64,000 nt of DNA from CBDBIG01 sp965205845 [NCBI: bacterium] (GTDB taxonomy: Bacteria; SAR324), in the NCBI GenBank assembly GCA_965205845.1, contig CBDBIG010000003.1:124001-188000 (forward strand). Reading direction: 5' to 3'. Below the pieces are notes generated by a model. That model did no database searches, had not been told where the DNA came from, and saw only the letters and a list, made by a program, of their open reading frames with translations. The translations under genes were made by a program, and so were the position numbers. Shown here one piece after another: positions 1-64,000 of this stretch (its first letter is position 1; each line of letters opens with the position of its first letter).

Positions 1-751
1 TATTTTGCGTGGGTAGAGAAAACGCGTGAAAGTGCAAAAAGGTCGTAGGCAGTACGAGGATAACCCTACCAAACTGGTATTGATTGTGTTTAATCAACCC
101 TGATAACATTTGGTTTAGAGCGTGGTGCTCTTTCTCACCCAATGCATGCTGCGGGCTTTCGTCCGATGCTTGTATACGCTGCCTACCACCCCATGTCCCG
201 GTATCAACCGAAACCGCCGGGCTTCCCAGAGCCCCTTTGGGAAAGGGCCTTGGAAATGCTGACACGGCACTCACCGACACCACCTTTTGGACACCGGCCT
301 CATGGTGCCACTCAAATCCCTCCAAAAAAGGGGGAGAAAACGACAGGATATAGGCTGCGCGCTGGAAGAAGAGGCGTTCGGCGAGGGCTTGGAAAAGGTT
401 GCGCAAAACGATGAGACCTACACGGCGTGCATCCACACGAAAGCGACCACGCCTTCGTCGAGAAAGCTTCCCACCCCCGAAAAAATGACGCACACACCGC
501 CTCGATCCTGACTGAAACCCAAACAACGGAAGAAGTTTCTTGCCAAGAATCTTATGATGTTTACTAAAAAAGAAATTTCCAGGAAAAACCTTCCCTGACC
601 AGGCTTAAGACAACCAAGGTTTTCACCGATTTACCGCAACTACGTACAGGCAGCCAAGATAAGAGGTAAGGCCTCACCTCTACATGGCCACCATGAACTT
701 GTCCGTGTCTCCCAAACAACCACCCGCAAAAACATGAAACACTCAATTCTC
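1..751. other. Non-coding or unrecognised left edge
   Basis: I see no supportable gene here. Several short open frames exist on both strands, but none has a convincing ribosome binding site, a recognisable motif or a protein-like composition. The stretch lies downstream of the last gene of the minus-strand filament operon, and it shows no clear hairpin followed by a T-run that would end that operon. Confidence 0.5.
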
Positions 752-2695
752 TCAAATTGTCTCCATTTCAGTCTCTACTTCCTCTATGCCTTCTTCTTGC
801 GGGACATCACCCATCACCTCACCTCCAGAAGAAGCAAACTCACCAGCAATATCCGACCGTTCTGTCGAGCGACGACGGGAAAAAGAAGCAAACGCTTGAT
901 CTTGAAAACCAGAGGATGTGCTCGACAAAAATTCGTTTAAAACATTGGCCATGTTCATCATGGTTGCACTCTTGCGCTTAATGCTTACAATGTCGATATC
1001 CAATAGCAACCCCGGACTCATATGGTATGGGTTCACTTGCGAGGTAAACCTTTTGAACTCATTCTCCAAGAACCGCACCCGGCCTTCCACTAAAGCACGA
1101 ACCATGGGCGTCCTCCCGCCAAAAATTTTCTTCATCCTCTCACACATGATGGGAAACCGCAGTTCAATACTCTCAATCCGGGATTCGTAAGTCGAATTTT
1201 CTGCAACCACGGGTGGTTCTTCAGGATGAATAAAATGGATTTCATTCCATTTCTTTTCGTGCGGTGCTGCACCCTCCTCGCTTTCTTCTTCCTCGTCCCC
1301 ACTAAACAAAAAGCGAAACCACGAGCGACGACGTTCGGCCACCCGGCCACCCAACAGCGCACTTGAAAAATTTTCCCAGTTCTCCACACCATTGTCTTGT
1401 TGGTGCTCATCAAACATCTCTTCAACGACTTTCCATATTTCATCCACCGTACGTTGAAACTCATTTAACTGCGCCAAAAACGCTTCTTGCATTCGATGCA
1501 GTTCTACATCGGTGTAATAGTTTAGCACCATTTGATAGCGTTCATCGGGCAAACTCTCTTCATCGGCAGTTTCATACTCACGAATGATCAATCTACGGTC
1601 ATAGCGAAAATTCTCAATGTGTTGATACCCCATCCGACTCCAATCCAACACATGGGTCAACGAGTTTATGGCAGTGTTCCAACCACGGCTACGAATATTG
1701 TCTTTATCAATCACTGAAATGATGCTATCGCGTAGACCAAGGGCATCAAAATCCTCGAACTTCAGGTTATTCTCCGCACTCCCCAAACCATCAAAAACTT
1801 TTTTGGGGATGAAGGCATAACGCAACGACTCGTTATGTTCCGTGTCATCAGAAGTGTATTTCTCCAGTGCCTTAATGCGTTCAAACACTTTTTCCTCGGC
1901 AGAAATCTCCGGTTTCCCTGAATCAATCATCTCCTCGTTGAGGGCTTCGATCTCTTTATCAATCGATTCAGTAATGCGATTGGTAACAACATCTTTTAGC
2001 AGGTCTATCGCAGCCGTCTGATAAGGGTATATGCGGCTAATAAGCTCACTTTCATCTATATTGAGTGCTAATTTAAGCATCATCACATTTTCAGGTTTTT
2101 GCGGATGATCTCTAAAAGAGCACTTGGCAATAGCGTAAGCATTTTCACCACGCACAAAGGCACCCACATCCGTCTTGCGACGCAGCAGACTGTTGGTAGT
2201 GGTTTCTAAATCATTCATTTCACGCTGTACATGACCATGTAAGTGCCCATACATATTAACGATCGAACGCTCAAGCTCACCTGTATGGAATTTGTCAGAC
2301 CCCCCAACACGATCTAACAAATAAGAAATAGCACGTGGGCTATAGCGATTCAAACTACGCATCTCTTCCATATCGACCAAGTCGCGCACCTTCTTGCCCA
2401 TCTCGTCCTCAACCGTGGTCAAGTAGCGGTTAAGCATGTTTTGCATATTTTGATTATAGTAATTATGCAATTTAGACTTAACGGTCGTCATCACCTCCAT
2501 TTTGCTCAACACCTCCGGTGGCAACTTGGAATGGATGTGATTAAGTATTTTGTCTACCTCCTCATCAACAAAGAGGCGCCCCTCCATGTATTCATCACGT
2601 TGATCTCGGTTGATACTATTACGTGATCCAACTGCACTGGGAATCTCTGGGTGGACAACGTTTGGGCCGCGAGTAAGAATGTTGTCGGCGGACAT
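752..2695 (-). CDS. cfpA: CfpA-like cytoplasmic filament protein, copy 1
   Basis: A 647-residue protein without signal peptide or membrane segment, rich in charged residues and predicted from its heptad-like composition to be largely helical. The N-terminus carries RGPNVVHPEIPSAVGSRNS, and the C-terminal part contains NPYHMSPGLLLDI and SIKRK near residues 565-585. It is clearly paralogous to the protein at 6580-8403 over its whole length. I recall this architecture from the spirochete cytoplasmic filament protein CfpA, whose polymers form ribbons under the inner membrane. That identification is from memory, not a search. The ATG at 2695 is chosen over a TTG one codon upstream because AAAAGGAG lies seven bases before it. 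It is the last gene of a four-gene minus-strand operon, 76 bp after the PPDK-like gene. An acidic Glu-rich insert (EEEESEEG) near residue 470 is absent from the other copy. Confidence 0.75.
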   Translation of the reverse strand: MSADNILTRGPNVVHPEIPSAVGSRNSINRDQRDEYMEGRLFVDEEVDKILNHIHSKLPPEVLSKMEVMTTVKSKLHNYYNQNMQNMLNRYLTTVEDEMGKKVRDLVDMEEMRSLNRYSPRAISYLLDRVGGSDKFHTGELERSIVNMYGHLHGHVQREMNDLETTTNSLLRRKTDVGAFVRGENAYAIAKCSFRDHPQKPENVMMLKLALNIDESELISRIYPYQTAAIDLLKDVVTNRITESIDKEIEALNEEMIDSGKPEISAEEKVFERIKALEKYTSDDTEHNESLRYAFIPKKVFDGLGSAENNLKFEDFDALGLRDSIISVIDKDNIRSRGWNTAINSLTHVLDWSRMGYQHIENFRYDRRLIIREYETADEESLPDERYQMVLNYYTDVELHRMQEAFLAQLNEFQRTVDEIWKVVEEMFDEHQQDNGVENWENFSSALLGGRVAERRRSWFRFLFSGDEEEESEEGAAPHEKKWNEIHFIHPEEPPVVAENSTYESRIESIELRFPIMCERMKKIFGGRTPMVRALVEGRVRFLENEFKRFTSQVNPYHMSPGLLLDIDIVSIKRKSATMMNMANVLNEFLSSTSSGFQDQAFASFSRRRSTERSDIAGEFASSGGEVMGDVPQEEGIEEVETEMETI

Positions 2696-2771
2696 CAATC
2701 GCTCCTTTTATTTACTGATGGGTGCACTAGGTGCCTTATAGGTTGATACAGGGATACAATTCAAGAACAAA

Positions 2772-5357
2772 TTAGCCCCTTCGGGCTATATCGAGTTTCA
2801 TGGCAGACAATTTTGCAATGGGCACTCCGTACGGGGCACTTACCACAAAATCTAGTCCAGTTTTATACGCAAAATCAATATTTTCGGGCTCGTAAACGTA
2901 TGACCCAACCCCCCCGATCTCAATATCTGGTCTAATCATACGTCCATACTGCACCACAGCAGAAACCAACTCTTTCACGGGCACAGAAAGAACCTCGAAG
3001 GGGTTGTCCTTCAAGATATCATACTGATTATATGCAGGCAAAAACGTGTTTAGATCATCGGCTGACATCCCGTTGGCGGTCTGTGTCAGCATGGTGAAAT
3101 CAATCACAAAAAACTCAGCTTGTTTTGCTAGATGCCCAGCCATCAAAGTGGCAGCGGGTAAATCAATCACGGCACCCACACGGTAATTCAGTTCGGTATT
3201 CGTTTCACCCAATTCTTTCAGCACTTGCTGTTCAATCCCACGCACACCATGAATAACGTTGCTTTCAATATTACGTCCATGGCGAATAAAGCGCATCTCC
3301 GCATCTCCAACGACACCAGAGACGCACAAATCAAAATCAAGTTTGACCCCCGATTTTCGAGCTCGGCAAGCACCATAAAAAATACCCCCAGAAATTGCCT
3401 GATAAATCTCAGGGTAGGCAATGCAAATTCTCCCACCACGTTGCCCCATCATGGGGTTTACGTTCCGCAAGTTGCTGGCTCTAGAATTAAAATGCTCAAT
3501 CTCAACCCCATGCAACTGGGATATTTCTTGAAACAACCGCTCACGAGCATGACTATCGACAGGCAAAAACTCAATCAACGGGGTGTTCAACAAGCGTATG
3601 ATAACCTTTTTACCATCCATTTTCTTAAAAAGATCTTCGCAAACACCACTCAACACGTCACGAAACCTTTTTAGCGCAGAAGTATATTTTTCTTTCTCCC
3701 CATACAATAAAACAACCTCCTGGAACAAGCGCGCTGTCTTCTCGTCGCGCATCATCGCTTCAACAGGCAGCAAGCCGATACCACCAGCACCCAGACGAAT
3801 GCTTGAATCCACATCACCAACCGTAGCAGCCAATCCCAATATTCGCAGATTCGTTCCCACACCATCCGTCACGTCAATCGCGCGTATAAATTCCTCCAAT
3901 CCATTTTTTGCTGTATCAGGAAACTGCATACTGGCTTCACCAAACCATACACTAGGCTCAGTGTACGTTGGGGATTCAAGGGAAATTATATCCCACTCAT
4001 TCACCCGTTCCCCGCCAATGGTGGCGTAACCGTCAAAAAACTGGACATCAGAATACAGCAAGCAAGGTTTACGCAAACTTCTCGAAACCACAGGTGCGTG
4101 AGAAGAATACCCGCCGACCGAAGCAAGCACACCCGCACACATCTCAATGCCTTCAACATCTCCGGCATCCGTATGAGGCATTACCAAAATAAAATCTGCT
4201 TTTTCACCTTTCAAGGAACAACGGCGATGCTCTGCCAACAAAGCATGGGTGCTAAAACACACGCGGCCAACGGCAGCCCCAGGTGACCCTGCAATACCCC
4301 CCTTGATCATTTTTAGATTGGTAACACTTGCATGATCAATAACAGGGTGTAACAAATCTTGCATTTGGCCCGCGGGTACTGCATGCACAATGTCTTCACG
4401 CGTTAACAACTTTTTTCGGTATAGATCAAGCAGCGTTCTAATCTCAGCTTGAGTTGATTTGCCATCCACGGGGGTTTGCTCAATCAGCCATATTTTGCCA
4501 TCTTCAATGGTGAATTTAATCTCACGAATATCTTTGAAACTGGATTCAAGCAAACTACACATTTCTTGCAGCTGCTTTAAATAATTGACATCTAATTTTT
4601 CCAATGGCCGTCCACTTTCCTTTGAAACATCAAAAGAATTCATCGAAAACACACCATTAATGCCTGCTGAACCGGTCACAATATCGCGTGAATACAGATG
4701 CCCACTCCCAGAATTCTCATTCCAGTTGCCATAGACCAGCAGTTGTACCAGTAGGGCCGCCTCAATGTCCTCGTTCATGTCATCGGCCAAATACCGTTTT
4801 GCGGTCTGGCTTAACACTGTTTGCAATTGCTCATAACCATCTTGAGGAAAATCTTTGATAGGCCCTTGCAAATAGGCTTGACATATCTCCTTGCTTGCTG
4901 TTTTCCCTTGCACAGCATCCTCGATGCTCTTGACGTCCCGCCCCAAAAAAACGCTGCCAAATCTCTCCAATAACACCTTGTATTCATGATACGTAAACTC
5001 ATCCCCCCAGCGTTTGGCAAGGCCTTCGGCAACACGATCATTCATCCCAATGGTATGGGTAGATCTAAATGTACCGATCTGGATAGAGGGAGAGACAACC
5101 ACTTTAAGTAGCATTGGTTTTTCAGGATTGCCAAATTCTCTGCCTGCAATGCTCTCTATTTTTCGAATGGCGGGCTTCAACGCAGCCAAATCCAACTCGA
5201 CCAGCGCAGGCAAGTCCTTTGACTCAATCAAAAAGCCCGGCACTAAAGGTGTATTCAAACTTGCCAACTGCAGCAAATTGCGCCCACGCAAGCCAAACCG
5301 CTCTTGCAGGTCATTTCCTTCAACATGTTCTTTCTGATTAAAATGGAAAAATTGCAT
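2772..5357 (-). CDS. Pyruvate phosphate dikinase-like protein, probably catalytically dead
   Basis: An 861-residue protein with PPDK domain order: a reduced ATP-grasp part (GLRGRNLLQLASLNTPLVPG near 22-41; VQLLVYGNWNENSGSG near 204), the swivelling phosphohistidine domain (GGYSSHAPVV, His about 420) and the PEP-binding barrel (LLNTPLIEFLP near 589; NPMMGQRGGR near 635; SAPYGVPIAKL near the end). The phospho-accepting His is kept, but key barrel residues are changed: the RTEHMF arginine is Pro (GLLPVEAMM), the GTNDLTQ Asn-Asp pair is lost (DFTMLTQ), and the ICGEHGG cysteine is Val (GGVGSYVYEP, about residue 817). The SVRSGA arginine region of the ATP site is also absent. Known PPDKs interconvert pyruvate/ATP/Pi and PEP/AMP/PPi. 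Here I infer a regulatory or structural pseudoenzyme. No Shine-Dalgarno is visible before the ATG. It sits between two CfpA-like genes. Confidence 0.88.
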   Translation of the reverse strand: MQFFHFNQKEHVEGNDLQERFGLRGRNLLQLASLNTPLVPGFLIESKDLPALVELDLAALKPAIRKIESIAGREFGNPEKPMLLKVVVSPSIQIGTFRSTHTIGMNDRVAEGLAKRWGDEFTYHEYKVLLERFGSVFLGRDVKSIEDAVQGKTASKEICQAYLQGPIKDFPQDGYEQLQTVLSQTAKRYLADDMNEDIEAALLVQLLVYGNWNENSGSGHLYSRDIVTGSAGINGVFSMNSFDVSKESGRPLEKLDVNYLKQLQEMCSLLESSFKDIREIKFTIEDGKIWLIEQTPVDGKSTQAEIRTLLDLYRKKLLTREDIVHAVPAGQMQDLLHPVIDHASVTNLKMIKGGIAGSPGAAVGRVCFSTHALLAEHRRCSLKGEKADFILVMPHTDAGDVEGIEMCAGVLASVGGYSSHAPVVSRSLRKPCLLYSDVQFFDGYATIGGERVNEWDIISLESPTYTEPSVWFGEASMQFPDTAKNGLEEFIRAIDVTDGVGTNLRILGLAATVGDVDSSIRLGAGGIGLLPVEAMMRDEKTARLFQEVVLLYGEKEKYTSALKRFRDVLSGVCEDLFKKMDGKKVIIRLLNTPLIEFLPVDSHARERLFQEISQLHGVEIEHFNSRASNLRNVNPMMGQRGGRICIAYPEIYQAISGGIFYGACRARKSGVKLDFDLCVSGVVGDAEMRFIRHGRNIESNVIHGVRGIEQQVLKELGETNTELNYRVGAVIDLPAATLMAGHLAKQAEFFVIDFTMLTQTANGMSADDLNTFLPAYNQYDILKDNPFEVLSVPVKELVSAVVQYGRMIRPDIEIGGVGSYVYEPENIDFAYKTGLDFVVSAPYGVPIAKLSAMKLDIARRG
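2773..2788 (-). terminator. Small hairpin overlapping the PPDK-like stop codon
   Basis: On the minus strand TAGCCC-GAAG-GGGCTA forms a six-base-pair stem with a tetraloop that includes the TAA stop of the PPDK-like gene. The following T-rich stretch is weak, so this is more likely an RNA-stabilising or attenuating element before the downstream cfpA-like gene than a full terminator. Confidence 0.35.
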
Positions 5358-5534
5358 GGCAACATATGTTTCTTTATCAAATTTTCCTCATAGCAGAACA
5401 ATGTACAACTGAAACATGCAACAAGGTATTGGGTTTAAATCTCTTGATCCAGCAAGCCAAAGAAATCCATCACAGAAATATGCCCCATTTTAAACGAAGC
5501 AAAACGCCGCGGCGCAAACAACAAGCATCGCAAC

Positions 5535-6518
5535 CTAGAATAACTTTAACACTTTATTCACATCCACCTTAATAAAGATCTCATACCTCATGCTAGCACC
5601 TTCATATAAATAGCGCTGAAGCTTTGCGACACCCTTTATTTCTTCCCCAGAAATACTGATAAGCAAAACATCACCGTGTTTTACCTTGCCCCATTTAAAC
5701 AAGGCGTTGATGTTGTTTACCTTTTCACCATCATGAAAAATATGCACATCGAGGCCAGCATACTTTGCTTTGTAACTCTCAACAATGTTTTTCCACGCCT
5801 CCACGTTTCCATTATGAAACAACTCATTGGTAACCTGCACGCTATACTTCGGGGTCATGACAATCTTCTTCCCTGAACTCGTCGCTTTGGGGGGAGGCGA
5901 TTTCCCCTTAACAGCAGGTTTTCTGGCTGGCACAGCTGTGGATTTAGAATGTGCAGCAGATTTGCTGGCAGCAGAGGTAATTTTAGGTTTGGGTGCAGGT
6001 TTAGGTCTTGGTGGAGCTCCGCCTAAGTTTTCCAACCCACTCGGAGTAAGGCCTTCCAATACGGCAAAAAGAGCTCTCGCGGCTCTCTGCTCAAGATCAG
6101 CATCCTGAACATCGTACGCTTTAGCGTACACCACCATCAACTCATCGGGCGTAACCTCTTGTACGTTTTCCCAATGTTTTTTTACCTTTGGGTTAATCAA
6201 AGTCACACCCATTTGCGGTTGATGGTACGCCACAACCATGTCGACACGATTCCACTTGGACACCACTTCACACAACGCGTCAAAATCGTTGTACCTTTCG
6301 CGCACATTGCGCGACACCACCGTATACCCCATCCGCTCAATAATTACAGCATTGAGCAAAGGCCCTATTTGCATCTTACTGACATTGTCCATTGCGTCAA
6401 TAATGTTTGCTAAATTGCTGGTTTTCAACATCCTAACAATGCCGGTCACCAAACGAAAATGCCCCAGCGAGCGATTGAACCCTCCACGGCTGCTCAAAGA
6501 AGAAAAATCATTAATCAC
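5535..6518 (-). CDS. Two-domain linker protein of the filament operon
   Basis: A 327-residue cytosolic protein that I cannot assign to a named family. It has three parts: an N-terminal helical domain (residues about 1-170, with GHFRLVTGIVRMLKTSNLA and VVSKWNRVDMVVAYHQP), a Pro/Ala/Lys-rich low-complexity linker (about 172-230), and a compact C-terminal domain (about 231-327, with VTNELFHNGNVEAWKNI, HIFHDGEKVNNINALFKWG and LQRYLYEGASMRYEIF). The linker suggests two folded domains tethered flexibly, as in an adaptor. The start is GTG with AGGGTG close upstream. It lies between the second CfpA-like gene and the PPDK-like gene. As I recall it, an uncharacterised gene sits at the same place between ppdK and cfpA in Treponema pallidum, which supports a shared function. 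Confidence 0.9.
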   Translation of the reverse strand: MINDFSSLSSRGGFNRSLGHFRLVTGIVRMLKTSNLANIIDAMDNVSKMQIGPLLNAVIIERMGYTVVSRNVRERYNDFDALCEVVSKWNRVDMVVAYHQPQMGVTLINPKVKKHWENVQEVTPDELMVVYAKAYDVQDADLEQRAARALFAVLEGLTPSGLENLGGAPPRPKPAPKPKITSAASKSAAHSKSTAVPARKPAVKGKSPPPKATSSGKKIVMTPKYSVQVTNELFHNGNVEAWKNIVESYKAKYAGLDVHIFHDGEKVNNINALFKWGKVKHGDVLLISISGEEIKGVAKLQRYLYEGASMRYEIFIKVDVNKVLKLF

Positions 6519-6579
6519 TGATCACCCTAAATAAAACCTTTCCTATCAACTATCAATAGCCCATGAAGAAAATGAAACC

Positions 6580-8403
6580 TCAAGAATTCGCTGCTTCCCC
6601 CCCAAACGCATCGCTACCCTCATCCTTGATGTTGGCGTGTCTGCGGCTTCCAGTAACTACAGGCTGCCTATAGCCACTCGAAATGCGTGACAAAAACTCG
6701 CTCATCACATTCGACATTCCAGCAACAGTCACCTGCCGGCGCTTGATGCTCGTCAGTTTGAGTTGAATCATCAACCCTGGCTGCAAGTGGTATGGGTTCA
6801 CAACACTCGAAAAACGAATAAACTCATCCTCTAAAAAAAATAACCTGCTCTCGACAACTTCTCTATTTACTGGATGACGTTTCCCAAAAATTTGCGTTAG
6901 GCGCCTTCTAATAATCAAGAAACGCTCGCGAAACTCCGTGCTTAACTCTTCATAAGTGCGATTCATCTCCTCCAAGGTGCTTAGCTCACGCTGAATAAAC
7001 ACCACTTCATTCCATTTGCGATTCGGTTCAACGCTTTCATCGCGATGAAACCAACCAGAACCCCCGCGACCTACCGTCTCACTCACAACATCACCCCAGT
7101 CGCGTAAATGGCTAGAAGTTTTCTCTTCGAGGTACACCTGTTCAACCACATTCCAAAGGCGCATTATCTCGCGTTGAAATTCGAGCAGTTGTGCAGTATA
7201 GGCAGCCTTTTGGGCTCGCATTCCATCCGCATCTACGTATTCCATGTAAATCTCAAAACGCTCATCAGGCAACGTATCTTGCAGTGTGCTTTCATACTCA
7301 CGCAACACCATTTTACGCGCCAAGCGATAGTTTTCAATATGCTGATAACCCATGCGGCAGTTGTCTAAAATCGAGGTGATCGAATTAATTGCCGTATACC
7401 AACCGCGGGTGCGCAACGCTTCATGCTCAAGCATCTCACTTGATGCCACTTCAAAAGTGAGCGGATCAGCCCCTTCACCACGCAAATCGGGCGTAATATT
7501 GCGAATACGCTCAAGCATGTCCTGGGAAAGCAGCTGATTAATGAGCGCATTGTCACCATCCTCCACAGCCAACCCCTGCTCGACCGCTTTTAATTTTTCA
7601 AACACCGCCTCGTTCGGGCTCAAAGCTTTGCGCCCCTCGCCTTCCAATTGGCGATTAATCTCGTCAATTTCCTTATCTACAAGTTCTCGCAAGCGCTTGG
7701 CAACCACATCTTTAATCAAAAATTCTGTGGGCAACAAATGGTGTACAATCGGGGATATCAACTCAGATTCCAACACATTAATTGCAATATCAATGTCCAC
7801 GACCTCTTCTGGTTTTCGCACATTGTCATGGAAACTGGCTCTCACCACCGCATACGCATTGGCACCATTGATAAAGCCTCCCACGTCAGACTGCCTGGTT
7901 AAAATCCGAATGGTCGCGTTTTCAAAATCGGCGGAACCACGCGCAACATGACCTTGCAAATGCCCCATAATATTCACCGTGGATTTCTCGACCTCGGCGG
8001 TGTTGAAATCAGCACCACCCATTTGATTCAACAACCCAGCCACTTCCCGCGGCGTATAGCGATTCAATGCGTGATGTTCCTCTTTGTCCACCATATCGCG
8101 CACCTTCTTAGACATCTCATCTTCAACGGTGGTCAGGTAGCGGCTGAGCATATTTTGCATGCTTTGGTTAAAATAGGTATGCAAATGCGACTTTACATTC
8201 CCCTGCACAGTCATGTCTTGCAACACTTCAGGAGGCAGTTTGGCTTGAATATGGTTGAGAATCTTATCCACCTCTTCATCAATCATCGACCGTGATTCCA
8301 CGTATTCATCGCGGTCATCACGGTTTACGCTGTTGCGAGACCCTACCGCGCTAGGCGTCTCTGGATGAATTAAATTTGGTCCTCTGCGAAAATCACTACC
8401 CAT
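6580..8403 (-). CDS. cfpA: CfpA-like cytoplasmic filament protein, copy 2
   Basis: A 607-residue paralogue of the protein at 752-2695, roughly half identical by eye in the N-terminal third. Shared blocks include EEVDKILNHI, MQNMLSRYLTTVEDEM, KKVRDMVDKEEH, LNRYTPREV, RMGYQHIENYR, LPDERFE and NPYHLQPGLMI. Like its partner it has no signal peptide or membrane helix and looks almost entirely helical. It resembles spirochete CfpA as I remember it. It is the first gene of the operon, with AGGAAACGTC before its ATG and 61 bp before the linker gene. It lacks the acidic insert of copy 1 and has a different C-terminal tail. The pair could form a heteropolymer or two distinct filaments; that is inference. 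Confidence 0.75.
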   Translation of the reverse strand: MGSDFRRGPNLIHPETPSAVGSRNSVNRDDRDEYVESRSMIDEEVDKILNHIQAKLPPEVLQDMTVQGNVKSHLHTYFNQSMQNMLSRYLTTVEDEMSKKVRDMVDKEEHHALNRYTPREVAGLLNQMGGADFNTAEVEKSTVNIMGHLQGHVARGSADFENATIRILTRQSDVGGFINGANAYAVVRASFHDNVRKPEEVVDIDIAINVLESELISPIVHHLLPTEFLIKDVVAKRLRELVDKEIDEINRQLEGEGRKALSPNEAVFEKLKAVEQGLAVEDGDNALINQLLSQDMLERIRNITPDLRGEGADPLTFEVASSEMLEHEALRTRGWYTAINSITSILDNCRMGYQHIENYRLARKMVLREYESTLQDTLPDERFEIYMEYVDADGMRAQKAAYTAQLLEFQREIMRLWNVVEQVYLEEKTSSHLRDWGDVVSETVGRGGSGWFHRDESVEPNRKWNEVVFIQRELSTLEEMNRTYEELSTEFRERFLIIRRRLTQIFGKRHPVNREVVESRLFFLEDEFIRFSSVVNPYHLQPGLMIQLKLTSIKRRQVTVAGMSNVMSEFLSRISSGYRQPVVTGSRRHANIKDEGSDAFGGEAANS

Positions 8404-9554
8404 GACGTTTCCTGCATATTATTGAAGTCAGATACGGTTATTTGGTTCGAGAGTTCGAGCATAGCGGCACAAGCGCACCAAATGCCAGCACCCAATCGAT
8501 GGATGCCCTCTTTATCCCAAAATCAAATGAAAACTGGCTCTCATCATATCACTGTTCGTTACAACGGATTGCCCACAGCAACAATCAACCGATGATTACA
8601 AAGCAACCCTGCTCCCACCAATACCTGCATGGAAGCGAGCATGTCCAGCAAAAAATGAGGCCCCCACGCTGCTTATAATGAAAGCACAAACCCTTTGAAC
8701 CATCCATCCAAGCGGGCATTGTCGCCTACACGCGCATAATAGGCACATCACGCATTATGGTGCTAGCAAAATTTTACCTCAGGAGCCAATTTTTTATTAC
8801 CCAATTTGTACGTAGCAACTCAAGATCGCATATTGTGCTTGTTCACCAAGCCCATGCGGTAAGGTCAAAGCAGCTATGCCAAAACCGTCATTTCAGCCTA
8901 ATCTCTAATTAACACGCACCTGACTACCCACCTCCGAGTATTGCAAATACCCCAACCATTGGCGACACACCATAACCGCACCTCAACACAAAAAATAAGT
9001 CCCATCCTCAATATTGCAAAACCTCAGCAAAGGGATGGCACCCATTCCCAGCAACCATAGCAGCTTTATTCTTGTTCATCATCATTTTGATGGGGGATTG
9101 ATTTCCTGCGTTGTCTCGTCCTCTAGCCAACCTTTCCCTTTGCAAAGATCGCAAAGGCGTTTGGAGCAGAGTGTGCTTTTTGGATGCTGACCTTAATAGT
9201 TTATTGAAGATCTATCTGATCGAGCGAGGATGCGTTATGCAGTAGAAAACATGAACACCAAATGGTTGTGCCAATTTGTGTTCGCCCTTGATTTTTGGGG
9301 AGATGTCCCTTGGGTAATTAATGTTAGTCTGGGGATGTCCCGGCACACGCTCAAGTTGTGGTGAGGTCAACCCCTGTTTGAAATAGCCTGTAAACATAGT
9401 TTGCACGCTGGCCGTGCCATGGTTTTCCGTCGCTGTCAATCCGATGAACTTGAAGGTGGTGTGGGCTATTGCGGCGGTGATGGAATGGAATGAGGTGCGA
9501 GACACAAAACAACGGGTTTAAGCCAAAAACAATGGGCGATGGTTTAACGTTTCC
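8404..9554. other. 1.15-kb spacer, no supported gene
   Basis: This long spacer should contain the promoter of the leftward filament operon. I cannot pick out a convincing -35/-10 pair. A 97-codon open frame on the minus strand (9212-9505) starts with GTG, has no clear ribosome binding site and has no motif I recognise, so it is not called. The remainder is AT-richer than the genes and has no obvious repeats. Confidence 0.5.
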
Positions 9555-10073
9555 TTAGCTTCGAAGTTTCATGACGACGCGTTTCCCTATTGCCAGCAGG
9601 GCACAGCCCATTATGAGAAACTGGGTCACAAGCAAAAGGGCCGTTTTGGTTTGTGTAAACAGTGACGCACTTTGTACCTGAACTTCTGAAATATTTGGAT
9701 ATTGTAGCAACATCTTCGTGACCTGGATGTTCTCGCCAAGGTCAGTAATCCCTGCTACGACAGGGATGATGGCCAGCCAACCGAGGAATTCGTTTGCACG
9801 GAACCGGTAAATTATTCCGGCGAAAAAGGTTGTATAGATCAGTGGAAACAGGGTGTCCAAAGTGGGACTGACCATTGAATAAATGCGCCGTCCGTCTTCG
9901 CCGTACTGGGTCATCAGTTTATGAACAAGCGCAAAATCATACTGAGGTTGTCGATCAAGGCTCTCGCCACCGATAGGGATGTTGGGAAAGATCACCAGAG
10001 CAAAGAGAAGGGTTCCGATGAAAGTCAATATCAGAATTTTAGTTTTTGCAGCGAACTGAAAGTAGAGAGTCAT
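9555..10073 (-). CDS. Small integral membrane protein of unknown function
   Basis: A 172-residue protein with four predicted membrane helices: ILILTFIGTLLFALVIFPN near the N-terminus, TLFPLIYTTFFAGIIY, FLGWLAIIPVVAGITD, and TALLLVTQFLIMGCALLAIG near the C-terminus. The loop between helices one and two carries LDRQPQYDFALVHKLM, and DLGENIQVTKMLL follows helix three. I do not recognise the family. A longer open frame extends upstream to 10154, but the ATG at 10073 begins directly before the first hydrophobic segment, and AAAGGGTG precedes it. It stands alone between two long spacers, so context gives no hint of its role. Confidence 0.75.
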   Translation of the reverse strand: MTLYFQFAAKTKILILTFIGTLLFALVIFPNIPIGGESLDRQPQYDFALVHKLMTQYGEDGRRIYSMVSPTLDTLFPLIYTTFFAGIIYRFRANEFLGWLAIIPVVAGITDLGENIQVTKMLLQYPNISEVQVQSASLFTQTKTALLLVTQFLIMGCALLAIGKRVVMKLRS

Positions 10074-10488
10074 TTTAACACCCTTTGTTTTAATGGGACC
10101 AGTATCTTTCGATGGGGTCAAGGCGTTGAAATTTACGCGTCTCATTTTCCACATCTGGACTCCAACTCACCGCGGGCCAGCCCCCTGCATGGAACGCCCA
10201 TTTTTCGGCTAAACCCATGGCGTGGTTGGGGTTGGAGCATGCTTAGGGCTGCGGCACACCCCCTGCCAAAAAGCCAATGCCCTTCACAAGATATCCTTGG
10301 CTATACACACGGGGCATCTACCTGGTGGTAAGCAGCGGCACACCCCCTGCCAAAAAGCCAATGCCCTTCACAAGATATCCTTGGCTATACACACGGGGCA
10401 TCTACCTGGTGGTAAGCAGCGATTTCTATGCAAAAAAGGGGGTTCCTCCGACCTTGGCAAACTTCCCTTTTGGGTGAGCGCGCTCCTT
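10074..10488. other. Spacer with dispersed element and tandem repeat
   Basis: The spacer holds a copy of a degenerate dispersed element at about 10187-10245, whose reverse complement recurs at about 19118-19230, followed by the 84-bp tandem repeat described separately. No gene is supported here. Confidence 0.55.
10251..10420. repeat. 84-bp direct tandem repeat, two copies
   Basis: Two adjacent, apparently identical 84-bp units (10251-10334 and 10335-10418) beginning GCGGCACACCCCCTGCC. The array lies 70 bp beyond the 3' end of the RCC1 lipoprotein gene. Because 84 is a multiple of three, an open frame runs through it, but this looks like a by-product of the duplication. Confidence 0.9.
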
Positions 10489-11844
10489 TTAACTTGATGC
10501 CGGAGGTAGCGTAACTGAAGTGGGACCGACAGAGTCTTGAAACTGGTCTGGAAAGGTGCCACTTCGCTTTCTACCATATTTCCCCCAACAAAAAACATCG
10601 CCATTTTCAACAAGGGCACAGCTGTGATAGTGCGATGCAGACACTGCTTCCACCTGAGGGTTAGCCCCTGGCATCGACACGGATACAGGCAAAGATGGGG
10701 AAGGGGTGTTGCCATCACCTAGTTGGCCGTGGTTGTTGCGCCCCCAGCACATGGCGCGGCCCTCTACCACGGCACAACTGTGATAATAACCAGCACTCAC
10801 TGCTTCCACCTGAGGGTTAGCCCCTGGCATCGACACGGATACAGGCAAAGATGGGGAGGCGGTGTTGCCATTGCCTAACTGACCGTAGTCGTTGCGCCCC
10901 CAGCACATGACACCCGTATTCAATTCGCCACTCTTTTTTACCAAGGCGCAGGCATGGTTCCCGCCCAACGAGATAGCCTTGACACCACTCTCAAGCCCTT
11001 GCACTTGTGTAGGGGTGTAAGACGAAGAACCAGCGGTGGCAGATCCAAGCATCCCATACGAATTTATCCCCCAACATTTGGCTGCTCCATCGATGATGGC
11101 ACAGGCACTTGTGGAACCTATGTCAATCGCACGCACCCCGCTCGATAAACCTGTTGAGGATACGGAATAAAATCCAGCCTCTTTCCTTCCATTGCCCAGT
11201 TGACCATGGACGTTATTGCCCCAACACATGGCCTCCTCGTCGAGGATGGCACAAGCACTCCTGGGGCCAATGCTTACGCCACTTACCCCACGGGGTAGAT
11301 TTTTCACATACCTCCCCTCCCATCTGGAATCGACCGGATCAGAGGGATTCTCCGCCTTGAAATCATCATAAAAACCCTTTCCCCAACAGATAACGCGGCC
11401 ATCACGGATAACACAACCATGCTGAGATCCGTTGGCAGATATCGCGGTAATTGTGGATGCCGCCTTGGTTGTGGACGCCGGTTGGGGTGGCATGGTAACT
11501 TCGCGCGCCTCGATGGCTGCGGGTAATCTCGAAGAAGAGACACGCAAGCAAAACACGCGATTGCTTTTAAGTACGCACGCCCTCTTGTCATTTCTGCTCA
11601 TCATAACAAGCTCCTCAAGCAAAGGGCCAATAGGTGCCGCCCCACCTGAGCCTCCCGTCAAATTATCCTCCGGGATGGCGTTCGAGGCACCGGAGGCAGA
11701 TGATGCCTCATCTGTGTTTGCAACAGGGGAACCACCACCTTCGGAGCAACTAAATAGAAAAAGGGCACCCGTGAACACCACAGCGAGGGCAATGTTTTTG
11801 GAGGGTATGCCTCGTAAACTGCAGCAGGATTTTTGTAAAAACAT
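10489..11844 (-). CDS. RCC1-repeat lipoprotein 1
   Basis: About 451 residues beginning at an ATG followed by a signal peptide with lipobox LFLFSC and an acidic/Ser/Gly-rich linker, so it should be an outer-membrane or periplasmic lipoprotein. The rest consists of RCC1/BNR-type repeats with the recurring pattern CAI...CWGxNxxGQLGxG, which fold into a beta-propeller. The last two repeats are almost identical at the DNA level over about 150 bp (SVSMPGANPQVEAVSA occurs twice), indicating recent internal duplication. An in-frame upstream extension to 11907 would bury the signal peptide and is rejected. Bacterial RCC1 lipoproteins have no single known role; adhesion or protein binding is usual speculation. 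A second RCC1 lipoprotein lies 0.6 kb away on the same strand. Confidence 0.85.
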   Translation of the reverse strand: MFLQKSCCSLRGIPSKNIALAVVFTGALFLFSCSEGGGSPVANTDEASSASGASNAIPEDNLTGGSGGAAPIGPLLEELVMMSRNDKRACVLKSNRVFCLRVSSSRLPAAIEAREVTMPPQPASTTKAASTITAISANGSQHGCVIRDGRVICWGKGFYDDFKAENPSDPVDSRWEGRYVKNLPRGVSGVSIGPRSACAILDEEAMCWGNNVHGQLGNGRKEAGFYSVSSTGLSSGVRAIDIGSTSACAIIDGAAKCWGINSYGMLGSATAGSSSYTPTQVQGLESGVKAISLGGNHACALVKKSGELNTGVMCWGRNDYGQLGNGNTASPSLPVSVSMPGANPQVEAVSAGYYHSCAVVEGRAMCWGRNNHGQLGDGNTPSPSLPVSVSMPGANPQVEAVSASHYHSCALVENGDVFCWGKYGRKRSGTFPDQFQDSVGPTSVTLPPASS

Positions 11845-12468
11845 TAGAAACAATCTTTCTTCATAATTAACACGATACAATGTACGGTGCAGACCAACGC
11901 GGTTCACGCTATGTCACACAAACCAAGATTCATGCAACAACAACACCATTGCTCATCAAAGCAGCAAAAACACTCGCGCACCCTTTAGTACACAAAAGAG
12001 CAAAAACGCAACCCCGACGTACCAATATACAGTGAATAAATCAAAACCGTAAGACAAACTATAAAAATTACAGCCCCCCACCCATATCGACGCACACTCC
12101 ATTCGAATCCAAACCATCTACAACCCGCCCAAATAGAGACACACTGAGAAGATGCAATGAGAAACCGACGACCTCTATGCCTTGGATGCCAAGCGCACGG
12201 GTATAAACCGTCCACATGCCCCTACCCACGGTTATCCTGCAAAGGGTCAGCGGTGCTTCGGGATTCGAAGCTTGGCTAAGCCTGTGGTCGCAAAACCATG
12301 CGTGCAAAAAACCGGCTCGCGCAATCCCCGCAAACCCACGGCAATGGTTAAGCCAGGGTATCCCCCCTTATAAACAAAGCTTTGCCCCCCCCGCGCACCC
12401 CCTTGGCTTATTCAGGAGGGTATCCCCCCTTATAAACAAAGCTTTGCCCCCCCGCACCCCCTTAAAGC
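11845..12468. other. Spacer between the two RCC1 genes
   Basis: Apart from the 62-bp tandem duplication at its right end, I see no gene or recognised RNA here. Short open frames on both strands lack motifs or ribosome binding sites. Confidence 0.5.
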
Positions 12469-12478
12469 CTATTCAGGC
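12355..12478. repeat. 62-bp tandem duplication at the 3' end of an RCC1 gene
   Basis: Two copies of about 62 bp (12355-12416 and 12417-12478), each starting AGGGTATCCCCCC and containing the palindrome CAAAGCTTTG. The right copy includes the last codons and stop of the RCC1 gene at 12469, so the duplication copied a gene end into the spacer. Confidence 0.8.
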
Positions 12479-13899
12479 ACGCCAGGGAACTCTAAAAAGG
12501 GGGCGTTCTCGAGGGTTTCTGTGGGGTCGTTGCCATAGATTTTGTCGCCATTACCAAAGCCCAGTTCAGCCTCGGTTAAGCCCCCAGCGATTCCAATACC
12601 CAAGTTGTTTGTCGTACCGGTAGAACGGGGCATGTTATTGCCCACACATTTAAGATTGCCTACGTAGTTAAAGCATAGCCCATCCTTATCGCCGTGTATG
12701 GCAACCACACGCGCATTGTGAAACACCCTGGTTGGGCGCAGAAGGTTGTTTGTATTCCCCAGCCGGTAAATGTCATCGGCGGGGTTGCTGTTGGAACCCC
12801 AGCAAAACACCTCAAGCTGCGCGTTGATGGTGCAAGTTCTGTCTTCAGGCGTAATAATACCCAAAACCCTCCCCAACGAGGCAGCTTTTGCAGGAGGCAC
12901 TACCTTGACGGGGCGCGATGCGGACCGGGTGCTGCCATTGCCCACTTCGCCCTTAATGTTTTCCCCCCAACAATACACCGTGGTTGCTTCACCAAGCGCG
13001 GCGCAAGTGTGCCTTTTGCCGGCAGATGCTGTGCGGACATCGCTTAAAAAACCATCTCCACTGGGGGTGCGCACCCTGCCTGGTGGCGCCGAAGATCTAT
13101 CACTTGTATTACCTCGACCCAAATAATGGCCTCTAACGGGGAAAAAACCACTTCTCCAGGTCACCAAGGTAGCATCGCGCATTAACACCACCCAGCCACT
13201 GATAAGGCGCGCAGCACCCCTTAGTGTTTCTTGACTTCCCATTGGGCGGTCGGCCGCCTCAACGGCCAAAGGCGTCGGGGAGCCCTCGTTTGGCGAGGCC
13301 CCCGGTACCGCGGGCACTGAGCCTGGGCCAACGCCAAGGCGATAGTGAGTGCTGGAACCGCCCCAGCAGGCAACCTCGCCTTGGTCGCCAAACACGGCAC
13401 AAAAGGTCCCATTTCCCGCTGCAATGGAGGTAACCCCCGTTAGGGTGCCCATATCCCCTAACCTCACCACAGGTCCGGGAACGGGTGTGTAGGAACGACC
13501 GGCAGGTGGCGGTAGCCTAATTATACCACGCCCCAATTGGTAATATTCGTTATTGCCTCTACCAGCATCTTTACCTCCCCAGCATTGGAGCCCACCGTTG
13601 ATTAGGCGCGCACAAAGCGTGTGTTCTGTTGCCGCCATTTGAACAATGTCTGCCGTGTTGAAACCCTCCAAGGTAACAAGTACTGGGCGGGTGGGGTAGG
13701 GACCATTTGAATATACCGTTGCTGGAAGCCCAGCATACTGTCCCCAACAATACAACGGACCATGGCTCCATTTCACACACTTGCCACTCCCTCGGTGGAC
13801 CACCACGGACTCGATAAATAATTTCTCGCGTCTATCTTGGCCTGGCGTAAAGCAGCTGGCCACAAGCAATAAAAGGCTCAATTTGAGGGCAAGGCGCAT
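12469..13899 (-). CDS. RCC1-repeat lipoprotein 2
   Basis: A 476-residue protein beginning MRLALKLSLLLLVASC, a short lipoprotein signal peptide with lipobox LVASC. The mature part has RCC1-like repeats with paired Cys (for example CARLINGGLQCWG, CAVFGDQGEVACWG, CAALGEATTVYCWG, CTINAQLEVFCWG), likely a disulphide-bearing beta-propeller in the envelope. The repeats are more diverged than in its neighbour at 10489-11844, so the two are paralogues rather than a fresh duplication. The stop codon lies inside a 62-bp tandem duplication. Function is unknown. Confidence 0.85.
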   Translation of the reverse strand: MRLALKLSLLLLVASCFTPGQDRREKLFIESVVVHRGSGKCVKWSHGPLYCWGQYAGLPATVYSNGPYPTRPVLVTLEGFNTADIVQMAATEHTLCARLINGGLQCWGGKDAGRGNNEYYQLGRGIIRLPPPAGRSYTPVPGPVVRLGDMGTLTGVTSIAAGNGTFCAVFGDQGEVACWGGSSTHYRLGVGPGSVPAVPGASPNEGSPTPLAVEAADRPMGSQETLRGAARLISGWVVLMRDATLVTWRSGFFPVRGHYLGRGNTSDRSSAPPGRVRTPSGDGFLSDVRTASAGKRHTCAALGEATTVYCWGENIKGEVGNGSTRSASRPVKVVPPAKAASLGRVLGIITPEDRTCTINAQLEVFCWGSNSNPADDIYRLGNTNNLLRPTRVFHNARVVAIHGDKDGLCFNYVGNLKCVGNNMPRSTGTTNNLGIGIAGGLTEAELGFGNGDKIYGNDPTETLENAPFLEFPGVPE

Positions 13900-14969
13900 G
13901 GTATTTTTTTAAAACCCTTCCTTGTGAAAAGAAACCCAGGCATAACACCAGATGGTAGCATACTATCACTTGCCGCTAAAAAATACAAACAAAAATGGGT
14001 CTACATCCCAATGCCCGTTTCGCAAAAACTCCCTTGCCTCATCGCGGGTTGGCAAAACGCGGTGGATGCTGCCCCATGCAAAGCGTTTGTTTTTGGGAAG
14101 CACCGATGCAGTGCACCAACTAACCCCTGAGAAGAACTACAGTGCCAATACGTTAAGCGTGCCCAGCATTCGCGAGGTAAGCCGTTTACCTTGTGCGAAC
14201 GTGCCCCCTTGCATAAGGGGGCGACAACCCCCGTAATAGTACAACGTTGCTGCCACCGCAGCAAGCTGGCGGGTTGGCTGATGAGCCTCAGCCCGCACAA
14301 AGTAAGGCCTGAGGTAAAACCCAGACTGCTGGCCTACCAAGCCGAGTGCGATGATCCCCTTTGAAACTACTGGAGTAAAGACCGTGTGAGGAGCCCTTGC
14401 TTTATCCCTGTTTAGACTAGGGCTGCACGTTACCGCTTCGACCAGTGCCTGTAGTTGTCAAGTTAAAGGTTGGCGGGTGTTGTGCGGTCCCAAATGTAGA
14501 TTGGCAGATGCTAGAAACGGAAATAATAGATATTAGCAGTTGCAGGATTTACATTTGCATGACGACCGTACTATTGCTAGTGCGTTTGGAATGTGGTGAT
14601 TATACGCCCGCATTTTTTATCCCAACCTTGATCACTGAGGGCACATGGGGCCTATGCCGCCACCTGGTACCCATCGCCGATTGGCGCGAGGGCACAACAA
14701 TGCAGCGTTACCCCACGGCACGCAAAATGCGTGCAGCAATGCAGACTGTGTGCAACTTGAGGGAGAATGTTGGTAAGGTGGCTATTGCGAGATGTTCCTT
14801 ACTAAAGGCAACCTGGGTCGTTGTGGCTTGCTTTAAAGCATTCATGCGTATTTTTGTGCGTGCACTGAAGATGGTTTATTGTGTTGATTCGGTTTTTCGT
14901 GTTTATATCTGCTATGGTCGCGTCTTAATAAATGTGTGGGCAAGAAATTGCAATCTCGAGAAAAATTCG
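13900..14969. other. 1-kb spacer, no supported gene
   Basis: The first 500 bp are GC-rich with several short inverted repeats (for example around 14205-14235, CCCCCTTGCATAAGGGGGC) and could encode a structured RNA, but I cannot match any known RNA. The rest holds long open frames without motifs that lead into the broken hydrolase gene at about 14970. Confidence 0.4.
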
Positions 14970-15545
14970 GCATACCTTGCAGGCAGCGATGTAGGCGTTG
15001 TGCTGGCCCATGGTAGGGGCAAGCACCCTACTTGGAAGGTTGTTAAATCCGCTTAGAAAAACGATCCGCCGTAAGCTTGGATGGACAACACTCTCAATTC
15101 AGATGCCCACATTTCCGGGGCAATGCTGGAAAGTGTATGGGAAAAATTTTTATGTTGCTGAACATCGCATTAAAAAGGCGGTTAAACACCTTCATGCTAT
15201 AGGAGTTGATCAGATCTATCTTATAGGGCATAGCATGGGTGCGAGAATTTAGGCGTACTACGCATCACGGCACGCTGATATTGCTGGAGTGGTTGTGATA
15301 GGGTGTTGCAATAATGGTGGGGACCCCCTCGATTGCAATCAATCAATCTCAAGGAGTAAGGTTCCTGTGCTTGATGTGTTTGGTTCTAGGAATGCTAAGG
15401 ATGCACATGTGGCAGATGCTAGAAAGGTGTACGTTGGTAACACATACCAGCAAATTGTAATCTAAGGGTGCTGGGCACACGTTTGACGATCACAAGGAGG
15501 AACTTGCCAGCGGGGGTGATCTCTTGGTTAAAAAACATCTCTAAA
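14970..15545 (+). pseudogene. Broken alpha/beta hydrolase
   Basis: Three reading frames together spell an alpha/beta hydrolase. GSDVGVVLAHGRGKHPTWKVV begins the fold at about 14983-15045; after a frameshift, PLRKTIRRKLGWTTLSIQMP continues and the nucleophile elbow IGHSMGAR follows at about 15224. An in-frame TAG at 15250 then interrupts AYYASRHADIAGVVVIG and VPVLDVFGSRNAKDAH. After another stop and shift near 15463, GAGHTFDDHKEEL carries the expected catalytic His. At least two frameshifts and one stop make it non-functional as read. The layout resembles DUF3530 or dienelactone-hydrolase-like proteins. Sequencing error could explain single indels but less easily the in-frame stop. Confidence 0.7.
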
Positions 15546-15593
15546 AAACAAAGATAACTAAGGGGGTTAAAAAACGCTCAAAAATTGCGTTGA

Positions 15594-16769
15594 ATGCCTC
15601 CCATTTTGATGCCCAAAAAATACGTAGCCCAAACTATGGCCCGGACTGTGGCAACGAAACCCCTAGAAGGTATTTTGGTGGTGGCTTTAGAGCAAGCCAT
15701 TGCAGCCCCCCTTGCAACCCTACGCTTGGCTCAGGCAGGAGCACGGGTTGTTAAAATAGAACGCCCTGAGGGTGACTTTGCGCGCAGCTACGACCGCGGT
15801 GCTAAGGGTCAAAGTGCTTTTTTTTTATGGCTTAACCGTGGAAAACAGTCGTTGGTGCTCAACGTAAAAGCCAAAAGCGATGCAAGTTTGTTGATGCGCA
15901 TGTTGATGAAGGCCGATGTGTTCGTGCAAAACCTTGCCCCCGGGGCCGCCGAGCGTCTAGGCCTTGGGGCAAAAGCGTTACTTGCCAAAAACCCGCGCTT
16001 GATTGTGTGTGATATTTCGGGGTATGGCAACCAGGAGCCAATGCGCCAAATGCGTGCTTATGACATGCTGGTACAGGCTGAAAGCGGCCTCGCTTCCGTA
16101 ACGGGTTCCGCAGAAGAAGCAGGGCGGGTAGGGGTCTCCATTTGCGATATTGGTGCGGGCATGAATGCCTACTCGGCCATTTTGGAAGCCCTTTTGTCTA
16201 GAGAACGCACGGGTCAAGGAAACGCACTTTCGATATCCCTTTTCCACAGTGCCATCGAATGGATGACCCCTGTGCTGGCCCACCAGGAAACCTACCAAAA
16301 AGCCCTACCACGTACGGGCCTGCGCCATCCGCTCATTTGCCCCTATGGGCGCTTTACCTGCCAAGATGGGTTGGAGATTTTGCTGGCCATTCAAAACCAA
16401 CGCGAATGGGAGCGCTTTTGTGTGGGGGTAATTGAATGCCCTGAATGGGCAACGGATGCGCGTTATACCTCAAACCTTGAGCGCAACGCCAACCGCGATG
16501 CATTGGAAAAAGACCTGCAGGTTATTTGGTTGAAAACCCCCGCCAAGGAATGGCAAAGGCGCTTGCTGTCCCATAAAATTGCCTATGGGATGGTGAATAC
16601 CCCTGCCAACCTCCTTGAGCATCCCGCCTTAAAACGGGTGATGGCCCACACAAAAGCGGGCCCCGTGTACATTCCCGCTTCACCTTTGCACGATGGGGCA
16701 GCAGAATCCCTTCGTGTGCCAAGCATTGATGAGCATGGCCTTGCCATACGCAGGGAGTTTAGCACCTAA
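15594..16769 (+). CDS. CaiB/BaiF (family III) CoA-transferase
   Basis: A 391-residue cytosolic enzyme of the family that moves CoA between organic acids. Hallmarks are PLEGILVVALEQAIAAPLAT near the N-terminus, GARVVKIERPEGDFAR, the segment VLNVKAKSDASLLMRML, and the catalytic aspartate in YDMLVQAESGL (about residue 157). Length is normal for the family. Three in-frame ATGs (15594, 15609, 15636) are possible and none has a good ribosome binding site; the last would give the most typical N-terminus. It is intact although its neighbours are broken, so it is probably under selection. The acid substrate cannot be told from sequence. Proximity to the EtfA/TMADH-like and alcohol dehydrogenase genes suggests catabolism of a small acid, but this is inference. 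Confidence 0.9.
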   Translation: MPPILMPKKYVAQTMARTVATKPLEGILVVALEQAIAAPLATLRLAQAGARVVKIERPEGDFARSYDRGAKGQSAFFLWLNRGKQSLVLNVKAKSDASLLMRMLMKADVFVQNLAPGAAERLGLGAKALLAKNPRLIVCDISGYGNQEPMRQMRAYDMLVQAESGLASVTGSAEEAGRVGVSICDIGAGMNAYSAILEALLSRERTGQGNALSISLFHSAIEWMTPVLAHQETYQKALPRTGLRHPLICPYGRFTCQDGLEILLAIQNQREWERFCVGVIECPEWATDARYTSNLERNANRDALEKDLQVIWLKTPAKEWQRRLLSHKIAYGMVNTPANLLEHPALKRVMAHTKAGPVYIPASPLHDGAAESLRVPSIDEHGLAIRREFST

Positions 16770-16785
16770 TAGCAAGCCTTAACAA

Positions 16786-17690
16786 AGAGATTCTTGCGCG
16801 ATGTGCAATTGCGCGGCATGGGGCAGGCTTTCAATCACAGGCAGTAAACGTGCTTTATCTCCCAGCTAAGGTAATGTGCAAATGCTGGGGATGGTGGTCT
16901 TTTTGCAAAATGTCTTCAATTTTCTCCACACTCACCGCGTGTGCTTTTTGGGCGTAAGCCTCCTCGTCTTCCAAGTGAAAACCATAAAGTGCTGCTTGCA
17001 TTTGCCACATCAAGCGCTTTTGCGGGGTGGAGTGCAAAAAGGGGTAGGCATTGATGAGGGTGCACTTGGCATGTTCTAACTCTTGAGAAAGTACGCCTTG
17101 CTCACACAAAGTCTGGTAAAGGCCAAGCATTAAAGGGAGCGTTTGCGCGGAGTGTTGTGTGCTAGGATAAGGTGTAAAAGCAAAATGCAGCAACGCGATT
17201 AAGCGGCGTGCTTTCGTGCACGGACCCCCACCAACAGCTTGCCCCATACGAAAAACCCTTCTCACCGCGCACAATGCGAAACAGACGCGAATTCATATCC
17301 CCGCTAAAAATATGGGCCATGATTTGATGGGTTATCCGCTGGGGATGGGTTTGGGGGGCTGAAAACCGCCCAAACATCTTCAAGCAGACCAATAATGGGG
17401 CGTTGATAGGGGTGATTTTGATACGCAGCTTGCATTAAATCATTCCACAGCTGTTCAGAAGGTTGATCTGCCAGCATCCGCATCTCACCCAATACGGCCC
17501 CACGCTCCGCCTCCACTTGCGTTTCATTCAAGCGCAACTGCCCACCCGATACTGTAGGTGGCAAGCCACCACTGCCGCGGGTGGGTTTTGCACAAGCAAC
17601 ACTTCAAGGCGATTCTCCAAGCAAAAGTGCACAAACTTCAAAGGGCCAAATGCTTCACCTTCATCTAATACACGCATGTTTGCATTGAAC
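16786..17690 (-). pseudogene. Broken M16 (insulinase-like) zinc peptidase
   Basis: Pieces of an M16 peptidase lie in order but in different frames. The N-terminus (MRVLDEGEAFGPLKFVHFC, then LENRLEVLLVQNPPAAVVA) spans 17570-17690. LNETQVEAERGAVLGEMRM and QNHPYQRPIIG follow in another frame, then the C-terminal domain (ITHQIMAHIFSGDMNSRLF, RGEKGFSYGA) and a helical end with a further shift near 16858. The segment that should contain the zinc motif HxxEH between the first two pieces is missing entirely, which points to an internal deletion and not only frameshifts. M16 enzymes degrade peptides or act as processing proteases; this copy cannot. Confidence 0.8.
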
Positions 17691-17811
17691 CTTCTTTAAT
17701 CGTCCCTTTTCCATCACACCCAACGGCCATAACGCATACGCAGCGGACACGTATTCATTGCTATTAGGTCCAAGCACGCGACCATTGTGCATACTTTTGG
17801 TACAAAAAGCA

Positions 17812-18336
17812 TTAAGAGGCAGGGTGCTCAACGAGCAAACTTAAGCAAGTACTGGCCTTTGACGGTATGGCGATTCTTTTGGGCGAAGGGTTTAACTTAA
17901 CCTCTAAGGTCTTATCGGCAGGCCAAGGCCCATGGGCAAAAGGTAAAGGGGTTTGTTGGCTGCGTGCCCGACGTTGCCTGGCTTTGTATTCCAAAAATTC
18001 TTGCGCCACCACTGCCCAAACTTGTTGCTCTTTGGTGTACACAAAACTGCATACGCTGCCTCCCTTACCAACCCATGTCAACAATTCTTCAAATTGCCAC
18101 GGGCTTTCTTTTAAACGCTGATTAAGCAAACATTTGTAGCGGAAACGAAAAAACGCCGTTGCAAAGATCTCACCTTGCCTCCCACGCAAAATTCGTGGTG
18201 GTGGCGCAAGGGTATGCAACCACTTTTTTTGATGCGCTGCAAGGTTCAAAAAACCTAAGTCACTGGCCGCCAATGCGGCAGGTGAAACCTCCAATAAAGT
18301 CGTGTTTGGCGGAACCGCATGATTAAATGACATCAT
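17812..18336 (-). CDS. Hypothetical protein, 174 aa
   Basis: An open frame of 174 residues beginning MMSFNHAVPPNTTLL, with FATAFFRFRYKCLLNQRLKESPW and a basic C-terminal half. It has no signal peptide, membrane helix or motif I recognise. Aromatic and basic residues are evenly distributed as in a real soluble protein. The ATG pair follows AGGAGTTCC on the minus strand (18340-18350), a plausible ribosome binding site. It lies just upstream of the broken M16 gene on the same strand and could have been part of its operon. Confidence 0.6.
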   Translation of the reverse strand: MMSFNHAVPPNTTLLEVSPAALAASDLGFLNLAAHQKKWLHTLAPPPRILRGRQGEIFATAFFRFRYKCLLNQRLKESPWQFEELLTWVGKGGSVCSFVYTKEQQVWAVVAQEFLEYKARQRRARSQQTPLPFAHGPWPADKTLEVKLNPSPKRIAIPSKASTCLSLLVEHPAS

Positions 18337-19336
18337 GTGTGGAACTCCTTATGGGTGAAATCGCATGGCAAAAGGTTTTTGGCTAAGAAGTCGTTCTTAT
18401 TTTTACATCACACATACAACTTTAAACGAAGGTTTTTTTAAAGTCAAAATATTTTTTTTTGTTTTATGTTCACTCGAAACTTCAGCATCACTTAAGGCTT
18501 CCCACGGGGCTTTTGATTTGGTCGTTTTGAGTACGCAAAGATCGTTTTCCAGCCAACCTGGACTTATTCATTTCCCCATCCAATTTTGAACACCCCCTCT
18601 TTTGCACGCGCTTGATGACACAGAAGTGTTGCTGGCGTGACATGAGATCGAGGATTTGCTGTCTGGAATTTACGGGTCCAAAACAGACCGTCCGAGTCAT
18701 CCGCTTTTGACCTTATTTCAGGGCTTGTTGCTTGGGGTTTGATATCGCCTCTCGGATGTCGAGTTGGCTCAGTGTCTTTACCGCGATCTTCTTCGCAAAT
18801 TCTGCCACCCGCCGCTTGCTTGTGAACTTACGGTAAAAGTACGTGGTAAAAGTTGCGCTATATAAGAGAATACAAGGCTCTAACTCAAATGGTTGTCGCC
18901 GTATTGCCGTCTTTGTAAACGGCAATCATGCAAGGCATTCTTTGGTGCTTTTAAGTTGTTTTTTAGGTTTTAAAAGATTGCGGTAAAAATGGAGTCCGCG
19001 TGACACATAGTGAAAAAACAACGTAAATTGATCGCGGAACGCTGGAAGACCTTCGTCTTCCAGACAAAAATTGACGGTAAAACCCGTGAAATGCTCTCCA
19101 TGCAATTGCTTCAATCAGCATGCTCCAACCCCAACCACGCCACACGGAAAGCCCTCGTACGCAGCTTGCAGTACGCGCCTTTTACATCTACAATGGAGGT
19201 GGGTGGGGTTTGCCCGAAAACGGGCCGTCCCATGCAGGGGGATGACCCGTCGTGAACTGGGTCCAAAATTGAATGCTGTGGTGTTGCAATACCAAGGCGG
19301 GCAGTGCCCCTGCTAATCGTTCTTGGCGAGCATGGT
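18337..19336. other. 1-kb degraded spacer with dispersed element
   Basis: Short open frames on both strands show no motif I recognise. A degenerate dispersed element lies at about 19118-19230; its 26-bp core, AGCATGCTCCAACCCCAACC plus CACGCCA on the plus strand, recurs inverted at 10219-10245. Minus-strand fragments near 19260-19340 could be the end of a lost phage gene, continuing the phage-tail cluster to the right. Confidence 0.45.
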
Positions 19337-19519
19337 TTACACGAATGATTTCTTGGGAGGGGCTGCAGCAGTTTGCGCTTTTAATTGATCAAGATCTGTA
19401 CTTAAGGCATCCAGTTTTTTTGTCATCCCCCGTAGAAGCCGTCTATATCGGTTCATTTGCTTTTCCTTGATGACAAGCTGTTCCTCTAAAGCAGATATTT
19501 TGCGTTGGTCCGCACGCAA
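19337..19519 (-). CDS. Small coiled-coil protein, phage cluster
   Basis: About 60 residues from a TTG start (ISALEEQLVIKEKQMNRYRR, then LDALSTDLDQLKAQTAAA), with a strong coiled-coil heptad pattern. It follows the small phage-type gene at 19574-19756 on the same strand. Both ATG choices are out of frame and the start is uncertain, so this may be a truncated gene. Confidence 0.4.
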   Translation of the reverse strand: MRADQRKISALEEQLVIKEKQMNRYRRLLRGMTKKLDALSTDLDQLKAQTAAAPPKKSFV

Positions 19520-19573
19520 TAACGCGTGAATGTTTTCATGCCGCTGTTACGCCTTTGACGGCAGTGGTGTTTT

Positions 19574-19756
19574 TTAAGAAAGCGTGCCCGTGCCGGGTCC
19601 TGCGGGTGTGCTCACGGTGACCGTGGCGGTTTGGATGTAGGCATCAACGGCATTGGCGAGTTCTTGGGCCACTTGTGCTTGGGTTTTTGTGCCCGTTTGC
19701 CCTGCTTCAAAAATGCGGGTGAGTTCACTAACCAACGCTGCTTTGTTCAAGGGCAT
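19574..19756 (-). CDS. Small phage-tail-cluster protein
   Basis: A 60-residue protein (MPLNKAALVSELTRIFEAGQ...) with a helical N-terminal half (TQAQVAQELANAVDAYIQ) and a Thr/Gly-rich tail. A strong ribosome binding site (GAAGGAG) overlaps the end of the upstream spike gene, whose stop is only three bases from this ATG, so the two are translated together. Small proteins of this kind, ending in a list of TATVTVSTPAGP-type repeats, occur after spike genes in phage tail clusters. The exact role is unknown. Confidence 0.65.
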   Translation of the reverse strand: MPLNKAALVSELTRIFEAGQTGTKTQAQVAQELANAVDAYIQTATVTVSTPAGPGTGTLS

Positions 19757-19759
19757 GGT

Positions 19760-20692
19760 TTACTCCTTCAAGGTGGCCAGTTTGGTTTGGGTGGCAAGGT
19801 AGTCGGGGTTGTTGTTGGGCGGGGTTGTGGGACCAACGCCGGTTCCATGGGTTTCACTTTGTAAAGCGGTGAGAACGTCATGCAAGATTGTGATGAGTTC
19901 TGCTACGGGTGTCCCCGCTTTCAAGCGTCCTTGAGCAGTGATTTCAATGCTTGCCAGGGGTGTTTTTGTGGCAACGCTTTCGCCTGCAATGGTGTTGGCC
20001 GCCCTCCCTGCGAGCACAGTATGATCACCCCCCACAGCGTGCTCTGCGCTCCCTAGGGTTGCTTGACGCAGGTCGCCCCCCGTGCTTACGACCCTGCTTC
20101 CCAACACGCTGGCGCTGCTGCTGCCTGCCACTTTGAGGCTGGCATCGCCTTCAATGGTGAGGTCTGCTTTCCCTGTGGTTGTTTTAAGTACCTGGGTTTG
20201 GAGGGTTGCGCTGTGGGCGTCTAAAGAAATATTGGCGGGGCTGCAAAGGTCGACGCGGCCATCACTCCCAAAGCGCAGTTGTGCCCCTGATGTATGGGAA
20301 ATGGCAATTTCCCCCGTTTTTAAGGCGGGAATGGGCGAACTGGAGCCTGTGGCGTAAAGGGCTGTGATGTAGGGTGCATGGGGGTTCCCATTGGCAAAAG
20401 CGAGGATCACATGGGTTCCAAGGTCGGGCAGGGCATAAAAGCCTGTGCCGTTTCCAGCCCCTGGAACGGGCAAAGGGACGTCCTGCAAAACGGGGGCGTT
20501 TTTATCGGGCTGGCCTTTGGCATTGAGCAATTGGACATCGGCGGCATAGCGTGGCAAAAAGGCATCGCCTAAGGTTTCTTCCTGGGGCGGTTCAGGTATC
20601 CCAACCACGCGTCCGAGGCGTGGCGCATAGTGCTGTGGAAAACCAGGGAAGGCACGCCGCATCCACTTTTGAAAGGCCATGAGCGAAAACAT
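19760..20692 (-). CDS. Phage baseplate spike protein (gpV/gp45-like)
   Basis: About 310 residues starting MFSLMAFQKWMRRAFPGF, immediately after the stop of the upstream gene. The N-terminal OB-fold part has RLGRVVGIPEPPQEETLGDA and VPLPVPGAGNGTGFYALPDL followed by GTHVILAFANGNPHAPYITA. The C-terminal half is a run of short Gly/Ser/Thr-rich beta repeats (DLTIEGDASLKVAGSSSAS, TLGSAEHAVGGDHTVLAG) that would form a trimeric beta-helix needle. This matches the spike of contractile phage tails. It is one of four neighbouring tail-type genes without capsid, terminase, sheath or tube genes in the window, so it is a prophage remnant or part of a tail-like particle. Confidence 0.8.
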   Translation of the reverse strand: MFSLMAFQKWMRRAFPGFPQHYAPRLGRVVGIPEPPQEETLGDAFLPRYAADVQLLNAKGQPDKNAPVLQDVPLPVPGAGNGTGFYALPDLGTHVILAFANGNPHAPYITALYATGSSSPIPALKTGEIAISHTSGAQLRFGSDGRVDLCSPANISLDAHSATLQTQVLKTTTGKADLTIEGDASLKVAGSSSASVLGSRVVSTGGDLRQATLGSAEHAVGGDHTVLAGRAANTIAGESVATKTPLASIEITAQGRLKAGTPVAELITILHDVLTALQSETHGTGVGPTTPPNNNPDYLATQTKLATLKE

Positions 20693-20693
20693 A

Positions 20694-21407
20694 TTACCAC
20701 TGCAACTCGGTGTGGGGTGGGAAGTGGAGCACGCGGACAATGCGGCGCACGGTGCCGTTGAGCGCGAGGCGCATGCCTGGACGCCAATGAGGATTTGCAA
20801 CCATGCGTAAGCGTCCGTCGGGCTGATGGCGCCCAATCAGTGCTCTGGGCACGCTTAAGGCCCTCCCATAAAAGGGGGTGTGCTGGCGTTGCCCCCAAAA
20901 CACGCGCCCATCGGGGAGGGCCCACCAGCCGGCGTCCTCAATCCCCCATGCATGGCACATCGAATCCAATGCTTCGCGCCCGCTACCCAAAGAAACAAAG
21001 CGCGGGACACGCTGGGTAAGGTAGGGGGCTTTTTGAGGAAGGAGCAAGGGGAGCCCACACGCCCCTTCGACCTTGCGAAGGACATCGGCTGGGGTGGGGG
21101 CGTAGAGTGAAAGGTGCGCAGGCAAATCCAAGGCTGCAGCCGCACAACGCCCCGTGAACTGCGCCTCGTCGCCATCCAAGCGGAGCACATCGGCCAGCAC
21201 GCCCATAAACACTTGTACCAAAGGCTCTTTTGTGTCTGCGAGGCCAAGGGCAATCCGCAAAGGGATCCCAAGGGTTGGCAAGGCTTTTTCCCTTCCCCAG
21301 TGGGTGCGCAGTTCTGCCAAGCCCACCGCGTGTTCACCGAGGGCTATTTGGGAAGTGTTTGCCTGGAATGCTTCCCCCGCAAGGGTGATCAAGGTTTCGA
21401 TACGCAT
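20694..21407 (-). CDS. Phage baseplate hub-like protein
   Basis: A 237-residue protein preceding the spike gene, as hub genes do in contractile-tail clusters. Motifs include LYAPTPADVLRKVEGACGL and SMCHAWGIEDAGWWALPDG, followed by NPHWRPGMRLALNG, reminiscent of the late-control/hub (gpD or gp44-like) fold in which a sugar-binding-like beta domain ends with a coordinate loop. It is shorter than typical hub proteins (about 350 residues), so either it is a compact version or part has been lost. Its stop is followed after one base by the ATG of the spike gene. Confidence 0.6.
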   Translation of the reverse strand: MRIETLITLAGEAFQANTSQIALGEHAVGLAELRTHWGREKALPTLGIPLRIALGLADTKEPLVQVFMGVLADVLRLDGDEAQFTGRCAAAALDLPAHLSLYAPTPADVLRKVEGACGLPLLLPQKAPYLTQRVPRFVSLGSGREALDSMCHAWGIEDAGWWALPDGRVFWGQRQHTPFYGRALSVPRALIGRHQPDGRLRMVANPHWRPGMRLALNGTVRRIVRVLHFPPHTELQW

Positions 21408-21417
21408 CTTTTAAGGG

Positions 21418-21852
21418 TTACTCTTTCCCATCTTGTCCAAAGATGAATGTTAATGTTTTGGCTGCGTAATGCTCGAGATCTTCAAGGAATGGGGACAAGG
21501 GTACGTTTTCCTGTGCATCTGCCTTTTGCCCAGCAGGTGTGGTCGCACCCGCGGAGGTGTTGCCAGGGGAGGTCTGTTTTGCAACGGGGGGCGGTTTAGA
21601 GCGTTCTTCAGAAGTTGCGGGCACTCCGCCCCCCGCAATGAATTGGGCGTTTACTTCCCATGCATGCAGGTTTTGAGCTTGGACAATCCCAAGTTCCCCA
21701 AAAAAACGCACCTCGTGAACGGCCATGTTTTGGGTGAGGGGGTGAAAGATTTGATAAGACACGGGGGTCTTGCCCTTGCTTGCTATGGAACGCTGATGTA
21801 AACGGCGTAAAAAGCCGAGGGCCTCCTCACCTGTACGGGTTTTTTCTTCCAA
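21418..21852 (-). CDS. Phage-tail-cluster protein of unknown function
   Basis: A 144-residue protein starting at TTG, with a structured N-terminal part (PVSYQIFHPLTQNMAVHEVR, FFGELGIVQAQNLHAWEV) and a Pro/Ala/Thr-rich linker leading to a short C-terminal helix (FLEDLEHYAAKTLTFIFG). It ends ten bases before the hub-like gene and is probably co-transcribed with it. I do not recognise the family; by position it may be a tail assembly or baseplate accessory protein. Confidence 0.55.
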   Translation of the reverse strand: MEEKTRTGEEALGFLRRLHQRSIASKGKTPVSYQIFHPLTQNMAVHEVRFFGELGIVQAQNLHAWEVNAQFIAGGGVPATSEERSKPPPVAKQTSPGNTSAGATTPAGQKADAQENVPLSPFLEDLEHYAAKTLTFIFGQDGKE

Positions 21853-22087
21853 GGGGATTGGTTCACGCCTGGATGATAGGAACGGGGACTGTTGGGATGC
21901 GCAAGGGCTGGGGCAGGCTTGTCATAGTCTTGGGAAAACCATAGGGGGGGGCTTCTTGCTTTTATTTTACAAGCAAAAGCGCGGAGGGGGCGTGTGCTCT
22001 TGCGCCGCCCAAAGGTAGCCCCACTAAGCGCGTTTGGTTTAGCGACTTGATCTGCGTGGATTATGTGGCGGCAAAGCCCGCAAATCA

Positions 22088-23218
22088 TCATGATCCATGC
22101 TTTTTACCAATGGCTTTAAGCAAAGGGGGTAGCACCTTATACAAATCCCCCACAATACCCAAGTGTGCCGCTGAAAAAATAGGGGCTTCTGGATCTTGGT
22201 TGATGGCAATGAGGTGTTTTACATTGCGCAAGCCCACCATATGATAAGGTGCCCCTGAAATTCCAATGGCCACATACAGTTGTGGACTCACGACAGCCCC
22301 CGTTAAACCCACTTGACGCTCAAAGGGCAACCAGCCTTCATCGGCAGCAGGGCGCGTACATGCCACCACAGCACCCAGTGCTGTTGCCAAGCACTCAATC
22401 AGGGCAATGGCTTTGGCGTGAAACGCTCCACGACCAAAAGCCACAATCCGCTCTGCATCCACAAGGGCCATTTTTTTAGGGTCTGGCGGGCTCCACGCAG
22501 AGGCATTTGGCAAAGATTCTACCTCAAACGCCGCGGCTTTTTGCCGCGCAGAATTGTTTGGCTGAGGTGCTTGCAATTCTCCAAAAGGAACTATCTGGAG
22601 TGTTGGCTTGGTATGTTTGGCATAAGGTGGTTCACCCTCGCCCACGGCATTGGCTAAAATGGAAACCACCAGTGGCGTTTGGCTCAAGGCTTCCACTTTG
22701 GTCTCCAACCCCCCCCCCCACAATGGGCGCACTGCCTGTAAACGATGTGAAGGCGGCCCTTGAACTTGCACCGCATTGCTGACACATACACCACCGAGCA
22801 TGGCAGCAAAAAGGGGGGCACTGGCACGTCCAAATGAGTCGGCCAAAAGCAACAGCGAACAAGGCTTGGCGGCAACGGGTAAATTGGCTATTTGAGCAAA
22901 CAACCCCTGGCGCACCGTGGTAAACGCGCACGGCATGGCTGCGTGTTTCAGGTTGGCGGTCGATTTTGACAGTAGCGTATAAACCTTGCCCACTCCCCAG
23001 CGTGCCAGCCATTCGCATTCATTGGGATTGGGTGCTGTTAAAGCAAGCCCTGCTAGGGTTGTTTGTAAACCGGTTGCCAATTGGTGGGCTTCATACAGCA
23101 CTTCTTCCATTGCAGGGGAAAATAAGCCTTCGTGGTTACGCCCCAGCCACACCCAGACCTCACCCTTTGTGTTTAAAGAGGGCACACATGGTTTGTGGAG
23201 GGTGTTTGAGGTTGGCAT
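22088..23218 (-). CDS. etfA: Electron transfer flavoprotein alpha subunit-like
   Basis: About 376 residues. The C-terminal FAD-binding domain shows the EtfA signature: FERQVGLTGAVVSPQLYVAI, then GISGAPYHMVGLRNVKHLIA and INQDPEAPIFSAAHLGIVGD. EtfA with EtfB carries electrons from flavin dehydrogenases to the quinone pool. The protein is longer than ordinary EtfA and its N-terminal half is diverged (canonical GxIQH becomes APYHM). No etfB lies beside it. The start is taken at 23218; an ATG at 23236 overlapping the upstream stop is also possible. It directly follows the TMADH-like gene, as in dimethylglycine- or methylamine-type catabolic clusters where an Etf-like protein takes electrons from the dehydrogenase. 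Confidence 0.85.
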   Translation of the reverse strand: MPTSNTLHKPCVPSLNTKGEVWVWLGRNHEGLFSPAMEEVLYEAHQLATGLQTTLAGLALTAPNPNECEWLARWGVGKVYTLLSKSTANLKHAAMPCAFTTVRQGLFAQIANLPVAAKPCSLLLLADSFGRASAPLFAAMLGGVCVSNAVQVQGPPSHRLQAVRPLWGGGLETKVEALSQTPLVVSILANAVGEGEPPYAKHTKPTLQIVPFGELQAPQPNNSARQKAAAFEVESLPNASAWSPPDPKKMALVDAERIVAFGRGAFHAKAIALIECLATALGAVVACTRPAADEGWLPFERQVGLTGAVVSPQLYVAIGISGAPYHMVGLRNVKHLIAINQDPEAPIFSAAHLGIVGDLYKVLPPLLKAIGKKHGS

Positions 23219-23226
23219 GGGGCTGT

Positions 23227-25206
23227 CTATTTCCATCCGCAGTCCATACCGTGGATGGTACGCCCTGCGCGATGACCGTCCAAAATGGCTTGTCCAACAT
23301 CCTTTGGTGCCAGGGCATCTCCCACGCGGTAAAGCTGGTTTAGCTTGCCATGCAAGGCGTGAAACAGTGCATCTTGGCTCAGGCCGTGTTGTACGGGGAC
23401 AATCAAATCGACCCCCTTGATGCTGGTTTGAACTTGCGTTAAAATGTTGAGGAGCACAGGGTCTGCTGTTGCATCCAACAGCACCACATTGCCTTGTACT
23501 TGCAAGGGTTTCCCTGCTTGGCGCATGAACCACAGTTCGACATCAAGGGTTACCCCTAGGTGCTGGCCGGGTTGCAATGCCGATGAGGTAAGCAGCACGC
23601 GCCAACCTTGATTTAGCAAAAATTCTGCCATATTCATGGCCTGATGCCCGCCTACCTCGTCAACCACCATCGCTTGGGCACCGTGTCCTTTGGGGGCTGT
23701 CTCTAAAACTTGCAAGGGGGTTTGCACACGCGTCCTGTGATCCATACCTTGAATGTGGCTCATACGCCCTTCACTTTGACCCGTTGCCACCACCAAAGCA
23801 TCCACATTTTCGCGGATCACCTGGGTGCAGTCCAACGTCTCCCCCAACTCCAAGGTCACCCCAAAGCGCTTGAGTTCACTTTGTTTGTTGCGCAACAGGT
23901 CTCCATATTCAGCACGTTCTGCGATGCGCGTGATCCAGTTTACCTTACCGCCAATCGATTCCTCACTTTCAAATAAGCGTACATGATGCCCATGGCGCGC
24001 GCAGGTAATGGAGGCCTCCAATCCCGCAGGGCCAGCCCCAGCTACCCATACCTCAAGTGGTTTGGTGGCTTGATGATAGTGTGCATTACCCCATACCCCC
24101 TCCATCCCATTGGCTGGGTTTTGAATGCAACTTAAAGGCGAGTTAAGCCCCATCAATCCAATACAATATTGGTTGCAGGCGATACATTTGCGAATCTCCT
24201 CTGCCTTATCTTCACGTGCCTTTTGACTCCATTGTGCATCGGCAATTTGCCCTCGGACCACCCCTACCAAATCCATGACACCTTCATCCAAGAGGCGGTC
24301 TGCCAGCATGGGATCATTGATGCGTCCCACGCCAATCACAGGAATCTCGACCTGTTGACGAACCCGCGCCGTATACCCGCTTTGGTAAGCTGCGGGTGTG
24401 GACATCGAGCCTTCCACCATAAACAAATTGGCCGTGGTGCCAATGCTTGTATTCAGGTAGTCCACCAAACCCGTTTCACCCAATGCCTTGGCAACATGCA
24501 ATGTATCCTCAATGCCCATCCCACCTTCAAGCAATTCATCCGTACACAAGCGCACGCCCACGGCCATCCCACCCGCTTCACCACGAACGGCCTTAACGCA
24601 TTCGAGCAGCAAGCGCAACCGCGCAGAACGACTCCCTCCGTAGGCATCTTGGCGTTGATTGGTGTAAGGAGAGAGAAACTGACGTAATAAACTGGAATGA
24701 GAAGTCTGCAGTTCGACCCCATCAAAACCACCCTCACGGGCGTGGGCCGTAACCTTGGCATACCCTGCAACGACCTCTTCTATTTGGGCAAGGTCAATGC
24801 TCTGAGGGATTTCATGAAACAGGCCATCCTCCACAGGAGAAGGACCCCATAACGCCTCATCGTTAAAAAAAGAAAAGCCTTGCAAGCCATTGTGATTAAG
24901 CTGGCAAAAAATTTTGCTTCCCTCACGTTGCACAGCTTTGGTAAGGCGTTGGTAGTAGGGAATAATGTGCGGATGGTAAGCGTGGATCAGTTTTTCGTAT
25001 GCATGATCCGAGGGGTGAATGGACTGCTCTTCGGTGATAATCAGCCCCGCCCCCCCGCTGGCGCGTTCACGGTAGTAGTGCATCAAGCGTTCTTGGGGAA
25101 GGTTTTCCTGGGCATAATTGGTGAGATGTGCCGAAAACACAACGCGATTTGGAACGCGGACCCCGCCCAGTTGGATTGGGCTAAATAAATGCCTATAGCG
25201 CCCCAT
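23227..25206 (-). CDS. TMADH/dienoyl-CoA reductase-family FMN, 4Fe-4S flavoprotein
   Basis: A 659-residue enzyme with an N-terminal Old Yellow Enzyme TIM barrel (LFSPIQLGGVRVPNRVVFSA; GFDGVELQTSHSSLLRQFLS; PVIGVGRINDP), a 4Fe-4S cluster motif with the spacing CxxCxxxC...C (CIACNQYC, IGLMGLNSPLSC, about residues 345-365) and C-terminal dinucleotide-binding domains (VWVAGAGPAGLEASITCARH). This is the layout of trimethylamine dehydrogenase, dimethylglycine dehydrogenase DgcA, N-methylproline demethylases and 2,4-dienoyl-CoA reductase. The Cys that covalently holds FMN in trimethylamine dehydrogenase is absent, so TMA itself is unlikely. Coupling to the EtfA-like gene favours oxidative demethylation or dehydrogenation of a small amine or betaine. 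Confidence 0.9.
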   Translation of the reverse strand: MGRYRHLFSPIQLGGVRVPNRVVFSAHLTNYAQENLPQERLMHYYRERASGGAGLIITEEQSIHPSDHAYEKLIHAYHPHIIPYYQRLTKAVQREGSKIFCQLNHNGLQGFSFFNDEALWGPSPVEDGLFHEIPQSIDLAQIEEVVAGYAKVTAHAREGGFDGVELQTSHSSLLRQFLSPYTNQRQDAYGGSRSARLRLLLECVKAVRGEAGGMAVGVRLCTDELLEGGMGIEDTLHVAKALGETGLVDYLNTSIGTTANLFMVEGSMSTPAAYQSGYTARVRQQVEIPVIGVGRINDPMLADRLLDEGVMDLVGVVRGQIADAQWSQKAREDKAEEIRKCIACNQYCIGLMGLNSPLSCIQNPANGMEGVWGNAHYHQATKPLEVWVAGAGPAGLEASITCARHGHHVRLFESEESIGGKVNWITRIAERAEYGDLLRNKQSELKRFGVTLELGETLDCTQVIRENVDALVVATGQSEGRMSHIQGMDHRTRVQTPLQVLETAPKGHGAQAMVVDEVGGHQAMNMAEFLLNQGWRVLLTSSALQPGQHLGVTLDVELWFMRQAGKPLQVQGNVVLLDATADPVLLNILTQVQTSIKGVDLIVPVQHGLSQDALFHALHGKLNQLYRVGDALAPKDVGQAILDGHRAGRTIHGMDCGWK

Positions 25207-25325
25207 GCTCGTGCCATGCCCTCAAAAAAAAAACCGCCATCACCCCCTGGCCCCGTTTCTTCTTACCCACGAGAAGGGCGCAAGGGCTGCAAAATGCTTG
25301 CTCGCACACCAGCGTCTCTGAAAAA

Positions 25326-25339
25326 AAGAGGATCCTCTT
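25326..25339 (-). terminator. Terminator after the ErpA-like gene
   Basis: On the minus strand the perfect palindrome AAGAGGATCCTCTT is followed directly by a run of T, six bases after the stop codon of the Fe-S carrier gene. This is a compact intrinsic terminator. Confidence 0.6.
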
Positions 25340-25344
25340 CGCGC

Positions 25345-25737
25345 TTATCTGGTGGGTTTTAAAGGCGTGAACGATTCTCCGCAGCCACAGACAGCCCCAT
25401 CGGTTTTTCGCTCGAAGCGAAACCCTTGCTCCACCAAATTGCCATCTTGGTAGTCAATTTCGGTCGATCCCAAGACATTGTTCAAGCAATCGGCATTGAC
25501 TGCCACGTGAATACCCTGGGATTGAAACACCACATCCTCTACTCCAATCTCTTCACTGCTCGCATAGTCTAAATTGTACATAAAGCCCGAACACCCACCA
25601 GCACGTGCACCCACGCGTAAATAGGCCTTATCGGTATCTCCGTGTTCTGCAAAAGCCTCGTGGACCACTTGGGCCGCACGAGGGGTGAGGCTGACGTAAT
25701 AACCGTTCGCGTTTGTGCTTTGACTCCATTCAGACAT
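25345..25737 (-). CDS. erpA: A-type iron-sulfur carrier (HesB/IscA/ErpA family)
   Basis: A 130-residue protein of normal family length. The three cluster-binding cysteines are in the usual places: GGCSGF (about residue 48) and CGCGESF near the C-terminus. It delivers Fe-S clusters to apoproteins in the cytoplasm. Its position next to the 4Fe-4S flavoprotein gene suggests it may serve that enzyme, though such carriers are general. ErpA and other A-type proteins are hard to tell apart without a tree; the symbol is a best guess. An intrinsic terminator follows, so it is likely transcribed alone. Confidence 0.85.
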   Translation of the reverse strand: MSEWSQSTNANGYYVSLTPRAAQVVHEAFAEHGDTDKAYLRVGARAGGCSGFMYNLDYASSEEIGVEDVVFQSQGIHVAVNADCLNNVLGSTEIDYQDGNLVEQGFRFERKTDGAVCGCGESFTPLKPTR

Positions 25738-25989
25738 GACGCTGCAAACAACTCCTTAAGCAATGAAATTTATTTCGTATTCTTTAGTAAGGCATTTTGA
25801 AAAAAACGCGTCGGTAATCATGGATGGCACTCCTCTAACCACGGTGGCACCCCTCACACTTGCCACCAAGGAGTAAAAAAGCAAAGGAACGGTCAAAATA
25901 CCCACGGCGTTCCCATTATTTCACAAACAAAAGCAGGGGTAAATCTTTTTTATTCATGCAAAATAGACGGCTTAAGCATTTACAGTGCC
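25738..25989. other. Spacer left of the ADH remnant
   Basis: No gene is supported. It holds the promoter side of the ErpA-like gene and A-rich sequence. Together with the remnant it separates erpA from the alcohol dehydrogenase gene. Confidence 0.45.
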
Positions 25990-26220
25990 ATGCGTTTTTT
26001 TTAAAACCTGATTACCTGGCGTACCACCTCGTTACCCGCAGGCACATTTTGGACACAGGTGTTAATCTCAACGCGCTTAAGGCTCCTCGGTTACCAGGCC
26101 ATTCAAGTCTAAATTGCCGTCTTCATACAGTTGGATAGAGTGCGCAATGTTTTCGCAAAATTGAGCATCGCCTGCCTGTTGCATGCATCTTGCGCCCGCA
26201 TTTCGGCCAGACTTGGGTGG
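25990..26220 (-). pseudogene. Remnant of a zinc alcohol dehydrogenase C-terminus
   Basis: On the minus strand the frames spell ENIAHSIQLYEDGNLDLNGL and then, shifted, a segment ending NEVVRQVI. These match the C-terminal region of the intact dehydrogenase just to the right (YVKMYEEGKIDLNNMI, KEVVRQVIYFD). At least two frameshifts separate the pieces and the rest of the gene is missing. This is what remains of a tandem paralogue. Confidence 0.75.
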
Positions 26221-26315
26221 GTTTCGTTCTCACTTCCTATCAACCACCAAAAGTGGATCCATTCCTCCTATAGACCGCAGCATGCATACAGCATCGCTCG
26301 ATCCTTTTTTTGTTT

Positions 26316-27446
26316 TTAATCAAAATAAATCACCTGACGAACCACCTCTTTTTCCGCCATGATATTTTCGACCGCATCGTTAATTTGGTCTAGGCGAAGC
26401 CGATGACTGATCATGTTGTTTAAGTCAATTTTTCCTTCCTCATACATTTTGACATAGCGCGGTATGTCATACCGAAACTGGATGTCTCCAAAGAGCACCC
26501 CCTTGACGCGTTTGCGATAATAGGTTAAGTGTCCAGGCGCCAAAGGCAAATACCCCATTTTAGAGGTCGCAACCCCCACCATGCAAAAAGTGCCCTGTTT
26601 GCGAACCCCCATAAACCCTATCTCCAAGGTTTCAGGTGCCTGGGAATGCCCCACAAACTCAAAAGCGTAATCCGCACCGACGCCCCAGGTAATCTCATTC
26701 ACCTTGTCTAGCACTTCGCCCACGCGATGCTGATTTTGAATGGTGTGTGTCGCACCAAACTGACGGGCCAAGGTCAATTTTTCTTGGTGCACATCGACGG
26801 CAATAATTTTACCTGCCCCACAGGCCTTTGCTGCTTGCACTGCCGCCAAACCAAGGCCGCCACACCCCACAATCAGCACGCACTCTCCAGGGCGCACGTG
26901 AACCGCGTTCATTACCGCGCCATAACCGCTACTAAAACCACAGCCAAAAAGGCATACCTGACGAAGGTCAATATAATCTGCCACTTTCACCACCGAGGCT
27001 GCGGGGCACACCGAATACTCGGCAAAAGTACTCACAAACAAAAAATGGTGCAAAGACTCACCACTGGGTCTTCGCATGCGTACTTCGCCATTAGGCAAGA
27101 GACCCTTGTTGAGCATCCCGCCCATATCGCACATATTGGGTTGGCCCGTGTGGCACCAGCGACACCTACCGCAGGCAGGTAAGTAGGTTAGGACCACATG
27201 ATCCCCTACTTTTACCTCGTCAACGCCTTCGCCTACCTCGGCAATTACACCCGCACCCTCATGTCCTAACACCACAGGAAAAGGGCTTATCACCTTGTCA
27301 CCGGCCCAAAAGTTGATGTCACTACGGCAAACACCCGTCGCCACCATCTTTACCATGACTTCCCCCGGGCCAGGGGAGGAAAATTCAACCTCTTCAATCA
27401 CAAAAGGATCTTTAATTCCCGTAAGTACAGCTGCACGTCCCTTCAT
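26316..27446 (-). CDS. Zinc-dependent alcohol dehydrogenase (class III-like MDR)
   Basis: A 376-residue medium-chain dehydrogenase. Catalytic zinc ligands are in GVCRSDINFW and GHEGAGV, the four structural-zinc cysteines in CGRCRWCHTGQPNMC, and the NAD-binding Rossmann motif in IVGCGGLGLAAVQAAKACGA. The family includes formaldehyde/glutathione-dependent and NDMA-dependent alcohol dehydrogenases and similar enzymes oxidising alcohols or aldehydes. It is intact, next to a decayed copy and beside the TMADH-like/EtfA genes. Oxidation of formaldehyde or an alcohol released by that pathway is a reasonable but unproven link. Confidence 0.92.
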   Translation of the reverse strand: MKGRAAVLTGIKDPFVIEEVEFSSPGPGEVMVKMVATGVCRSDINFWAGDKVISPFPVVLGHEGAGVIAEVGEGVDEVKVGDHVVLTYLPACGRCRWCHTGQPNMCDMGGMLNKGLLPNGEVRMRRPSGESLHHFLFVSTFAEYSVCPAASVVKVADYIDLRQVCLFGCGFSSGYGAVMNAVHVRPGECVLIVGCGGLGLAAVQAAKACGAGKIIAVDVHQEKLTLARQFGATHTIQNQHRVGEVLDKVNEITWGVGADYAFEFVGHSQAPETLEIGFMGVRKQGTFCMVGVATSKMGYLPLAPGHLTYYRKRVKGVLFGDIQFRYDIPRYVKMYEEGKIDLNNMISHRLRLDQINDAVENIMAEKEVVRQVIYFD

Positions 27447-27906
27447 TCGTTTTTTTCCTCACGTGTATTTTCTAGTACCACAAACTTCCCATCATTTTCC
27501 GAGGCTACAAATGCCCCAGCAAAACCACACCTCGTTCTCGAAGTAATACCCACAAGTCACCATAAACACAACTCAAAAACCGCCTTTAAATCTGCTACAA
27601 ACCCTTATTGTTTGTAACAAAAACACGCTAGTCCTAACTTTGGATATGCCCTTAAGAGATATTGCTGGTGCTTGTCATGAAAAGTATGCCGCAGATTACA
27701 TCCTTTGCAGCCTTGTAAAAAATTCAGTATGGTGTACGTGGTGGATGTGCGCGTCTAAACGAGACCTTGCTATTTGCAAACAGGAGCGCGCAAAAATTTC
27801 AAAAATTTGCGGTTGGCCAGGGCTACCCTTTTTGAAAACTCTCAACAACTACAAATATCAAGATAATTGTCTCTCACCCCACCTTCAACACAAAAAATCT
27901 CCTGCC
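27447..27906. other. AT-rich spacer
   Basis: This stretch separates two divergent genes and should hold both promoters. No operator, riboswitch or small RNA is recognisable. An open frame continues upstream from the CDS at 27907, but its extra residues look non-protein-like. Confidence 0.45.
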
Positions 27907-28203
27907 ATGCCCAAGTATCGCGTTGCGTTTTCAAAAGATTGGATTAAAGGGCGCTGGGGGTTTATCGACCGTCTTTTTACCCGATTAAAAGGCACGCGCT
28001 ACCCCAGTGAGGTGGTTACTGCGTGGGTGGTCAACTACCGTGGCAGTCCGGGACCTTTGGGGCGTGTGCTTATGGAAGAACTCAAGATCAACCCTCAAGA
28101 TTTAAAAAATTTTGGGACTATTTTTGAAATTCGGTTGCTTGAAGACAGCCCTGCCACAAAACGCCTGGCAAGCAAGTTTGCGTCCCGCAAATACCTGCCC
28201 TAA
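27907..28203 (+). CDS. Small basic protein of unknown function
   Basis: A 98-residue, strongly basic soluble protein (MPKYRVAFSKDWIKGRWGFI...) rich in Lys/Arg and aromatics, with a hydrophobic core segment EVVTAWVVNYRG and a C-terminal helix around TKRLASKFASRKYLP. I do not recognise the family. The frame is open 89 codons further upstream, but the ATG at 27907 begins a normal-looking protein. It precedes another unknown gene on the same strand by 50 bp. Confidence 0.65.
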   Translation: MPKYRVAFSKDWIKGRWGFIDRLFTRLKGTRYPSEVVTAWVVNYRGSPGPLGRVLMEELKINPQDLKNFGTIFEIRLLEDSPATKRLASKFASRKYLP

Positions 28204-28253
28204 TAGCCCTGCCATATTGCGTTTTTTTCCACCTTTTTGATTCAAAAAATACC

Positions 28254-28811
28254 ATGCCCAAAATATCCATCCAATTTCACGTTTGCCGTTATTTACGGAT
28301 TTGTATGCTGGCGCTTGTTTGCACAATGGTGGTAACGCCATGTATCGCAAGCGAAAACCAACGGGCAAAAAGCCCTTATGCTGGGGCGTATCGAATTGAG
28401 GGTTGGAGGGATTATCAAAAAAAGGAGGTCGAGCATTTTTTCTTCTTGCACCCGAAGGGGATTTTTTTGCTGGCAGCCCAGTTGCGTGGCCGTGAAAATA
28501 CCCGCATTGGCGGCCATTGGCAGGTGGCTGGAAATGAAATTATTTTGCAAGGCGCAGCCCACGTATGGACAAACCAAGGAGAATGGCGCACCCCATTTTG
28601 GCGCCGTTTTCGGATCCAAAAAAGCCCTAACGGTCTGCTGCTAACACCCATGCCTGCAAAAAACCGCTATGGTTTGATGGGATGGCCTAATGCATTTTTA
28701 TATTCGGGCAAAAAACCCCTTGCACTGCCAGGCAAAAGCACCCCCGCCCAGCCTAACGCCCTGTTACAAGAAGCAAAAACCCTGCTATCGGGTCAACAAC
28801 AAGCCCGATAG
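28254..28811 (+). CDS. Secreted protein of unknown function
   Basis: A 185-residue protein with an N-terminal signal peptide (CRYLRICMLALVCTMVVTP, cleavage after CIAS) and a mature beta-rich domain (GAYRIEGWRDYQKKEVEHFF; IGGHWQVAGNEIILQGAAHV) resembling a lipocalin-like or stress-response sandwich. It probably acts in the periplasm. No specific family is recognised. It follows the small basic protein gene by 50 bp and may be co-transcribed. Confidence 0.7.
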   Translation: MPKISIQFHVCRYLRICMLALVCTMVVTPCIASENQRAKSPYAGAYRIEGWRDYQKKEVEHFFFLHPKGIFLLAAQLRGRENTRIGGHWQVAGNEIILQGAAHVWTNQGEWRTPFWRRFRIQKSPNGLLLTPMPAKNRYGLMGWPNAFLYSGKKPLALPGKSTPAQPNALLQEAKTLLSGQQQAR

Positions 28812-29067
28812 CAAACACAAAACGACGCAGACATCAGCACCAATACGAAGTTCTGGATGGCATGAGGGCACTCCTCATAACGCACAAAGCAGGGCACAAG
28901 ACGACCTATCGGTACACCAGCCCACCCCACTCGCAGCAAACAAGCACAGCAAAAACGAACGGGTCCCACAAGGCGCTAAAAACCGATGCCTTTATGCCAG
29001 ATATGCCTCACAGCACAAGACTGCAAAATGTTCAAACCAATACAGGAAATTCGCAAGTGGCAAGGCT

Positions 29068-29676
29068 TTAAGCCGCTTCCCCGACACCTTTGATATCATG
29101 TCGCTCGATAATGCGGTCGATCAAACCGTAATCAAGGGCCTCTGGCGCATCCATAAAGCGATCCCTTTGCGTATCGGCCTCAATGCTTTCGGCGGTTTTT
29201 CCCGTATGTTTGGCAAACATACGGTTTAAAATGGTCTTCACGCGTACCACCTCACGCGCATGAATATCAATATCGGATGCTTGACCCGAAAAACCACCCC
29301 ATGGCTGATGCAACAACACACGGGCATGGGGCAAAGAAGCACGCTTGCCTTTTTTACCTCCAGCCAGCAGTAAAGCGCCAATACTGGTAGCCTGCCCCAG
29401 GCAAATGGTGTGCACTGGGGGGCGAATGTATTGGATGGTATCGTACACGCATAAACCCGAGGTAAGCACGCCGCCAGGGCAGTTGATATACATCGAAATC
29501 TCAGACTTTGCATCTTCTGCCTCCAAAAACAGCAGCTGTGCCACAATTAAATTGGCCATGGCATCGTCAATGGCTGCACCGATAAACACAATCCGGTCCC
29601 GCAATAAACGCGAATATATGTCGAACGCACGCTCCCCGCGATTGGTTTGCTCGACAACCATAGGAATAAGGGTCAT
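29068..29676 (-). CDS. clpP: ATP-dependent Clp protease proteolytic subunit
   Basis: A 202-residue serine protease subunit that forms the barrel used by ClpX/ClpA. From the ATG at 29676 the catalytic triad falls at the usual numbers: Ser98 ([11 protein letters not shown]), His123 (LLHQPWGG) and Asp172 (DRFMDAPEA). An upstream extension to 29718 would add 14 unrelated residues. It lies downstream of tig on the same strand, the standard tig-clpP order; clpX does not follow, since the neighbouring gene is convergent. Confidence 0.97.
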
Positions 29677-29792
29677 GGTAAAAACACTTTCTGCGATACA
29701 TTTTTGATGTGTGGGCATGCCTCTAACGGCAAAAACACGCCATATCCGTTACCGTTTGCCTATAATCACAGGCGGCACTTGCCAGCATTCAA

Positions 29793-29828
29793 AACCCCCA
29801 AGGCGAAAAATGTGCTCCATGCTTGGGG
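29793..29828 (-). terminator. Hairpin after tig
   Basis: CCCCAAG and CTTGGGG flank a 19-22 base loop just beyond the tig stop codon and are followed by GTTTTG on the minus strand. The loop is long and the T-run short, so it may only partly end transcription before clpP. Confidence 0.35.
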
Positions 29829-29842
29829 TTGCATTGCACACC

Positions 29843-31204
29843 TTATTTTGTTTTTGCGCCCGTTTTTTTGCTGGCACTTGGCCGTTTGGCAGCGACCGAT
29901 TCTACGGCAGCCGCCTGGGGGGCTTCTTCACCAAGGACTTCTTTGCACAAGGTATCCAAAATACGCTCATGCAACAAGCGTTCACGAACTTGCCTTAACA
30001 AGCGCTCGCCCAGTTCACTGTGAATGAGCTTTTGTGGATCTTGGCGCATCATTTGGGCTTGAAGCATAAAACGTTCACGTATATCGTTGGCATCAGGTTC
30101 GAAACCACGCGCTCTGGCTACAGCCTCAATCACATAAGATAAGCGCAACGCATTCTCAATCCGTTTCCTTTCTTCGCTTTGGGCCGTTTCCCATTTTTCC
30201 TTATCTTCCATTACCTTAGGGGTGTTTTTTTGCACCTGTCTCTCGTGACTTTGCAGTGCCTCTTTCACCAAAATTTCGGGTACAGGAAAAACGTATTTCT
30301 GAGAGATTTGTTCCGCCATTTCGGATTGCTGGGCAGCTCGGGCGGCATGTTCTGCTTCACGCGCAATTTCCGCCTTAATATGCCCACGGAAAGCGGGCAT
30401 ATCCTCAAAAGGGCCAAAGCGCGAGAAAAACGCCTTGTCTAGTGCTGCGGGAAGGAGTTGGGAAACCTGCCCTACCACCACGCTAAACGCCACCTCTTTA
30501 CCCGCAAGGTGGGCTGCTTGGTAGTCTTGTGGAAATTGCAAAGGAAAGGTTTTGCTTTCTCCTTTTTCCATCCCCAGCATGGCCGTTTCAAATTCTTTTA
30601 AAAAGCGCTCCTGGCCCAGCTCAAGCTGCTGATTTTGTCCACTGCCCCCTTCAAACAACGCACCGTCGAGGCGTCCGCTAAAATCAAACTGGACCACATC
30701 TCCCTTGACGGCCTTGCCGGTTTTCTCCTGAGGGGTGGCATGCGATTTTTGTAAGGCTTCAATGCGTTCTTGTATTTGGTCATCGTTAACGGCAATTTTA
30801 GCGGGCTTGATGCTAAATTCTGAAATATCCAACAAAGCAAACTCCGGAACAACCTCAAACTCCGCCTCCACCACCAACGGGCGCTCTTTATCCAACTTTA
30901 CTTCATGCAAATGAGGTCTTGTGGCGGGTGTTAAAGACAGCTGCTCTAAAGCACGCTGCATATGGGTGGGTGCCAAATTTTGTAACAGATCCGCTTGCAA
31001 CATTTCTTGGTAGCGTTTTTCCAAAATTCCCTTAGGAACTTTTCCAGGCCTAAACCCGGGAAGTTTCAAACTTTTTTGCGCTTTTTGGACCACGCTTCGG
31101 TAAGCATGTTGTACTTCCTGTACGGGAATTTCGATTTTGAGTTTACGCCCAAGGACCGTGGTTTCCTCCACAGAAACCTGCAAGGGAACGTCCCTTTCTA
31201 CCAT
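29843..31204 (-). CDS. tig: Trigger factor, ribosome-associated chaperone
   Basis: A 453-residue protein that binds the ribosome exit tunnel and helps nascent chains fold. The ribosome-docking signature is GFRPGKVP near residue 50. The FKBP-type prolyl isomerase domain runs from about 155 to 240 (GDVVQFDFSGRLDGALFEGG, TFPLQFPQDY), and the C-terminal helical chaperone arms follow. The tail has an unusual Ala/Lys-rich extension (KRPSASKKTGAKTK). It begins 84 bp downstream of tRNA-Leu on the same strand and is followed by clpP. Confidence 0.97.
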   Translation of the reverse strand: MVERDVPLQVSVEETTVLGRKLKIEIPVQEVQHAYRSVVQKAQKSLKLPGFRPGKVPKGILEKRYQEMLQADLLQNLAPTHMQRALEQLSLTPATRPHLHEVKLDKERPLVVEAEFEVVPEFALLDISEFSIKPAKIAVNDDQIQERIEALQKSHATPQEKTGKAVKGDVVQFDFSGRLDGALFEGGSGQNQQLELGQERFLKEFETAMLGMEKGESKTFPLQFPQDYQAAHLAGKEVAFSVVVGQVSQLLPAALDKAFFSRFGPFEDMPAFRGHIKAEIAREAEHAARAAQQSEMAEQISQKYVFPVPEILVKEALQSHERQVQKNTPKVMEDKEKWETAQSEERKRIENALRLSYVIEAVARARGFEPDANDIRERFMLQAQMMRQDPQKLIHSELGERLLRQVRERLLHERILDTLCKEVLGEEAPQAAAVESVAAKRPSASKKTGAKTK

Positions 31205-31287
31205 ATTCTCATTGCCCTTTGCTGTTTATTCTTTGGTGACATACTTTGCTTAAGGGGGGGGCTCACCACGCACGCGGCTGATAAAAA

Positions 31288-31371
31288 TGCGAAGGGGGGG
31301 AGTTGAACCCCCACGCCCGTGAAGGCGCTGGATCCTAAATCCAGTGCGTCTGCCAGTTCCGCCACCCTCGC
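31288..31371 (-). tRNA. tRNA-Leu (UAG)
   Basis: An 84-base tRNA on the minus strand. The acceptor stem GCGAGGG pairs with CCTTCGC and the discriminator is A. The anticodon arm CTGGA-TTTAGGA-TCCAG gives anticodon UAG, there is a long variable arm typical of leucine tRNAs, and the T arm contains GTTCAA. The 3' CCA is not encoded. Confidence 0.95.
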
Positions 31372-31399
31372 CTTAAAATGGACGTAAATTAGGGATAAA

Positions 31400-33145
31400 T
31401 CATGCGTGAGCCACCAACCAATTGCGCAAATAGACGCAGATAGGGGCTGGTAGTTTTTTAAATAGAAGATACACCGCCCTCGGGTCCCTTTTAAGCATTT
31501 TAACCACAACAAAAAGACAAACTACTCTGAAAGACATCCGCCCATTTACCTTGCGATTCGGTGCAATCACACCAAACCTAATTCTTGTCGTGTGAGGGGT
31601 TTGGGTTTGTTGGATCAATCCCATTGTTAACTGGCTAAGTAAGTGATCCCTTTGGGAGTTGATAAGAATGGTTTTTGTGGCTCTCTTCGGGGATAACCAC
31701 TTCACATAATTCAATGTTGTTATCCGAAAAATATAGGCAAGGAGAGACTTGCCATGGGCCAATAAAAGGAGGTCCGCCTCCGAACGTGGACGGCTTTCAA
31801 AATGCAACGACCCGCCCATTCCATCCGTGGATTTTTTTTTGTGGCCATAGATCTTGTCTAAGCCATAGTCAATGAATAAAAGAACATCCCCCAACGTATC
31901 CATTATCTGCGATATCTTTGCGCACTGACGGCGTATGGTTCGAACCATCGTTTGCTTCGAGAACTCCATCTCGACGATATGCAGTGTACCGCCATGCTGT
32001 GTTTTAACAGCCCGGAGCTTTTCTTGCATCACCCAATTTCCACCGTGATACACAAAGTCTTTTTTGAGGTCTTCTTGGGTTAATGCATTCAATAGGTATG
32101 GAAACACATGCTCAGTATCATATTGATGGGCGATCGCTTCCCATTCCTTCAAGTCAACCTTGTCGTTTATGCAAAAAGTCTCCTGTTCTGCCTCACCTTT
32201 ACGTGTGAGTTGTAACATTGTCTCTTGCAATACCTGTGCATCTGTATTTTTTGTTAAACACACTTCTTGAAAAGAGCGTTCTGGCAGACCCCAGGTATCA
32301 CATTGTTTCCGGAGATAAGGCGTGGAAACCTCCTCATAGAAAGTGACGAGGTCATTTCCCACGCGTTTTGTTTGGTGCATGCTTCCCGCACTGAAAGTGT
32401 GGTTACAGTGATAGCCCTCATAAAAGCGCATCAAATCTTTTGCGGGGATATCTTGGTGATAGAGCCCTAAGCGCTTAAACAGATTGCTATCGACGTGCCA
32501 ACCACGAATCATCTCCTCATGAAAGCCATGAATGGCTTCTAAATCCTCTTTTAAGCAAAGCTGAAAGTCACCTGGGGCATCAAAACCCACATCATCAGCA
32601 ACTGTCACCACCTCCCCCAAATTAAGCCTACTCCCCCATTCGCCAAATTTTGCAATAAGCTCTTTGGGTTGTTTGCGGTCCACGTTTTCCCACAGTCTTT
32701 CGGGCATCTCAAACCTTGGCAGGCCATAAAAGCCACCCTCTAAATTTTTAACCACTTGGGAAAGGCTCTGCCGCTTGAGAGGAACAAAAACCATGTCCAA
32801 ATTGGTGGAGAGGACCCAGCGGTTTTTGGGGTTCATACGCCGCAGCGCGATATTGCGCGAAATGGGCTCTAAAACCTGCAAATGGGTCCTGTGCGCAAAG
32901 TACCCTTGATGAACATCGGGCGGCACACGAATAACGCGCAGGAGACGCTTGGCTTTGTCCGTGAGTGTATCTGCAATCGCTTCTGGAAAAGTGGGGTACA
33001 TTTGGGGGCTGTTGTAGTCCACAAAAATTAGCTCATCGTTGGGATGATCTAACACCTCCGCCATACAATTGATGCTAATCGCGCAACGCTTGTGCAAGTT
33101 ATACCCATAGCCATCATTCCTGCCATATACAATTGCTGATATCAT
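31400..33145 (-). CDS. Putative glycosyltransferase, large
   Basis: About 581 residues, starting MISAIVYGRNDGYGYNLHKR, which resembles the first strand and loop of GT-A fold transferases. AEVLDHPNDELIFVDYNSP follows and STNLDMVFVP supplies a DxD-like metal motif near residue 115. The C-terminal 250 residues have no recognisable domain. The upstream TTG at 33172 is less likely than the ATG. It follows the GDP-mannose 3,5-epimerase-like gene by 36 bp, which suggests that it transfers the sugar made by that enzyme, or a derivative, onto a surface glycan. The acceptor is unknown. Confidence 0.75.
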   Translation of the reverse strand: MISAIVYGRNDGYGYNLHKRCAISINCMAEVLDHPNDELIFVDYNSPQMYPTFPEAIADTLTDKAKRLLRVIRVPPDVHQGYFAHRTHLQVLEPISRNIALRRMNPKNRWVLSTNLDMVFVPLKRQSLSQVVKNLEGGFYGLPRFEMPERLWENVDRKQPKELIAKFGEWGSRLNLGEVVTVADDVGFDAPGDFQLCLKEDLEAIHGFHEEMIRGWHVDSNLFKRLGLYHQDIPAKDLMRFYEGYHCNHTFSAGSMHQTKRVGNDLVTFYEEVSTPYLRKQCDTWGLPERSFQEVCLTKNTDAQVLQETMLQLTRKGEAEQETFCINDKVDLKEWEAIAHQYDTEHVFPYLLNALTQEDLKKDFVYHGGNWVMQEKLRAVKTQHGGTLHIVEMEFSKQTMVRTIRRQCAKISQIMDTLGDVLLFIDYGLDKIYGHKKKSTDGMGGSLHFESRPRSEADLLLLAHGKSLLAYIFRITTLNYVKWLSPKRATKTILINSQRDHLLSQLTMGLIQQTQTPHTTRIRFGVIAPNRKVNGRMSFRVVCLFVVVKMLKRDPRAVYLLFKKLPAPICVYLRNWLVAHA

Positions 33146-33181
33146 CAAATGATTCTCTAAAAAAGGATACAAATTCTGTGG

Positions 33182-34204
33182 CTATTGCGCTGTTGCCAGC
33201 CCTATACTGGCCGCAGAGATTGGCGCCGCGGGTGCTGGTTGTTGAGGCTTGGCTTGGCGAGCAATCCAAGCGTAGGTGATTCTTAGCCCCTCCACTAAAG
33301 CACGGGAGGGTGCCCAGTCGAGTTCTTGTTGAATCAAGCGATTATCCGAGTTGCGCCCGCGCACTCCAGTAGGGCCTGGGATGTGGCGAAGGCTGACGCT
33401 TTTATTGGCCACCCCCATTACCATTTTAGCCAAAGCGTCAATGGTTAGCATTTCTTCTGACCCAATATTGACGGGTCCCGCAAAATTTGGCGAGCGCATT
33501 AAGCGTAAACTTCCCTCGATGCATTCGTCTACGTACAAAAACGAGCGCGTCTGCCGCCCATCACCCCAGATATCAATGCTCCCCCCGTCTTCACTCAAGG
33601 CAATTTTTCGACACAAGGCTGCCGGGGCTTTTTCACGTCCACCGTCCCAGGTACCTTCTGGACCAAATATATTGTGGTAGCGCGCCACGCTACAGTTCAT
33701 GCCATAACACCGATTGTAGGCAAGGTATAGACGCTCACTAAATAACTTCTCCCAGCCATACTCACTGTCTGGTGCGGCCGGGTAGGCCGAATTTTCGCGG
33801 CACAAAGGATTATTGGGATCTTCTTGGTTATGGGCGGGATACATGCAGGCAGAAGAAGAATAAAACACATTCTTGATGGAGCGCTTATAGCAAGCATCGA
33901 GCATGTTTAAGTTAATGCTTGCAGAGTTGTGCATAATATCTGCGTCGTTCTCGCCCACAAAAATAAACCCCGCCCCTCCCATATCTGCCGCCAGTTGGTA
34001 TACCTCGTCAAATTTGCGGTCCACCACCTGCCGACAAGTGGTCTGATCACGCAAATCCCCCACCACAAAATCATCCGCCTCGCTTTCAACATACTCATGC
34101 ATTTTCAAGTCAACGCCTCGTACCCAAAAACCCTCGCGCTTCAAACGCTTAACCAAATGTCCACCAATAAACCCCCCTGCACCACATACCAACGCTGTCT
34201 TCAT
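33182..34204 (-). CDS. GDP-mannose 3,5-epimerase-like SDR enzyme
   Basis: A 340-residue NAD-dependent epimerase/dehydratase. GAGGFIGGHLVKRL is the NAD-binding motif, YGWEKLFSERLY holds the catalytic Tyr-x-x-x-Lys, and ADMGGAGFI, RYHNIFGPEGTWDGGREKAP, GDGRQTRSFLYVDEC and GPTGVRGRNSDN match the block pattern of plant-type GDP-mannose 3,5-epimerase, which makes GDP-L-galactose/L-gulose. The C-terminal tail is Pro/Ala-rich. It is probably the first gene of a two-gene operon with the glycosyltransferase. A triple 54-bp repeat with an inverted motif lies 100-265 bp upstream of its start. Confidence 0.9.
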   Translation of the reverse strand: MKTALVCGAGGFIGGHLVKRLKREGFWVRGVDLKMHEYVESEADDFVVGDLRDQTTCRQVVDRKFDEVYQLAADMGGAGFIFVGENDADIMHNSASINLNMLDACYKRSIKNVFYSSSACMYPAHNQEDPNNPLCRENSAYPAAPDSEYGWEKLFSERLYLAYNRCYGMNCSVARYHNIFGPEGTWDGGREKAPAALCRKIALSEDGGSIDIWGDGRQTRSFLYVDECIEGSLRLMRSPNFAGPVNIGSEEMLTIDALAKMVMGVANKSVSLRHIPGPTGVRGRNSDNRLIQQELDWAPSRALVEGLRITYAWIARQAKPQQPAPAAPISAASIGLATAQ

Positions 34205-34800
34205 AACACCCTTTTTTTAAATATAACACCCTTTTTTTAAATTTTTTTTAGAATAACCCCCACCTGCCCTAATATGTTTGCTACCAACGTTTGGTAACAT
34301 CAACCCATGGGACCTCCCAAGTCAGAGGATTGTGCCTCACAATTTTGGCAGACACAACCCATGGGACCTCCCAAGTCAGAGGATTGTGCCTCACAATTTT
34401 GGCAGACACAACCCATAGGACCTCCCAAGTCAGAGGATTGTGCCTCACAATTTTGGCAGACACAACCCACGATAACACACGTTATCTGCAAATGCTTTCT
34501 CAAATTTGTAAGGTTTTGGTGCCCCCACCCCAACGCTTAAGGCCATGCTCTAAAAAGTGCCTTGGCAAACACCTAAACGCGGGCTCTCACAAATACCATG
34601 CACATCGATTCACCCTTTTTGCGACACGTTTACTTGCCCAACCCATCTTTATTCAGACCCCACTCGCTTTCAATTTGCACAGATCGACTTATAAGGAATT
34701 AGGGAAACGGATCTCATGCGAACCACCTATTATCCAAACGGCCACCCCCAACACCCCGCAGAATTGCTTTGGCAGGGATCTTTTTGGATAAGCTAATGGC
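34205..34800. other. Spacer upstream of the epimerase gene
   Basis: It contains the T-rich duplicated octamer-like block at about 34206-34240 (TAACACCCTTTTTTTAA occurring twice), the 54-bp triple repeat and otherwise no supported gene. The broken M81 gene starts at the right end. Confidence 0.5.
34301..34468. repeat. 54-bp tandem repeat, three copies, each with a dyad
   Basis: Three near-identical 54-bp units (34301, 34355, 34409) followed by the first bases of a fourth. Each contains the inverted repeat ATTGTG-CCT-CACAAT. Copies differ at one position (CATGGG or CATAGG). The array is 100-265 bp upstream of the leftward epimerase gene. Confidence 0.9.
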
Positions 34801-36190
34801 TTTAGCCTCCGTTACCACAAAGGAAGACTTTGATGCGATGTTACTGGCTCGAAGGACAGAGCATTTTAACCAAGGCTAAGGGCACCTAAAATCGCTATCT
34901 CTCCCGAGTTATGTTCCTTTGTGCAGGCCATGGATGCAAGCGGTCCATGGTAGCCTTTTGCCTTTGGTGCTTGCGGCCAGTGCGCCTAAAGGGCTCGTGG
35001 CACAGGTGTGCTATCAACAATGGATCGCGGTTTGTAAGCAGCAGTTAGACCAACTAAGGGCCTGTCGATGCGGTTTATTTATGTAACCATGGGGCAATGC
35101 CGCGGAGAGGGTGGTGACTCGAAAGATGCTCTCATTGCAAAGCAAATTCGCCAATGGGTGGGGCCTCATATTCCCATTGTGGTAACCTTTGGCCTACACG
35201 CAGAACCTATCCCCCCAATTGGTCGAGGCGGTTGACGTGGTGATTGGCTACCAAACCAACCCCCATGTGGATATGCGTGAGCGGGGTCGTGAGGCGGCCT
35301 TCGCATTACGGCAAATCCTCGCAAGGGCAAAGCACGCCTCAAATGGCTGCCTTGCGCTTACCTCTTGCTCCTCTTTACAGTTGGTTTGCTCACTGCAGAA
35401 GGTCCCTATGGTGAGACCATTTCCTTTTTGCAAAGGCCCAGGCAAGAAAGGGGGGATGCCGTTTTAACTGCCTCATTCTTTGGGGGGTTTTGTTTTGGCG
35501 GATACCATGGATTGTGGCATGCATGTGGTGGCAGCTGGACGCCATGCCTTGGAACCCGCCAAGCGTTTGGTGCGTGAGGCGGCAGATTTTTGCTGAGATT
35601 GCAGGCAATCCCCGGAGGCGGTGGTAGCAGGGCAAGTGGTCCATTTGTTAAAAGCTTTTGTACAAGCAGGGGTTCAAAACGCCTTGATGGGGGCATTTTT
35701 TGATGTCGATTTGGCCAAGCAAGCCCACGCGGGTGGGGGAGGGCGCGCGCTTTACCGCCATTTTTAATGCTTCTAAACGGTCTACAGGCAAGCCTCGTCC
35801 ATCCCCCGCAAAAGGTGAGCCCTACCACGTAGAGGCAGAAGTACTCCAATTGTATGCTCCCAACAAAAATGGCCCTGTGGTGGATGAACTGGGGCTTTAT
35901 GCAGGAATCGCTTTAAAACTGGGCCTGTGCTGCGCCCTGCGCATTGGGGGGATTACGGTGGCCGTTATCTCTTTGCGCGCACAAGCAGCGGATCCCGTTT
36001 TTTTTCACCTGTTTGGCCTCGATATTGGGGCTGCGCACACCGTTGTTGTAAAGTCGCGAGGAGTGATTTAGATAGGGCAGGCTTTGCCCCTTGGTTTGCC
36101 AGTGAACATGTGGTTGAGGTGGATTCTCCGGGGCTAACCTCGCCCGTATTGGAGCGCTTACCTTTGGATAAGGATTGCCCCGCCCCATTT
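34800..36190 (+). pseudogene. Broken M81-family (MlrC-like) metallopeptidase
   Basis: Successive frames spell a microcystinase C/M81-type protein: FVQAMDA and LLPLVLAASAPKGLVAQVC (about 34925-35005), then the shifted piece equivalent to VYLCNHGAMP, IRQWVGPHIPIVVTFGLHAE, VEAVDVVIGYQTNPHVDMRE, TAEGPYGETISFLQRP, ARFTAIFNASKRSTGKPRPS and finally EHVVEVDSPGLTSPVLERLP. Numerous frameshifts and stops interrupt it, so no functional product is made. M81 genes often adjoin peptide ABC transporters, and here the intact transporter begins 280 bp downstream, which suggests that they once formed one uptake-and-cleavage locus. Confidence 0.8.
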
Positions 36191-36472
36191 TTCCATTGGA
36201 TGGCGATACCCGGTTTGAAATTCCTCAATAACCCAACAACACACTTTTCGTGTCGCTTTTTTTGCCAGGCCATCACAAAAACCTTGACAGGATACAAAAT
36301 ATGAGACATGAGATAGCGTGGGTTGCTTTTAGCTAAGGAGATTGTGCTACCCGCTTACCGGCCTGATCGTCCCATTTTGAAAAGAAACTGTTCCAAGTGT
36401 CGATAGGCATATCCCCAAACATCTCCGTTCCTAATTAAACCTCCATTTTTATCATAAGAAAGCGTTTGTAAA

Positions 36473-38092
36473 ATGATGAACCGTATTACACAAACATACA
36501 CACAAAGGGTTGCCCTGCTTGCCACGCTGGCGGTTGCTTTGTTGATTGTTGCCATGCCTGTGCAAGCCAAAGACCTGCGCATTGCACTGGCGTCGGAGCC
36601 CAGTTCAATGGACCCGCATTACCATAATTTGGCACCAAACAACGCGGTCGCCAGATCCATTTTTACACCTTTGATCTTGACCGATGAGAAGCAACGCCTT
36701 ACGCCTGGCTTGGCGACTTCCTGGCGCCCGGTCAATCAAACCACATGGGAGTTTAAACTGCGCAAAGGGGTGAAGTTTCATGATGGCACGCCTTTTAGCG
36801 CAGATGATGTGGTGTTTACCTTTAAGCGTGCGGCCAATGTACCCAATAGCCCCAGCAGCTTTGGCACTTACTTAAAGGGCAAAAAAGTCGTTAAAGTCAA
36901 CCAGTACACGGTGCGCATTGTTACCGCAAAGCCTTATCCCTTAATGCCCAATGATATGTCAACTTTTGTTGTTATTTCTTCGAAAATTGGCAAAAATGCC
37001 AGCACAGAAGACTACAATACGGGCAAGACAACCATTGGGACGGGTCCGTTTAAGTTTGTAAAATGGGTCCCTGGGGATAGCATTGTTTTAAAGCGCAACA
37101 AAAATTACTGGGGCAAAAAGCCCGAGTGGACAAACGTTACCTTAAAAGCCATTAAATCGGGACCAACCCGCGTGGCGTCGTTGCTGGCCGGGGATGTGGA
37201 CATGATTGAGGGCGTACCCACCACGGATATTGAGCGGTTAAAGCGTAATAAAAAACTAGACCTCTCTCAGGGTATCTCCAATCGGGTAATTTACCTCCAT
37301 TTAGACCATGACCGTCGGGCCTCCCCCTATGTAAAAAGTGCCAGTGGCGGTTCGATTGATAACCCATTGCGTAAACTCAAAGTGCGCCAAGCTATTTCCA
37401 TGGCGATTAACCGCGATGCCATTGTGAAGCGTGTGATGGAAGGTGTGGCCATTAAAGCGGGTCAATTGCTGCCCGAAGGTTTTTTTGGGGTTAGTAAAAA
37501 ACTCAAACCCGTTCGATATGACCTCAAGCGTGCCAAGCAGTTGTTAAAGGAAGCGGGCTACCCTAAGGGCTTTCAACTCACCATTCATGGACCCAATGAT
37601 CGCTACATTAATGATGCCAAAATTGCCGAAGCCGTGGCACAGATGCTGACCCGTGCGGGTATTAAAACCTCGGTGGAAACCATGACGCGTTCCGTTTTCT
37701 TTTCGAATGCTTCGCGTGGTGGACCCAATAAAACCCCTAAATTCTCCTTTATTTTGGTGGGTTGGGGTGCTGGTTCTGGCGAGGCATCTTCGCCATTAAA
37801 ATCCTTGTTGCACACTTATGATAAAAGCCGTGGTTTTGGTGCTTCCAATCGTGGGCGTTACTCCAACCCCAAGCTCGATGAATTGCTTGAAAAAGCCTTG
37901 GCCACCGTGAATGACAAAAAACGCGCTGCGTTGCTTGCACAGGCCACTGAAGTGGGCATTAAGGATGTAGGCATTATTCCCTTGCACTACCAAGTGAATA
38001 CTTGGGCGGCACGCAAAGGCATCCGCTATAAGGCACGTACTGATGAAGGCACTTTGCCCGATTCGGCTTACTCCGTAAACGCGGGATACTAG
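36473..38092 (+). CDS. dppA: Peptide ABC transporter, substrate-binding protein
   Basis: A 539-residue periplasmic binding protein of the SBP_bac_5 (dipeptide/oligopeptide/nickel) family. The signal peptide ends MPVQAKD; the mature chain begins LRIALASEPSSMDPHYHN, with TWEFKLRKGVKFHDGTPFSA and LLKEAGYPKGFQLTIHG as family blocks. It captures peptides for the permeases encoded downstream. A strong hairpin follows the gene, which commonly makes the binding protein more abundant than the membrane parts. Confidence 0.95.
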   Translation: MMNRITQTYTQRVALLATLAVALLIVAMPVQAKDLRIALASEPSSMDPHYHNLAPNNAVARSIFTPLILTDEKQRLTPGLATSWRPVNQTTWEFKLRKGVKFHDGTPFSADDVVFTFKRAANVPNSPSSFGTYLKGKKVVKVNQYTVRIVTAKPYPLMPNDMSTFVVISSKIGKNASTEDYNTGKTTIGTGPFKFVKWVPGDSIVLKRNKNYWGKKPEWTNVTLKAIKSGPTRVASLLAGDVDMIEGVPTTDIERLKRNKKLDLSQGISNRVIYLHLDHDRRASPYVKSASGGSIDNPLRKLKVRQAISMAINRDAIVKRVMEGVAIKAGQLLPEGFFGVSKKLKPVRYDLKRAKQLLKEAGYPKGFQLTIHGPNDRYINDAKIAEAVAQMLTRAGIKTSVETMTRSVFFSNASRGGPNKTPKFSFILVGWGAGSGEASSPLKSLLHTYDKSRGFGASNRGRYSNPKLDELLEKALATVNDKKRAALLAQATEVGIKDVGIIPLHYQVNTWAARKGIRYKARTDEGTLPDSAYSVNAGY

Positions 38093-38113
38093 CCATAGCC
38101 CGGGGGGGGGTAT

Positions 38114-38149
38114 AAAAGGCGGTTTTAATGTGGATTAAAGTCGCCTTTT
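38114..38149 (+). terminator. Hairpin after dppA
   Basis: AAAAGGCG and CGCCTTTT pair around an inner stem TTTAAT/ATTAAA, beginning 22 bp after the dppA stop. With the T-rich arm this could act as a partial terminator or mRNA stabiliser between dppA and the permease genes. Confidence 0.5.
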
Positions 38150-38179
38150 GCCTCCCTCCCGCACGTGCTGGCAAAGCAA

Positions 38180-38400
38180 CGCAACGCAGTGCTCACCCAG
38201 CCATACAACCCCGTTTTTACCAATGCAAATTGCAACGCAACACAGTGCTCACCCAGCCATACAACCCCGTTTTTACCAATGCAAATTGCAACGCAACACA
38301 GTGCTCACCCAGCCATACAACCCCGTTTTTACCAATGCAAATTGCAACGCAACACAGTGCTCACCCAGCCATACAACCCCGTTTTTACCAATGCAGATTG
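38180..38400. repeat. 56-bp tandem repeat, four copies, between dppA and dppB
   Basis: Four units with period 56 (the shared CAGTGCTCAC block starts at 38187, 38243, 38299 and 38355). Each contains CCAGCCATACAACCCCG and ends near CAATGCAAATTGC. The copies are nearly identical. The period is not a multiple of three, so open frames through the array are accidental. The dppA-dppB gap is 536 bp, and apart from this array and the hairpin it has no gene. Confidence 0.92.
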
Positions 38401-38628
38401 CCACCTACCCCATGATGAAATTTATCAGCAACGATGATGATAGACGAGTCGGCTGTTGTAAACATTGGGTTTTTTGTGCATTTCCTTATGATTCCCCCCA
38501 TGCGGATCCTCCCTTTTCACACAAAATTGCCGAACGTCCTGTATCCCTAACGGCTTAAAATCGAAAGTCAATCAAAAGTCTTTTTCCCCATTTTTTACCC
38601 CCTGCTCAAGCAGTCCATGTTGTAAATT

Positions 38629-39600
38629 ATGCTCGTTTTTATTATCCGTCGCACCATGCAAAGTGCTATTGTTGCGCTGTTTATGTCTGTCATTGTGTTT
38701 TTTGGCATCAATGTGGTGGGCGACCCTGTTGATGCGCTCATTAACCCCGAAGCAGATCAAGAGGATATCGAGAAAGCCATAAAAGCATTGGGGCTGGACA
38801 AACCCATTTGGGAACAATACCTCGTTTTTCTCAAAGGGATTACTCAGGGCAACTGGGGCAAATCGTTTGTATTTGGCACTCCCGCCTTAAAATTGATTAT
38901 AGAACGGATGCCTGCAACCTTTGAATTGGCTTCGTGCTCCATGCTTATTGCCGTGTTGCTGGGCATCCCGCTGGGTGTGATCGCGGGGCTGCGGCACGAA
39001 AGTGCGATTGGGCGATCGATTATGAGTTTTTCTATTTTGGGGTTTTCGCTACCCACCTTTTGGGTAGGGCTGATGCTCATCCTTATTTTTGCGGTGCACC
39101 TTGGTTGGTTGCCTGCTACAGGGCGGGGTAGTACGCAGCTGTTGTTTGGCGTTCCCGTCTCGTTTTTATCATGGGATGGCTTACAGCACCTTTTTTTACC
39201 CGCCCTAAACCTTGCACTGTTTAAGTTGGCATTGGTTATTCGGCTGGCGCGTGCTGGCACTAAAGAGGTAATGCATCAAGACTATATCAAATTTGCACGC
39301 GCCAAAGGTTTGAGCAACCAGCGCGTGGTGTTGGTACATGTAATGAAGAACATTATGATTCCAGTGGTAACCGTGCTTGGTCTTGAACTGGGAGGCGTCA
39401 TTGCCTTTGCCGTGGTGACCGAAACCATTTTTGCCTGGCCTGGAATTGGAAAACTCCTCATTGACTCCATTCAAATTTTGGATCGCCCTGTGGTGGTTGC
39501 CTATTTAATCATTACTGTTTTAATGTTCATCGTCATCAATTTATGTGTTGATATTATCTACTCCATCCTTGACCCTCGGGTAAGGTTGCAGGAGTCTTAA
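38629..39600 (+). CDS. dppB: Peptide ABC transporter, permease
   Basis: A 323-residue integral membrane protein with six predicted helices, beginning with a long first helix (RTMQSAIVALFMSVIVFFGI). It has typical OppB blocks: GLDKPIWEQYLVFLKG, SFVFGTPALKLIIERMPATF, and the cytoplasmic EAA loop EVMHQDYIKFARAKGLSNQR. It forms the inner-membrane channel with the protein encoded at 39635. Confidence 0.95.
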   Translation: MLVFIIRRTMQSAIVALFMSVIVFFGINVVGDPVDALINPEADQEDIEKAIKALGLDKPIWEQYLVFLKGITQGNWGKSFVFGTPALKLIIERMPATFELASCSMLIAVLLGIPLGVIAGLRHESAIGRSIMSFSILGFSLPTFWVGLMLILIFAVHLGWLPATGRGSTQLLFGVPVSFLSWDGLQHLFLPALNLALFKLALVIRLARAGTKEVMHQDYIKFARAKGLSNQRVVLVHVMKNIMIPVVTVLGLELGGVIAFAVVTETIFAWPGIGKLLIDSIQILDRPVVVAYLIITVLMFIVINLCVDIIYSILDPRVRLQES

Positions 39601-39634
39601 AAAAAATAACAAGGAATACCTTTGTAATAGGTCT

Positions 39635-40561
39635 ATGATGAATGCCTTTGCCTCAACGGCCAAAGATGAGCAAGCGCCACCCCCCGAAAAAACCTTGCTG
39701 GTTTCCTTTGCCCACGATTTTTTCCAAAGCAAAATTGCCAGCATTGCGTTGGTGCTGTTTTTGAGCATCCTCATTCTCGCCTTGTTTGCCCCGCTGATTT
39801 CACCTCAAAACCCCTACGACCTTGCCTTGGTAAGCGTATTGGATGCAAGGTTGTCCCCGGGGGAGTCTTCCTTTGAAACGGGTTTGGTCTTTTTGTTGGG
39901 GTCTGATGGTGCAGGACGCGATGTGCTAAGTGCCATTTTATATGGCTTGCGTACCAGCTTGTTTGTGGGGTTAATGAGCGGATTTTTGGCCATGGTCATC
40001 GGGATGACCGTGGGTCTGATTGCGGCTTATTTTGGAGGTAAGGTCGAAACTTTCATCATGCGCTTCGTGGATATGCAGCTCTCTTTCCCTGCTGTGCTGA
40101 TTGCGTTGGTGTTGGTTAGCATTTTAGGCAAAGGGGCGGATAAGGTAATTATTGCCTTGGTGGTGGTACAATGGGCGTATTATGCACGTACTGTGCGGGG
40201 GTCTGCTTTGGTTGAGCGGCGCAAAGAGTACATTGAGGCGGCCCGTTGCCTTGCCTTAAGCCCTTTGCGCATCGTTTTTCGACATTTGCTTCCCAATTGC
40301 CTCCCCCCTTTGATTGTGGTGGGTGCTGTGCAGACTGCCCATGCCATTTCTTTGGAGGCTACCCTCTCATTTTTAGGGATTGGTTTGCCCCAAACCGAGC
40401 CTTCTTTAGGGCTCCTTATCTCTAATGGGTATGAATATTTATTGTCTAACAAGTATTGGATTTCAGTGTTCCCAGGGGTTGCATTGCTATTGCTCATCGC
40501 CTCACTGAACCTGGTGGGTGACCATTTAAGAGATATTTTAAACCCAAGGCTACAGCGATGA
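39635..40561 (+). CDS. dppC: Peptide ABC transporter, permease
   Basis: A 308-residue permease of the OppC type: an N-terminal cytoplasmic segment, then membrane helices and the block LLGSDGAGRDVLSAILYGLR followed by TSLFVGLMSG. The EAA loop RRKEYIEAARCLALSPLRIV contacts the ATPases. The stop overlaps the ATG of the next gene by one base (ATGA), showing translational coupling. Confidence 0.95.
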   Translation: MMNAFASTAKDEQAPPPEKTLLVSFAHDFFQSKIASIALVLFLSILILALFAPLISPQNPYDLALVSVLDARLSPGESSFETGLVFLLGSDGAGRDVLSAILYGLRTSLFVGLMSGFLAMVIGMTVGLIAAYFGGKVETFIMRFVDMQLSFPAVLIALVLVSILGKGADKVIIALVVVQWAYYARTVRGSALVERRKEYIEAARCLALSPLRIVFRHLLPNCLPPLIVVGAVQTAHAISLEATLSFLGIGLPQTEPSLGLLISNGYEYLLSNKYWISVFPGVALLLLIASLNLVGDHLRDILNPRLQR

Positions 40562-41529
40562 AGACAGCACCCGTTGTGCTGGAGGTTAAAAACCTAAGCA
40601 CCCACTTTGCAACCAAGCAGGGCATTGCCAAGGCCGTGGATGGGGTTAGTTTTTCCCTGAAACAAGGGGAGGTGCTGGGTTTGGTTGGCGAGTCGGGTTC
40701 GGGGAAATCGGTTACGGGGTTTTCTATTTTAGGGCTGGTTGACCCCCCTGGAAAGGTGGTTGGGGGTTCGATTAAATTACAAGGTGAGGAGATCGTTGGT
40801 GCAGACGATGCACTACTGCGCCAGATGCGTGGTCCCAAAATGACCATGATTTTTCAAGACCCCATGATGACTCTCAACCCTGTACTGCGAGTCGATACCC
40901 AAATGGTTGAGGCGGTCCAGGCTCACGAGAAAGTGTCGCGCCAGGCGGCACTGAGCCGCGCCGAGCAGTCCTTAAACCAGGTAGGCATTCCTTCACCAAA
41001 AGAAAGGCTAAAAGCCTACCCCCATGAGCTTTCTGGTGGTATGCGACAACGGGTGGCCATCGCCATCGCCATGTTGCACCGTCCCGCATTAATTATTGCA
41101 GATGAGCCCACCACCGCTTTGGACGTAACCATTCAAGGGCAAATTTTGTACGAAATGCAAAAACTGTGTGCCGACACGGGGGCTGCACTGATTTGGATTA
41201 CCCATGATTTGGCTGTGGTAGCAGGCTTGGCAGATCGCTTGGCCGTAATGTACGCTGGGAGCATTGTTGAACTAGGGGGTATTGATGAGGTGTTGGATAT
41301 GCCCTGTCATCCCTACACCCATGGTCTTATTAACTCCGTTCCAAATGAGCAGCAACTGGGCAAGACCCTCTTTCAAATCCCGGGGATGGCGCCGTCTTTG
41401 TTAAACCTGTCCCAAGGTTGCGCATTCCAACCGCGTTGCCCGCGGGCCCTCGAGCAATGTACGCAGGTGCCGCCGCTCAAAGAATCGACCAAAGGCCGTT
41501 TTGTACGCTGTTATAATCCTCATCTTTAA
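40558..41529 (+). CDS. dppD: Peptide ABC transporter, ATP-binding protein
   Basis: A 323-residue cytosolic ATPase: Walker A GESGSGKS, signature LSGGMRQRVAIA, Walker B LIIADEPTTALD, and the oligopeptide-type C-terminal cysteine block GCAFQPRCPRALEQC. It powers uptake with the second ATPase encoded just downstream. Confidence 0.95.
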   Translation: MKTAPVVLEVKNLSTHFATKQGIAKAVDGVSFSLKQGEVLGLVGESGSGKSVTGFSILGLVDPPGKVVGGSIKLQGEEIVGADDALLRQMRGPKMTMIFQDPMMTLNPVLRVDTQMVEAVQAHEKVSRQAALSRAEQSLNQVGIPSPKERLKAYPHELSGGMRQRVAIAIAMLHRPALIIADEPTTALDVTIQGQILYEMQKLCADTGAALIWITHDLAVVAGLADRLAVMYAGSIVELGGIDEVLDMPCHPYTHGLINSVPNEQQLGKTLFQIPGMAPSLLNLSQGCAFQPRCPRALEQCTQVPPLKESTKGRFVRCYNPHL

Positions 41530-41571
41530 AAATCTCATTTCCCCTTAGCGTGTTTGGTTTTAGTTTTAAAA

Positions 41572-42591
41572 ATGCCTTCTCCAAGTTCAACGAACACCAA
41601 AAAGATTACCCCGTTGGCCCATGCCGATGCTGTTTCCAAGCGTTTTGTGAATCGCTTGGATATGGCCGCCAAAATAGGGCGCATGCTGGGGGCCAAGGTA
41701 AACGAAAACGTGGTCCATGCAGTTGACGGCGTCGATGTTAAGGTTTATGAGGGCGAAGTGGTAGGCTTGGTTGGGGAGTCAGGCTGTGGAAAATCGACTT
41801 TGGGGCGCGTAATGGTGGGTTTGCTACCCCCTAGTGAAGGCAAGGCACACTACCAAGGGATTGATATATACACCCAAAAAGAGCGTTCGATTCAACTCAA
41901 ATCGCAGATGATTTTTCAAGATCCTTTCGCCAGTCTAAACCCACGTATGCGGGTTAGGCAAATTGTGAGCGAAGCACCACTGGCACATGGCATCATTGAC
42001 AAGCCACAGGCCGGAGAGTACACAGCAGAGATGCTTGAACGCGTGGGTCTCGATCCCAGTTACCACAACCGATTTCCGCATCAATTTTCGGGAGGCCAAC
42101 GTCAACGCTTGGGAATTGCCCGTGCATTGGCCGTGGAGCCGCGGTTTTTGGTTTGCGATGAAGCCGTTGCTGCATTGGATGTCTCGATTCAAGCGCAAAT
42201 TCTCAATTTATTTATGGATTTGCGCCAAAAATATAACCTAACCTATCTGTTTATCAGCCACGACCTCTCGGTGGTGCGCCATATTTGCGATGAAGTGGTC
42301 ATTATGTATTTGGGTCGTGTGGTCGAAAAATCACCCGCAAAAGCGCTGTTTGATACACCCAATCACCCTTACACCCAAGCCCTGCTGGAGGAAGCCCCAA
42401 AGATTAACCTGCGCAAACGTACTTATCAACCCATTAAGGGTGAGATCCCCTCGCCCCTCAATCCGCCAAGCGGCTGCCATTTTCACCCGCGTTGTGCTTT
42501 TGCAAAGGAACGCTGTCGCATGGAGTACCCCAAACTCATTCAAATCAAGGGAGAAAATAGATTTTCTGCCTGCCATTTAAATGAAGCATAG
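41572..42591 (+). CDS. dppF: Peptide ABC transporter, ATP-binding protein
   Basis: A 339-residue ATPase with Walker A GESGCGKS, signature FSGGQRQRLGIARAL and the cysteine block GCHFHPRCAFAKERC. The Walker B segment FLVCDEAVAALD has Ala where most relatives have Pro (DEPVSALD), while the catalytic Glu is kept. The ATG at 41572 is preferred over a TTG at 41554. This is the fifth and last gene of the dppABCDF-type operon. Confidence 0.93.
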   Translation: MPSPSSTNTKKITPLAHADAVSKRFVNRLDMAAKIGRMLGAKVNENVVHAVDGVDVKVYEGEVVGLVGESGCGKSTLGRVMVGLLPPSEGKAHYQGIDIYTQKERSIQLKSQMIFQDPFASLNPRMRVRQIVSEAPLAHGIIDKPQAGEYTAEMLERVGLDPSYHNRFPHQFSGGQRQRLGIARALAVEPRFLVCDEAVAALDVSIQAQILNLFMDLRQKYNLTYLFISHDLSVVRHICDEVVIMYLGRVVEKSPAKALFDTPNHPYTQALLEEAPKINLRKRTYQPIKGEIPSPLNPPSGCHFHPRCAFAKERCRMEYPKLIQIKGENRFSACHLNEA

Positions 42592-42788
42592 GCAAACCAT
42601 GTACTGACACGGCCAAAAAATAAAATGAACCCCCTTTGATGCATAATCGATTGAGCTGCTTATGCCAAATGCCCTTATCGCGATAACGTCCGCCCCTTTT
42701 TTGTGGAATAACTCTCCAAGGTCACATGCATGCATGTGATGCTTGTGATACGCCCGATAAAGCGCAACGATAGAAATAATAAAGGATT

Positions 42789-43712
42789 ATGCTAAAACCA
42801 CACGAGGCCCATCCCGCGGCGGGTGCGCGACGCTTGCGCATGGAAAAAGTGAATGTCACCCCCGCCCACAAAACCTTGCCCCATCCAGCAGGATCCGGCC
42901 CGCGCATTTTTGCCGACAGCGCCAACATAACCGAGATTAAGCCCTTAAAAGAGGGCGGAATCATTCACGGAGTTACCACCAACCCCACCTTGCTTAAGCG
43001 CGCGGGAGCTAACTCGTGGCAAGATGCGGTGCAAAAAATGGGTGACATATGCCAATTCATGCACCCTTTTCCAGTCTCTCTTGAATTGACGGCACTCGAT
43101 CCTGAGGCTATGCTGCAGCAAGCCCATGAATTGGCCTCCTTAAATGACAATGTGGTCATTAAAGTACCCGTAGGTGGTTACGGGGCCCTCGGCAAAAACC
43201 CCTTTACAGGCTTGCAGGTCATTCGCCGTTTGTGGGAGCGCGATATTAAGGTGAATGCCACTTTGATTTTTAACACCACCCAAGCTTTTTGGGCAGCCAA
43301 CGCAGGAGCAAGTTATGTATCTCCCTTTTTAGGGCGCCTGGCGGACCACCTTTACAAATACGATCACCCCGAGCGTGAAAGAGGGAATGCGCTCCATTTT
43401 ATTGAGAACCATAAGGTTCCCGCAGGCGGGGTTGAGCGGGTGGCCAATACCCATTACGTGGCCAGTGGCGGTGCGCGCAAAGATGCAGGCATTCGCTTGA
43501 TTCAAGAGATCATGGCTGTGTTTAATGCTTATGCCATTCATACTGAGGTGCTTGCGGCTTCGCTGCGCCATGCAGCGCAAGTGAGCGAGTGCTTGTTGGC
43601 GGGGGTGGATATTTTAACCGTTCCAGCACCCATTCTTATGGGAGTGGCAGACCACCCCTTAAGCGATGAGGGGATGCGCATGTTCTACGAAGATGCCAAG
43701 GCGTTTGCCTAA
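42789..43712 (+). CDS. tal: Transaldolase, FSA-like subfamily
   Basis: A 307-residue enzyme of the non-oxidative pentose phosphate pathway, moving a dihydroxyacetone unit between sugar phosphates. IFADSANITEIKPLKEGG and GVTTNPTLLKRAG are family hallmarks, VVIKVPVGGYG likely holds the Schiff-base Lys, and NATLIFNTTQAFWAANAGA, then YVSPFLGRLADH, close the barrel. About 35 N-terminal residues precede the conserved domain, an extension of unknown role. AAAGGATT lies before the ATG. Confidence 0.92.
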   Translation: MLKPHEAHPAAGARRLRMEKVNVTPAHKTLPHPAGSGPRIFADSANITEIKPLKEGGIIHGVTTNPTLLKRAGANSWQDAVQKMGDICQFMHPFPVSLELTALDPEAMLQQAHELASLNDNVVIKVPVGGYGALGKNPFTGLQVIRRLWERDIKVNATLIFNTTQAFWAANAGASYVSPFLGRLADHLYKYDHPERERGNALHFIENHKVPAGGVERVANTHYVASGGARKDAGIRLIQEIMAVFNAYAIHTEVLAASLRHAAQVSECLLAGVDILTVPAPILMGVADHPLSDEGMRMFYEDAKAFA

Positions 43713-43767
43713 ATGATTGGCTCTTAAAAAAACGAATTAGCAGGGTGCAAGGATGCGAGGAGCGTGA

Positions 43768-45132
43768 TTGATTTTGATGCCGGGAAACAAAACAGGGCGA
43801 GCATCGCTTGGAGACCCCAGTCTCGAGCGCAATGCTGTAAAGAAGGGTGCTGTAGGTACGCAAAGGGAAGAGCGTGTGTTGTTGCAGCCCGTGAGAGGGG
43901 TGCGCGACTTTTATCCTGAAGACATGCGCAGGCGTCAATGGTTATTTGACACATGGCGCAATACCGCCAAAGGGTTTGGCATGGAAGAGTATGATGCCTG
44001 TGTGCTTGAGCATGAGGCCTTGTATCTGCGCAAGGCGGGAGAAGAAATTGCGGAGCAACTCTACCATTTTGAGGACAAAAACCAGCGACGCCTCGCGTTG
44101 CGCCCCGAGATGACCCCCTCTTTGGCACGCATGGTGTTACAGCGCAAAAATACCCTCTCCTTTCCATTAAAATGGTTTTCCCTTCCCCAGTGCTTTCGCT
44201 ACGAACGCATGACTCGTGGGAGACGCAGAGAACATTTTCAATGGAATGCAGATATTGTTGGTACAGCCGATCTGTGGGCTGATGTGGAAATCGTATGCTT
44301 GCTTCTAAGTGCCATGGGCAACCTAGGCTTGAACGCCGAGACTGTCCAACTACACCTCAATCACCGTGGCCTGATGAGTGCCGTCCTGAAACGGGCAGGG
44401 ATTCCCATGCATCAAATGGTGGAAGTTTTGGTGGTGATGGACAAGCGCGACAAATTAAATGCTGCGGACTTCAAGAAACAACTCACCGAGTTAGGGCTTC
44501 ACTCCGCCCAGGTGGATGGTGTGTTGACCTTAATGGATGCCAAATCCTTGCCAGATGTGGCAGATTTGCTGCAAGAAGAGGGCGTTTTGCGCGAATTGGA
44601 CGACATCATGGCTGCCGTTCAAAAAGCAGGATTTGGGGACTGGGTGGTGTTTGATCCCTCAGTGGTCCGCGGCTTGGCTTATTATACGGGGCTGGTGTTT
44701 GAAGGGCGTGATACCAAGGGTGAATTGAGGGCCATTTGCGGTGGAGGGCGTTATGATGGCTTGCTGTCGACTTTGGGTGGCCCACCGACGCCTGCTGTGG
44801 GCTTTGGTTTTGGTGATGCGATCATTATGGAGGTCTTGCAATCCTCCGCACTGCTACCCAACATGCCAAACCAAGGGGACGATGCCGTGATTCCTTATGG
44901 GAGCGAGGCAGGCGAAATGGCCATGCAAGTGGCCATGAAACTGCGTGCACAAGGGAGAAGGGTTTACGTTGATTTTAGCTTTAGGCGTTTGAAGCGGAGC
45001 TTGAGCAAAGCGGTTGAACAAGGGTTTTTGCGTGCAATACTGCTAATGCCAGAAGAACTGGCGCGTGGGATGGTGGTTGTGCGCGACTTAAGAACCCATC
45101 AAGAAACGGCCATCCCTCTTCACCAGCTGTAA
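43768..45132 (+). CDS. hisS: Histidyl-tRNA synthetase
   Basis: A class II synthetase of 454 residues. Motif 2 is CFRYERMTRGRRREHFQ, the histidine-specific motif is VRGLAYYTGLVFE, and motif 3 lies in GFGFGDAI. A C-terminal anticodon-binding domain (AMQVAMKLRAQGRRVYVDFS, RGMVVVRDL) shows it is HisS and not the regulatory paralogue HisZ, which lacks that domain. AGGAG lies five bases before a TTG at 43768, a good start; the ATG at 43777 three codons later is possible. A variable 30-residue N-terminal extension precedes RGVRDFYPEDM. Confidence 0.93.
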   Translation: MILMPGNKTGRASLGDPSLERNAVKKGAVGTQREERVLLQPVRGVRDFYPEDMRRRQWLFDTWRNTAKGFGMEEYDACVLEHEALYLRKAGEEIAEQLYHFEDKNQRRLALRPEMTPSLARMVLQRKNTLSFPLKWFSLPQCFRYERMTRGRRREHFQWNADIVGTADLWADVEIVCLLLSAMGNLGLNAETVQLHLNHRGLMSAVLKRAGIPMHQMVEVLVVMDKRDKLNAADFKKQLTELGLHSAQVDGVLTLMDAKSLPDVADLLQEEGVLRELDDIMAAVQKAGFGDWVVFDPSVVRGLAYYTGLVFEGRDTKGELRAICGGGRYDGLLSTLGGPPTPAVGFGFGDAIIMEVLQSSALLPNMPNQGDDAVIPYGSEAGEMAMQVAMKLRAQGRRVYVDFSFRRLKRSLSKAVEQGFLRAILLMPEELARGMVVVRDLRTHQETAIPLHQL

Positions 45133-45279
45133 TACCCTTCTTGGCTAAGCAAACAATTTGCACACATAACCCCCTTTTCAAAAATGCAGGCAGCAATCTC
45201 TTTTTTATGTCAATCGAGTCGCTTTACTTTTTTTGCAATACACGCCAACACAACACACAAAAAAGGCCTTAAATACGTC

Positions 45280-46134
45280 ATGTCTCAAGATTTACACGTA
45301 TTGGATTTTATTCCGGCGCAAGAAAAACGCCTCCCCCTGTTATTTGATAGCCCCCACAGCGGTACTGTTTATCCAAGTGACTTTGACTATACCATTGAAC
45401 ATAACATTCTTAGGTTGGCAGAAGACGCTTACGTTGATGAATTATTTCGCCATGCTCCAAAAGTGGGTGCTGGTCTTTTGCGTGCCCTGTTTCCACGGAG
45501 TTACATCGACCCTAATCGCAGCACAGAAGATTTTGACGTGAATATGGTCGATGGGGCTTGGGATATGCCAACCAACCCAGGGTCCAAAACCAGGCAAGGC
45601 ATTGGCTTAATATTTCGTGACTTGCCTAGCCGCGGTGCGGTGTATAGCCGGATGCTGACTATAGATGAGGTGCACCAACGCATTGATCGGTATTGGCGAC
45701 CGTATCATCAGCGCATTGGGCAAGAAATAAATGCTTTGTATGCCCAATTTGGCAAAGTATGGCACGTAAACTGCCACTCCATGCCTGCCTATAGCAGTAA
45801 AGCCGCCCCGGATGGGGCCGTAAAACGCGCCGAAGTGGTGTTGGGCGATCGACATCAAAGCACTTGCAGCCCTGAATTTACCCAGTTTATTCAGCAGTTT
45901 TTCGTCACCACGGGCTATCAGGTTAAGGTGAACGAACCTTATGCAGGTGTTGAACTTGTTCGCCGTTATTCTAATCCTGGGCAAGGACGTCACAGCATTC
46001 AAGTGGAGCTGCGCAGAGATTTGTATATGAATGAGGAAACGCTAGAAAAAAACCCTGGTTTTACCAAATTGCAAAAAGATTTAAGCGCGTTGTGCGTAGC
46101 ATTAGGCGATTATGTGCGCCAAAAGCTGCTTTAA
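45280..46134 (+). CDS. hutG: N-formylglutamate amidohydrolase
   Basis: A 284-residue enzyme that hydrolyses N-formylglutamate to glutamate and formate, the last step of one histidine degradation route. Family blocks are PLLFDSPHSGTVYP, LFPRSYIDPNRSTEDFDV, HVNCHSMP and PYAGVELVRRYSNPGQGRHS. The ATG at 45280 is chosen; an upstream frame to 45184 adds a non-homologous leader. No other histidine-degradation genes are in the window, so it may instead act on other formyl amides. The symbol follows the common naming. Confidence 0.9.
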   Translation: MSQDLHVLDFIPAQEKRLPLLFDSPHSGTVYPSDFDYTIEHNILRLAEDAYVDELFRHAPKVGAGLLRALFPRSYIDPNRSTEDFDVNMVDGAWDMPTNPGSKTRQGIGLIFRDLPSRGAVYSRMLTIDEVHQRIDRYWRPYHQRIGQEINALYAQFGKVWHVNCHSMPAYSSKAAPDGAVKRAEVVLGDRHQSTCSPEFTQFIQQFFVTTGYQVKVNEPYAGVELVRRYSNPGQGRHSIQVELRRDLYMNEETLEKNPGFTKLQKDLSALCVALGDYVRQKLL

Positions 46135-46541
46135 AATCCACGCACTCCACGGGCTATATACGTCAGAACCCCAAGGTTTTATCATCCGACTGACCTGCCG
46201 AATACCATCATTGCAAAGCCTGCTGCAACACCATTCTATCGGATAAGGTTTTATCATCCGACTGACCTGCCGAATACCATCATTGCAAAGCCTGCTGCAA
46301 CACCATTCTATCTGTATGAAGTCTGCCGTTAGGATGGCGCAGGGACGCACTAACGGCCGATGCGGTGCCTGATGAGGCGGGCTGTGCTCGGCAAAATCTC
46401 CAAGGAGACTTGGGAGAGCAACCCATTCGCAAGTGCGATCATTCGTCATGCAGCAAGCAATTTTAAAACCACCTAACCCATCGCACCCTCATACCCGCTG
46501 GGTTTCGAACTTAATGTTCATGGAAAATCACACGCGGCGGG
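46135..46541. other. Spacer with 72-bp duplication
   Basis: It contains the 72-bp tandem repeat listed separately and, at 46320-46440, a GC-rich stretch with several short inverted repeats that might be a structured RNA, though no known family fits. No gene is supported. Confidence 0.4.
46173..46316. repeat. 72-bp tandem repeat, two copies
   Basis: Two units of 72 bp (starting at 46173 and 46245), each opening AAGGTTTTATCATCCGACTG. They differ at the very end only. The array lies between the convergent amidohydrolase and msrA genes. Confidence 0.9.
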
Positions 46542-47048
46542 TTAACGGGCACGGGCAGAAGAAAACAAACCACCAAACGGCCTTTTAGGCAGAGACTCTC
46601 TGCGCTTTGCAATGTATTGTTGATGGTAGTCTTCTGCCAGATAGTAATTGGTATAAGGCGTGATTTCCGTTACCACTTTTTTCCCAAGGTGCCCGGTGTT
46701 TTCCAATGTTTTTTTCGATTCAACAGCATTTTTTTGCTGGGTTTCGTCAAGGGTAAAAATGGCCGAGCGATACTGCGAACCCACATCAGGACCCTGCCGA
46801 TTAAGGGTGGTTGGATCGTGACAGTCCCAAAATGCCTCAAGCATCTTTTGATACGAGGTTTGGCCTGGATCAAACTCCACCTCAACCACTTCGGCATGCC
46901 CACTGTTACCACCACATACTTCCTTGTAACTGGGATGGGGCGACTTTCCCCCACCATATCCCACCGATGTACGCGTAACACCTTGCAATTGACGAAAGGC
47001 TTCCTCAACCCCCCAAAAACATCCTGCTGCAAAATAAGCTTTGGCCAT
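46542..47048 (-). CDS. msrA: Peptide methionine sulfoxide reductase A
   Basis: A 168-residue repair enzyme that reduces methionine-S-sulfoxide. The catalytic cysteine is in AAGCFWGVEEAFRQ, and VGYGGG, GHAEVVEVEFDP and FWDCHDPTTLNRQGPDVGSQ follow. AAGGAGAAG precedes the ATG at 47048, which is preferred over an upstream frame to 47078. No recycling cysteines are seen at the C-terminus, so the resolving step may use another thiol. Confidence 0.96.
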   Translation of the reverse strand: MAKAYFAAGCFWGVEEAFRQLQGVTRTSVGYGGGKSPHPSYKEVCGGNSGHAEVVEVEFDPGQTSYQKMLEAFWDCHDPTTLNRQGPDVGSQYRSAIFTLDETQQKNAVESKKTLENTGHLGKKVVTEITPYTNYYLAEDYHQQYIAKRRESLPKRPFGGLFSSARAR

Positions 47049-47318
47049 AACCTGCTTCTCCTTACAATTGTGTGCCACTAAGGAATGCTTGCTCGGGCTA
47101 CACCACCCGAGACCCCAATCCTAGCATAAAAAACACATTCCCATCACTTTTATGCACGGTACTTGGTTTATTCTTCCCTATTTGCTAGGGTGCCTTCACT
47201 GGTTTGGCGGACGCGTCATGTGGCGCGGCCTGTCGCCAGCAGCCGCTCGCGGATTGTTCACCCACCCATCAACCCATCGTTATCCTTATAAATTATAAAA
47301 AGGGAATGCCAACACGCC

Positions 47319-47555
47319 ATGCCTTATCCCAATGTGCTGCGCAAAGCCAAAACGGTAATTTTTTCCTTCCTCAAATACGCTATGCTGGCCATGTTGGTTT
47401 TTGAACTATTGCACCACGTTGAGGCCCGCGCTTTTGCCCATTCAGGCAGCATAACCGAGCACGTACAATGGAGCACCCTCCTGGGCCATTTAGCCCTGCC
47501 AATTGCATTGATACTGGGCTGTGCGTGGTTCATAAAACGTGGTTTTAAGGCGTAG
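47319..47555 (+). CDS. Small membrane protein upstream of tyrS
   Basis: A 78-residue protein with two hydrophobic segments (FLKYAMLAMLVFELLHHVEA and LLGHLALPIALILGCAWFI) separated by a His/Ser-containing loop. It ends 11 bp before tyrS and probably shares its transcript. I do not recognise it; the histidines near the membrane could bind a metal, but that is speculation. Confidence 0.6.
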   Translation: MPYPNVLRKAKTVIFSFLKYAMLAMLVFELLHHVEARAFAHSGSITEHVQWSTLLGHLALPIALILGCAWFIKRGFKA

Positions 47556-47566
47556 AGCAAGGTTTT

Positions 47567-48850
47567 ATGCACCCCTCCACTTCTGTATCTCCTCCCCAGC
47601 ATATTTGGCAGGTATTGCAAGCAAGAGGGCTTTATCGCAAATCGACCGATGCCGACGCAATGATCGCCTTGGTTGAAAAACGTGGCAAACCCATCACGGC
47701 TTACATTGGCTTTGACCCCACTGCCAACTCGTTTCATGCAGGTCATCTTGTTCCTTTAATGACGCTTATCCATTGGCAGCGCTGTGGACATCGCCCCATT
47801 GCACTGCTTGGTGGTGGTACAGCCATGATTGGCGATCCTACGGGAAAAAACGACATGCGTAAAATGCTCTCCTTAGAGCAACTGCAGTGTAATGCCGAAG
47901 GATTACGTCAGCAACTCAATAATTTGCTCGCGTTTGATGGGCCACAAGGCGCGGTGTTAGCCAACAATGCCGATTGGTTGTTGGGGTTGGGCTATGTTGA
48001 GTTTTTGCGCGACGTCGGGGTGCACTTTTCAGTGAATCGCATGCTGACCTTTGAAACATTTCGCATGCGCATGGAAGGGGGCGGGCTCTCGTTTTTAGAG
48101 TTTAATTACCCGCTGTTACAAGCTTACGATTTTTGGCAACTCAAACAACGCTATCAATGCCTTGTACAATTCGGTGGTGATGACCAATGGGCCAATATTA
48201 TTAGTGGTATCGACTTGGTACGGCGGATGGGCAAAACAACCGTGTACGGCTGGACCCTCCCTTTGCTTACCACTTCTGGCGGTAAAAAAATGGGTAAAAC
48301 CGAGCGCGGCGCACTCTGGCTTGATGCCAACAAGACTTCTCCCTACGAGTATTACCAATACTGGCTTAATGTAGATGATGATAACGTGGGTCAATGCTTA
48401 CGCTTGCTGACCTTTTTGCCCTTAGAAGAAATTCACGCTTTAGAACGGTTGGAGGGAGAAAAAATTCGGCAGGCCAAAGCCGTGCTGGCCCACCACACCT
48501 GTGCCCTTGTTCATGGGCAAGAGGAAGCTGAGAAAGCGCAAAAAGGCGCGAGGGCTTTGTTTGGTGGCAGCCATCCTGGCAACAATCCCAAAGATTTGGC
48601 ACATATCCCCAGCAGCACCGCTGCCAAAAGCAGCCTCAAAGCGGGGTTGGGGGTTTTGGCTGCCCTTGAACAAGTCGGTCTCACCCGCTCGCGAGGCGAA
48701 GCACGCCGTTTGGTACGCCAAGGTGGGGTGTTTGTAAATGGCCAACGCCTTGAAAACGAAGAAGCTGTACTAACCTTAGCCGATGTACAAGAGGGTGCAA
48801 TTTTGCTTGGTATAGGTAAAAAGAGACGCCTACGCTTGTTGGTGTGCTAA
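47567..48850 (+). CDS. tyrS: Tyrosyl-tRNA synthetase
   Basis: A 427-residue class I synthetase. The HIGH-like motif is in FDPTANSFHAGHLVPL, the substrate pocket in QLKQRYQCLVQFGGDDQWAN, and the KMSKS-like motif is KMGKTE. A C-terminal S4 RNA-binding domain (LTRSRGEARRLVRQGGVFVN) completes it. GCAAGG lies just before the ATG. Confidence 0.97.
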   Translation: MHPSTSVSPPQHIWQVLQARGLYRKSTDADAMIALVEKRGKPITAYIGFDPTANSFHAGHLVPLMTLIHWQRCGHRPIALLGGGTAMIGDPTGKNDMRKMLSLEQLQCNAEGLRQQLNNLLAFDGPQGAVLANNADWLLGLGYVEFLRDVGVHFSVNRMLTFETFRMRMEGGGLSFLEFNYPLLQAYDFWQLKQRYQCLVQFGGDDQWANIISGIDLVRRMGKTTVYGWTLPLLTTSGGKKMGKTERGALWLDANKTSPYEYYQYWLNVDDDNVGQCLRLLTFLPLEEIHALERLEGEKIRQAKAVLAHHTCALVHGQEEAEKAQKGARALFGGSHPGNNPKDLAHIPSSTAAKSSLKAGLGVLAALEQVGLTRSRGEARRLVRQGGVFVNGQRLENEEAVLTLADVQEGAILLGIGKKRRLRLLVC

Positions 48851-49621
48851 CACGGCGTTTGACAGGCAAGCGTTTATCGCAATCAGAGCGAAGTGGCCAA
48901 TGGGGTGATTGAAGGCCTATAAGGGGAGGGAGGTGGGGATATCCTCATTGGAGGTGCTGAGCACGCTTGGCTTGAGGGCATGCGCCATGGCGATCATCTG
49001 CGGCCTTACTCGAGAGTTTATCGCTGTCAAAGAAGAGCATCTTTCCACTTGGTGGGGCTTGATAAAACACAAACATGCGGATTGCCGCTCGTGTCCCATC
49101 AACAAAGGCTTGGCAAATTGTGTGAGGTTTTTTTAAGGCAGCAACCTGTTGCGTACAAAACAAAATGCTACGCGCTGTGCAAGGCGTAAACACGCGTATG
49201 CTCGAGGCAGCGGCATCCAAGTACTCAAAAGGTTTTCCCTTTGGGGTTTTTAATGTTACGGTGCCGCGGGATTTTTTTATGGCGCAGAGCGGGTTTTTAA
49301 GCGGACAATTTTTGACACACCACAATATATTCACTGCTCATGGTGGCCTCCTTTTGCCCCGCCTTATTCGATGGTGAATAAGGCGTAAACACGCGTATGC
49401 TCGAGGCAGCGGCATCCAAGTACTCAAAAGGTTTTACCTTTGGGGGTTTTTAATGTTACGGTGCCGCGGGATTTTTTTATGGCGCAGAGCGGGTTTTTAA
49501 GCGGACAATTTTTGACACACCACAATATATTCACTGCTCATGGTGGCCTCCTTTTGCCCCGCCTTATTCGATGGTGAATTGCGCATGGGCATTCTTTTGT
49601 TCGAGATTGTCCGTTGATAGG
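48851..49621. other. Spacer with 199-bp duplication
   Basis: No intact gene is seen. On the minus strand a frame beginning MNILWCVKNCPL... overlaps both copies of the 199-bp repeat and may be the remains of a short gene, but it is not convincing. Confidence 0.45.
49181..49578. repeat. 199-bp tandem duplication
   Basis: Two units of about 199 bp (49181-49379 and 49380-49578), starting AAGGCGTAAACACGCGTATG and ending in GATGGTGAAT. The two copies differ by a base substitution and a single-base length change near 49255/49440, so the event is recent but not brand new. Confidence 0.92.
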
Positions 49622-50501
49622 TTACCCGATGTTGTAAAAATTGACTGTCGCAAAGCAAATCAGCGGCATCTCTCCCCCATGATAAGAAATACCGTATTTA
49701 TTTTTTAGCGCTTTATCCGTTGAGTGGGCAATTTCCAGTAACAATTTCCACTTATACGTTTGTCCCGCTCTTTCTCTTAACGATGTTTTAAGGGATAAGA
49801 TCATCATTTTTTTTGTTTCACGGTGTACAATCACCAAATCACAATCGGGATTTTGCGTTTCTCCCGCAACGTGAATGGTAAACGCTTCGTCAAACTGGTT
49901 TAAAGCACTTTGCTTGCTGATGATAGAGATATTGTTGGATATGTTTCCGGATTCTTTATTTTTGATAAAAATGTAGGTAATCAGGTACTGCAAACATGTT
50001 GCCCGCGATGGATTTTCTTGTTTGGGCAATATCCTTAATTTCCCCATCTTGCAAACGCTTTGCTAAAATGGCTTCCACATCTACTCTAGCATGCAGCATA
50101 AAGTCATGAATGTGGTTAAAAGCCTCTTTGATGGTTTGCTTAAGGGGCACCTTGGGTTGGGCAGGAAATTTTTCCACATGCAGCATAAAGTCATGAATGT
50201 GGTTAAAAGCCTCTTTGATGGTTTGCTTAAGGGGCACCTTGGGTTGGGCAGGAAATTTTTCCACATGCAGCATAAAGTCATGAATGTGGTTAAAAGCCTC
50301 TTTGATGGTTTGCTTAAGGGGCACCTTGGGTTGGGCAGGAAATTTTTCCACATGCAGCATAAAGTCATGAATGTGGTTAAAAGCCTCTTTGATGGTTTGC
50401 TTAAGGGGCACCTTGGGTTGGGCAGGAAATTTTTCCAATTGTGCAATAGGCGGCCCCATATAATAAGCGTTTTCTATTTTTGTGAGTTCCTTAGCTTTCA
50501 T
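49622..50501 (-). pseudogene. Frameshifted, repeat-expanded type II restriction endonuclease (BsaWI-like)
   Basis: Two overlapping minus-strand frames make one protein broken by a frameshift near 49980-50040. The first part (MKAKELTKIENAYYMGPPIA...) contains four in-frame copies of a 29-residue block beginning VEKFPAQPKVPLKQTIKEAF. The second part ends in a nuclease core: NPDCDLVIVHRETKKMMILS followed by LKTSLRERAGQTYKWKLLLE, a PD-(D/E)xK-like pattern that I associate with BsaWI-type restriction enzymes. No methyltransferase gene is nearby, which is consistent with an inactivated orphan. A single repeat copy would restore an ordinary N-terminal length. Confidence 0.7.
50091..50440. repeat. 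87-bp tandem repeat, four copies, inside a coding region
   Basis: Four almost identical 87-bp units (each with ATGCAGCATAAAGTCATGAA) inside the broken restriction endonuclease gene. The unit is exactly 29 codons, so the reading frame is preserved through the array. Confidence 0.95.
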
Positions 50502-50579
50502 CTGATATATTGCTGTCCATTGTTTTCCTCAAAAACGCCTTTGAATCCAATTGCTGGATTTGAAATTAGATGCCAGCAC

Positions 50580-50660
50580 TCAGGGTGAGGGCCACCTTGA
50601 GGAAGGTCTTATTTTTCGCCAGGGTGAGGACCACCTTGAGGAAAGCCTTGTTTTTCGGCC
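50580..50660. repeat. 41-bp duplication at the 3' end of the DUF971 gene
   Basis: The last about 41 bp of the DUF971 gene, including its stop, are copied just beyond it; each copy contains CAGGGTGAGG and CCACCTTGAGGAA. The two copies differ at three positions, one of which is in the coding copy. Confidence 0.75.
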
Positions 50661-50971
50661 TCATCATACAAACTGCGTAAGCGCCTAAAAGGAAAAATGC
50701 CCGAGCTGTGACCATCGCTAAAACTAAGGCGCAGCGCATACACGCCCACATACTCAGCCTTGGTTAGGGCAATGTTGGCTGCAATGGTTTCTTCTTTTAG
50801 TACTTTTTTTCCGCTTAATTCATCCACGCAATGGGCGCACGCGCAGGCATTGCGTAGCATCCGAAACGGGTAGTGAGTTTGCTTGCCGTCGCGCCAGGCA
50901 ATCTGCAAATCCTGCTGAAAAGTCACATCGCTTGGGCGTGCAGGGTTTGGCTTAAGGTGTAGTTTTACCAT
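50609..50971 (-). CDS. DUF971 (gamma-butyrobetaine hydroxylase-like N-terminal) protein
   Basis: A 120-residue protein consisting of the DUF971/GBBH-like domain alone: LQIAWRDGKQTHYPFRMLR, the zinc-type cluster NACACAHCVDELSGKK and GVYALRLSFSDGHSSGIFPF. In larger enzymes this domain precedes a dioxygenase; as a stand-alone protein its role is unknown, with metal binding through the Cys/His set. The ATG at 50971 removes an upstream frame lacking homology. The C-terminus ends in FPQGGPHPGEK within a small tandem duplication. Confidence 0.85.
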   Translation of the reverse strand: MVKLHLKPNPARPSDVTFQQDLQIAWRDGKQTHYPFRMLRNACACAHCVDELSGKKVLKEETIAANIALTKAEYVGVYALRLSFSDGHSSGIFPFRRLRSLYDEAEKQGFPQGGPHPGEK

Positions 50972-51033
50972 AGGGCGGGGCCTTTTGGAGTAAGGCGTGG
51001 TTCGAAGATAAAGGCAAGCACCCTCTTTATAGG

Positions 51034-51483
51034 CTACGGGTGCATCATCTGTAATTCTGTGCGCGAAGAAATACGGTAAACGGCGGTTCCCATGGCACAC
51101 ACAGTCTCTTTTTGCGCTACACGAAGTTCGATGCTAACCACAAATAACCTCCGCCCCCTACGCAATACCTTGCCAAACACTTCAAAAGCATCACCTCGGG
51201 CAGGGTTCAAATAATCTACGCGCAAATCAACGGTATGAATTCCTGGCAAAGGCTCCTCTGGGGCATAGCCAGCATAGGCAGCAACCGCCCCCACGGCATC
51301 AAGGGCGGTGGCCAGTACGCCACCATGGAGCATGCCTTGGCGGAAATCCCCCGCCAGTTGTGGAGCAAAGGCAAAACCTGCCTTGACGTTGCCTTCACCC
51401 AGTTCTATCAGGCGCAAGCCAATGACACGGTTAAAGGGAATCCATTCTTCCAAAAAAAGGCGCAGTAGCTCGTGGCGCTCCAT
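51034..51483 (-). CDS. PaaI-type hotdog thioesterase
   Basis: About 149 residues with the hotdog fold. The family block GMLHGGVLATALDAVGAVAA holds the active-site region, and HTVDLRVDYLNPARGDAFEV follows. These enzymes hydrolyse acyl-CoA thioesters, often aromatic or medium-chain. The ATG at 51483 is preferred to a TTG at 51504. It lies 67 bp after thrC on the same strand and may be co-transcribed. Confidence 0.9.
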   Translation of the reverse strand: MERHELLRLFLEEWIPFNRVIGLRLIELGEGNVKAGFAFAPQLAGDFRQGMLHGGVLATALDAVGAVAAYAGYAPEEPLPGIHTVDLRVDYLNPARGDAFEVFGKVLRRGRRLFVVSIELRVAQKETVCAMGTAVYRISSRTELQMMHP

Positions 51484-51538
51484 GGCCAATGGTGTGTTTT
51501 TCAAGGAAAACCTCTCTCAAAAAAATGCTGTTAAAGGG

Positions 51539-51563
51539 AAAAACCTTGTACTACAAAGGTTTA
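51539..51563 (-). terminator. Terminator overlapping the thrC stop
   Basis: On the minus strand AAACCTTTGT and ACAAGGTTT form a hairpin that includes the TAG stop and ends in a short T-run. It may only reduce read-through into the thioesterase gene. Confidence 0.5.
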
Positions 51564-52957
51564 TAACTGCTTTCAATCGCATTTTGAATGGCCTGAGGGG
51601 TACACTCTAGCTGGGTGAGTTTGGTCTCAAGGGCAGACAGCGCTTCTAACTCTGGCGGTGGTTTAGGTGGCGGGTGGCCCAGTGCTTTTTCAATCGCTTC
51701 AGGAAATTTTCCCGCATGCGCCGTTGCCATCAAGACGCTTGGGAACGGGGTTTGCTCGGTTTTTTTGAGGGCACTCCATCCTATAGCACTGTGGGGGTCT
51801 AACAGCACATGGTGGCTCTGGTATACCTCGCGAATGGCGGCCAGGTTATCCTCGTTGCTCACGCTGATAGCATGAAAGTCTTTTTGCATTTTGGCCAAGG
51901 GTCCCTTGGGCAGCATAAAGCCATTTTGCATGTTCTGCACCCACTGGGATACTGTGGTTGGTTGGTTGCCACTTAGCTCATATAAATAGCGCTCAAAATT
52001 GCTGGGGGCTTGTATATCCATAGAGGGGCTATGGGTTTTCTTGGTTGCCATGCTTTGGCAATAACCCTGATTGACCGCTTTTTCCAAAAAAGCGTTGAGG
52101 TTACACGCTGCCAAAATGGGTGCGATGGGCAGGCCCATCCGCATGGCCAAATGCCCCGCCCAGGCGTGGCCAAAATTGCCCGAAGGCACACAAAAGCGCA
52201 CCAAATCCCCCATTTTCATCCCAGGGGTCTTTTCAAGCACGCGAAAGTAGGCGTAGAAAAAATAAGCGCATTGCACCATGACCCGCACAAAGTTAATGGA
52301 GTTAATGGCTGCAAGTTTGTATTTTTTGGCAAAGGGCTGTTGAACAAACAAAGCTTTCACCACCGCTTGGCAAGCGTCGAAATCCCCCTCAATGGCAATG
52401 GCATGGGTGTTGGTGTAAGGAGCACAGGTCATTTGACGTTCCACCAGGGGGCCAATGCGCCCTTTGGGGTACAAAATAAACACCTCAATCCCTTGCCTAT
52501 CTCCTAACGCATGAATCGCCGCCGCACCTGTATCCCCTGAAGTCGCTCCCAACACCGTCATGTTTTCCCCCGTACGGGAAAGGGCATGCTCAAACAAGCG
52601 TCCTAGCAGCTGCATTGCGACATCCTTAAAGGCAAAGGTCGGCCCATGAAATAGTTCGCAAACCCATGTATTGCCTACTTGGCATAGGGGGGTTATCTCG
52701 GGGTGTCTAAATTGCGTGTAACTGGCTTTGGTCAGTTGTTGCCACAAATCTAACGCAAAGGTGTCATCGCTATACAAACTGCCAATTTCGGCCATAATTT
52801 GGGACAAACCTTGGCGGTGCCATTGTGCCAGGCGGGCGGTTATTTGGGGAACGGATTGGGGCAAAAACAAACCACCATCTGCAGCCAAACCCCTTAAAAG
52901 AGCCGTTTCAAAATTAACCGTTGTCTTCCCATCCCCCCTTGTACTATAATAGCGCAT
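51551..52957 (-). CDS. thrC: Threonine synthase
   Basis: A 468-residue PLP enzyme converting O-phosphohomoserine to threonine. The cofactor Lys lies in HGPTFAFKDVAMQLLGRL, the phosphate-binding loop is GATSGDTGAAAIHAL, and GLAADGGLFLPQSVPQ and SGNFGHAWAGHLA are family blocks. Length is normal for the longer bacterial form. Confidence 0.96.
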   Translation of the reverse strand: MRYYSTRGDGKTTVNFETALLRGLAADGGLFLPQSVPQITARLAQWHRQGLSQIMAEIGSLYSDDTFALDLWQQLTKASYTQFRHPEITPLCQVGNTWVCELFHGPTFAFKDVAMQLLGRLFEHALSRTGENMTVLGATSGDTGAAAIHALGDRQGIEVFILYPKGRIGPLVERQMTCAPYTNTHAIAIEGDFDACQAVVKALFVQQPFAKKYKLAAINSINFVRVMVQCAYFFYAYFRVLEKTPGMKMGDLVRFCVPSGNFGHAWAGHLAMRMGLPIAPILAACNLNAFLEKAVNQGYCQSMATKKTHSPSMDIQAPSNFERYLYELSGNQPTTVSQWVQNMQNGFMLPKGPLAKMQKDFHAISVSNEDNLAAIREVYQSHHVLLDPHSAIGWSALKKTEQTPFPSVLMATAHAGKFPEAIEKALGHPPPKPPPELEALSALETKLTQLECTPQAIQNAIESSYKPL

Positions 52958-53043
52958 CGCTTTTCGTCTTGCTTATGATGGGTTTGTTTCGCCTTAGCAG
53001 GTAAAAGGCAGGGCATTTTTTGTACAAGGTTGCGCTCGCTATC

Positions 53044-53511
53044 ATGTTGCAGTTATCTGAGAAGCAAATTGAGCAGCGGCTTGAGACTTTCCCGTCAAAA
53101 TGCCGCCAAGCCGGGCTTAGGGTAACACAGCAAAGGGCGTTGGTCTACAGCGCACTGGCTACCACCAATATGCACCCCACTGCAGAGGAAGTACAGCAGC
53201 GGATTGTATGCCATAAAGATGACCTGCCTTCATTGGGTACAGTCTATAAAATTTTAGACGCATTTTGCAGCAAAGATATTATTCGTAAAGTGGCAACCAA
53301 GGAACAGGCAGCACGTTATGATGCCAACTGCCTGAGGCACCAACACCTTCATTGCAGCCATTGCGATGGTTTGTTTGATTTTGAAATGAGCATTGAGCCA
53401 GTGTTAAAGGCTGCCCCCGAAAGTCCGTTTGAGATTCATAACGTGCAGATTGTTTGCCAGGGCCTTTGCACAAACTGTCAATCTAAACCACGCACCGCAC
53501 TCACCTCTTGA
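53044..53511 (+). CDS. Fur/PerR/Zur-family transcriptional regulator
   Basis: A 155-residue regulator with an N-terminal winged helix (GLRVTQQRALVYSALATTNM, HPTAEEVQQRI) and a C-terminal metal-binding domain: LRHQHLHCSHCDGLFDFE supplies His/Cys ligands, and CQGLCTNCQSK a CxxC zinc site. Fur relatives respond to iron, zinc, manganese or peroxide; residues alone do not decide which, although the two cysteine pairs favour a structural zinc. The ATG at 53044 is chosen over a TTG at 53020. It is convergent with hisF. Confidence 0.92.
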   Translation: MLQLSEKQIEQRLETFPSKCRQAGLRVTQQRALVYSALATTNMHPTAEEVQQRIVCHKDDLPSLGTVYKILDAFCSKDIIRKVATKEQAARYDANCLRHQHLHCSHCDGLFDFEMSIEPVLKAAPESPFEIHNVQIVCQGLCTNCQSKPRTALTS

Positions 53512-53583
53512 GTGAAGCGCTTATTCTTCTCAAAGGGAAAAACAAGAGGCTTTTGGGGATTCGGTTTTCCTCCTCCCCGTTTT

Positions 53584-54363
53584 TTAAAGGGGTGGGCGCA
53601 GGCATACCTTTCTTTGAATGAGCCAGTGTTTCAGACTGGGCACATCCCACTCTCCAAAATGAAAAATGGAGGCTGCCAATGCGGCATCGGCACTTCCTTG
53701 CTCGAATACGCTCAAAAAATGTTCTGGGCTGCCTCCGCCACCTGAAGCAATTACGGGGATATTGAGCGTGTGACTCATGGCTGCGGTGATCTTGAGGTCG
53801 AAACCGCTTTTTGAGCCATCTCGATCCATGCTGGTTAGCAAAATTTCACCTGCCCCACGCCTCTCCACTTCCTTTCCCCATGCCAAGGCATCGAGCCCTG
53901 TTGGATTGCGCCCGCCGTGGGTAAAGACCTCCCAACCCCAGGGCTGCTGCTTCACATCCATCGCGACAACGATGCATTGGGATCCAAAGCGCTGCGCTGC
54001 CCGAGAAACAAGGTTGGGATTTTTCACCGCTGCGGTATTGATACTCACCTTGTCTGCGCCGGTACTCACAATGCGATGCACATCTTCCACGCTGTTAATT
54101 CCGCCGCCAATGGTAAAAGGAATAAACAGTGCGCGCGCGAGGTTCGCCGCCAATTTTAGGGTAAGGGCGCGCCCTTCATGGCTGGCCGTGATATCCAAAA
54201 ACACCAGCTCATCGGCGGATTGCGCATTATAGCGTGCAGCCAGTTCTAAAGGGTCGCCTGCATCGCGCAAGCCCTCAAACTCAACGCCTTTTACCACCCG
54301 CCCATTTTTTATATCCAAGCAGGGGATAATGCGCTTGGCAGCACCTTTTTTGGTTAGCATCAT
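53584..54363 (-). CDS. hisF: Imidazole glycerol phosphate synthase, cyclase subunit
   Basis: A 259-residue TIM barrel for histidine synthesis. The catalytic aspartates lie in [12 protein letters not shown] and VAMDVKQQ. It works with the glutaminase HisH, which is not in the window. It follows hisA with a 33-bp gap; the pair sits away from the rest of the his operon, behind the ribosomal protein genes. Confidence 0.97.
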
Positions 54364-54396
54364 GGGGTGTCGTCACGGTTACCCTGAATCGTTGCC

Positions 54397-55137
54397 TCAT
54401 GAAAGCAGCTTTTTGGAATACTCCCTCAATTCCTCTAAAGTCACATCGCCAGTGTACAAGGCCTTACCCACAATGGCTTTATCGACTCCCAGTGTCTCAA
54501 GCAGCGATAATTGTTTTAAATCTTCCTTATTGCGAACACCACCCGAGGCGGTAATGTGCATGCCAGTCCCTTTGGCAAGGGCTACAATGGCTTCAATGTT
54601 GGGACCAGACAACATGCCATCACGGGAAATATCGGTAAACACAATGCGATCAATCCCAAAATCCTTCCAATACAAGGCAAACTCGACGGCACTTTGATGG
54701 GTTTTTTCCGTCCAGCCCAGTGCAGCCACCATCCCTTCATGCACATCAGCACCTAACTGAATTCGATCCCGATGTTTGTGGAGTACTTTTTTTAACCCTT
54801 CTGGATGGTACACAGCCATTGTGGTAACCACCACTTGGTCCACACCAAAGGCGAGCATGCTTTCAATGGCATGGGCTGTACGCAAGCCGCCCCCTACTTG
54901 AATAGGAATGCTAATTTGCCTGCATATGTCACGAATCACCTCAACATTGGGAGAGCCACCTTTTTGCAAAAAAGCCCCATCGAGGTCAACAATGTGCAGG
55001 GCTTGTGCACCAGCAGATACAAACTTCTGGGCTGTTTTTAGCGGATTATCGCTATAAACCGTTTCTTCCTCTGCACGCCCTTGACGCAGCCTCACACACA
55101 TTCCACGGCGTAAATCAATGGCTGGAATCGCAAGCAT
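54397..55137 (-). CDS. hisA: ProFAR isomerase (phosphoribosylformimino-5-aminoimidazole carboxamide isomerase)
   Basis: A 246-residue TIM barrel acting one step before HisF. The ATG at 55137 gives MLAIPAIDLRRG, with the first catalytic Asp, and LGADVHEGMVAALGW holds the second. Histidine pathway partner to hisF downstream. Confidence 0.96.
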   Translation of the reverse strand: MLAIPAIDLRRGMCVRLRQGRAEEETVYSDNPLKTAQKFVSAGAQALHIVDLDGAFLQKGGSPNVEVIRDICRQISIPIQVGGGLRTAHAIESMLAFGVDQVVVTTMAVYHPEGLKKVLHKHRDRIQLGADVHEGMVAALGWTEKTHQSAVEFALYWKDFGIDRIVFTDISRDGMLSGPNIEAIVALAKGTGMHITASGGVRNKEDLKQLSLLETLGVDKAIVGKALYTGDVTLEELREYSKKLLS

Positions 55138-55207
55138 CACGCACCACACACAATAAAAACAGCGCCCAAAAGGCACAAAAAGGAACAAGAGCATCCTTAC
55201 GTTTCAA

Positions 55208-55301
55208 AAGGATGACGCGAGGGACGACACTTTAGCCGCACACGTTGCAAACCCAAAGTGATGACGCGAGGGACGACACTTCAGCCGCACACGTTGCAAG
55301 G
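55208..55301. repeat. 49-bp tandem duplication downstream of rpsI
   Basis: The block GATGACGCGAGGGACGACAC occurs at 55210 and 55259 and continues into AGCCGCACACGTTGCAA in both copies, with one T/C difference. It lies between rpsI and hisA. Confidence 0.8.
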
Positions 55302-55303
55302 GT

Positions 55304-55702
55304 TTAGCGCTTCGAAAATTGATACTGTTTGCGTGCTTTGGGCTGGCCATATTTTTTGCGTTCAACCTTACGCGCATCCCGGGTTAAGTACCCCGCTTTT
55401 TTAAGCACTGGGCGAAACTCCGCATCTGGAGCAAGCTGCAAAGCACGGGCAAGCCCGTGACGAATGGCTTGGGACTGCCCCGTAATGCCACCGCCCTTTA
55501 CACGGGCCACGACATTGTATTGTTCCTGGGTTTCCGTCACTTGCAAGGGCTGCATCACCGTTTCCCACTGGTCGACATCGCCAAAATATTCTTTTAAGGC
55601 CTTACCATTAACCAAAATTTGGCCACCACCGGGCATCACGCGCACACGGGCAATGGCATTTTTACGTTTTCCTGTGCCGTAAAGCAGTTGAGGATTATTC
55701 AT
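55304..55702 (-). CDS. rpsI: 30S ribosomal protein S9
   Basis: A 132-residue protein: YGTGKRKNAIARVRV at the start, GGGITGQSQAIRHGLARAL and the basic C-terminal KKYGQPKARKQYQFSKR that reaches the P-site tRNA. The ATG at 55702 is chosen; the longer frame runs into the duplicated segment upstream. It follows rplM with an enlarged gap because of that duplication. Confidence 0.97.
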   Translation of the reverse strand: MNNPQLLYGTGKRKNAIARVRVMPGGGQILVNGKALKEYFGDVDQWETVMQPLQVTETQEQYNVVARVKGGGITGQSQAIRHGLARALQLAPDAEFRPVLKKAGYLTRDARKVERKKYGQPKARKQYQFSKR

Positions 55703-55873
55703 GGGCGTTCTAAAACTCGATTCATCCTTTTCAAAAAGCGTGCGGTTTTTTTTCAATGGCGTATGGCATTTTTACGTTTTCCTGTGCCGTAAAGCAGTTG
55801 AGGATTATTCATGGGCGTTCTAAAACTCGATTCATCCTTTTCAAAAAGCGTGCGGTTTTTTTTCAATGGCGTA
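55652..55873. repeat. 110-bp tandem duplication across the rplM-rpsI junction
   Basis: Two near-identical units of 110 bp (the block GCATTTTTACGTTTTCC starts at 55656 and 55766). The left copy contains the first codons of rpsI, and the right copy the same sequence ending in the rplM C-terminus. A truncated copy of the rpsI start with its ATG thus lies between the two genes. Confidence 0.92.
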
Positions 55874-56308
55874 AGGAATTGGGTTTTGTGCTTCATGGGG
55901 GTGTTCATCCCCTGCGTACAGTTTAAGTTTGCCCAGCATACCCCGCCCCAAAATCGTTTTGGGTAACATCCGCTTTACGGCCAAGCGCAAAGGCTCAAGG
56001 GGCTTTTTTTCAAACAACATGGCAGCATTGGCTGCTTTAAGGCCACCGGGCCACCCCGTATGGTGGTAGTACATTTTATCGCGCATCTTGGCTCCGGTGA
56101 GTTTAACCTTATCCGCGTTAATTACCACCACAAAATCCCCCACGTCAACATGAGGGGTAAAAAAGGGCTTATGCTTGCCACGCAACAAAATGGCGAGCTG
56201 ACTGGCAACACGCCCCAACGCCCTGTCTTTTGCATCCACCAGTAACCATTTAGGGGCATAAGGGCGGTGGGGGCGCAAATCTTGTGCGCGAACAAATGGG
56301 GTTTTCAT
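55841..56308 (-). CDS. rplM: 50S ribosomal protein L13
   Basis: A 155-residue ribosomal protein with [19 protein letters not shown], the segment [30 protein letters not shown], and [20 protein letters not shown]. The ATG at 56308 starts [16 protein letters not shown], an N-terminus less like the usual one. The last codons lie within the 110-bp duplication. Confidence 0.97.
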
Positions 56309-56454
56309 GGGCTCGTATACCACAGTTTTTCAAAATGGGGGGTTTAGAAACACGGACCTGCTCGCTTGCCAACAGGTACCAATGCGGTCATAACAAAGGA
56401 CTCGAAGATGACAATCATACGCCAATGCTGCCATAATTCAAGCTCCATTTCGTC

Positions 56455-57582
56455 ATGATACACAAGCTAGCCTTGATGAGAAAGACCAAAAAGCAGATGA
56501 AAATCCAAGTAAGACAACCCTTTCCATCTTCTCGTTCAAGCGAGCAACGCATTTCCCGGTGTAAAATGAGGTTTATGTTGCTTTTAGGATTGCTCTTAAG
56601 CCCGTGTTACGCGCTAACCCTGCCCCCGCTTTTTGGCCCTACGGCTGCCTTAGCCCAAGAAAATCTTGAAAAACCACGCGTTCACACCGCATCGCTCGAT
56701 GCCTTACTAAATGCCCAGCCTAGCCATTGGTTGAAGGCCCTGACAGCCCTTACCGCCTCCCCTAAACGTGCGCGCAAAATGTTGCGCCAGGTTTTTTTGC
56801 AAGGGCAATACCAAGACCACCCCATGCTCTGGCGCTTGTTTTACCTGCTGGCTCGGGTTGGCCAAGCCAAAGACCTTGCCCTTCTCAAGCCGTATTGGAG
56901 AAATGCCGCCTCGCCTCAAGAAAGGCAAGCCATGGAAGGCGTGGCCGATGCGTTGCATAAACCCTTTAAAAAAATGAATCGCCTTGTCTCTGGCTTGCGC
57001 CTGATAACTTTTAAACCTAGCGGACCTACACGGGTCTTGCAATTCGCCACCTCAAGGAATTACTGGCTTCCCGCGCAAGCCTTGCATACCTTGCATGCAG
57101 AGGGCACACACCCTGCCCAAATAGTGGCTATTACGCCGCTTACAGGCAAAGTTTATCCCAGTAGAAACGCGCTCTGGCAAAAAATGCGCCGTGTGTTGGG
57201 AAAAGGGGTGAATGCGCACGTGTTTGAAAACCGCTGGGCACCCCTTGCCCAACCCGCGCCTTTTATTGTGAGTCGTAAAGGACGCGTGATTGTTACGTTT
57301 TACAACACCAGCGAACGCTCCTTGATTATACGCCCACACCTTAGCGCTTGGTTTGGGAGGCTAACCCCTAACCCATTACAAGGTTGGCAGGTTGTTTGGC
57401 CGGAAACCAGCGTACAATGGCGCATGAAAAGCACACTTCAAGGGGATGCAAAACGCCGACGTGTGCGCATTGATGTCCGCTTGGAAACGTGGGGTGGTCA
57501 GTTTTCAAGTCTCTTTCGCTCCCTTAGTGCAGGGAGGTTTTTGGTCAGAACGGCAAAGGCCAAGCCAGCAAAAACCCAATAA
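56455..57582 (+). CDS. Secreted protein of unknown function
   Basis: Up to 375 residues. A Sec signal peptide begins at an internal ATG (MRFMLLLGLLLSPCYAL, 56566), which may be the true start; the upstream 37 residues are basic and atypical. The mature part is helical in its first half (PSHWLKALTALTASPKRARK, then short repeats such as FYLLARVGQAKDLALLKPYW) and beta-rich later (FIVSRKGRVIVTFYNTSERS). It resembles periplasmic proteins with helical repeats but I cannot name a family. It is divergent from rplM and precedes the repeat array upstream of flgB. Confidence 0.7.
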   Translation: MIHKLALMRKTKKQMKIQVRQPFPSSRSSEQRISRCKMRFMLLLGLLLSPCYALTLPPLFGPTAALAQENLEKPRVHTASLDALLNAQPSHWLKALTALTASPKRARKMLRQVFLQGQYQDHPMLWRLFYLLARVGQAKDLALLKPYWRNAASPQERQAMEGVADALHKPFKKMNRLVSGLRLITFKPSGPTRVLQFATSRNYWLPAQALHTLHAEGTHPAQIVAITPLTGKVYPSRNALWQKMRRVLGKGVNAHVFENRWAPLAQPAPFIVSRKGRVIVTFYNTSERSLIIRPHLSAWFGRLTPNPLQGWQVVWPETSVQWRMKSTLQGDAKRRRVRIDVRLETWGGQFSSLFRSLSAGRFLVRTAKAKPAKTQ

Positions 57583-58098
57583 AAGCGTGTTGGATTCTTT
57601 TTCCTCTTTTTTAAGGTAAAAGCATCAATTTTGCATTTCTTTTACGCGACGGCCGTTGAAGCAAGCATGTGGCCTCAAGAACTATAGGCAAGGGATGTGC
57701 ATGGCTCTTGGGAGCAAAAACGAGCGCCGATGTTCCAGCGGGTTTTTTAGAGGGCATGAGATTTTTGCAAAACCAAAGGTGTGCATGGCTCTTGGGAGCA
57801 AAAACGAGAGCCGATGTTCCAGCGGGTTTTTTAGAAGGCATGAGATTTTTGCAAAACCAAAGGTGTGCATGGCTCTTGGGAGCAAAAACGAGAGCCGATG
57901 TTCCAGCGGGTTTTTTAGAGGGCATGAGATTTTTGCAAAACCAAAGGTGTGCATGGCTCTTGGGAGCAAAAACGAGAGCCGATGTTCCAGCGGGTTTTTT
58001 AGAGGGCATGAGATTTTTGCAAAACCAAAGCGGAACTTTTGTGCCTGTTTTACCAAAATCTGATTTTTTATAAAAAAGGAGTGGCTTTTTTTAAAACG
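57583..58098. other. Spacer upstream of flgB
   Basis: It contains the four-copy 84-bp repeat and the AAAAAGGAG ribosome binding region of flgB. The flgB promoter should lie in or around the array; I cannot identify sigma-28 or sigma-54 elements with confidence. Confidence 0.5.
57697..58032. repeat. 84-bp tandem repeat, four copies, upstream of flgB
   Basis: Four units with period 84 (ATGGCTCTTGGGAGC begins at 57701, 57785, 57869 and 57953). Copies differ at one or two sites (CGAGCGCC or CGAGAGCC; AGAGGG or AGAAGG). The array ends 66 bp before the flgB start codon. Confidence 0.95.
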
Positions 58099-58509
58099 AT
58101 GACAGGTTTATTTGATACCCACACCCAATTATTGCACAAAGCACTCGATCTTGGCTCACGCCGCAATGCTATTTTGTCCTCCAATTTGGCCAACGTAGAA
58201 ACCCCAGGCTATAAGGCCAAGGATTTGGTGTTTGAACGCGCCCTTGATCAGGCTATGAAGGCACGTATTCCTGGCCCTTTGCAAACCACGGATGCCAGGC
58301 ATTTGGATGGGCGTATGCGGATTCCCCTGGCACAGGTAAAAGGTGAAAGCATCCGTGCTTATAACCCCGTACCAGGCCAAGATGACAACTCTGTTGATTT
58401 GGAAAAAGAATCGGTCAAACTGGCAGAAAACCAACTCCTCTATCAAGGCCTTACCCGCATGATTGGGCATAAATTTTCTGTGCTTAGGCACGCCATACAA
58501 GAAGGCTAA
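58099..58509 (+). CDS. flgB: Flagellar basal-body rod protein FlgB
   Basis: A 136-residue proximal rod protein with the N-terminal block RRNAILSSNLANVETPGYKA followed by KDLVFERAL, and the C-terminal helix LAENQLLYQGLTRMIGHKFS. It is exported by the flagellar type III system. The ATG at 58099 follows AAAAAGGAG with a longish spacer. Confidence 0.95.
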   Translation: MTGLFDTHTQLLHKALDLGSRRNAILSSNLANVETPGYKAKDLVFERALDQAMKARIPGPLQTTDARHLDGRMRIPLAQVKGESIRAYNPVPGQDDNSVDLEKESVKLAENQLLYQGLTRMIGHKFSVLRHAIQEG

Positions 58510-58571
58510 CGCGTGATATTATATACCCCCCCCTTACCCTTATTTTTAAAAATGGAGCACCCGGTTACCCC

Positions 58572-59015
58572 ATGGGTTTTTTAGATGCTTTTGCCACCAG
58601 TTCTTCAGGCATGGCGGCGCAACGTTTTCGCATGAACGTAATCTCGGCCAACTTGGCCAACGCGCAAACCACGCGCACCCCTGAGGGTGGCCCTTACCGC
58701 AGGCGTGATGTGGTGGTAGGTGCGCTTCCACCACACCGCAGTTTTGAAGAAGAGTTGCGCAGCCAAGGCAAACCCGACGATACACGGCATGCCAAGGTAT
58801 TGGGGATGGTGGTTGACAAACGCCCTCCCATTTTACGTTACGAACCCTCACACCCCGATGCCAATGAGGAAGGGTATGTGGCTTACCCCAATATTCGTCC
58901 CGCAGAAGAGATGGTCAATTTGCTGTTGGCCAACCGTTCTTACGAGGCGAATGTAACCGCGTTCAATGCCACAAAATCGATGGTGATGAAAGCCCTAGAG
59001 ATTGGGCGGTCTTAA
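58572..59015 (+). CDS. flgC: Flagellar basal-body rod protein FlgC
   Basis: A 147-residue rod protein: MAAQRFRMNVISANLANAQT with the TPEGGPYRRRDVV block, and PNIRPAEEMVNLLLANRSYE at the C-terminus. It follows flgB by 62 bp, the usual flagellar order. Confidence 0.96.
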   Translation: MGFLDAFATSSSGMAAQRFRMNVISANLANAQTTRTPEGGPYRRRDVVVGALPPHRSFEEELRSQGKPDDTRHAKVLGMVVDKRPPILRYEPSHPDANEEGYVAYPNIRPAEEMVNLLLANRSYEANVTAFNATKSMVMKALEIGRS

Positions 59016-59349
59016 AAGTTAAGGGTTTCTCAAATTATCAACCCTTAGGGTGCCAATTGCGCCGCTACGTTGCTAAACACAGGTTTTTGGCCTGTTCTTT
59101 GCTTTTGTTTCCGTGGTATCGCTCAGTGCAAACCCGTAAACCACTCTTTTTTACAAAAAACGAGGCATGGTTAGCATCAAGGCAAGCGTGAATGGATACC
59201 TGCCTCGAAAGAGAACGGGTCATTATGGACAACCCCACACACCCTGCTTAGAACACATTTTTAAAAAGATAAAAACTTATACAACCCAACCGTGTGCCAT
59301 GGAAGGCTAGACATTATTTCAAAGGTAGCTATTGAAGGTCGTTTTAAGG
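59016..59349. other. Spacer between flgC and the next flagellar gene
   Basis: An inverted repeat AAGGGTT/AACCCTT at about 59019-59046 follows flgC without a T-run and could be a weak terminator. No gene is seen. Confidence 0.45.
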
Positions 59350-59679
59350 ATGAAAGATATTCGTATTCAAGCAGGCCTGCACGCGCAACAAACCAACCAG
59401 GCCAAAAAGGCTGCGCAAACCAACCCACAGCAACCAAGTCAGAGTTTTGGTGCTGTGTTACATCAATCTTTGCAGGCACAAAATGTTGCGCCGTCTCAAC
59501 AAACCCGCTCCGTGCAAGCATTGCAAGGCACAGGAACTGCCCAGCGTTTGGGGGCTGATGTACAGGTAAGGCAAGATCTCGCAGGGGCAGAAGAAGCCTA
59601 TGACGATTTGCTCAAAATGCAAAACCGAATCTCCCAGATGTACCACCAATTAAGCAAACCCAAAACAACCGAAGAATAA
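59350..59679 (+). CDS. Unknown protein in the flagellar cluster
   Basis: A 109-residue protein, Gln-rich and disordered in the first half (QQTNQAKKAAQTNPQQPSQS), then helical (DLAGAEEAYDDLLKMQNRIS, QMYHQLSKPK). It sits between flgC and fliE, where rod or export accessory proteins are common. The helical C-terminus ending in a MYHQL motif resembles a docking helix, but I cannot name the family. The start ATG lacks an ideal ribosome binding site. Confidence 0.7.
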   Translation: MKDIRIQAGLHAQQTNQAKKAAQTNPQQPSQSFGAVLHQSLQAQNVAPSQQTRSVQALQGTGTAQRLGADVQVRQDLAGAEEAYDDLLKMQNRISQMYHQLSKPKTTEE

Positions 59680-59772
59680 GACGCTTCCAGATAGCGTACA
59701 ATCCCAACCGCCAAGACCTATCCTTTCACGCTTACCTCGACGCCTCTCGTTCAAAGTGTAGCCAATTTGCCT

Positions 59773-60093
59773 ATGAAAACCCCTGCGTTCACTCAAAATT
59801 TAGCCCTTGCCCAGCCCAAAGGCTTAAAAAATGCCCTGATAAATGGCAAAAACCAAGCCAAACAACCCTTGGCAGACGGGGTGCAAAAGACCTTTGCACA
59901 GATGTTTGCGGAAGTGAACCGCATGCAGCATGCGGCGGATGCAAAAATGGAAGAATTTACGACATCCCCCGAAAAAGACGTGCATGGGACGATGATTGCT
60001 CTGCAAAAAGCCGATATTTCTTTGCGCTTGCTCATGCAGGTACGCTCCAAAATCACCTCGGCTTACCAAGATATTACCCGCATGCAGCTTTAA
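59773..60093 (+). CDS. fliE: Flagellar hook-basal body protein FliE
   Basis: A 106-residue MS ring-rod junction protein. The C-terminal helical hairpin with EKDVHGTMIALQKADISLRL and LMQVRSKITSAYQDITRMQL is characteristic. The ATG at 59773 is preferred to a TTG two codons earlier. Confidence 0.95.
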   Translation: MKTPAFTQNLALAQPKGLKNALINGKNQAKQPLADGVQKTFAQMFAEVNRMQHAADAKMEEFTTSPEKDVHGTMIALQKADISLRLLMQVRSKITSAYQDITRMQL

Positions 60094-60230
60094 GAAATAG
60101 GGATTGACTTTAGACAACTACCCTGATTTATAGGGAGTGGCTGAGCCCATCCCACCACGCCCAAAACCCAGTGGTGCACAAATTCGTTAAATTTCTTTGT
60201 CTGTATCGTCATCCTTAGAAGAAGACTTAC

Positions 60231-60593
60231 TTAGGATGGCAACCACCAACCCCCCAAGCACAGCCCCCCCAAGAAAGCGACTGTGGCCGCCTTTTGCAGT
60301 TTGCTTTCCTGAATGTCTTCGCGGCTGGAATGCACTTTCACGCCCTCCTTTTTTAGGCCGAGCACCACATCATCCGCTTCAACAAGCAGCGCTCCGGGAT
60401 CTGTGCCCAGGGCAGCGGCTGCTTTGTGCATTTGCTCAACATTCATTGCTGATAATCCCGCTTCTATCCGTGACCATGTAGGGCGGCTAACCCCCACTTT
60501 TTTGGCAAGGGCTTCTTGATCCAGGCCTTTTTTCCGGCGTTTTCTGACCAAAACCTGGCCTAAAACCGCTTGATATGTCGTTTCATTTTCCAT
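60231..60593 (-). CDS. XRE-family regulator with C-terminal membrane segment
   Basis: A 120-residue protein with an N-terminal helix-turn-helix (LRKRRKKGLDQEALAKKVG replaced here by VLVRKRRKKGLDQEALAKKV, then GVSRPTWSRIEAGLSAM) and a short hydrophobic C-terminus (ATVAFLGGLCLGGWWL) that may anchor it to the inner membrane. It lies divergently from the small gene at 60659, so it may control that gene. Its target and signal are unknown. Confidence 0.8.
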   Translation of the reverse strand: MENETTYQAVLGQVLVRKRRKKGLDQEALAKKVGVSRPTWSRIEAGLSAMNVEQMHKAAAALGTDPGALLVEADDVVLGLKKEGVKVHSSREDIQESKLQKAATVAFLGGLCLGGWWLPS

Positions 60594-60658
60594 TCTATGA
60601 GGATCCGTGCTACCGCGTTTCGGAAAAAAATCAACCTTCGGTAATAAGGATAATTATT

Positions 60659-60799
60659 ATGAGTAATAAATCTTCAACTGACAACCGCGCCAATCAGCTC
60701 AATCCTCAGCATCCAGCGTTCCATCGTGGGCGTGGTGCTCCTCCTAAACAGGCAGAAAAACAGGCGAATGATGCTGGGAGGTCAAAACCAAAACCATAA
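60659..60799 (+). CDS. Small disordered protein, 46 aa
   Basis: MSNKSSTDNRANQLNPQHPA followed by a Gly/Pro/Lys-rich tail. The DNRxNQLNPxxPAxxxxRG pattern recurs in short, uncharacterised bacterial proteins that I remember from other genomes. AAGGATAA precedes the ATG, and a hairpin with a T-run follows, so it is likely a genuine small transcription unit. Confidence 0.7.
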   Translation: MSNKSSTDNRANQLNPQHPAFHRGRGAPPKQAEKQANDAGRSKPKP

Positions 60800-60832
60800 C
60801 GACGCTTAAGGTTATCTAAGTATCTGCGCATG

Positions 60833-60888
60833 CTGATGCGGTGCTCGTTTCGTGAAAGCGGATAAGGGCATCGCATCAGTGCTTTTTT
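60833..60888 (+). terminator. Terminator after the 46-aa gene
   Basis: CTGATGCG and CGCATCAG form an 8-bp stem separated by about 31 bases, followed by TGCTTTTTTTC. The loop is long, but the T-run is good. Confidence 0.5.
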
Positions 60889-61667
60889 TCATGCAAAACG
60901 CGGTGCAGGTTATGGGTTAACCATGCCGTTTTCCCCCCAGCCAGCAAATCCCAAAAACCTTGTTGCTGGTTTTTTGGCGGGACAAATCCCATTGTAGCCT
61001 GCCAACACACCACTCTAAAAATGCTTCATTCTTTGCTAGCCCAAGTGCTTGAGGGAATAAAAAACCCTTGCTCCAAAGGCAATGAAACCAGGTCCAAAAC
61101 AAATTTTTGCAAGGCATGGGGAGTATCCACCCCCTTCCGAAAACTCACCACAAAAGTGTGGTAGAATTGCTTGGCAGCAATTTTACCCCCCTGCAGGTAG
61201 CCTTGCAAAGCAGGTGATGCTTGACAGCAAAACGCAAAATATAGGCATCTAAAAAATATCGGCAAAAGCACCCAACAATTGCCAAGTGCTGCTGCTGCGC
61301 TCCGACGTGCTGTTCAGCTTGGGCTGATGGGCTTACCCATAGCACGGCGATGCGATAGGCTTAGGGGGGTGTGAATGTGTCCCCAATAGCCCTTTATTAG
61401 GATGCCCAGAATGCTCCATATTTATGGGGTGCGAATTGCTGCCAAGCAGCGTTTTGCGCTAACCAAAAGTATCCAATCATGTCGACTGGTGTTTGATGTT
61501 CGCGTGCTGCTACGCTTAATGGGAAACAGGTGCTGCACTCCTTAGCCACGCGGCCTGAGGCTCGATGTGACATATAGACGTGACATATAGACAATTTGCA
61601 ATTTGCAATCCATAGGGCATCTTTTTTGCCCTCACCTTTCATTGATTAAAGGCCTTTTTTAACGGGT
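60889..61667. other. Likely degraded gene and spacer
   Basis: On the minus strand the frames GKIAAKQFYHTFVVSFRKGV, HALQKFVLDLVSLPLEQGFF, QALGLAKNEAFLEWCVGRLQ and a shifted end GGKTAWLTHNLHRV read together like one protein broken by frameshifts between about 60890 and 61340. I do not recognise it. The rest up to the transporter gene is without support. Confidence 0.4.
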
Positions 61668-62594
61668 ATGGACTTACGCGCTTGGACGATTCTGCTCGCT
61701 CTTTCTACGGTTTGGAGCACCTCTTTTTACCTGCAAGCCATTGCCTTGAAACACGATTTGAGTGTATTGAACGTGGTATTTTGGCGGGTTTTGATTGGTG
61801 GCCTTGGCCTTTGGGGGTTTTGTGCTTGGCGCGGTCTTCGTCTAAACTGGCGCAAGCGCTGGTGGGCGTACACCTTGTTGGGTGCTACGGGTAACACGCT
61901 CCCTTTTAGCCTTATTGTATTTGGCCAGCAATATATTGATAGCGGCAGTACCGCCATGTTTAACACCAGCCCACCTTTTTTTGCCATCGTGTTGGCGCAT
62001 TTTTTTAGCCAAGATGAATCCTTTGTGTGGCGTAAACTGGTAGGGATTATCCTCGGTGCTTTGGGGGTGGCTGCGTTGTTCCAGTTGGGTAGCCAACCCA
62101 GCAACGTTGCAAGCAACGCCCCTCATGAGGATTCTGCCAAGGCCTTGCTGGGCGGTGCTGCGGTGCTGTTAGCGGGTTTATTGTATGCCGTTAACGGCGT
62201 GTATGGCAAAAAATTCAATGCCGATGTTCCCATTACTTTGGGAGCAGGGATGCTTTTGGTTGCGGCGGGGCTTACGGCAGTGCTCATGCTGGTAACCCAA
62301 ACCCCCTTTCAATTGCCCAAAGACCTCCCCGCATGGAGTGCCATTTTGGGTTTAGGTTTGTTTTGCGCTTCACTTGCTTATGTAATGTACTTTGCTTTGT
62401 TACAAAGGGTAGGGGCTGTCAATACCGTTTTGGTAACCCTACTTGTACCCATTGGGGCCAATATTTTGGGAGTGTGGTTGTTACAAGAGACCTTTGGTGT
62501 GAGCAAATATTTGAGCATGCTGCTGATCTTGCTTGGTTTGGTTGTGGTTGACGGGCGCATATTCGCCTGGTTCAAATGGGGAAAATCCACGTAG
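61668..62594 (+). CDS. EamA/DMT-family membrane transporter
   Basis: A 308-residue protein with ten predicted membrane helices in two EamA repeats (WTILLALSTVWSTSFYLQAI at the start; LLGATGNTLPFSLIVFGQQY; AAVLLAGLLYAVNGVYGKKF; GLGLFCASLAYVMYFALLQR; TLLVPIGANILGVWLLQETF). Such transporters export amino acids, drugs or metabolites; the substrate cannot be read from sequence. It stands alone on the plus strand. Confidence 0.93.
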   Translation: MDLRAWTILLALSTVWSTSFYLQAIALKHDLSVLNVVFWRVLIGGLGLWGFCAWRGLRLNWRKRWWAYTLLGATGNTLPFSLIVFGQQYIDSGSTAMFNTSPPFFAIVLAHFFSQDESFVWRKLVGIILGALGVAALFQLGSQPSNVASNAPHEDSAKALLGGAAVLLAGLLYAVNGVYGKKFNADVPITLGAGMLLVAAGLTAVLMLVTQTPFQLPKDLPAWSAILGLGLFCASLAYVMYFALLQRVGAVNTVLVTLLVPIGANILGVWLLQETFGVSKYLSMLLILLGLVVVDGRIFAWFKWGKST

Positions 62595-62920
62595 AATACC
62601 ACATCTTTGCACATTGCTTTACACTTTGGTAGAATCCGGTATGCGGGTCTGTTCTCGCCATCTCAGTCGCTTTAAAACCACCCTTGGCACGGCCATCGTT
62701 GAAAACACCCGCGTTTGACATATGCATAAGGTTCACCAGTGCCTTGGTGGGATTGTTGCGTTACGCCAGATTTTCTGCAAGGTTTTGAAAGATACCCGGA
62801 GTATCTGAGGGGTGGATGATGCCCGCTTGGGTTCGCTGTGTTGATTTGACACTCTTGCTAATCATTTCTATCGTTATTTTTCGGCTATTCGTCATTCGTT
62901 TACCTCTACCGTCTGAAAAT
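62595..62920. other. Spacer before the ankyrin gene
   Basis: No gene is supported. A frame starting at 62816 runs into the ankyrin gene and would add a hydrophobic segment, considered a less likely start. GATACCCGGAGTATC at 62790-62804 is a small inverted repeat. Confidence 0.45.
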
Positions 62921-63847
62921 ATGCTTATGTGCCACCCACCCTTCTTATTCCGTCGATTCAGGTTTGTTCGCTCCGGGTGGCAATTGCTCTTGTGCAATGT
63001 CGCTTTGGGAGCGTTGCTGAGCGGTTGCCAAAAACCCACCTGTGAACAGCTTTGCTCCGCAGATTTCTTTAAAAAAGCGAGTGATGCACAAGTGATTGAG
63101 GCATTGAAAAACGAAAAAGTCGACTTTGTGGATGAGCACTTACGTACCCCTTTGCATGTTGCAGCTGCCGCGAGTCCACGCCCCGAAGTGCTGGCTGTGT
63201 TGCTCGAAAACGGCGCAAAAATTGACGCCAAAACGAAAAACAATGGCACCCCCCTACATTGGGCAGCCTGGTTTACCCAAAACCCCAGTATCATTGATAT
63301 TCTTCTCAAAAATGGTGCTAACATCCATGCCCAAGCCTCGAGCAACATGACCCCTTTGCACGTTGCAGCGCATAAAAATCCACAGCATCAGGTATTGATT
63401 GCGTTACTACGTGCTAGACCCAATCTTGAAGCCAAAACCAAAGATGCACAAACCGCATTACACCTGGCTGCCAAAGAAAACGTTAACCACAACATTGTTC
63501 GAACCCTGATCGCGCAAAAAGCCAACCAAAATGCGCGCGATTCACAAGGCAATACCCCTTTACATTTGGCCTCTGCAACCAATCCCAATTTTTTGGTGGT
63601 AGCCGAACTGCTTAAAAAAAAATCAAGCAAAAGGGTCAACGCTAAAAACAACACGGGTGATACCCCCTTACATCTTGCAGCACAACATAGCAAAGAACCA
63701 CGCATCCTGAACGCTTTGTTACGCGCCAAAGCCAATCCAAGGTTGCACAACCACCAAAAGCAAAGCCCTTGGGACTTGATTCAAAAAAACAAAGCCTTGG
63801 CAGACACAATCCCTTACCGCCTTATTCAAAAGGCCGATACACGCTAA
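62921..63847 (+). CDS. Ankyrin-repeat lipoprotein
   Basis: About 308 residues. A basic N-region (FRRFRFVRSGWQ) and hydrophobic stretch end in the lipobox LLSGC, so it is likely lipid-anchored in the envelope. Six ankyrin repeats follow, each with a TPLHxAA-type core (RTPLHVAAAASP, GTPLHWAAWFTQ, MTPLHVAAHKNP, QTALHLAAKENV, NTPLHLASATNP, DTPLHLAAQHSK), and a seventh is partial (QSPWDL). It probably binds another protein in the periplasm; secreted effector use is conceivable but not supported. The start at 62921 is chosen over 62816. Confidence 0.85.
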   Translation: MLMCHPPFLFRRFRFVRSGWQLLLCNVALGALLSGCQKPTCEQLCSADFFKKASDAQVIEALKNEKVDFVDEHLRTPLHVAAAASPRPEVLAVLLENGAKIDAKTKNNGTPLHWAAWFTQNPSIIDILLKNGANIHAQASSNMTPLHVAAHKNPQHQVLIALLRARPNLEAKTKDAQTALHLAAKENVNHNIVRTLIAQKANQNARDSQGNTPLHLASATNPNFLVVAELLKKKSSKRVNAKNNTGDTPLHLAAQHSKEPRILNALLRAKANPRLHNHQKQSPWDLIQKNKALADTIPYRLIQKADTR

Positions 63848-63882
63848 CCCCCTTCAAAACGAGGTAAAAGATAACCCTTGGC

Positions 63883-64000
63883 AATGGACAACATCACCCA
63901 AAAACGTTTTGAAGGCATCGCAAAAAGCATTCAGCCTGGGCGCATTGAAAAACGCATTAAAACGCTGGCCACCATGGTTGAGGCAGATCAATCCCCTTAC
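63883..64000 (+). CDS. Truncated CDS at the window end
   Basis: The first 39 codons of a gene (MDNITQKRFEGIAKSIQPGR, IEKRIKTLATMVEADQSPY) begin with a plausible ATG after GAGGTAAAAG. The charged helical start is not diagnostic, so no family is proposed. It lies 35 bp after the ankyrin gene on the same strand. Confidence 0.6.

What the first reader, a model, noticed from the sequence alone, without database searches (positions are those of the whole stretch)
752..8403. Spirochete-like cytoplasmic filament operon in a non-spirochete context
Two large helical paralogues with CfpA-like blocks, a PPDK-like protein and an unknown two-domain protein form one minus-strand operon. From memory, T. pallidum has ppdK (TP0746), an unknown gene (TP0747) and cfpA (TP0748) side by side. 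The same order here, outside an otherwise spirochete-like window, suggests a transferable filament module with its own accessory proteins, perhaps a cytoskeleton linked to motility or cell shape.
Basis: partly seen in the sequence, partly recalled or inferred. Interest (0 to 1): 0.88.

Follow-up and report, generated by a model that had tools for sequence, protein, structure and literature searches.

The report
Treponema-type filament operon in SAR324
This is a real bacterial cytoskeleton operon like the one in Treponema, here in the distantly related group SAR324, and its two partner genes look like a worn-down phosphate relay whose 'enzyme', annotated as a metabolic enzyme in the syphilis bacterium, seems to have lost the half that would make ATP.

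Summary
Both large proteins pass NCBI's equivalog cut-off for CfpA, the Treponema cytoplasmic filament protein (727 and 606 bits, cut-off 500). The window is SAR324-like. The order cfpA / unknown protein / PPDK-like recurs in SAR324 and Spirochaetota, including a T. pallidum-like genome (TP0748-0747-0746).

The partners:
(1) The 'PPDK' beside CfpA is not an ordinary PPDK. The ATP-grasp lysine is gone in all 33 distinct copies that reach it (of 36). The swivel histidine is kept in 36 of 36. Every PEP-site residue checked is kept in 25 of 25 copies outside the window's clade; the window's clade (11) has lost the PEP site too.
(2) The unknown protein is predicted to hold two HPr-like domains, the first clearer than the second. 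The second carries a histidine kept in 31 of 31 copies.
(3) Of 392 Spirochaetota genomes, 134 have the unknown protein, 136 CfpA, 131 both.

Published T. denticola data show CfpA and this 'PPDK' as major bands of one envelope fraction, and the three genes co-repressed.

Best reading: a filament with an enzyme-I-like/HPr-like partner pair, PEP-competent in spirochaetes, a scaffold here. The relay is inferred. 'Transferable module' and 'motility' are not supported.

The parts
6580..8403 (-). cfpA paralogue 1 (607 aa), first gene of the operon
   Evidence: NF040882 605.5 bits, cut-off 500; groups with the operon-first copies of related SAR324 genomes
5535..6518 (-). partner protein (327 aa): two predicted HPr-like domains joined by a Pro/Ala/Lys-rich linker; counterpart of T. 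pallidum TP0747
   Evidence: AF2 model; structural matches; synteny
6045..6326 (-). first HPr-fold domain (aa 65-158), no conserved histidine seen at the HPr site
   Evidence: VIA-align Z 9.2, rmsd 1.9, 79 of 83 HPr residues aligned; the top 30 rows, all HPr-family, fall on this domain
5592..5858 (-). second, probably HPr-like domain (aa 221-309), motif NELFHNGNVEAW
   Evidence: HPr 1qfr Z 5.2, rmsd 2.6, 81 aligned; but a phosphoglucosamine mutase scores Z 6.2 on the same stretch; HPr-like order of strands and helices
5814..5816 (-). His235 codon of the partner protein, invariant, just before the first helix of the second domain
   Evidence: 31 of 31 aligned cfpA-linked copies; helix 236-252
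2772..5357 (-). PPDK-like protein (861 aa) with degraded ATP-grasp half, kept swivel histidine and, in this lineage, lost PEP site; counterpart of T. pallidum TP0746 'ppdK'
   Evidence: TIGR01828 423 bits, cut-off 843; residue tables
4098..4100 (-). swivel-domain histidine codon (His420, GGYSSHAPVV) of the PPDK-like protein
   Evidence: kept in 36 of 36 distinct cfpA-type PPDK-like proteins
3090..3101 (-). place of the PPDK GTND loop, here D-F-T-M: PEP/metal site lost
   Evidence: Asp lost in 11 of 11 window-type copies, kept in 25 of 25 distinct others
752..2698 (-). cfpA paralogue 2 (648 aa), last gene of the operon seen in the window
   Evidence: NF040882 726.6 bits; grouped with the solitary locus-A copies of deep SAR324 in the tree (support 99)

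Best explanation
It is a CfpA cytoplasmic-filament operon of a SAR324 bacterium. Two CfpA paralogues build or tune an intermediate-filament-like ribbon. The two genes between them encode filament-associated partners descended from PEP phosphotransfer proteins: a PPDK whose ATP-grasp half has degraded, and an adapter made of two HPr-like domains. In spirochaetes and deep SAR324 the PPDK-derived protein keeps the PEP site and the swivel histidine, so I infer that it works like PTS enzyme I: it takes phosphate from PEP on its histidine and hands it to the invariant histidine of the adapter's second domain, so that the PEP/pyruvate state alters bridging, anchoring or assembly of the CfpA ribbon. 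In the window's lineage the PEP site has also decayed, so here the pair most likely persists as a structural scaffold of the filament. Shown: homology, order, co-occurrence, residue loss and retention. Predicted: the HPr folds, firmly for the first domain, less so for the second. Inferred: binding to the filament, phosphotransfer, and its effect.
For: CfpA membership. Triad order in SAR324 and Spirochaetota. Partner protein in 134 and CfpA in 136 of 392 Spirochaetota, 131 shared; in SAR324 the partner and the PPDK-like protein are found in the same 16 of 52 genomes, all among the 20 with CfpA. Residues (with the duplicate row L121 taken out): ATP-grasp Lys kept in 0 of 33 copies that reach it, 25 of 25 in ordinary PPDKs; swivel His 36 of 36; the seven PEP-site positions checked all kept in 25 of 25 copies outside the window's clade. 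HPr fold of the first domain: top 30 rows of the structural re-alignment, Z up to 9.2. His235 is kept in 31 of 31 aligned cfpA-linked copies but in 1 of 9 stand-alone copies of the same domain, so the fold alone does not demand it. In T. denticola TDE0844 'pyruvate phosphate dikinase' and TDE0842 CfpA are bands 1 and 3 of the 16 major envelope-fraction proteins (PMC3931704, passages), and TDE0842-0844 are repressed together (PMC3914990, passages).
Against: PMC3398590 (passages) describes the treponemal filaments as of single-protein composition, which leaves no room for partners inside purified filaments. For the second domain a phosphoglucosamine mutase (3i3w, Z 6.2) scores above the best HPr row (1qfr, Z 5.2), and unrelated chains reach Z 5.0. 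No sequence method finds HPr significantly: no PTS-HPr hit in 15 members; hhalign out of register with a narrow HPr profile, and with wider profiles roughly in register but at probabilities under 10% (P 0.008 and 0.004, against 0.13 and 0.4 for reversed HPr). Foldseek's best HPr E-value is 0.009, and the tool notes that unmatched models often reach Z 7 to 8. The HPr His-x-Arg-Pro motif is absent, and hhalign puts His235 one residue off HPr's histidine. No enzyme I N-terminal domain is listed. In the window's clade the histidines stay although the PEP site is gone, so they may be structural. Two deep SAR324 copies have Arg in the R92 column, and three of 25 ordinary PPDKs also lack Glu316, so not every ATP-site position is diagnostic. 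Four SAR324 genomes with CfpA lack both partners.
Confidence: 0.42

Rival explanations
1. The PPDK-like and HPr-like proteins are structural components or anchors of the CfpA ribbon everywhere; the old catalytic residues are leftovers and no phosphate moves.
For: Abundant in the T. denticola envelope fraction beside CfpA; in 11 of 11 window-type copies the PEP-site Arg553 and Asp760 are gone but the gene is kept, at full length in the copies not cut by a contig end; the ATP half is degraded in every cfpA-type copy read yet kept.
Against: All seven PEP-site positions, the catalytic Cys included, are kept in 25 of 25 other copies across two phyla, and 87% of the columns invariant in ordinary PPDKs survive in the PEP barrel of the spirochaete copies against 36% in the ATP-grasp part (whose 19 rows included one wrong ORF, L189). 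Filaments described as single-protein (PMC3398590).
Confidence: 0.35
2. The PPDK-like protein is a working metabolic PPDK that merely sits beside cfpA, as annotated in T. pallidum.
For: Annotation in the papers seen; PMC10013896 states the reaction PEP + AMP + PPi to pyruvate + ATP for TP0746 (passages).
Against: The Lys22, Arg92, Glu316 and Arg330 positions are changed in 19 of 19 spirochaete copies, the T. pallidum-like one included; the 19 copies score 587-722 bits, under the 843 cut-off, while 17 of the 19 genomes hold a separate full PPDK.
Confidence: 0.06
3. The operon is a recently transferred filament module.
For: CfpA is known from Treponema and sits here in a non-spirochaete.
Against: Single deep split between SAR324 and spirochaete CfpA, PPDK-like clades by lineage with open branching order, housekeeping flanks, no plasmid or viral match in the searches made.
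Confidence: 0.08

Closest known systems
Treponema CfpA cytoplasmic filament and its neighbours (T. pallidum TP0748-TP0747-TP0746; T. denticola TDE0842-0844)
   Same: Equivalog-level CfpA, same gene order, same partner families (T. denticola order from PMC3914990)
   Different: CfpA-bearing SAR324 genomes mostly have three CfpA copies instead of one; in the window's clade two of them flank the partners in one operon; among the copies read, the PEP site is lost only in the window's clade
Pyruvate, phosphate dikinase (TIGR01828; PDB 1vbg, 1kbl)
   Same: Full-length homology, swivel histidine
   Different: ATP-grasp Lys lost in every cfpA-type copy that reaches it, PEP-site residues lost as well in the window
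PTS enzyme I and HPr
   Same: PEP barrel plus phospho-His swivel beside an HPr-like partner with a conserved histidine
   Different: No enzyme I N-terminal domain listed, no HxRP motif, two HPr-like domains in one chain; ordinary HPr is present separately in 47 of 52 SAR324 genomes

Membership tests
CfpA (cytoplasmic filament protein) | NCBIfam NF040882 equivalog score over 500 bits | tested here: met
   726.6 and 605.5 bits; 136 of 392 Spirochaetota and 20 of 52 SAR324 genomes also over cut-off
CfpA (cytoplasmic filament protein) | long helical, filament-type protein without enzyme or membrane fold | tested here: inconclusive
   AF2 pLDDT 71, mainly long helices with short strands; Foldseek gave no PDB match under E 0.001
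CfpA (cytoplasmic filament protein) | assembles into cytoplasmic ribbons in the cell | not testable with these tools
   needs microscopy of a SAR324 cell or in vitro assembly
Pyruvate, phosphate dikinase | TIGR01828 over 843 bits | tested here: not met
   423 bits for the window protein; 587-722 for 19 spirochaete cfpA-type copies
Pyruvate, phosphate dikinase | ATP-grasp residues (Lys22, Arg92; numbers and roles recalled) | tested here: not met
   Lys in 0 of 33 distinct copies that reach it, Arg92 in 2 of 35, against 25 of 25 ordinary PPDKs for both
Pyruvate, phosphate dikinase | PEP-site residues and catalytic Cys | tested here: not met
   window: the Arg553, Asp760 and Cys822 positions all changed; kept in 25 of 25 distinct copies outside the window's clade
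HPr (PTS phosphocarrier) | HPr fold, first domain (aa 65-158) | tested here: met
   by predicted structure only: Z 9.2, 79 of 83 residues, top 30 rows all HPr-family
HPr (PTS phosphocarrier) | HPr fold, second domain (aa 221-309) | tested here: inconclusive
   HPr Z 5.2 but a phosphoglucosamine mutase Z 6.2 on the same stretch; strand and helix order fits HPr
HPr (PTS phosphocarrier) | Pfam PF00381 match and His-x-Arg-Pro site | tested here: not met
   no PF00381 hit in 15 members at E up to 10; the motif in the second domain is HNGN
PTS enzyme I | N-terminal HPr-binding domain | tested here: not met
   no such Pfam match at E up to 1 in the PPDK-like protein
PTS enzyme I / HPr relay | PEP-dependent His phosphorylation and transfer | not testable with these tools
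   needs biochemistry

The most novel reading that the evidence does not exclude
CfpA-bearing bacteria run a dedicated PEP-to-histidine phosphorelay on a cytoskeletal filament: a PPDK that lost its ATP half became an enzyme-I-like donor, a tandem-HPr adapter is the acceptor, and the filament's bridging or anchoring follows the PEP/pyruvate state. The T. pallidum 'PPDK' would then be a cytoskeletal regulator and not a glycolytic ATP maker.
Probability: 0.32. Interest if true: 0.92.

Novelty: new variant of a known kind. Interest (0 to 1): 0.77.

Why it matters
A T. denticola cfpA mutant lacks filaments, shows chromosome condensation and filamentation, and caused no bone loss above sham in mice (PMC3398590, passages), but how the filament is controlled was not explained in any passage I saw. 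Two conserved partners with readable ancestry give candidates for the bridging and anchoring components named in a paper title (Izard 2004, seen only in a reference list). TP0746 is treated as the PPDK of the syphilis bacterium. The T. pallidum-like genome holds no PPDK over the family's cut-off, so models of its energy metabolism that use PPDK would rest on a protein whose ATP site appears dead. The work also places the filament set outside the spirochaetes, in SAR324.

Tried and rejected
Sequence-only search for HPr: Pfam, a PDB profile search (only two weak NusA rows, E about 0.004, judged chance) and hhalign gave no significant HPr call. CfpA fold search: no useful PDB match. CfpA in plasmids and viral contigs: none; the first genome scan used two exact peptide patterns only, so its 19 loci are not a full census. 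Flagella as the explanation of CfpA presence: rejected, flhA in 51 of 52. Linking the stand-alone HPr-like domain to the filament: no evidence, its histidine is mostly replaced. The open frame at window 1-526 as a continuation of the operon (GspL-like gene, as in relatives): not supported. The residue counts held one wrong ORF (L189), corrected; the domain percentages still include it. In one search the rows L015 and L121 are the same locus; I count them once, so its 7 'deep' rows become 6 and its 37 cfpA-type rows 36. Copies that do not reach a position were left out of that count: 3 gaps in the Lys column, 1 in the Arg92 column. The partner split over two frames (L161) was left out of the 31-row alignment. 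Literature: SAR324 with 'cytoplasmic filament' 0 papers; TP0747 0; CfpA with Treponema and HPr 0; 'phosphate dikinase' with 'cytoplasmic filament' 4, passages of all four seen. These searches cover only the open-licence library.
Full report
What is there. The window's first 8.4 kb hold four minus-strand genes in tight order: a 607-aa and a 648-aa CfpA paralogue (46% identical) flanking a 327-aa protein and an 861-aa PPDK-like protein. NCBIfam calls both large proteins CfpA at equivalog level, 606 and 727 bits against a cut-off of 500. The one scan of the genome collection with the pair as query (two peptide patterns) returned 19 loci, all from MAGs titled SAR324, Lambdaproteobacteria, Deltaproteobacteria or just 'bacterium'; those used in the tree fall together with the SAR324-titled ones. 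The window's own genome is not held, so 'SAR324-like' is an inference from these neighbours and the tree.

Distribution. In the phylum of a SAR324 genome 20 of 52 genomes have CfpA over the cut-off, mostly three copies each, and none of the 14 control genomes does. A search of 288 relatives of the same genome returned the same 20 and no others; kinship is not told there, but most of the rest must lie outside the 52. In Spirochaetota 136 of 392 sampled genomes have it, nearly always one copy. The 48 SAR324 rows (47 different) and 20 spirochaete rows lie on two sides of one branch (support 100, quick tree). This fits descent from a deep common source or one ancient transfer, and not a moving module.

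Synteny. In deep SAR324 genomes three cfp loci exist: A (before a GspL-like, a weakly GspM-like and a YceG/MltG gene), B (cfp, partner, PPDK-like, with ccm-type genes and lon around), and C (near succinyl-CoA synthetase genes); one locus of each type was named with Pfam. In the window's clade the order is cfp-partner-PPDK-like-cfp and, in several relatives, the locus-A genes follow. That looks like a fusion of B and A. The tree supports it for the second cfp (locus-A group, support 99); the first cfp and the deep locus-B copies are not joined or separated with support. From spirochaetes I fetched 20 cfpA neighbourhoods of 19 genomes, out of 136 with CfpA, mainly those on long contigs. In 17 of 20 the partner gene is next to cfpA and the PPDK-like gene follows, 13 directly and 4 some kilobases on; in the one of these four looked up, the genes between include a VWA and a GGDEF protein (L167). 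The exceptions are a second cfpA copy (L159) and two 1.8 Mb genomes (L173, L174) in which partner and PPDK-like genes lie on other contigs.

Co-occurrence. The partner protein is in 134 of the same 392 Spirochaetota genomes; 131 also have CfpA, 5 have CfpA alone and 3 the partner alone. In SAR324 the partner and the cfpA-type PPDK-like protein (16 genomes with a match of 875 bits or more; next best 586) occupy the same 16 genomes, all CfpA-positive; G008, G009, G050 and G051 have CfpA without them. Many are draft genomes, so single absences mean little. Counts ignore kinship.

The PPDK-like protein. One search aligned 62 rows: 25 ordinary PPDKs of the two phyla (three of them divergent), 19 spirochaete, 7 deep SAR324 (two of these the same locus, so 6) and 11 window-type cfpA-type proteins. 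Ordinary PPDKs keep the ATP-grasp Lys in 25 of 25; the cfpA-type keep it in 0 of 33 that reach it. Arg92 is kept in 2 of 35, both in the two most divergent deep copies. Glu316 and Arg330 are lost in 19 of 19 spirochaete copies, but a few ordinary PPDKs vary there too (22 and 23 of 25 keep them). The swivel histidine is kept in 36 of 36. The PEP-site set (Arg553, Arg609, Arg657, Glu736, Asn759, Asp760, Cys822 in the numbering of L124) is complete in 25 of 25 copies outside the window's clade. In the 11 window-type copies Arg553 and Asp760 are lost in all and Cys822 in 5. The window protein itself reads D-F-T-M in place of GTND and has lost the Cys. So the ATP half had decayed in all lineages read, and the PEP half only in the window's clade. 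The cfpA-type proteins form one clade apart from ordinary PPDKs (support 100, quick tree with some long branches); the order of its three parts is unresolved. In 17 of 19 spirochaete genomes an ordinary PPDK over the cut-off exists besides; the T. pallidum-like G343 and G416 have none. G343's only other match is a 113-bit one, presumably enzyme I, which I did not check.

The partner protein. AlphaFold2 gives two compact domains (pLDDT 78.5). In the structural re-alignment the top 30 rows are HPr-family chains, all on residues 62-158 (best Z 9.2, rmsd 1.9, 79 of 83 residues). On the second domain the best row is a phosphoglucosamine mutase (Z 6.2), then HPr (Z 5.2, 81 residues) and, lower, Crh (Z 4.8), with unrelated chains near 5.0; each entry is shown once, at its best place, so HPr rows for the second domain may be hidden. 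The second domain has the strand and helix order of HPr (the comparison is recalled). Sequence comparison cannot prove either: with the widest profiles both domains align with HPr better than with reversed HPr, at low probability, and narrower profiles failed. His235 is invariant in 31 of 31 aligned triad copies and stands directly before the first helix, but lies one residue off HPr's histidine in hhalign and lacks the Arg-Pro that follows it in HPr. Nine stand-alone copies of this domain elsewhere in SAR324 have Tyr, Phe or Met there in eight and His in one, so the histidine goes with the filament setting.

Independent data in print, seen as passages. In T. denticola the envelope fraction's 16 major bands include TDE0844 'pyruvate phosphate dikinase' (band 1) and TDE0842 CfpA (band 3); the authors explain CfpA by membrane anchoring, and the passages I saw do not discuss the dikinase (PMC3931704). 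TDE0842, TDE0843 and TDE0844 are repressed together by partner bacteria (PMC3914990). A cfpA mutant lacks filaments and shows chromosome condensation and filamentation; the same paper speaks of the filaments' single protein composition (PMC3398590). PMC10013896 treats TP0746 as a glycolytic PPDK.

How it most likely works. CfpA polymerises into cytoplasmic ribbons (established in Treponema). The PPDK-like protein and the HPr-like protein ride on, bridge or anchor these ribbons (suggested by co-occurrence, order, co-regulation and co-fractionation; not shown, and the single-protein statement speaks against an intrinsic part). Where the PEP site is whole, the swivel histidine could be phosphorylated by PEP but the degraded ATP-grasp could not use the phosphate; the obvious acceptor is the conserved histidine next door (inferred). 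In the window's clade the PEP site is gone, so a scaffold role is the simpler reading there. I give the combined reading 0.42 and the purely structural reading 0.35.

Novelty. CfpA filaments are known, and the NCBI model already scores SAR324 members as CfpA, so the filament half is a known kind in an unexpected phylum. The reinterpretation of the two partners, and with it of TP0746, I did not meet in the listings or in the passages of nine papers; I read no paper in full.

Noticed in passing
L064-L072 (nine SAR324 genomes): A stand-alone copy of the partner's C-terminal domain, its histidine replaced in eight of nine. An AICARFT/IMPCHase-like gene stands beside it in two of three loci checked and a UbiE methyltransferase gene in two of two.
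   Followed up: partly
L156:2672-5377 (TP0746 equivalent): Published SNVs recur in TP0746 in cultured T. pallidum (A869T, reaching 77-83% in two long cultures, and P655S, PMC10013896; A425T, PMC12152143; passages).
   Followed up: no
L167:10026-15372, and L156:8715-9386: Between partner and PPDK-like gene of one spirochaete locus lie a VWA-domain protein and a GAF-GGDEF diguanylate cyclase, with gene sizes alike in L169; a VWA gene is also near cfpA in the T. pallidum-like locus.
   Followed up: partly
window 10489-11907 and 12469-13899: Two adjacent proteins; the first has RCC1 repeats, the second looks similar and both look exported, by eye only.
   Followed up: no
window 19760-20836: A protein with a phage-baseplate/type VI spike OB-domain match over its Pfam cut-off (32.7 against 23.8 bits).
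   Followed up: no
G008:C3:90441-92161 and L161:9032-9960: A cfpA copy and a partner gene are each split between two reading frames; left as found.
   Followed up: no
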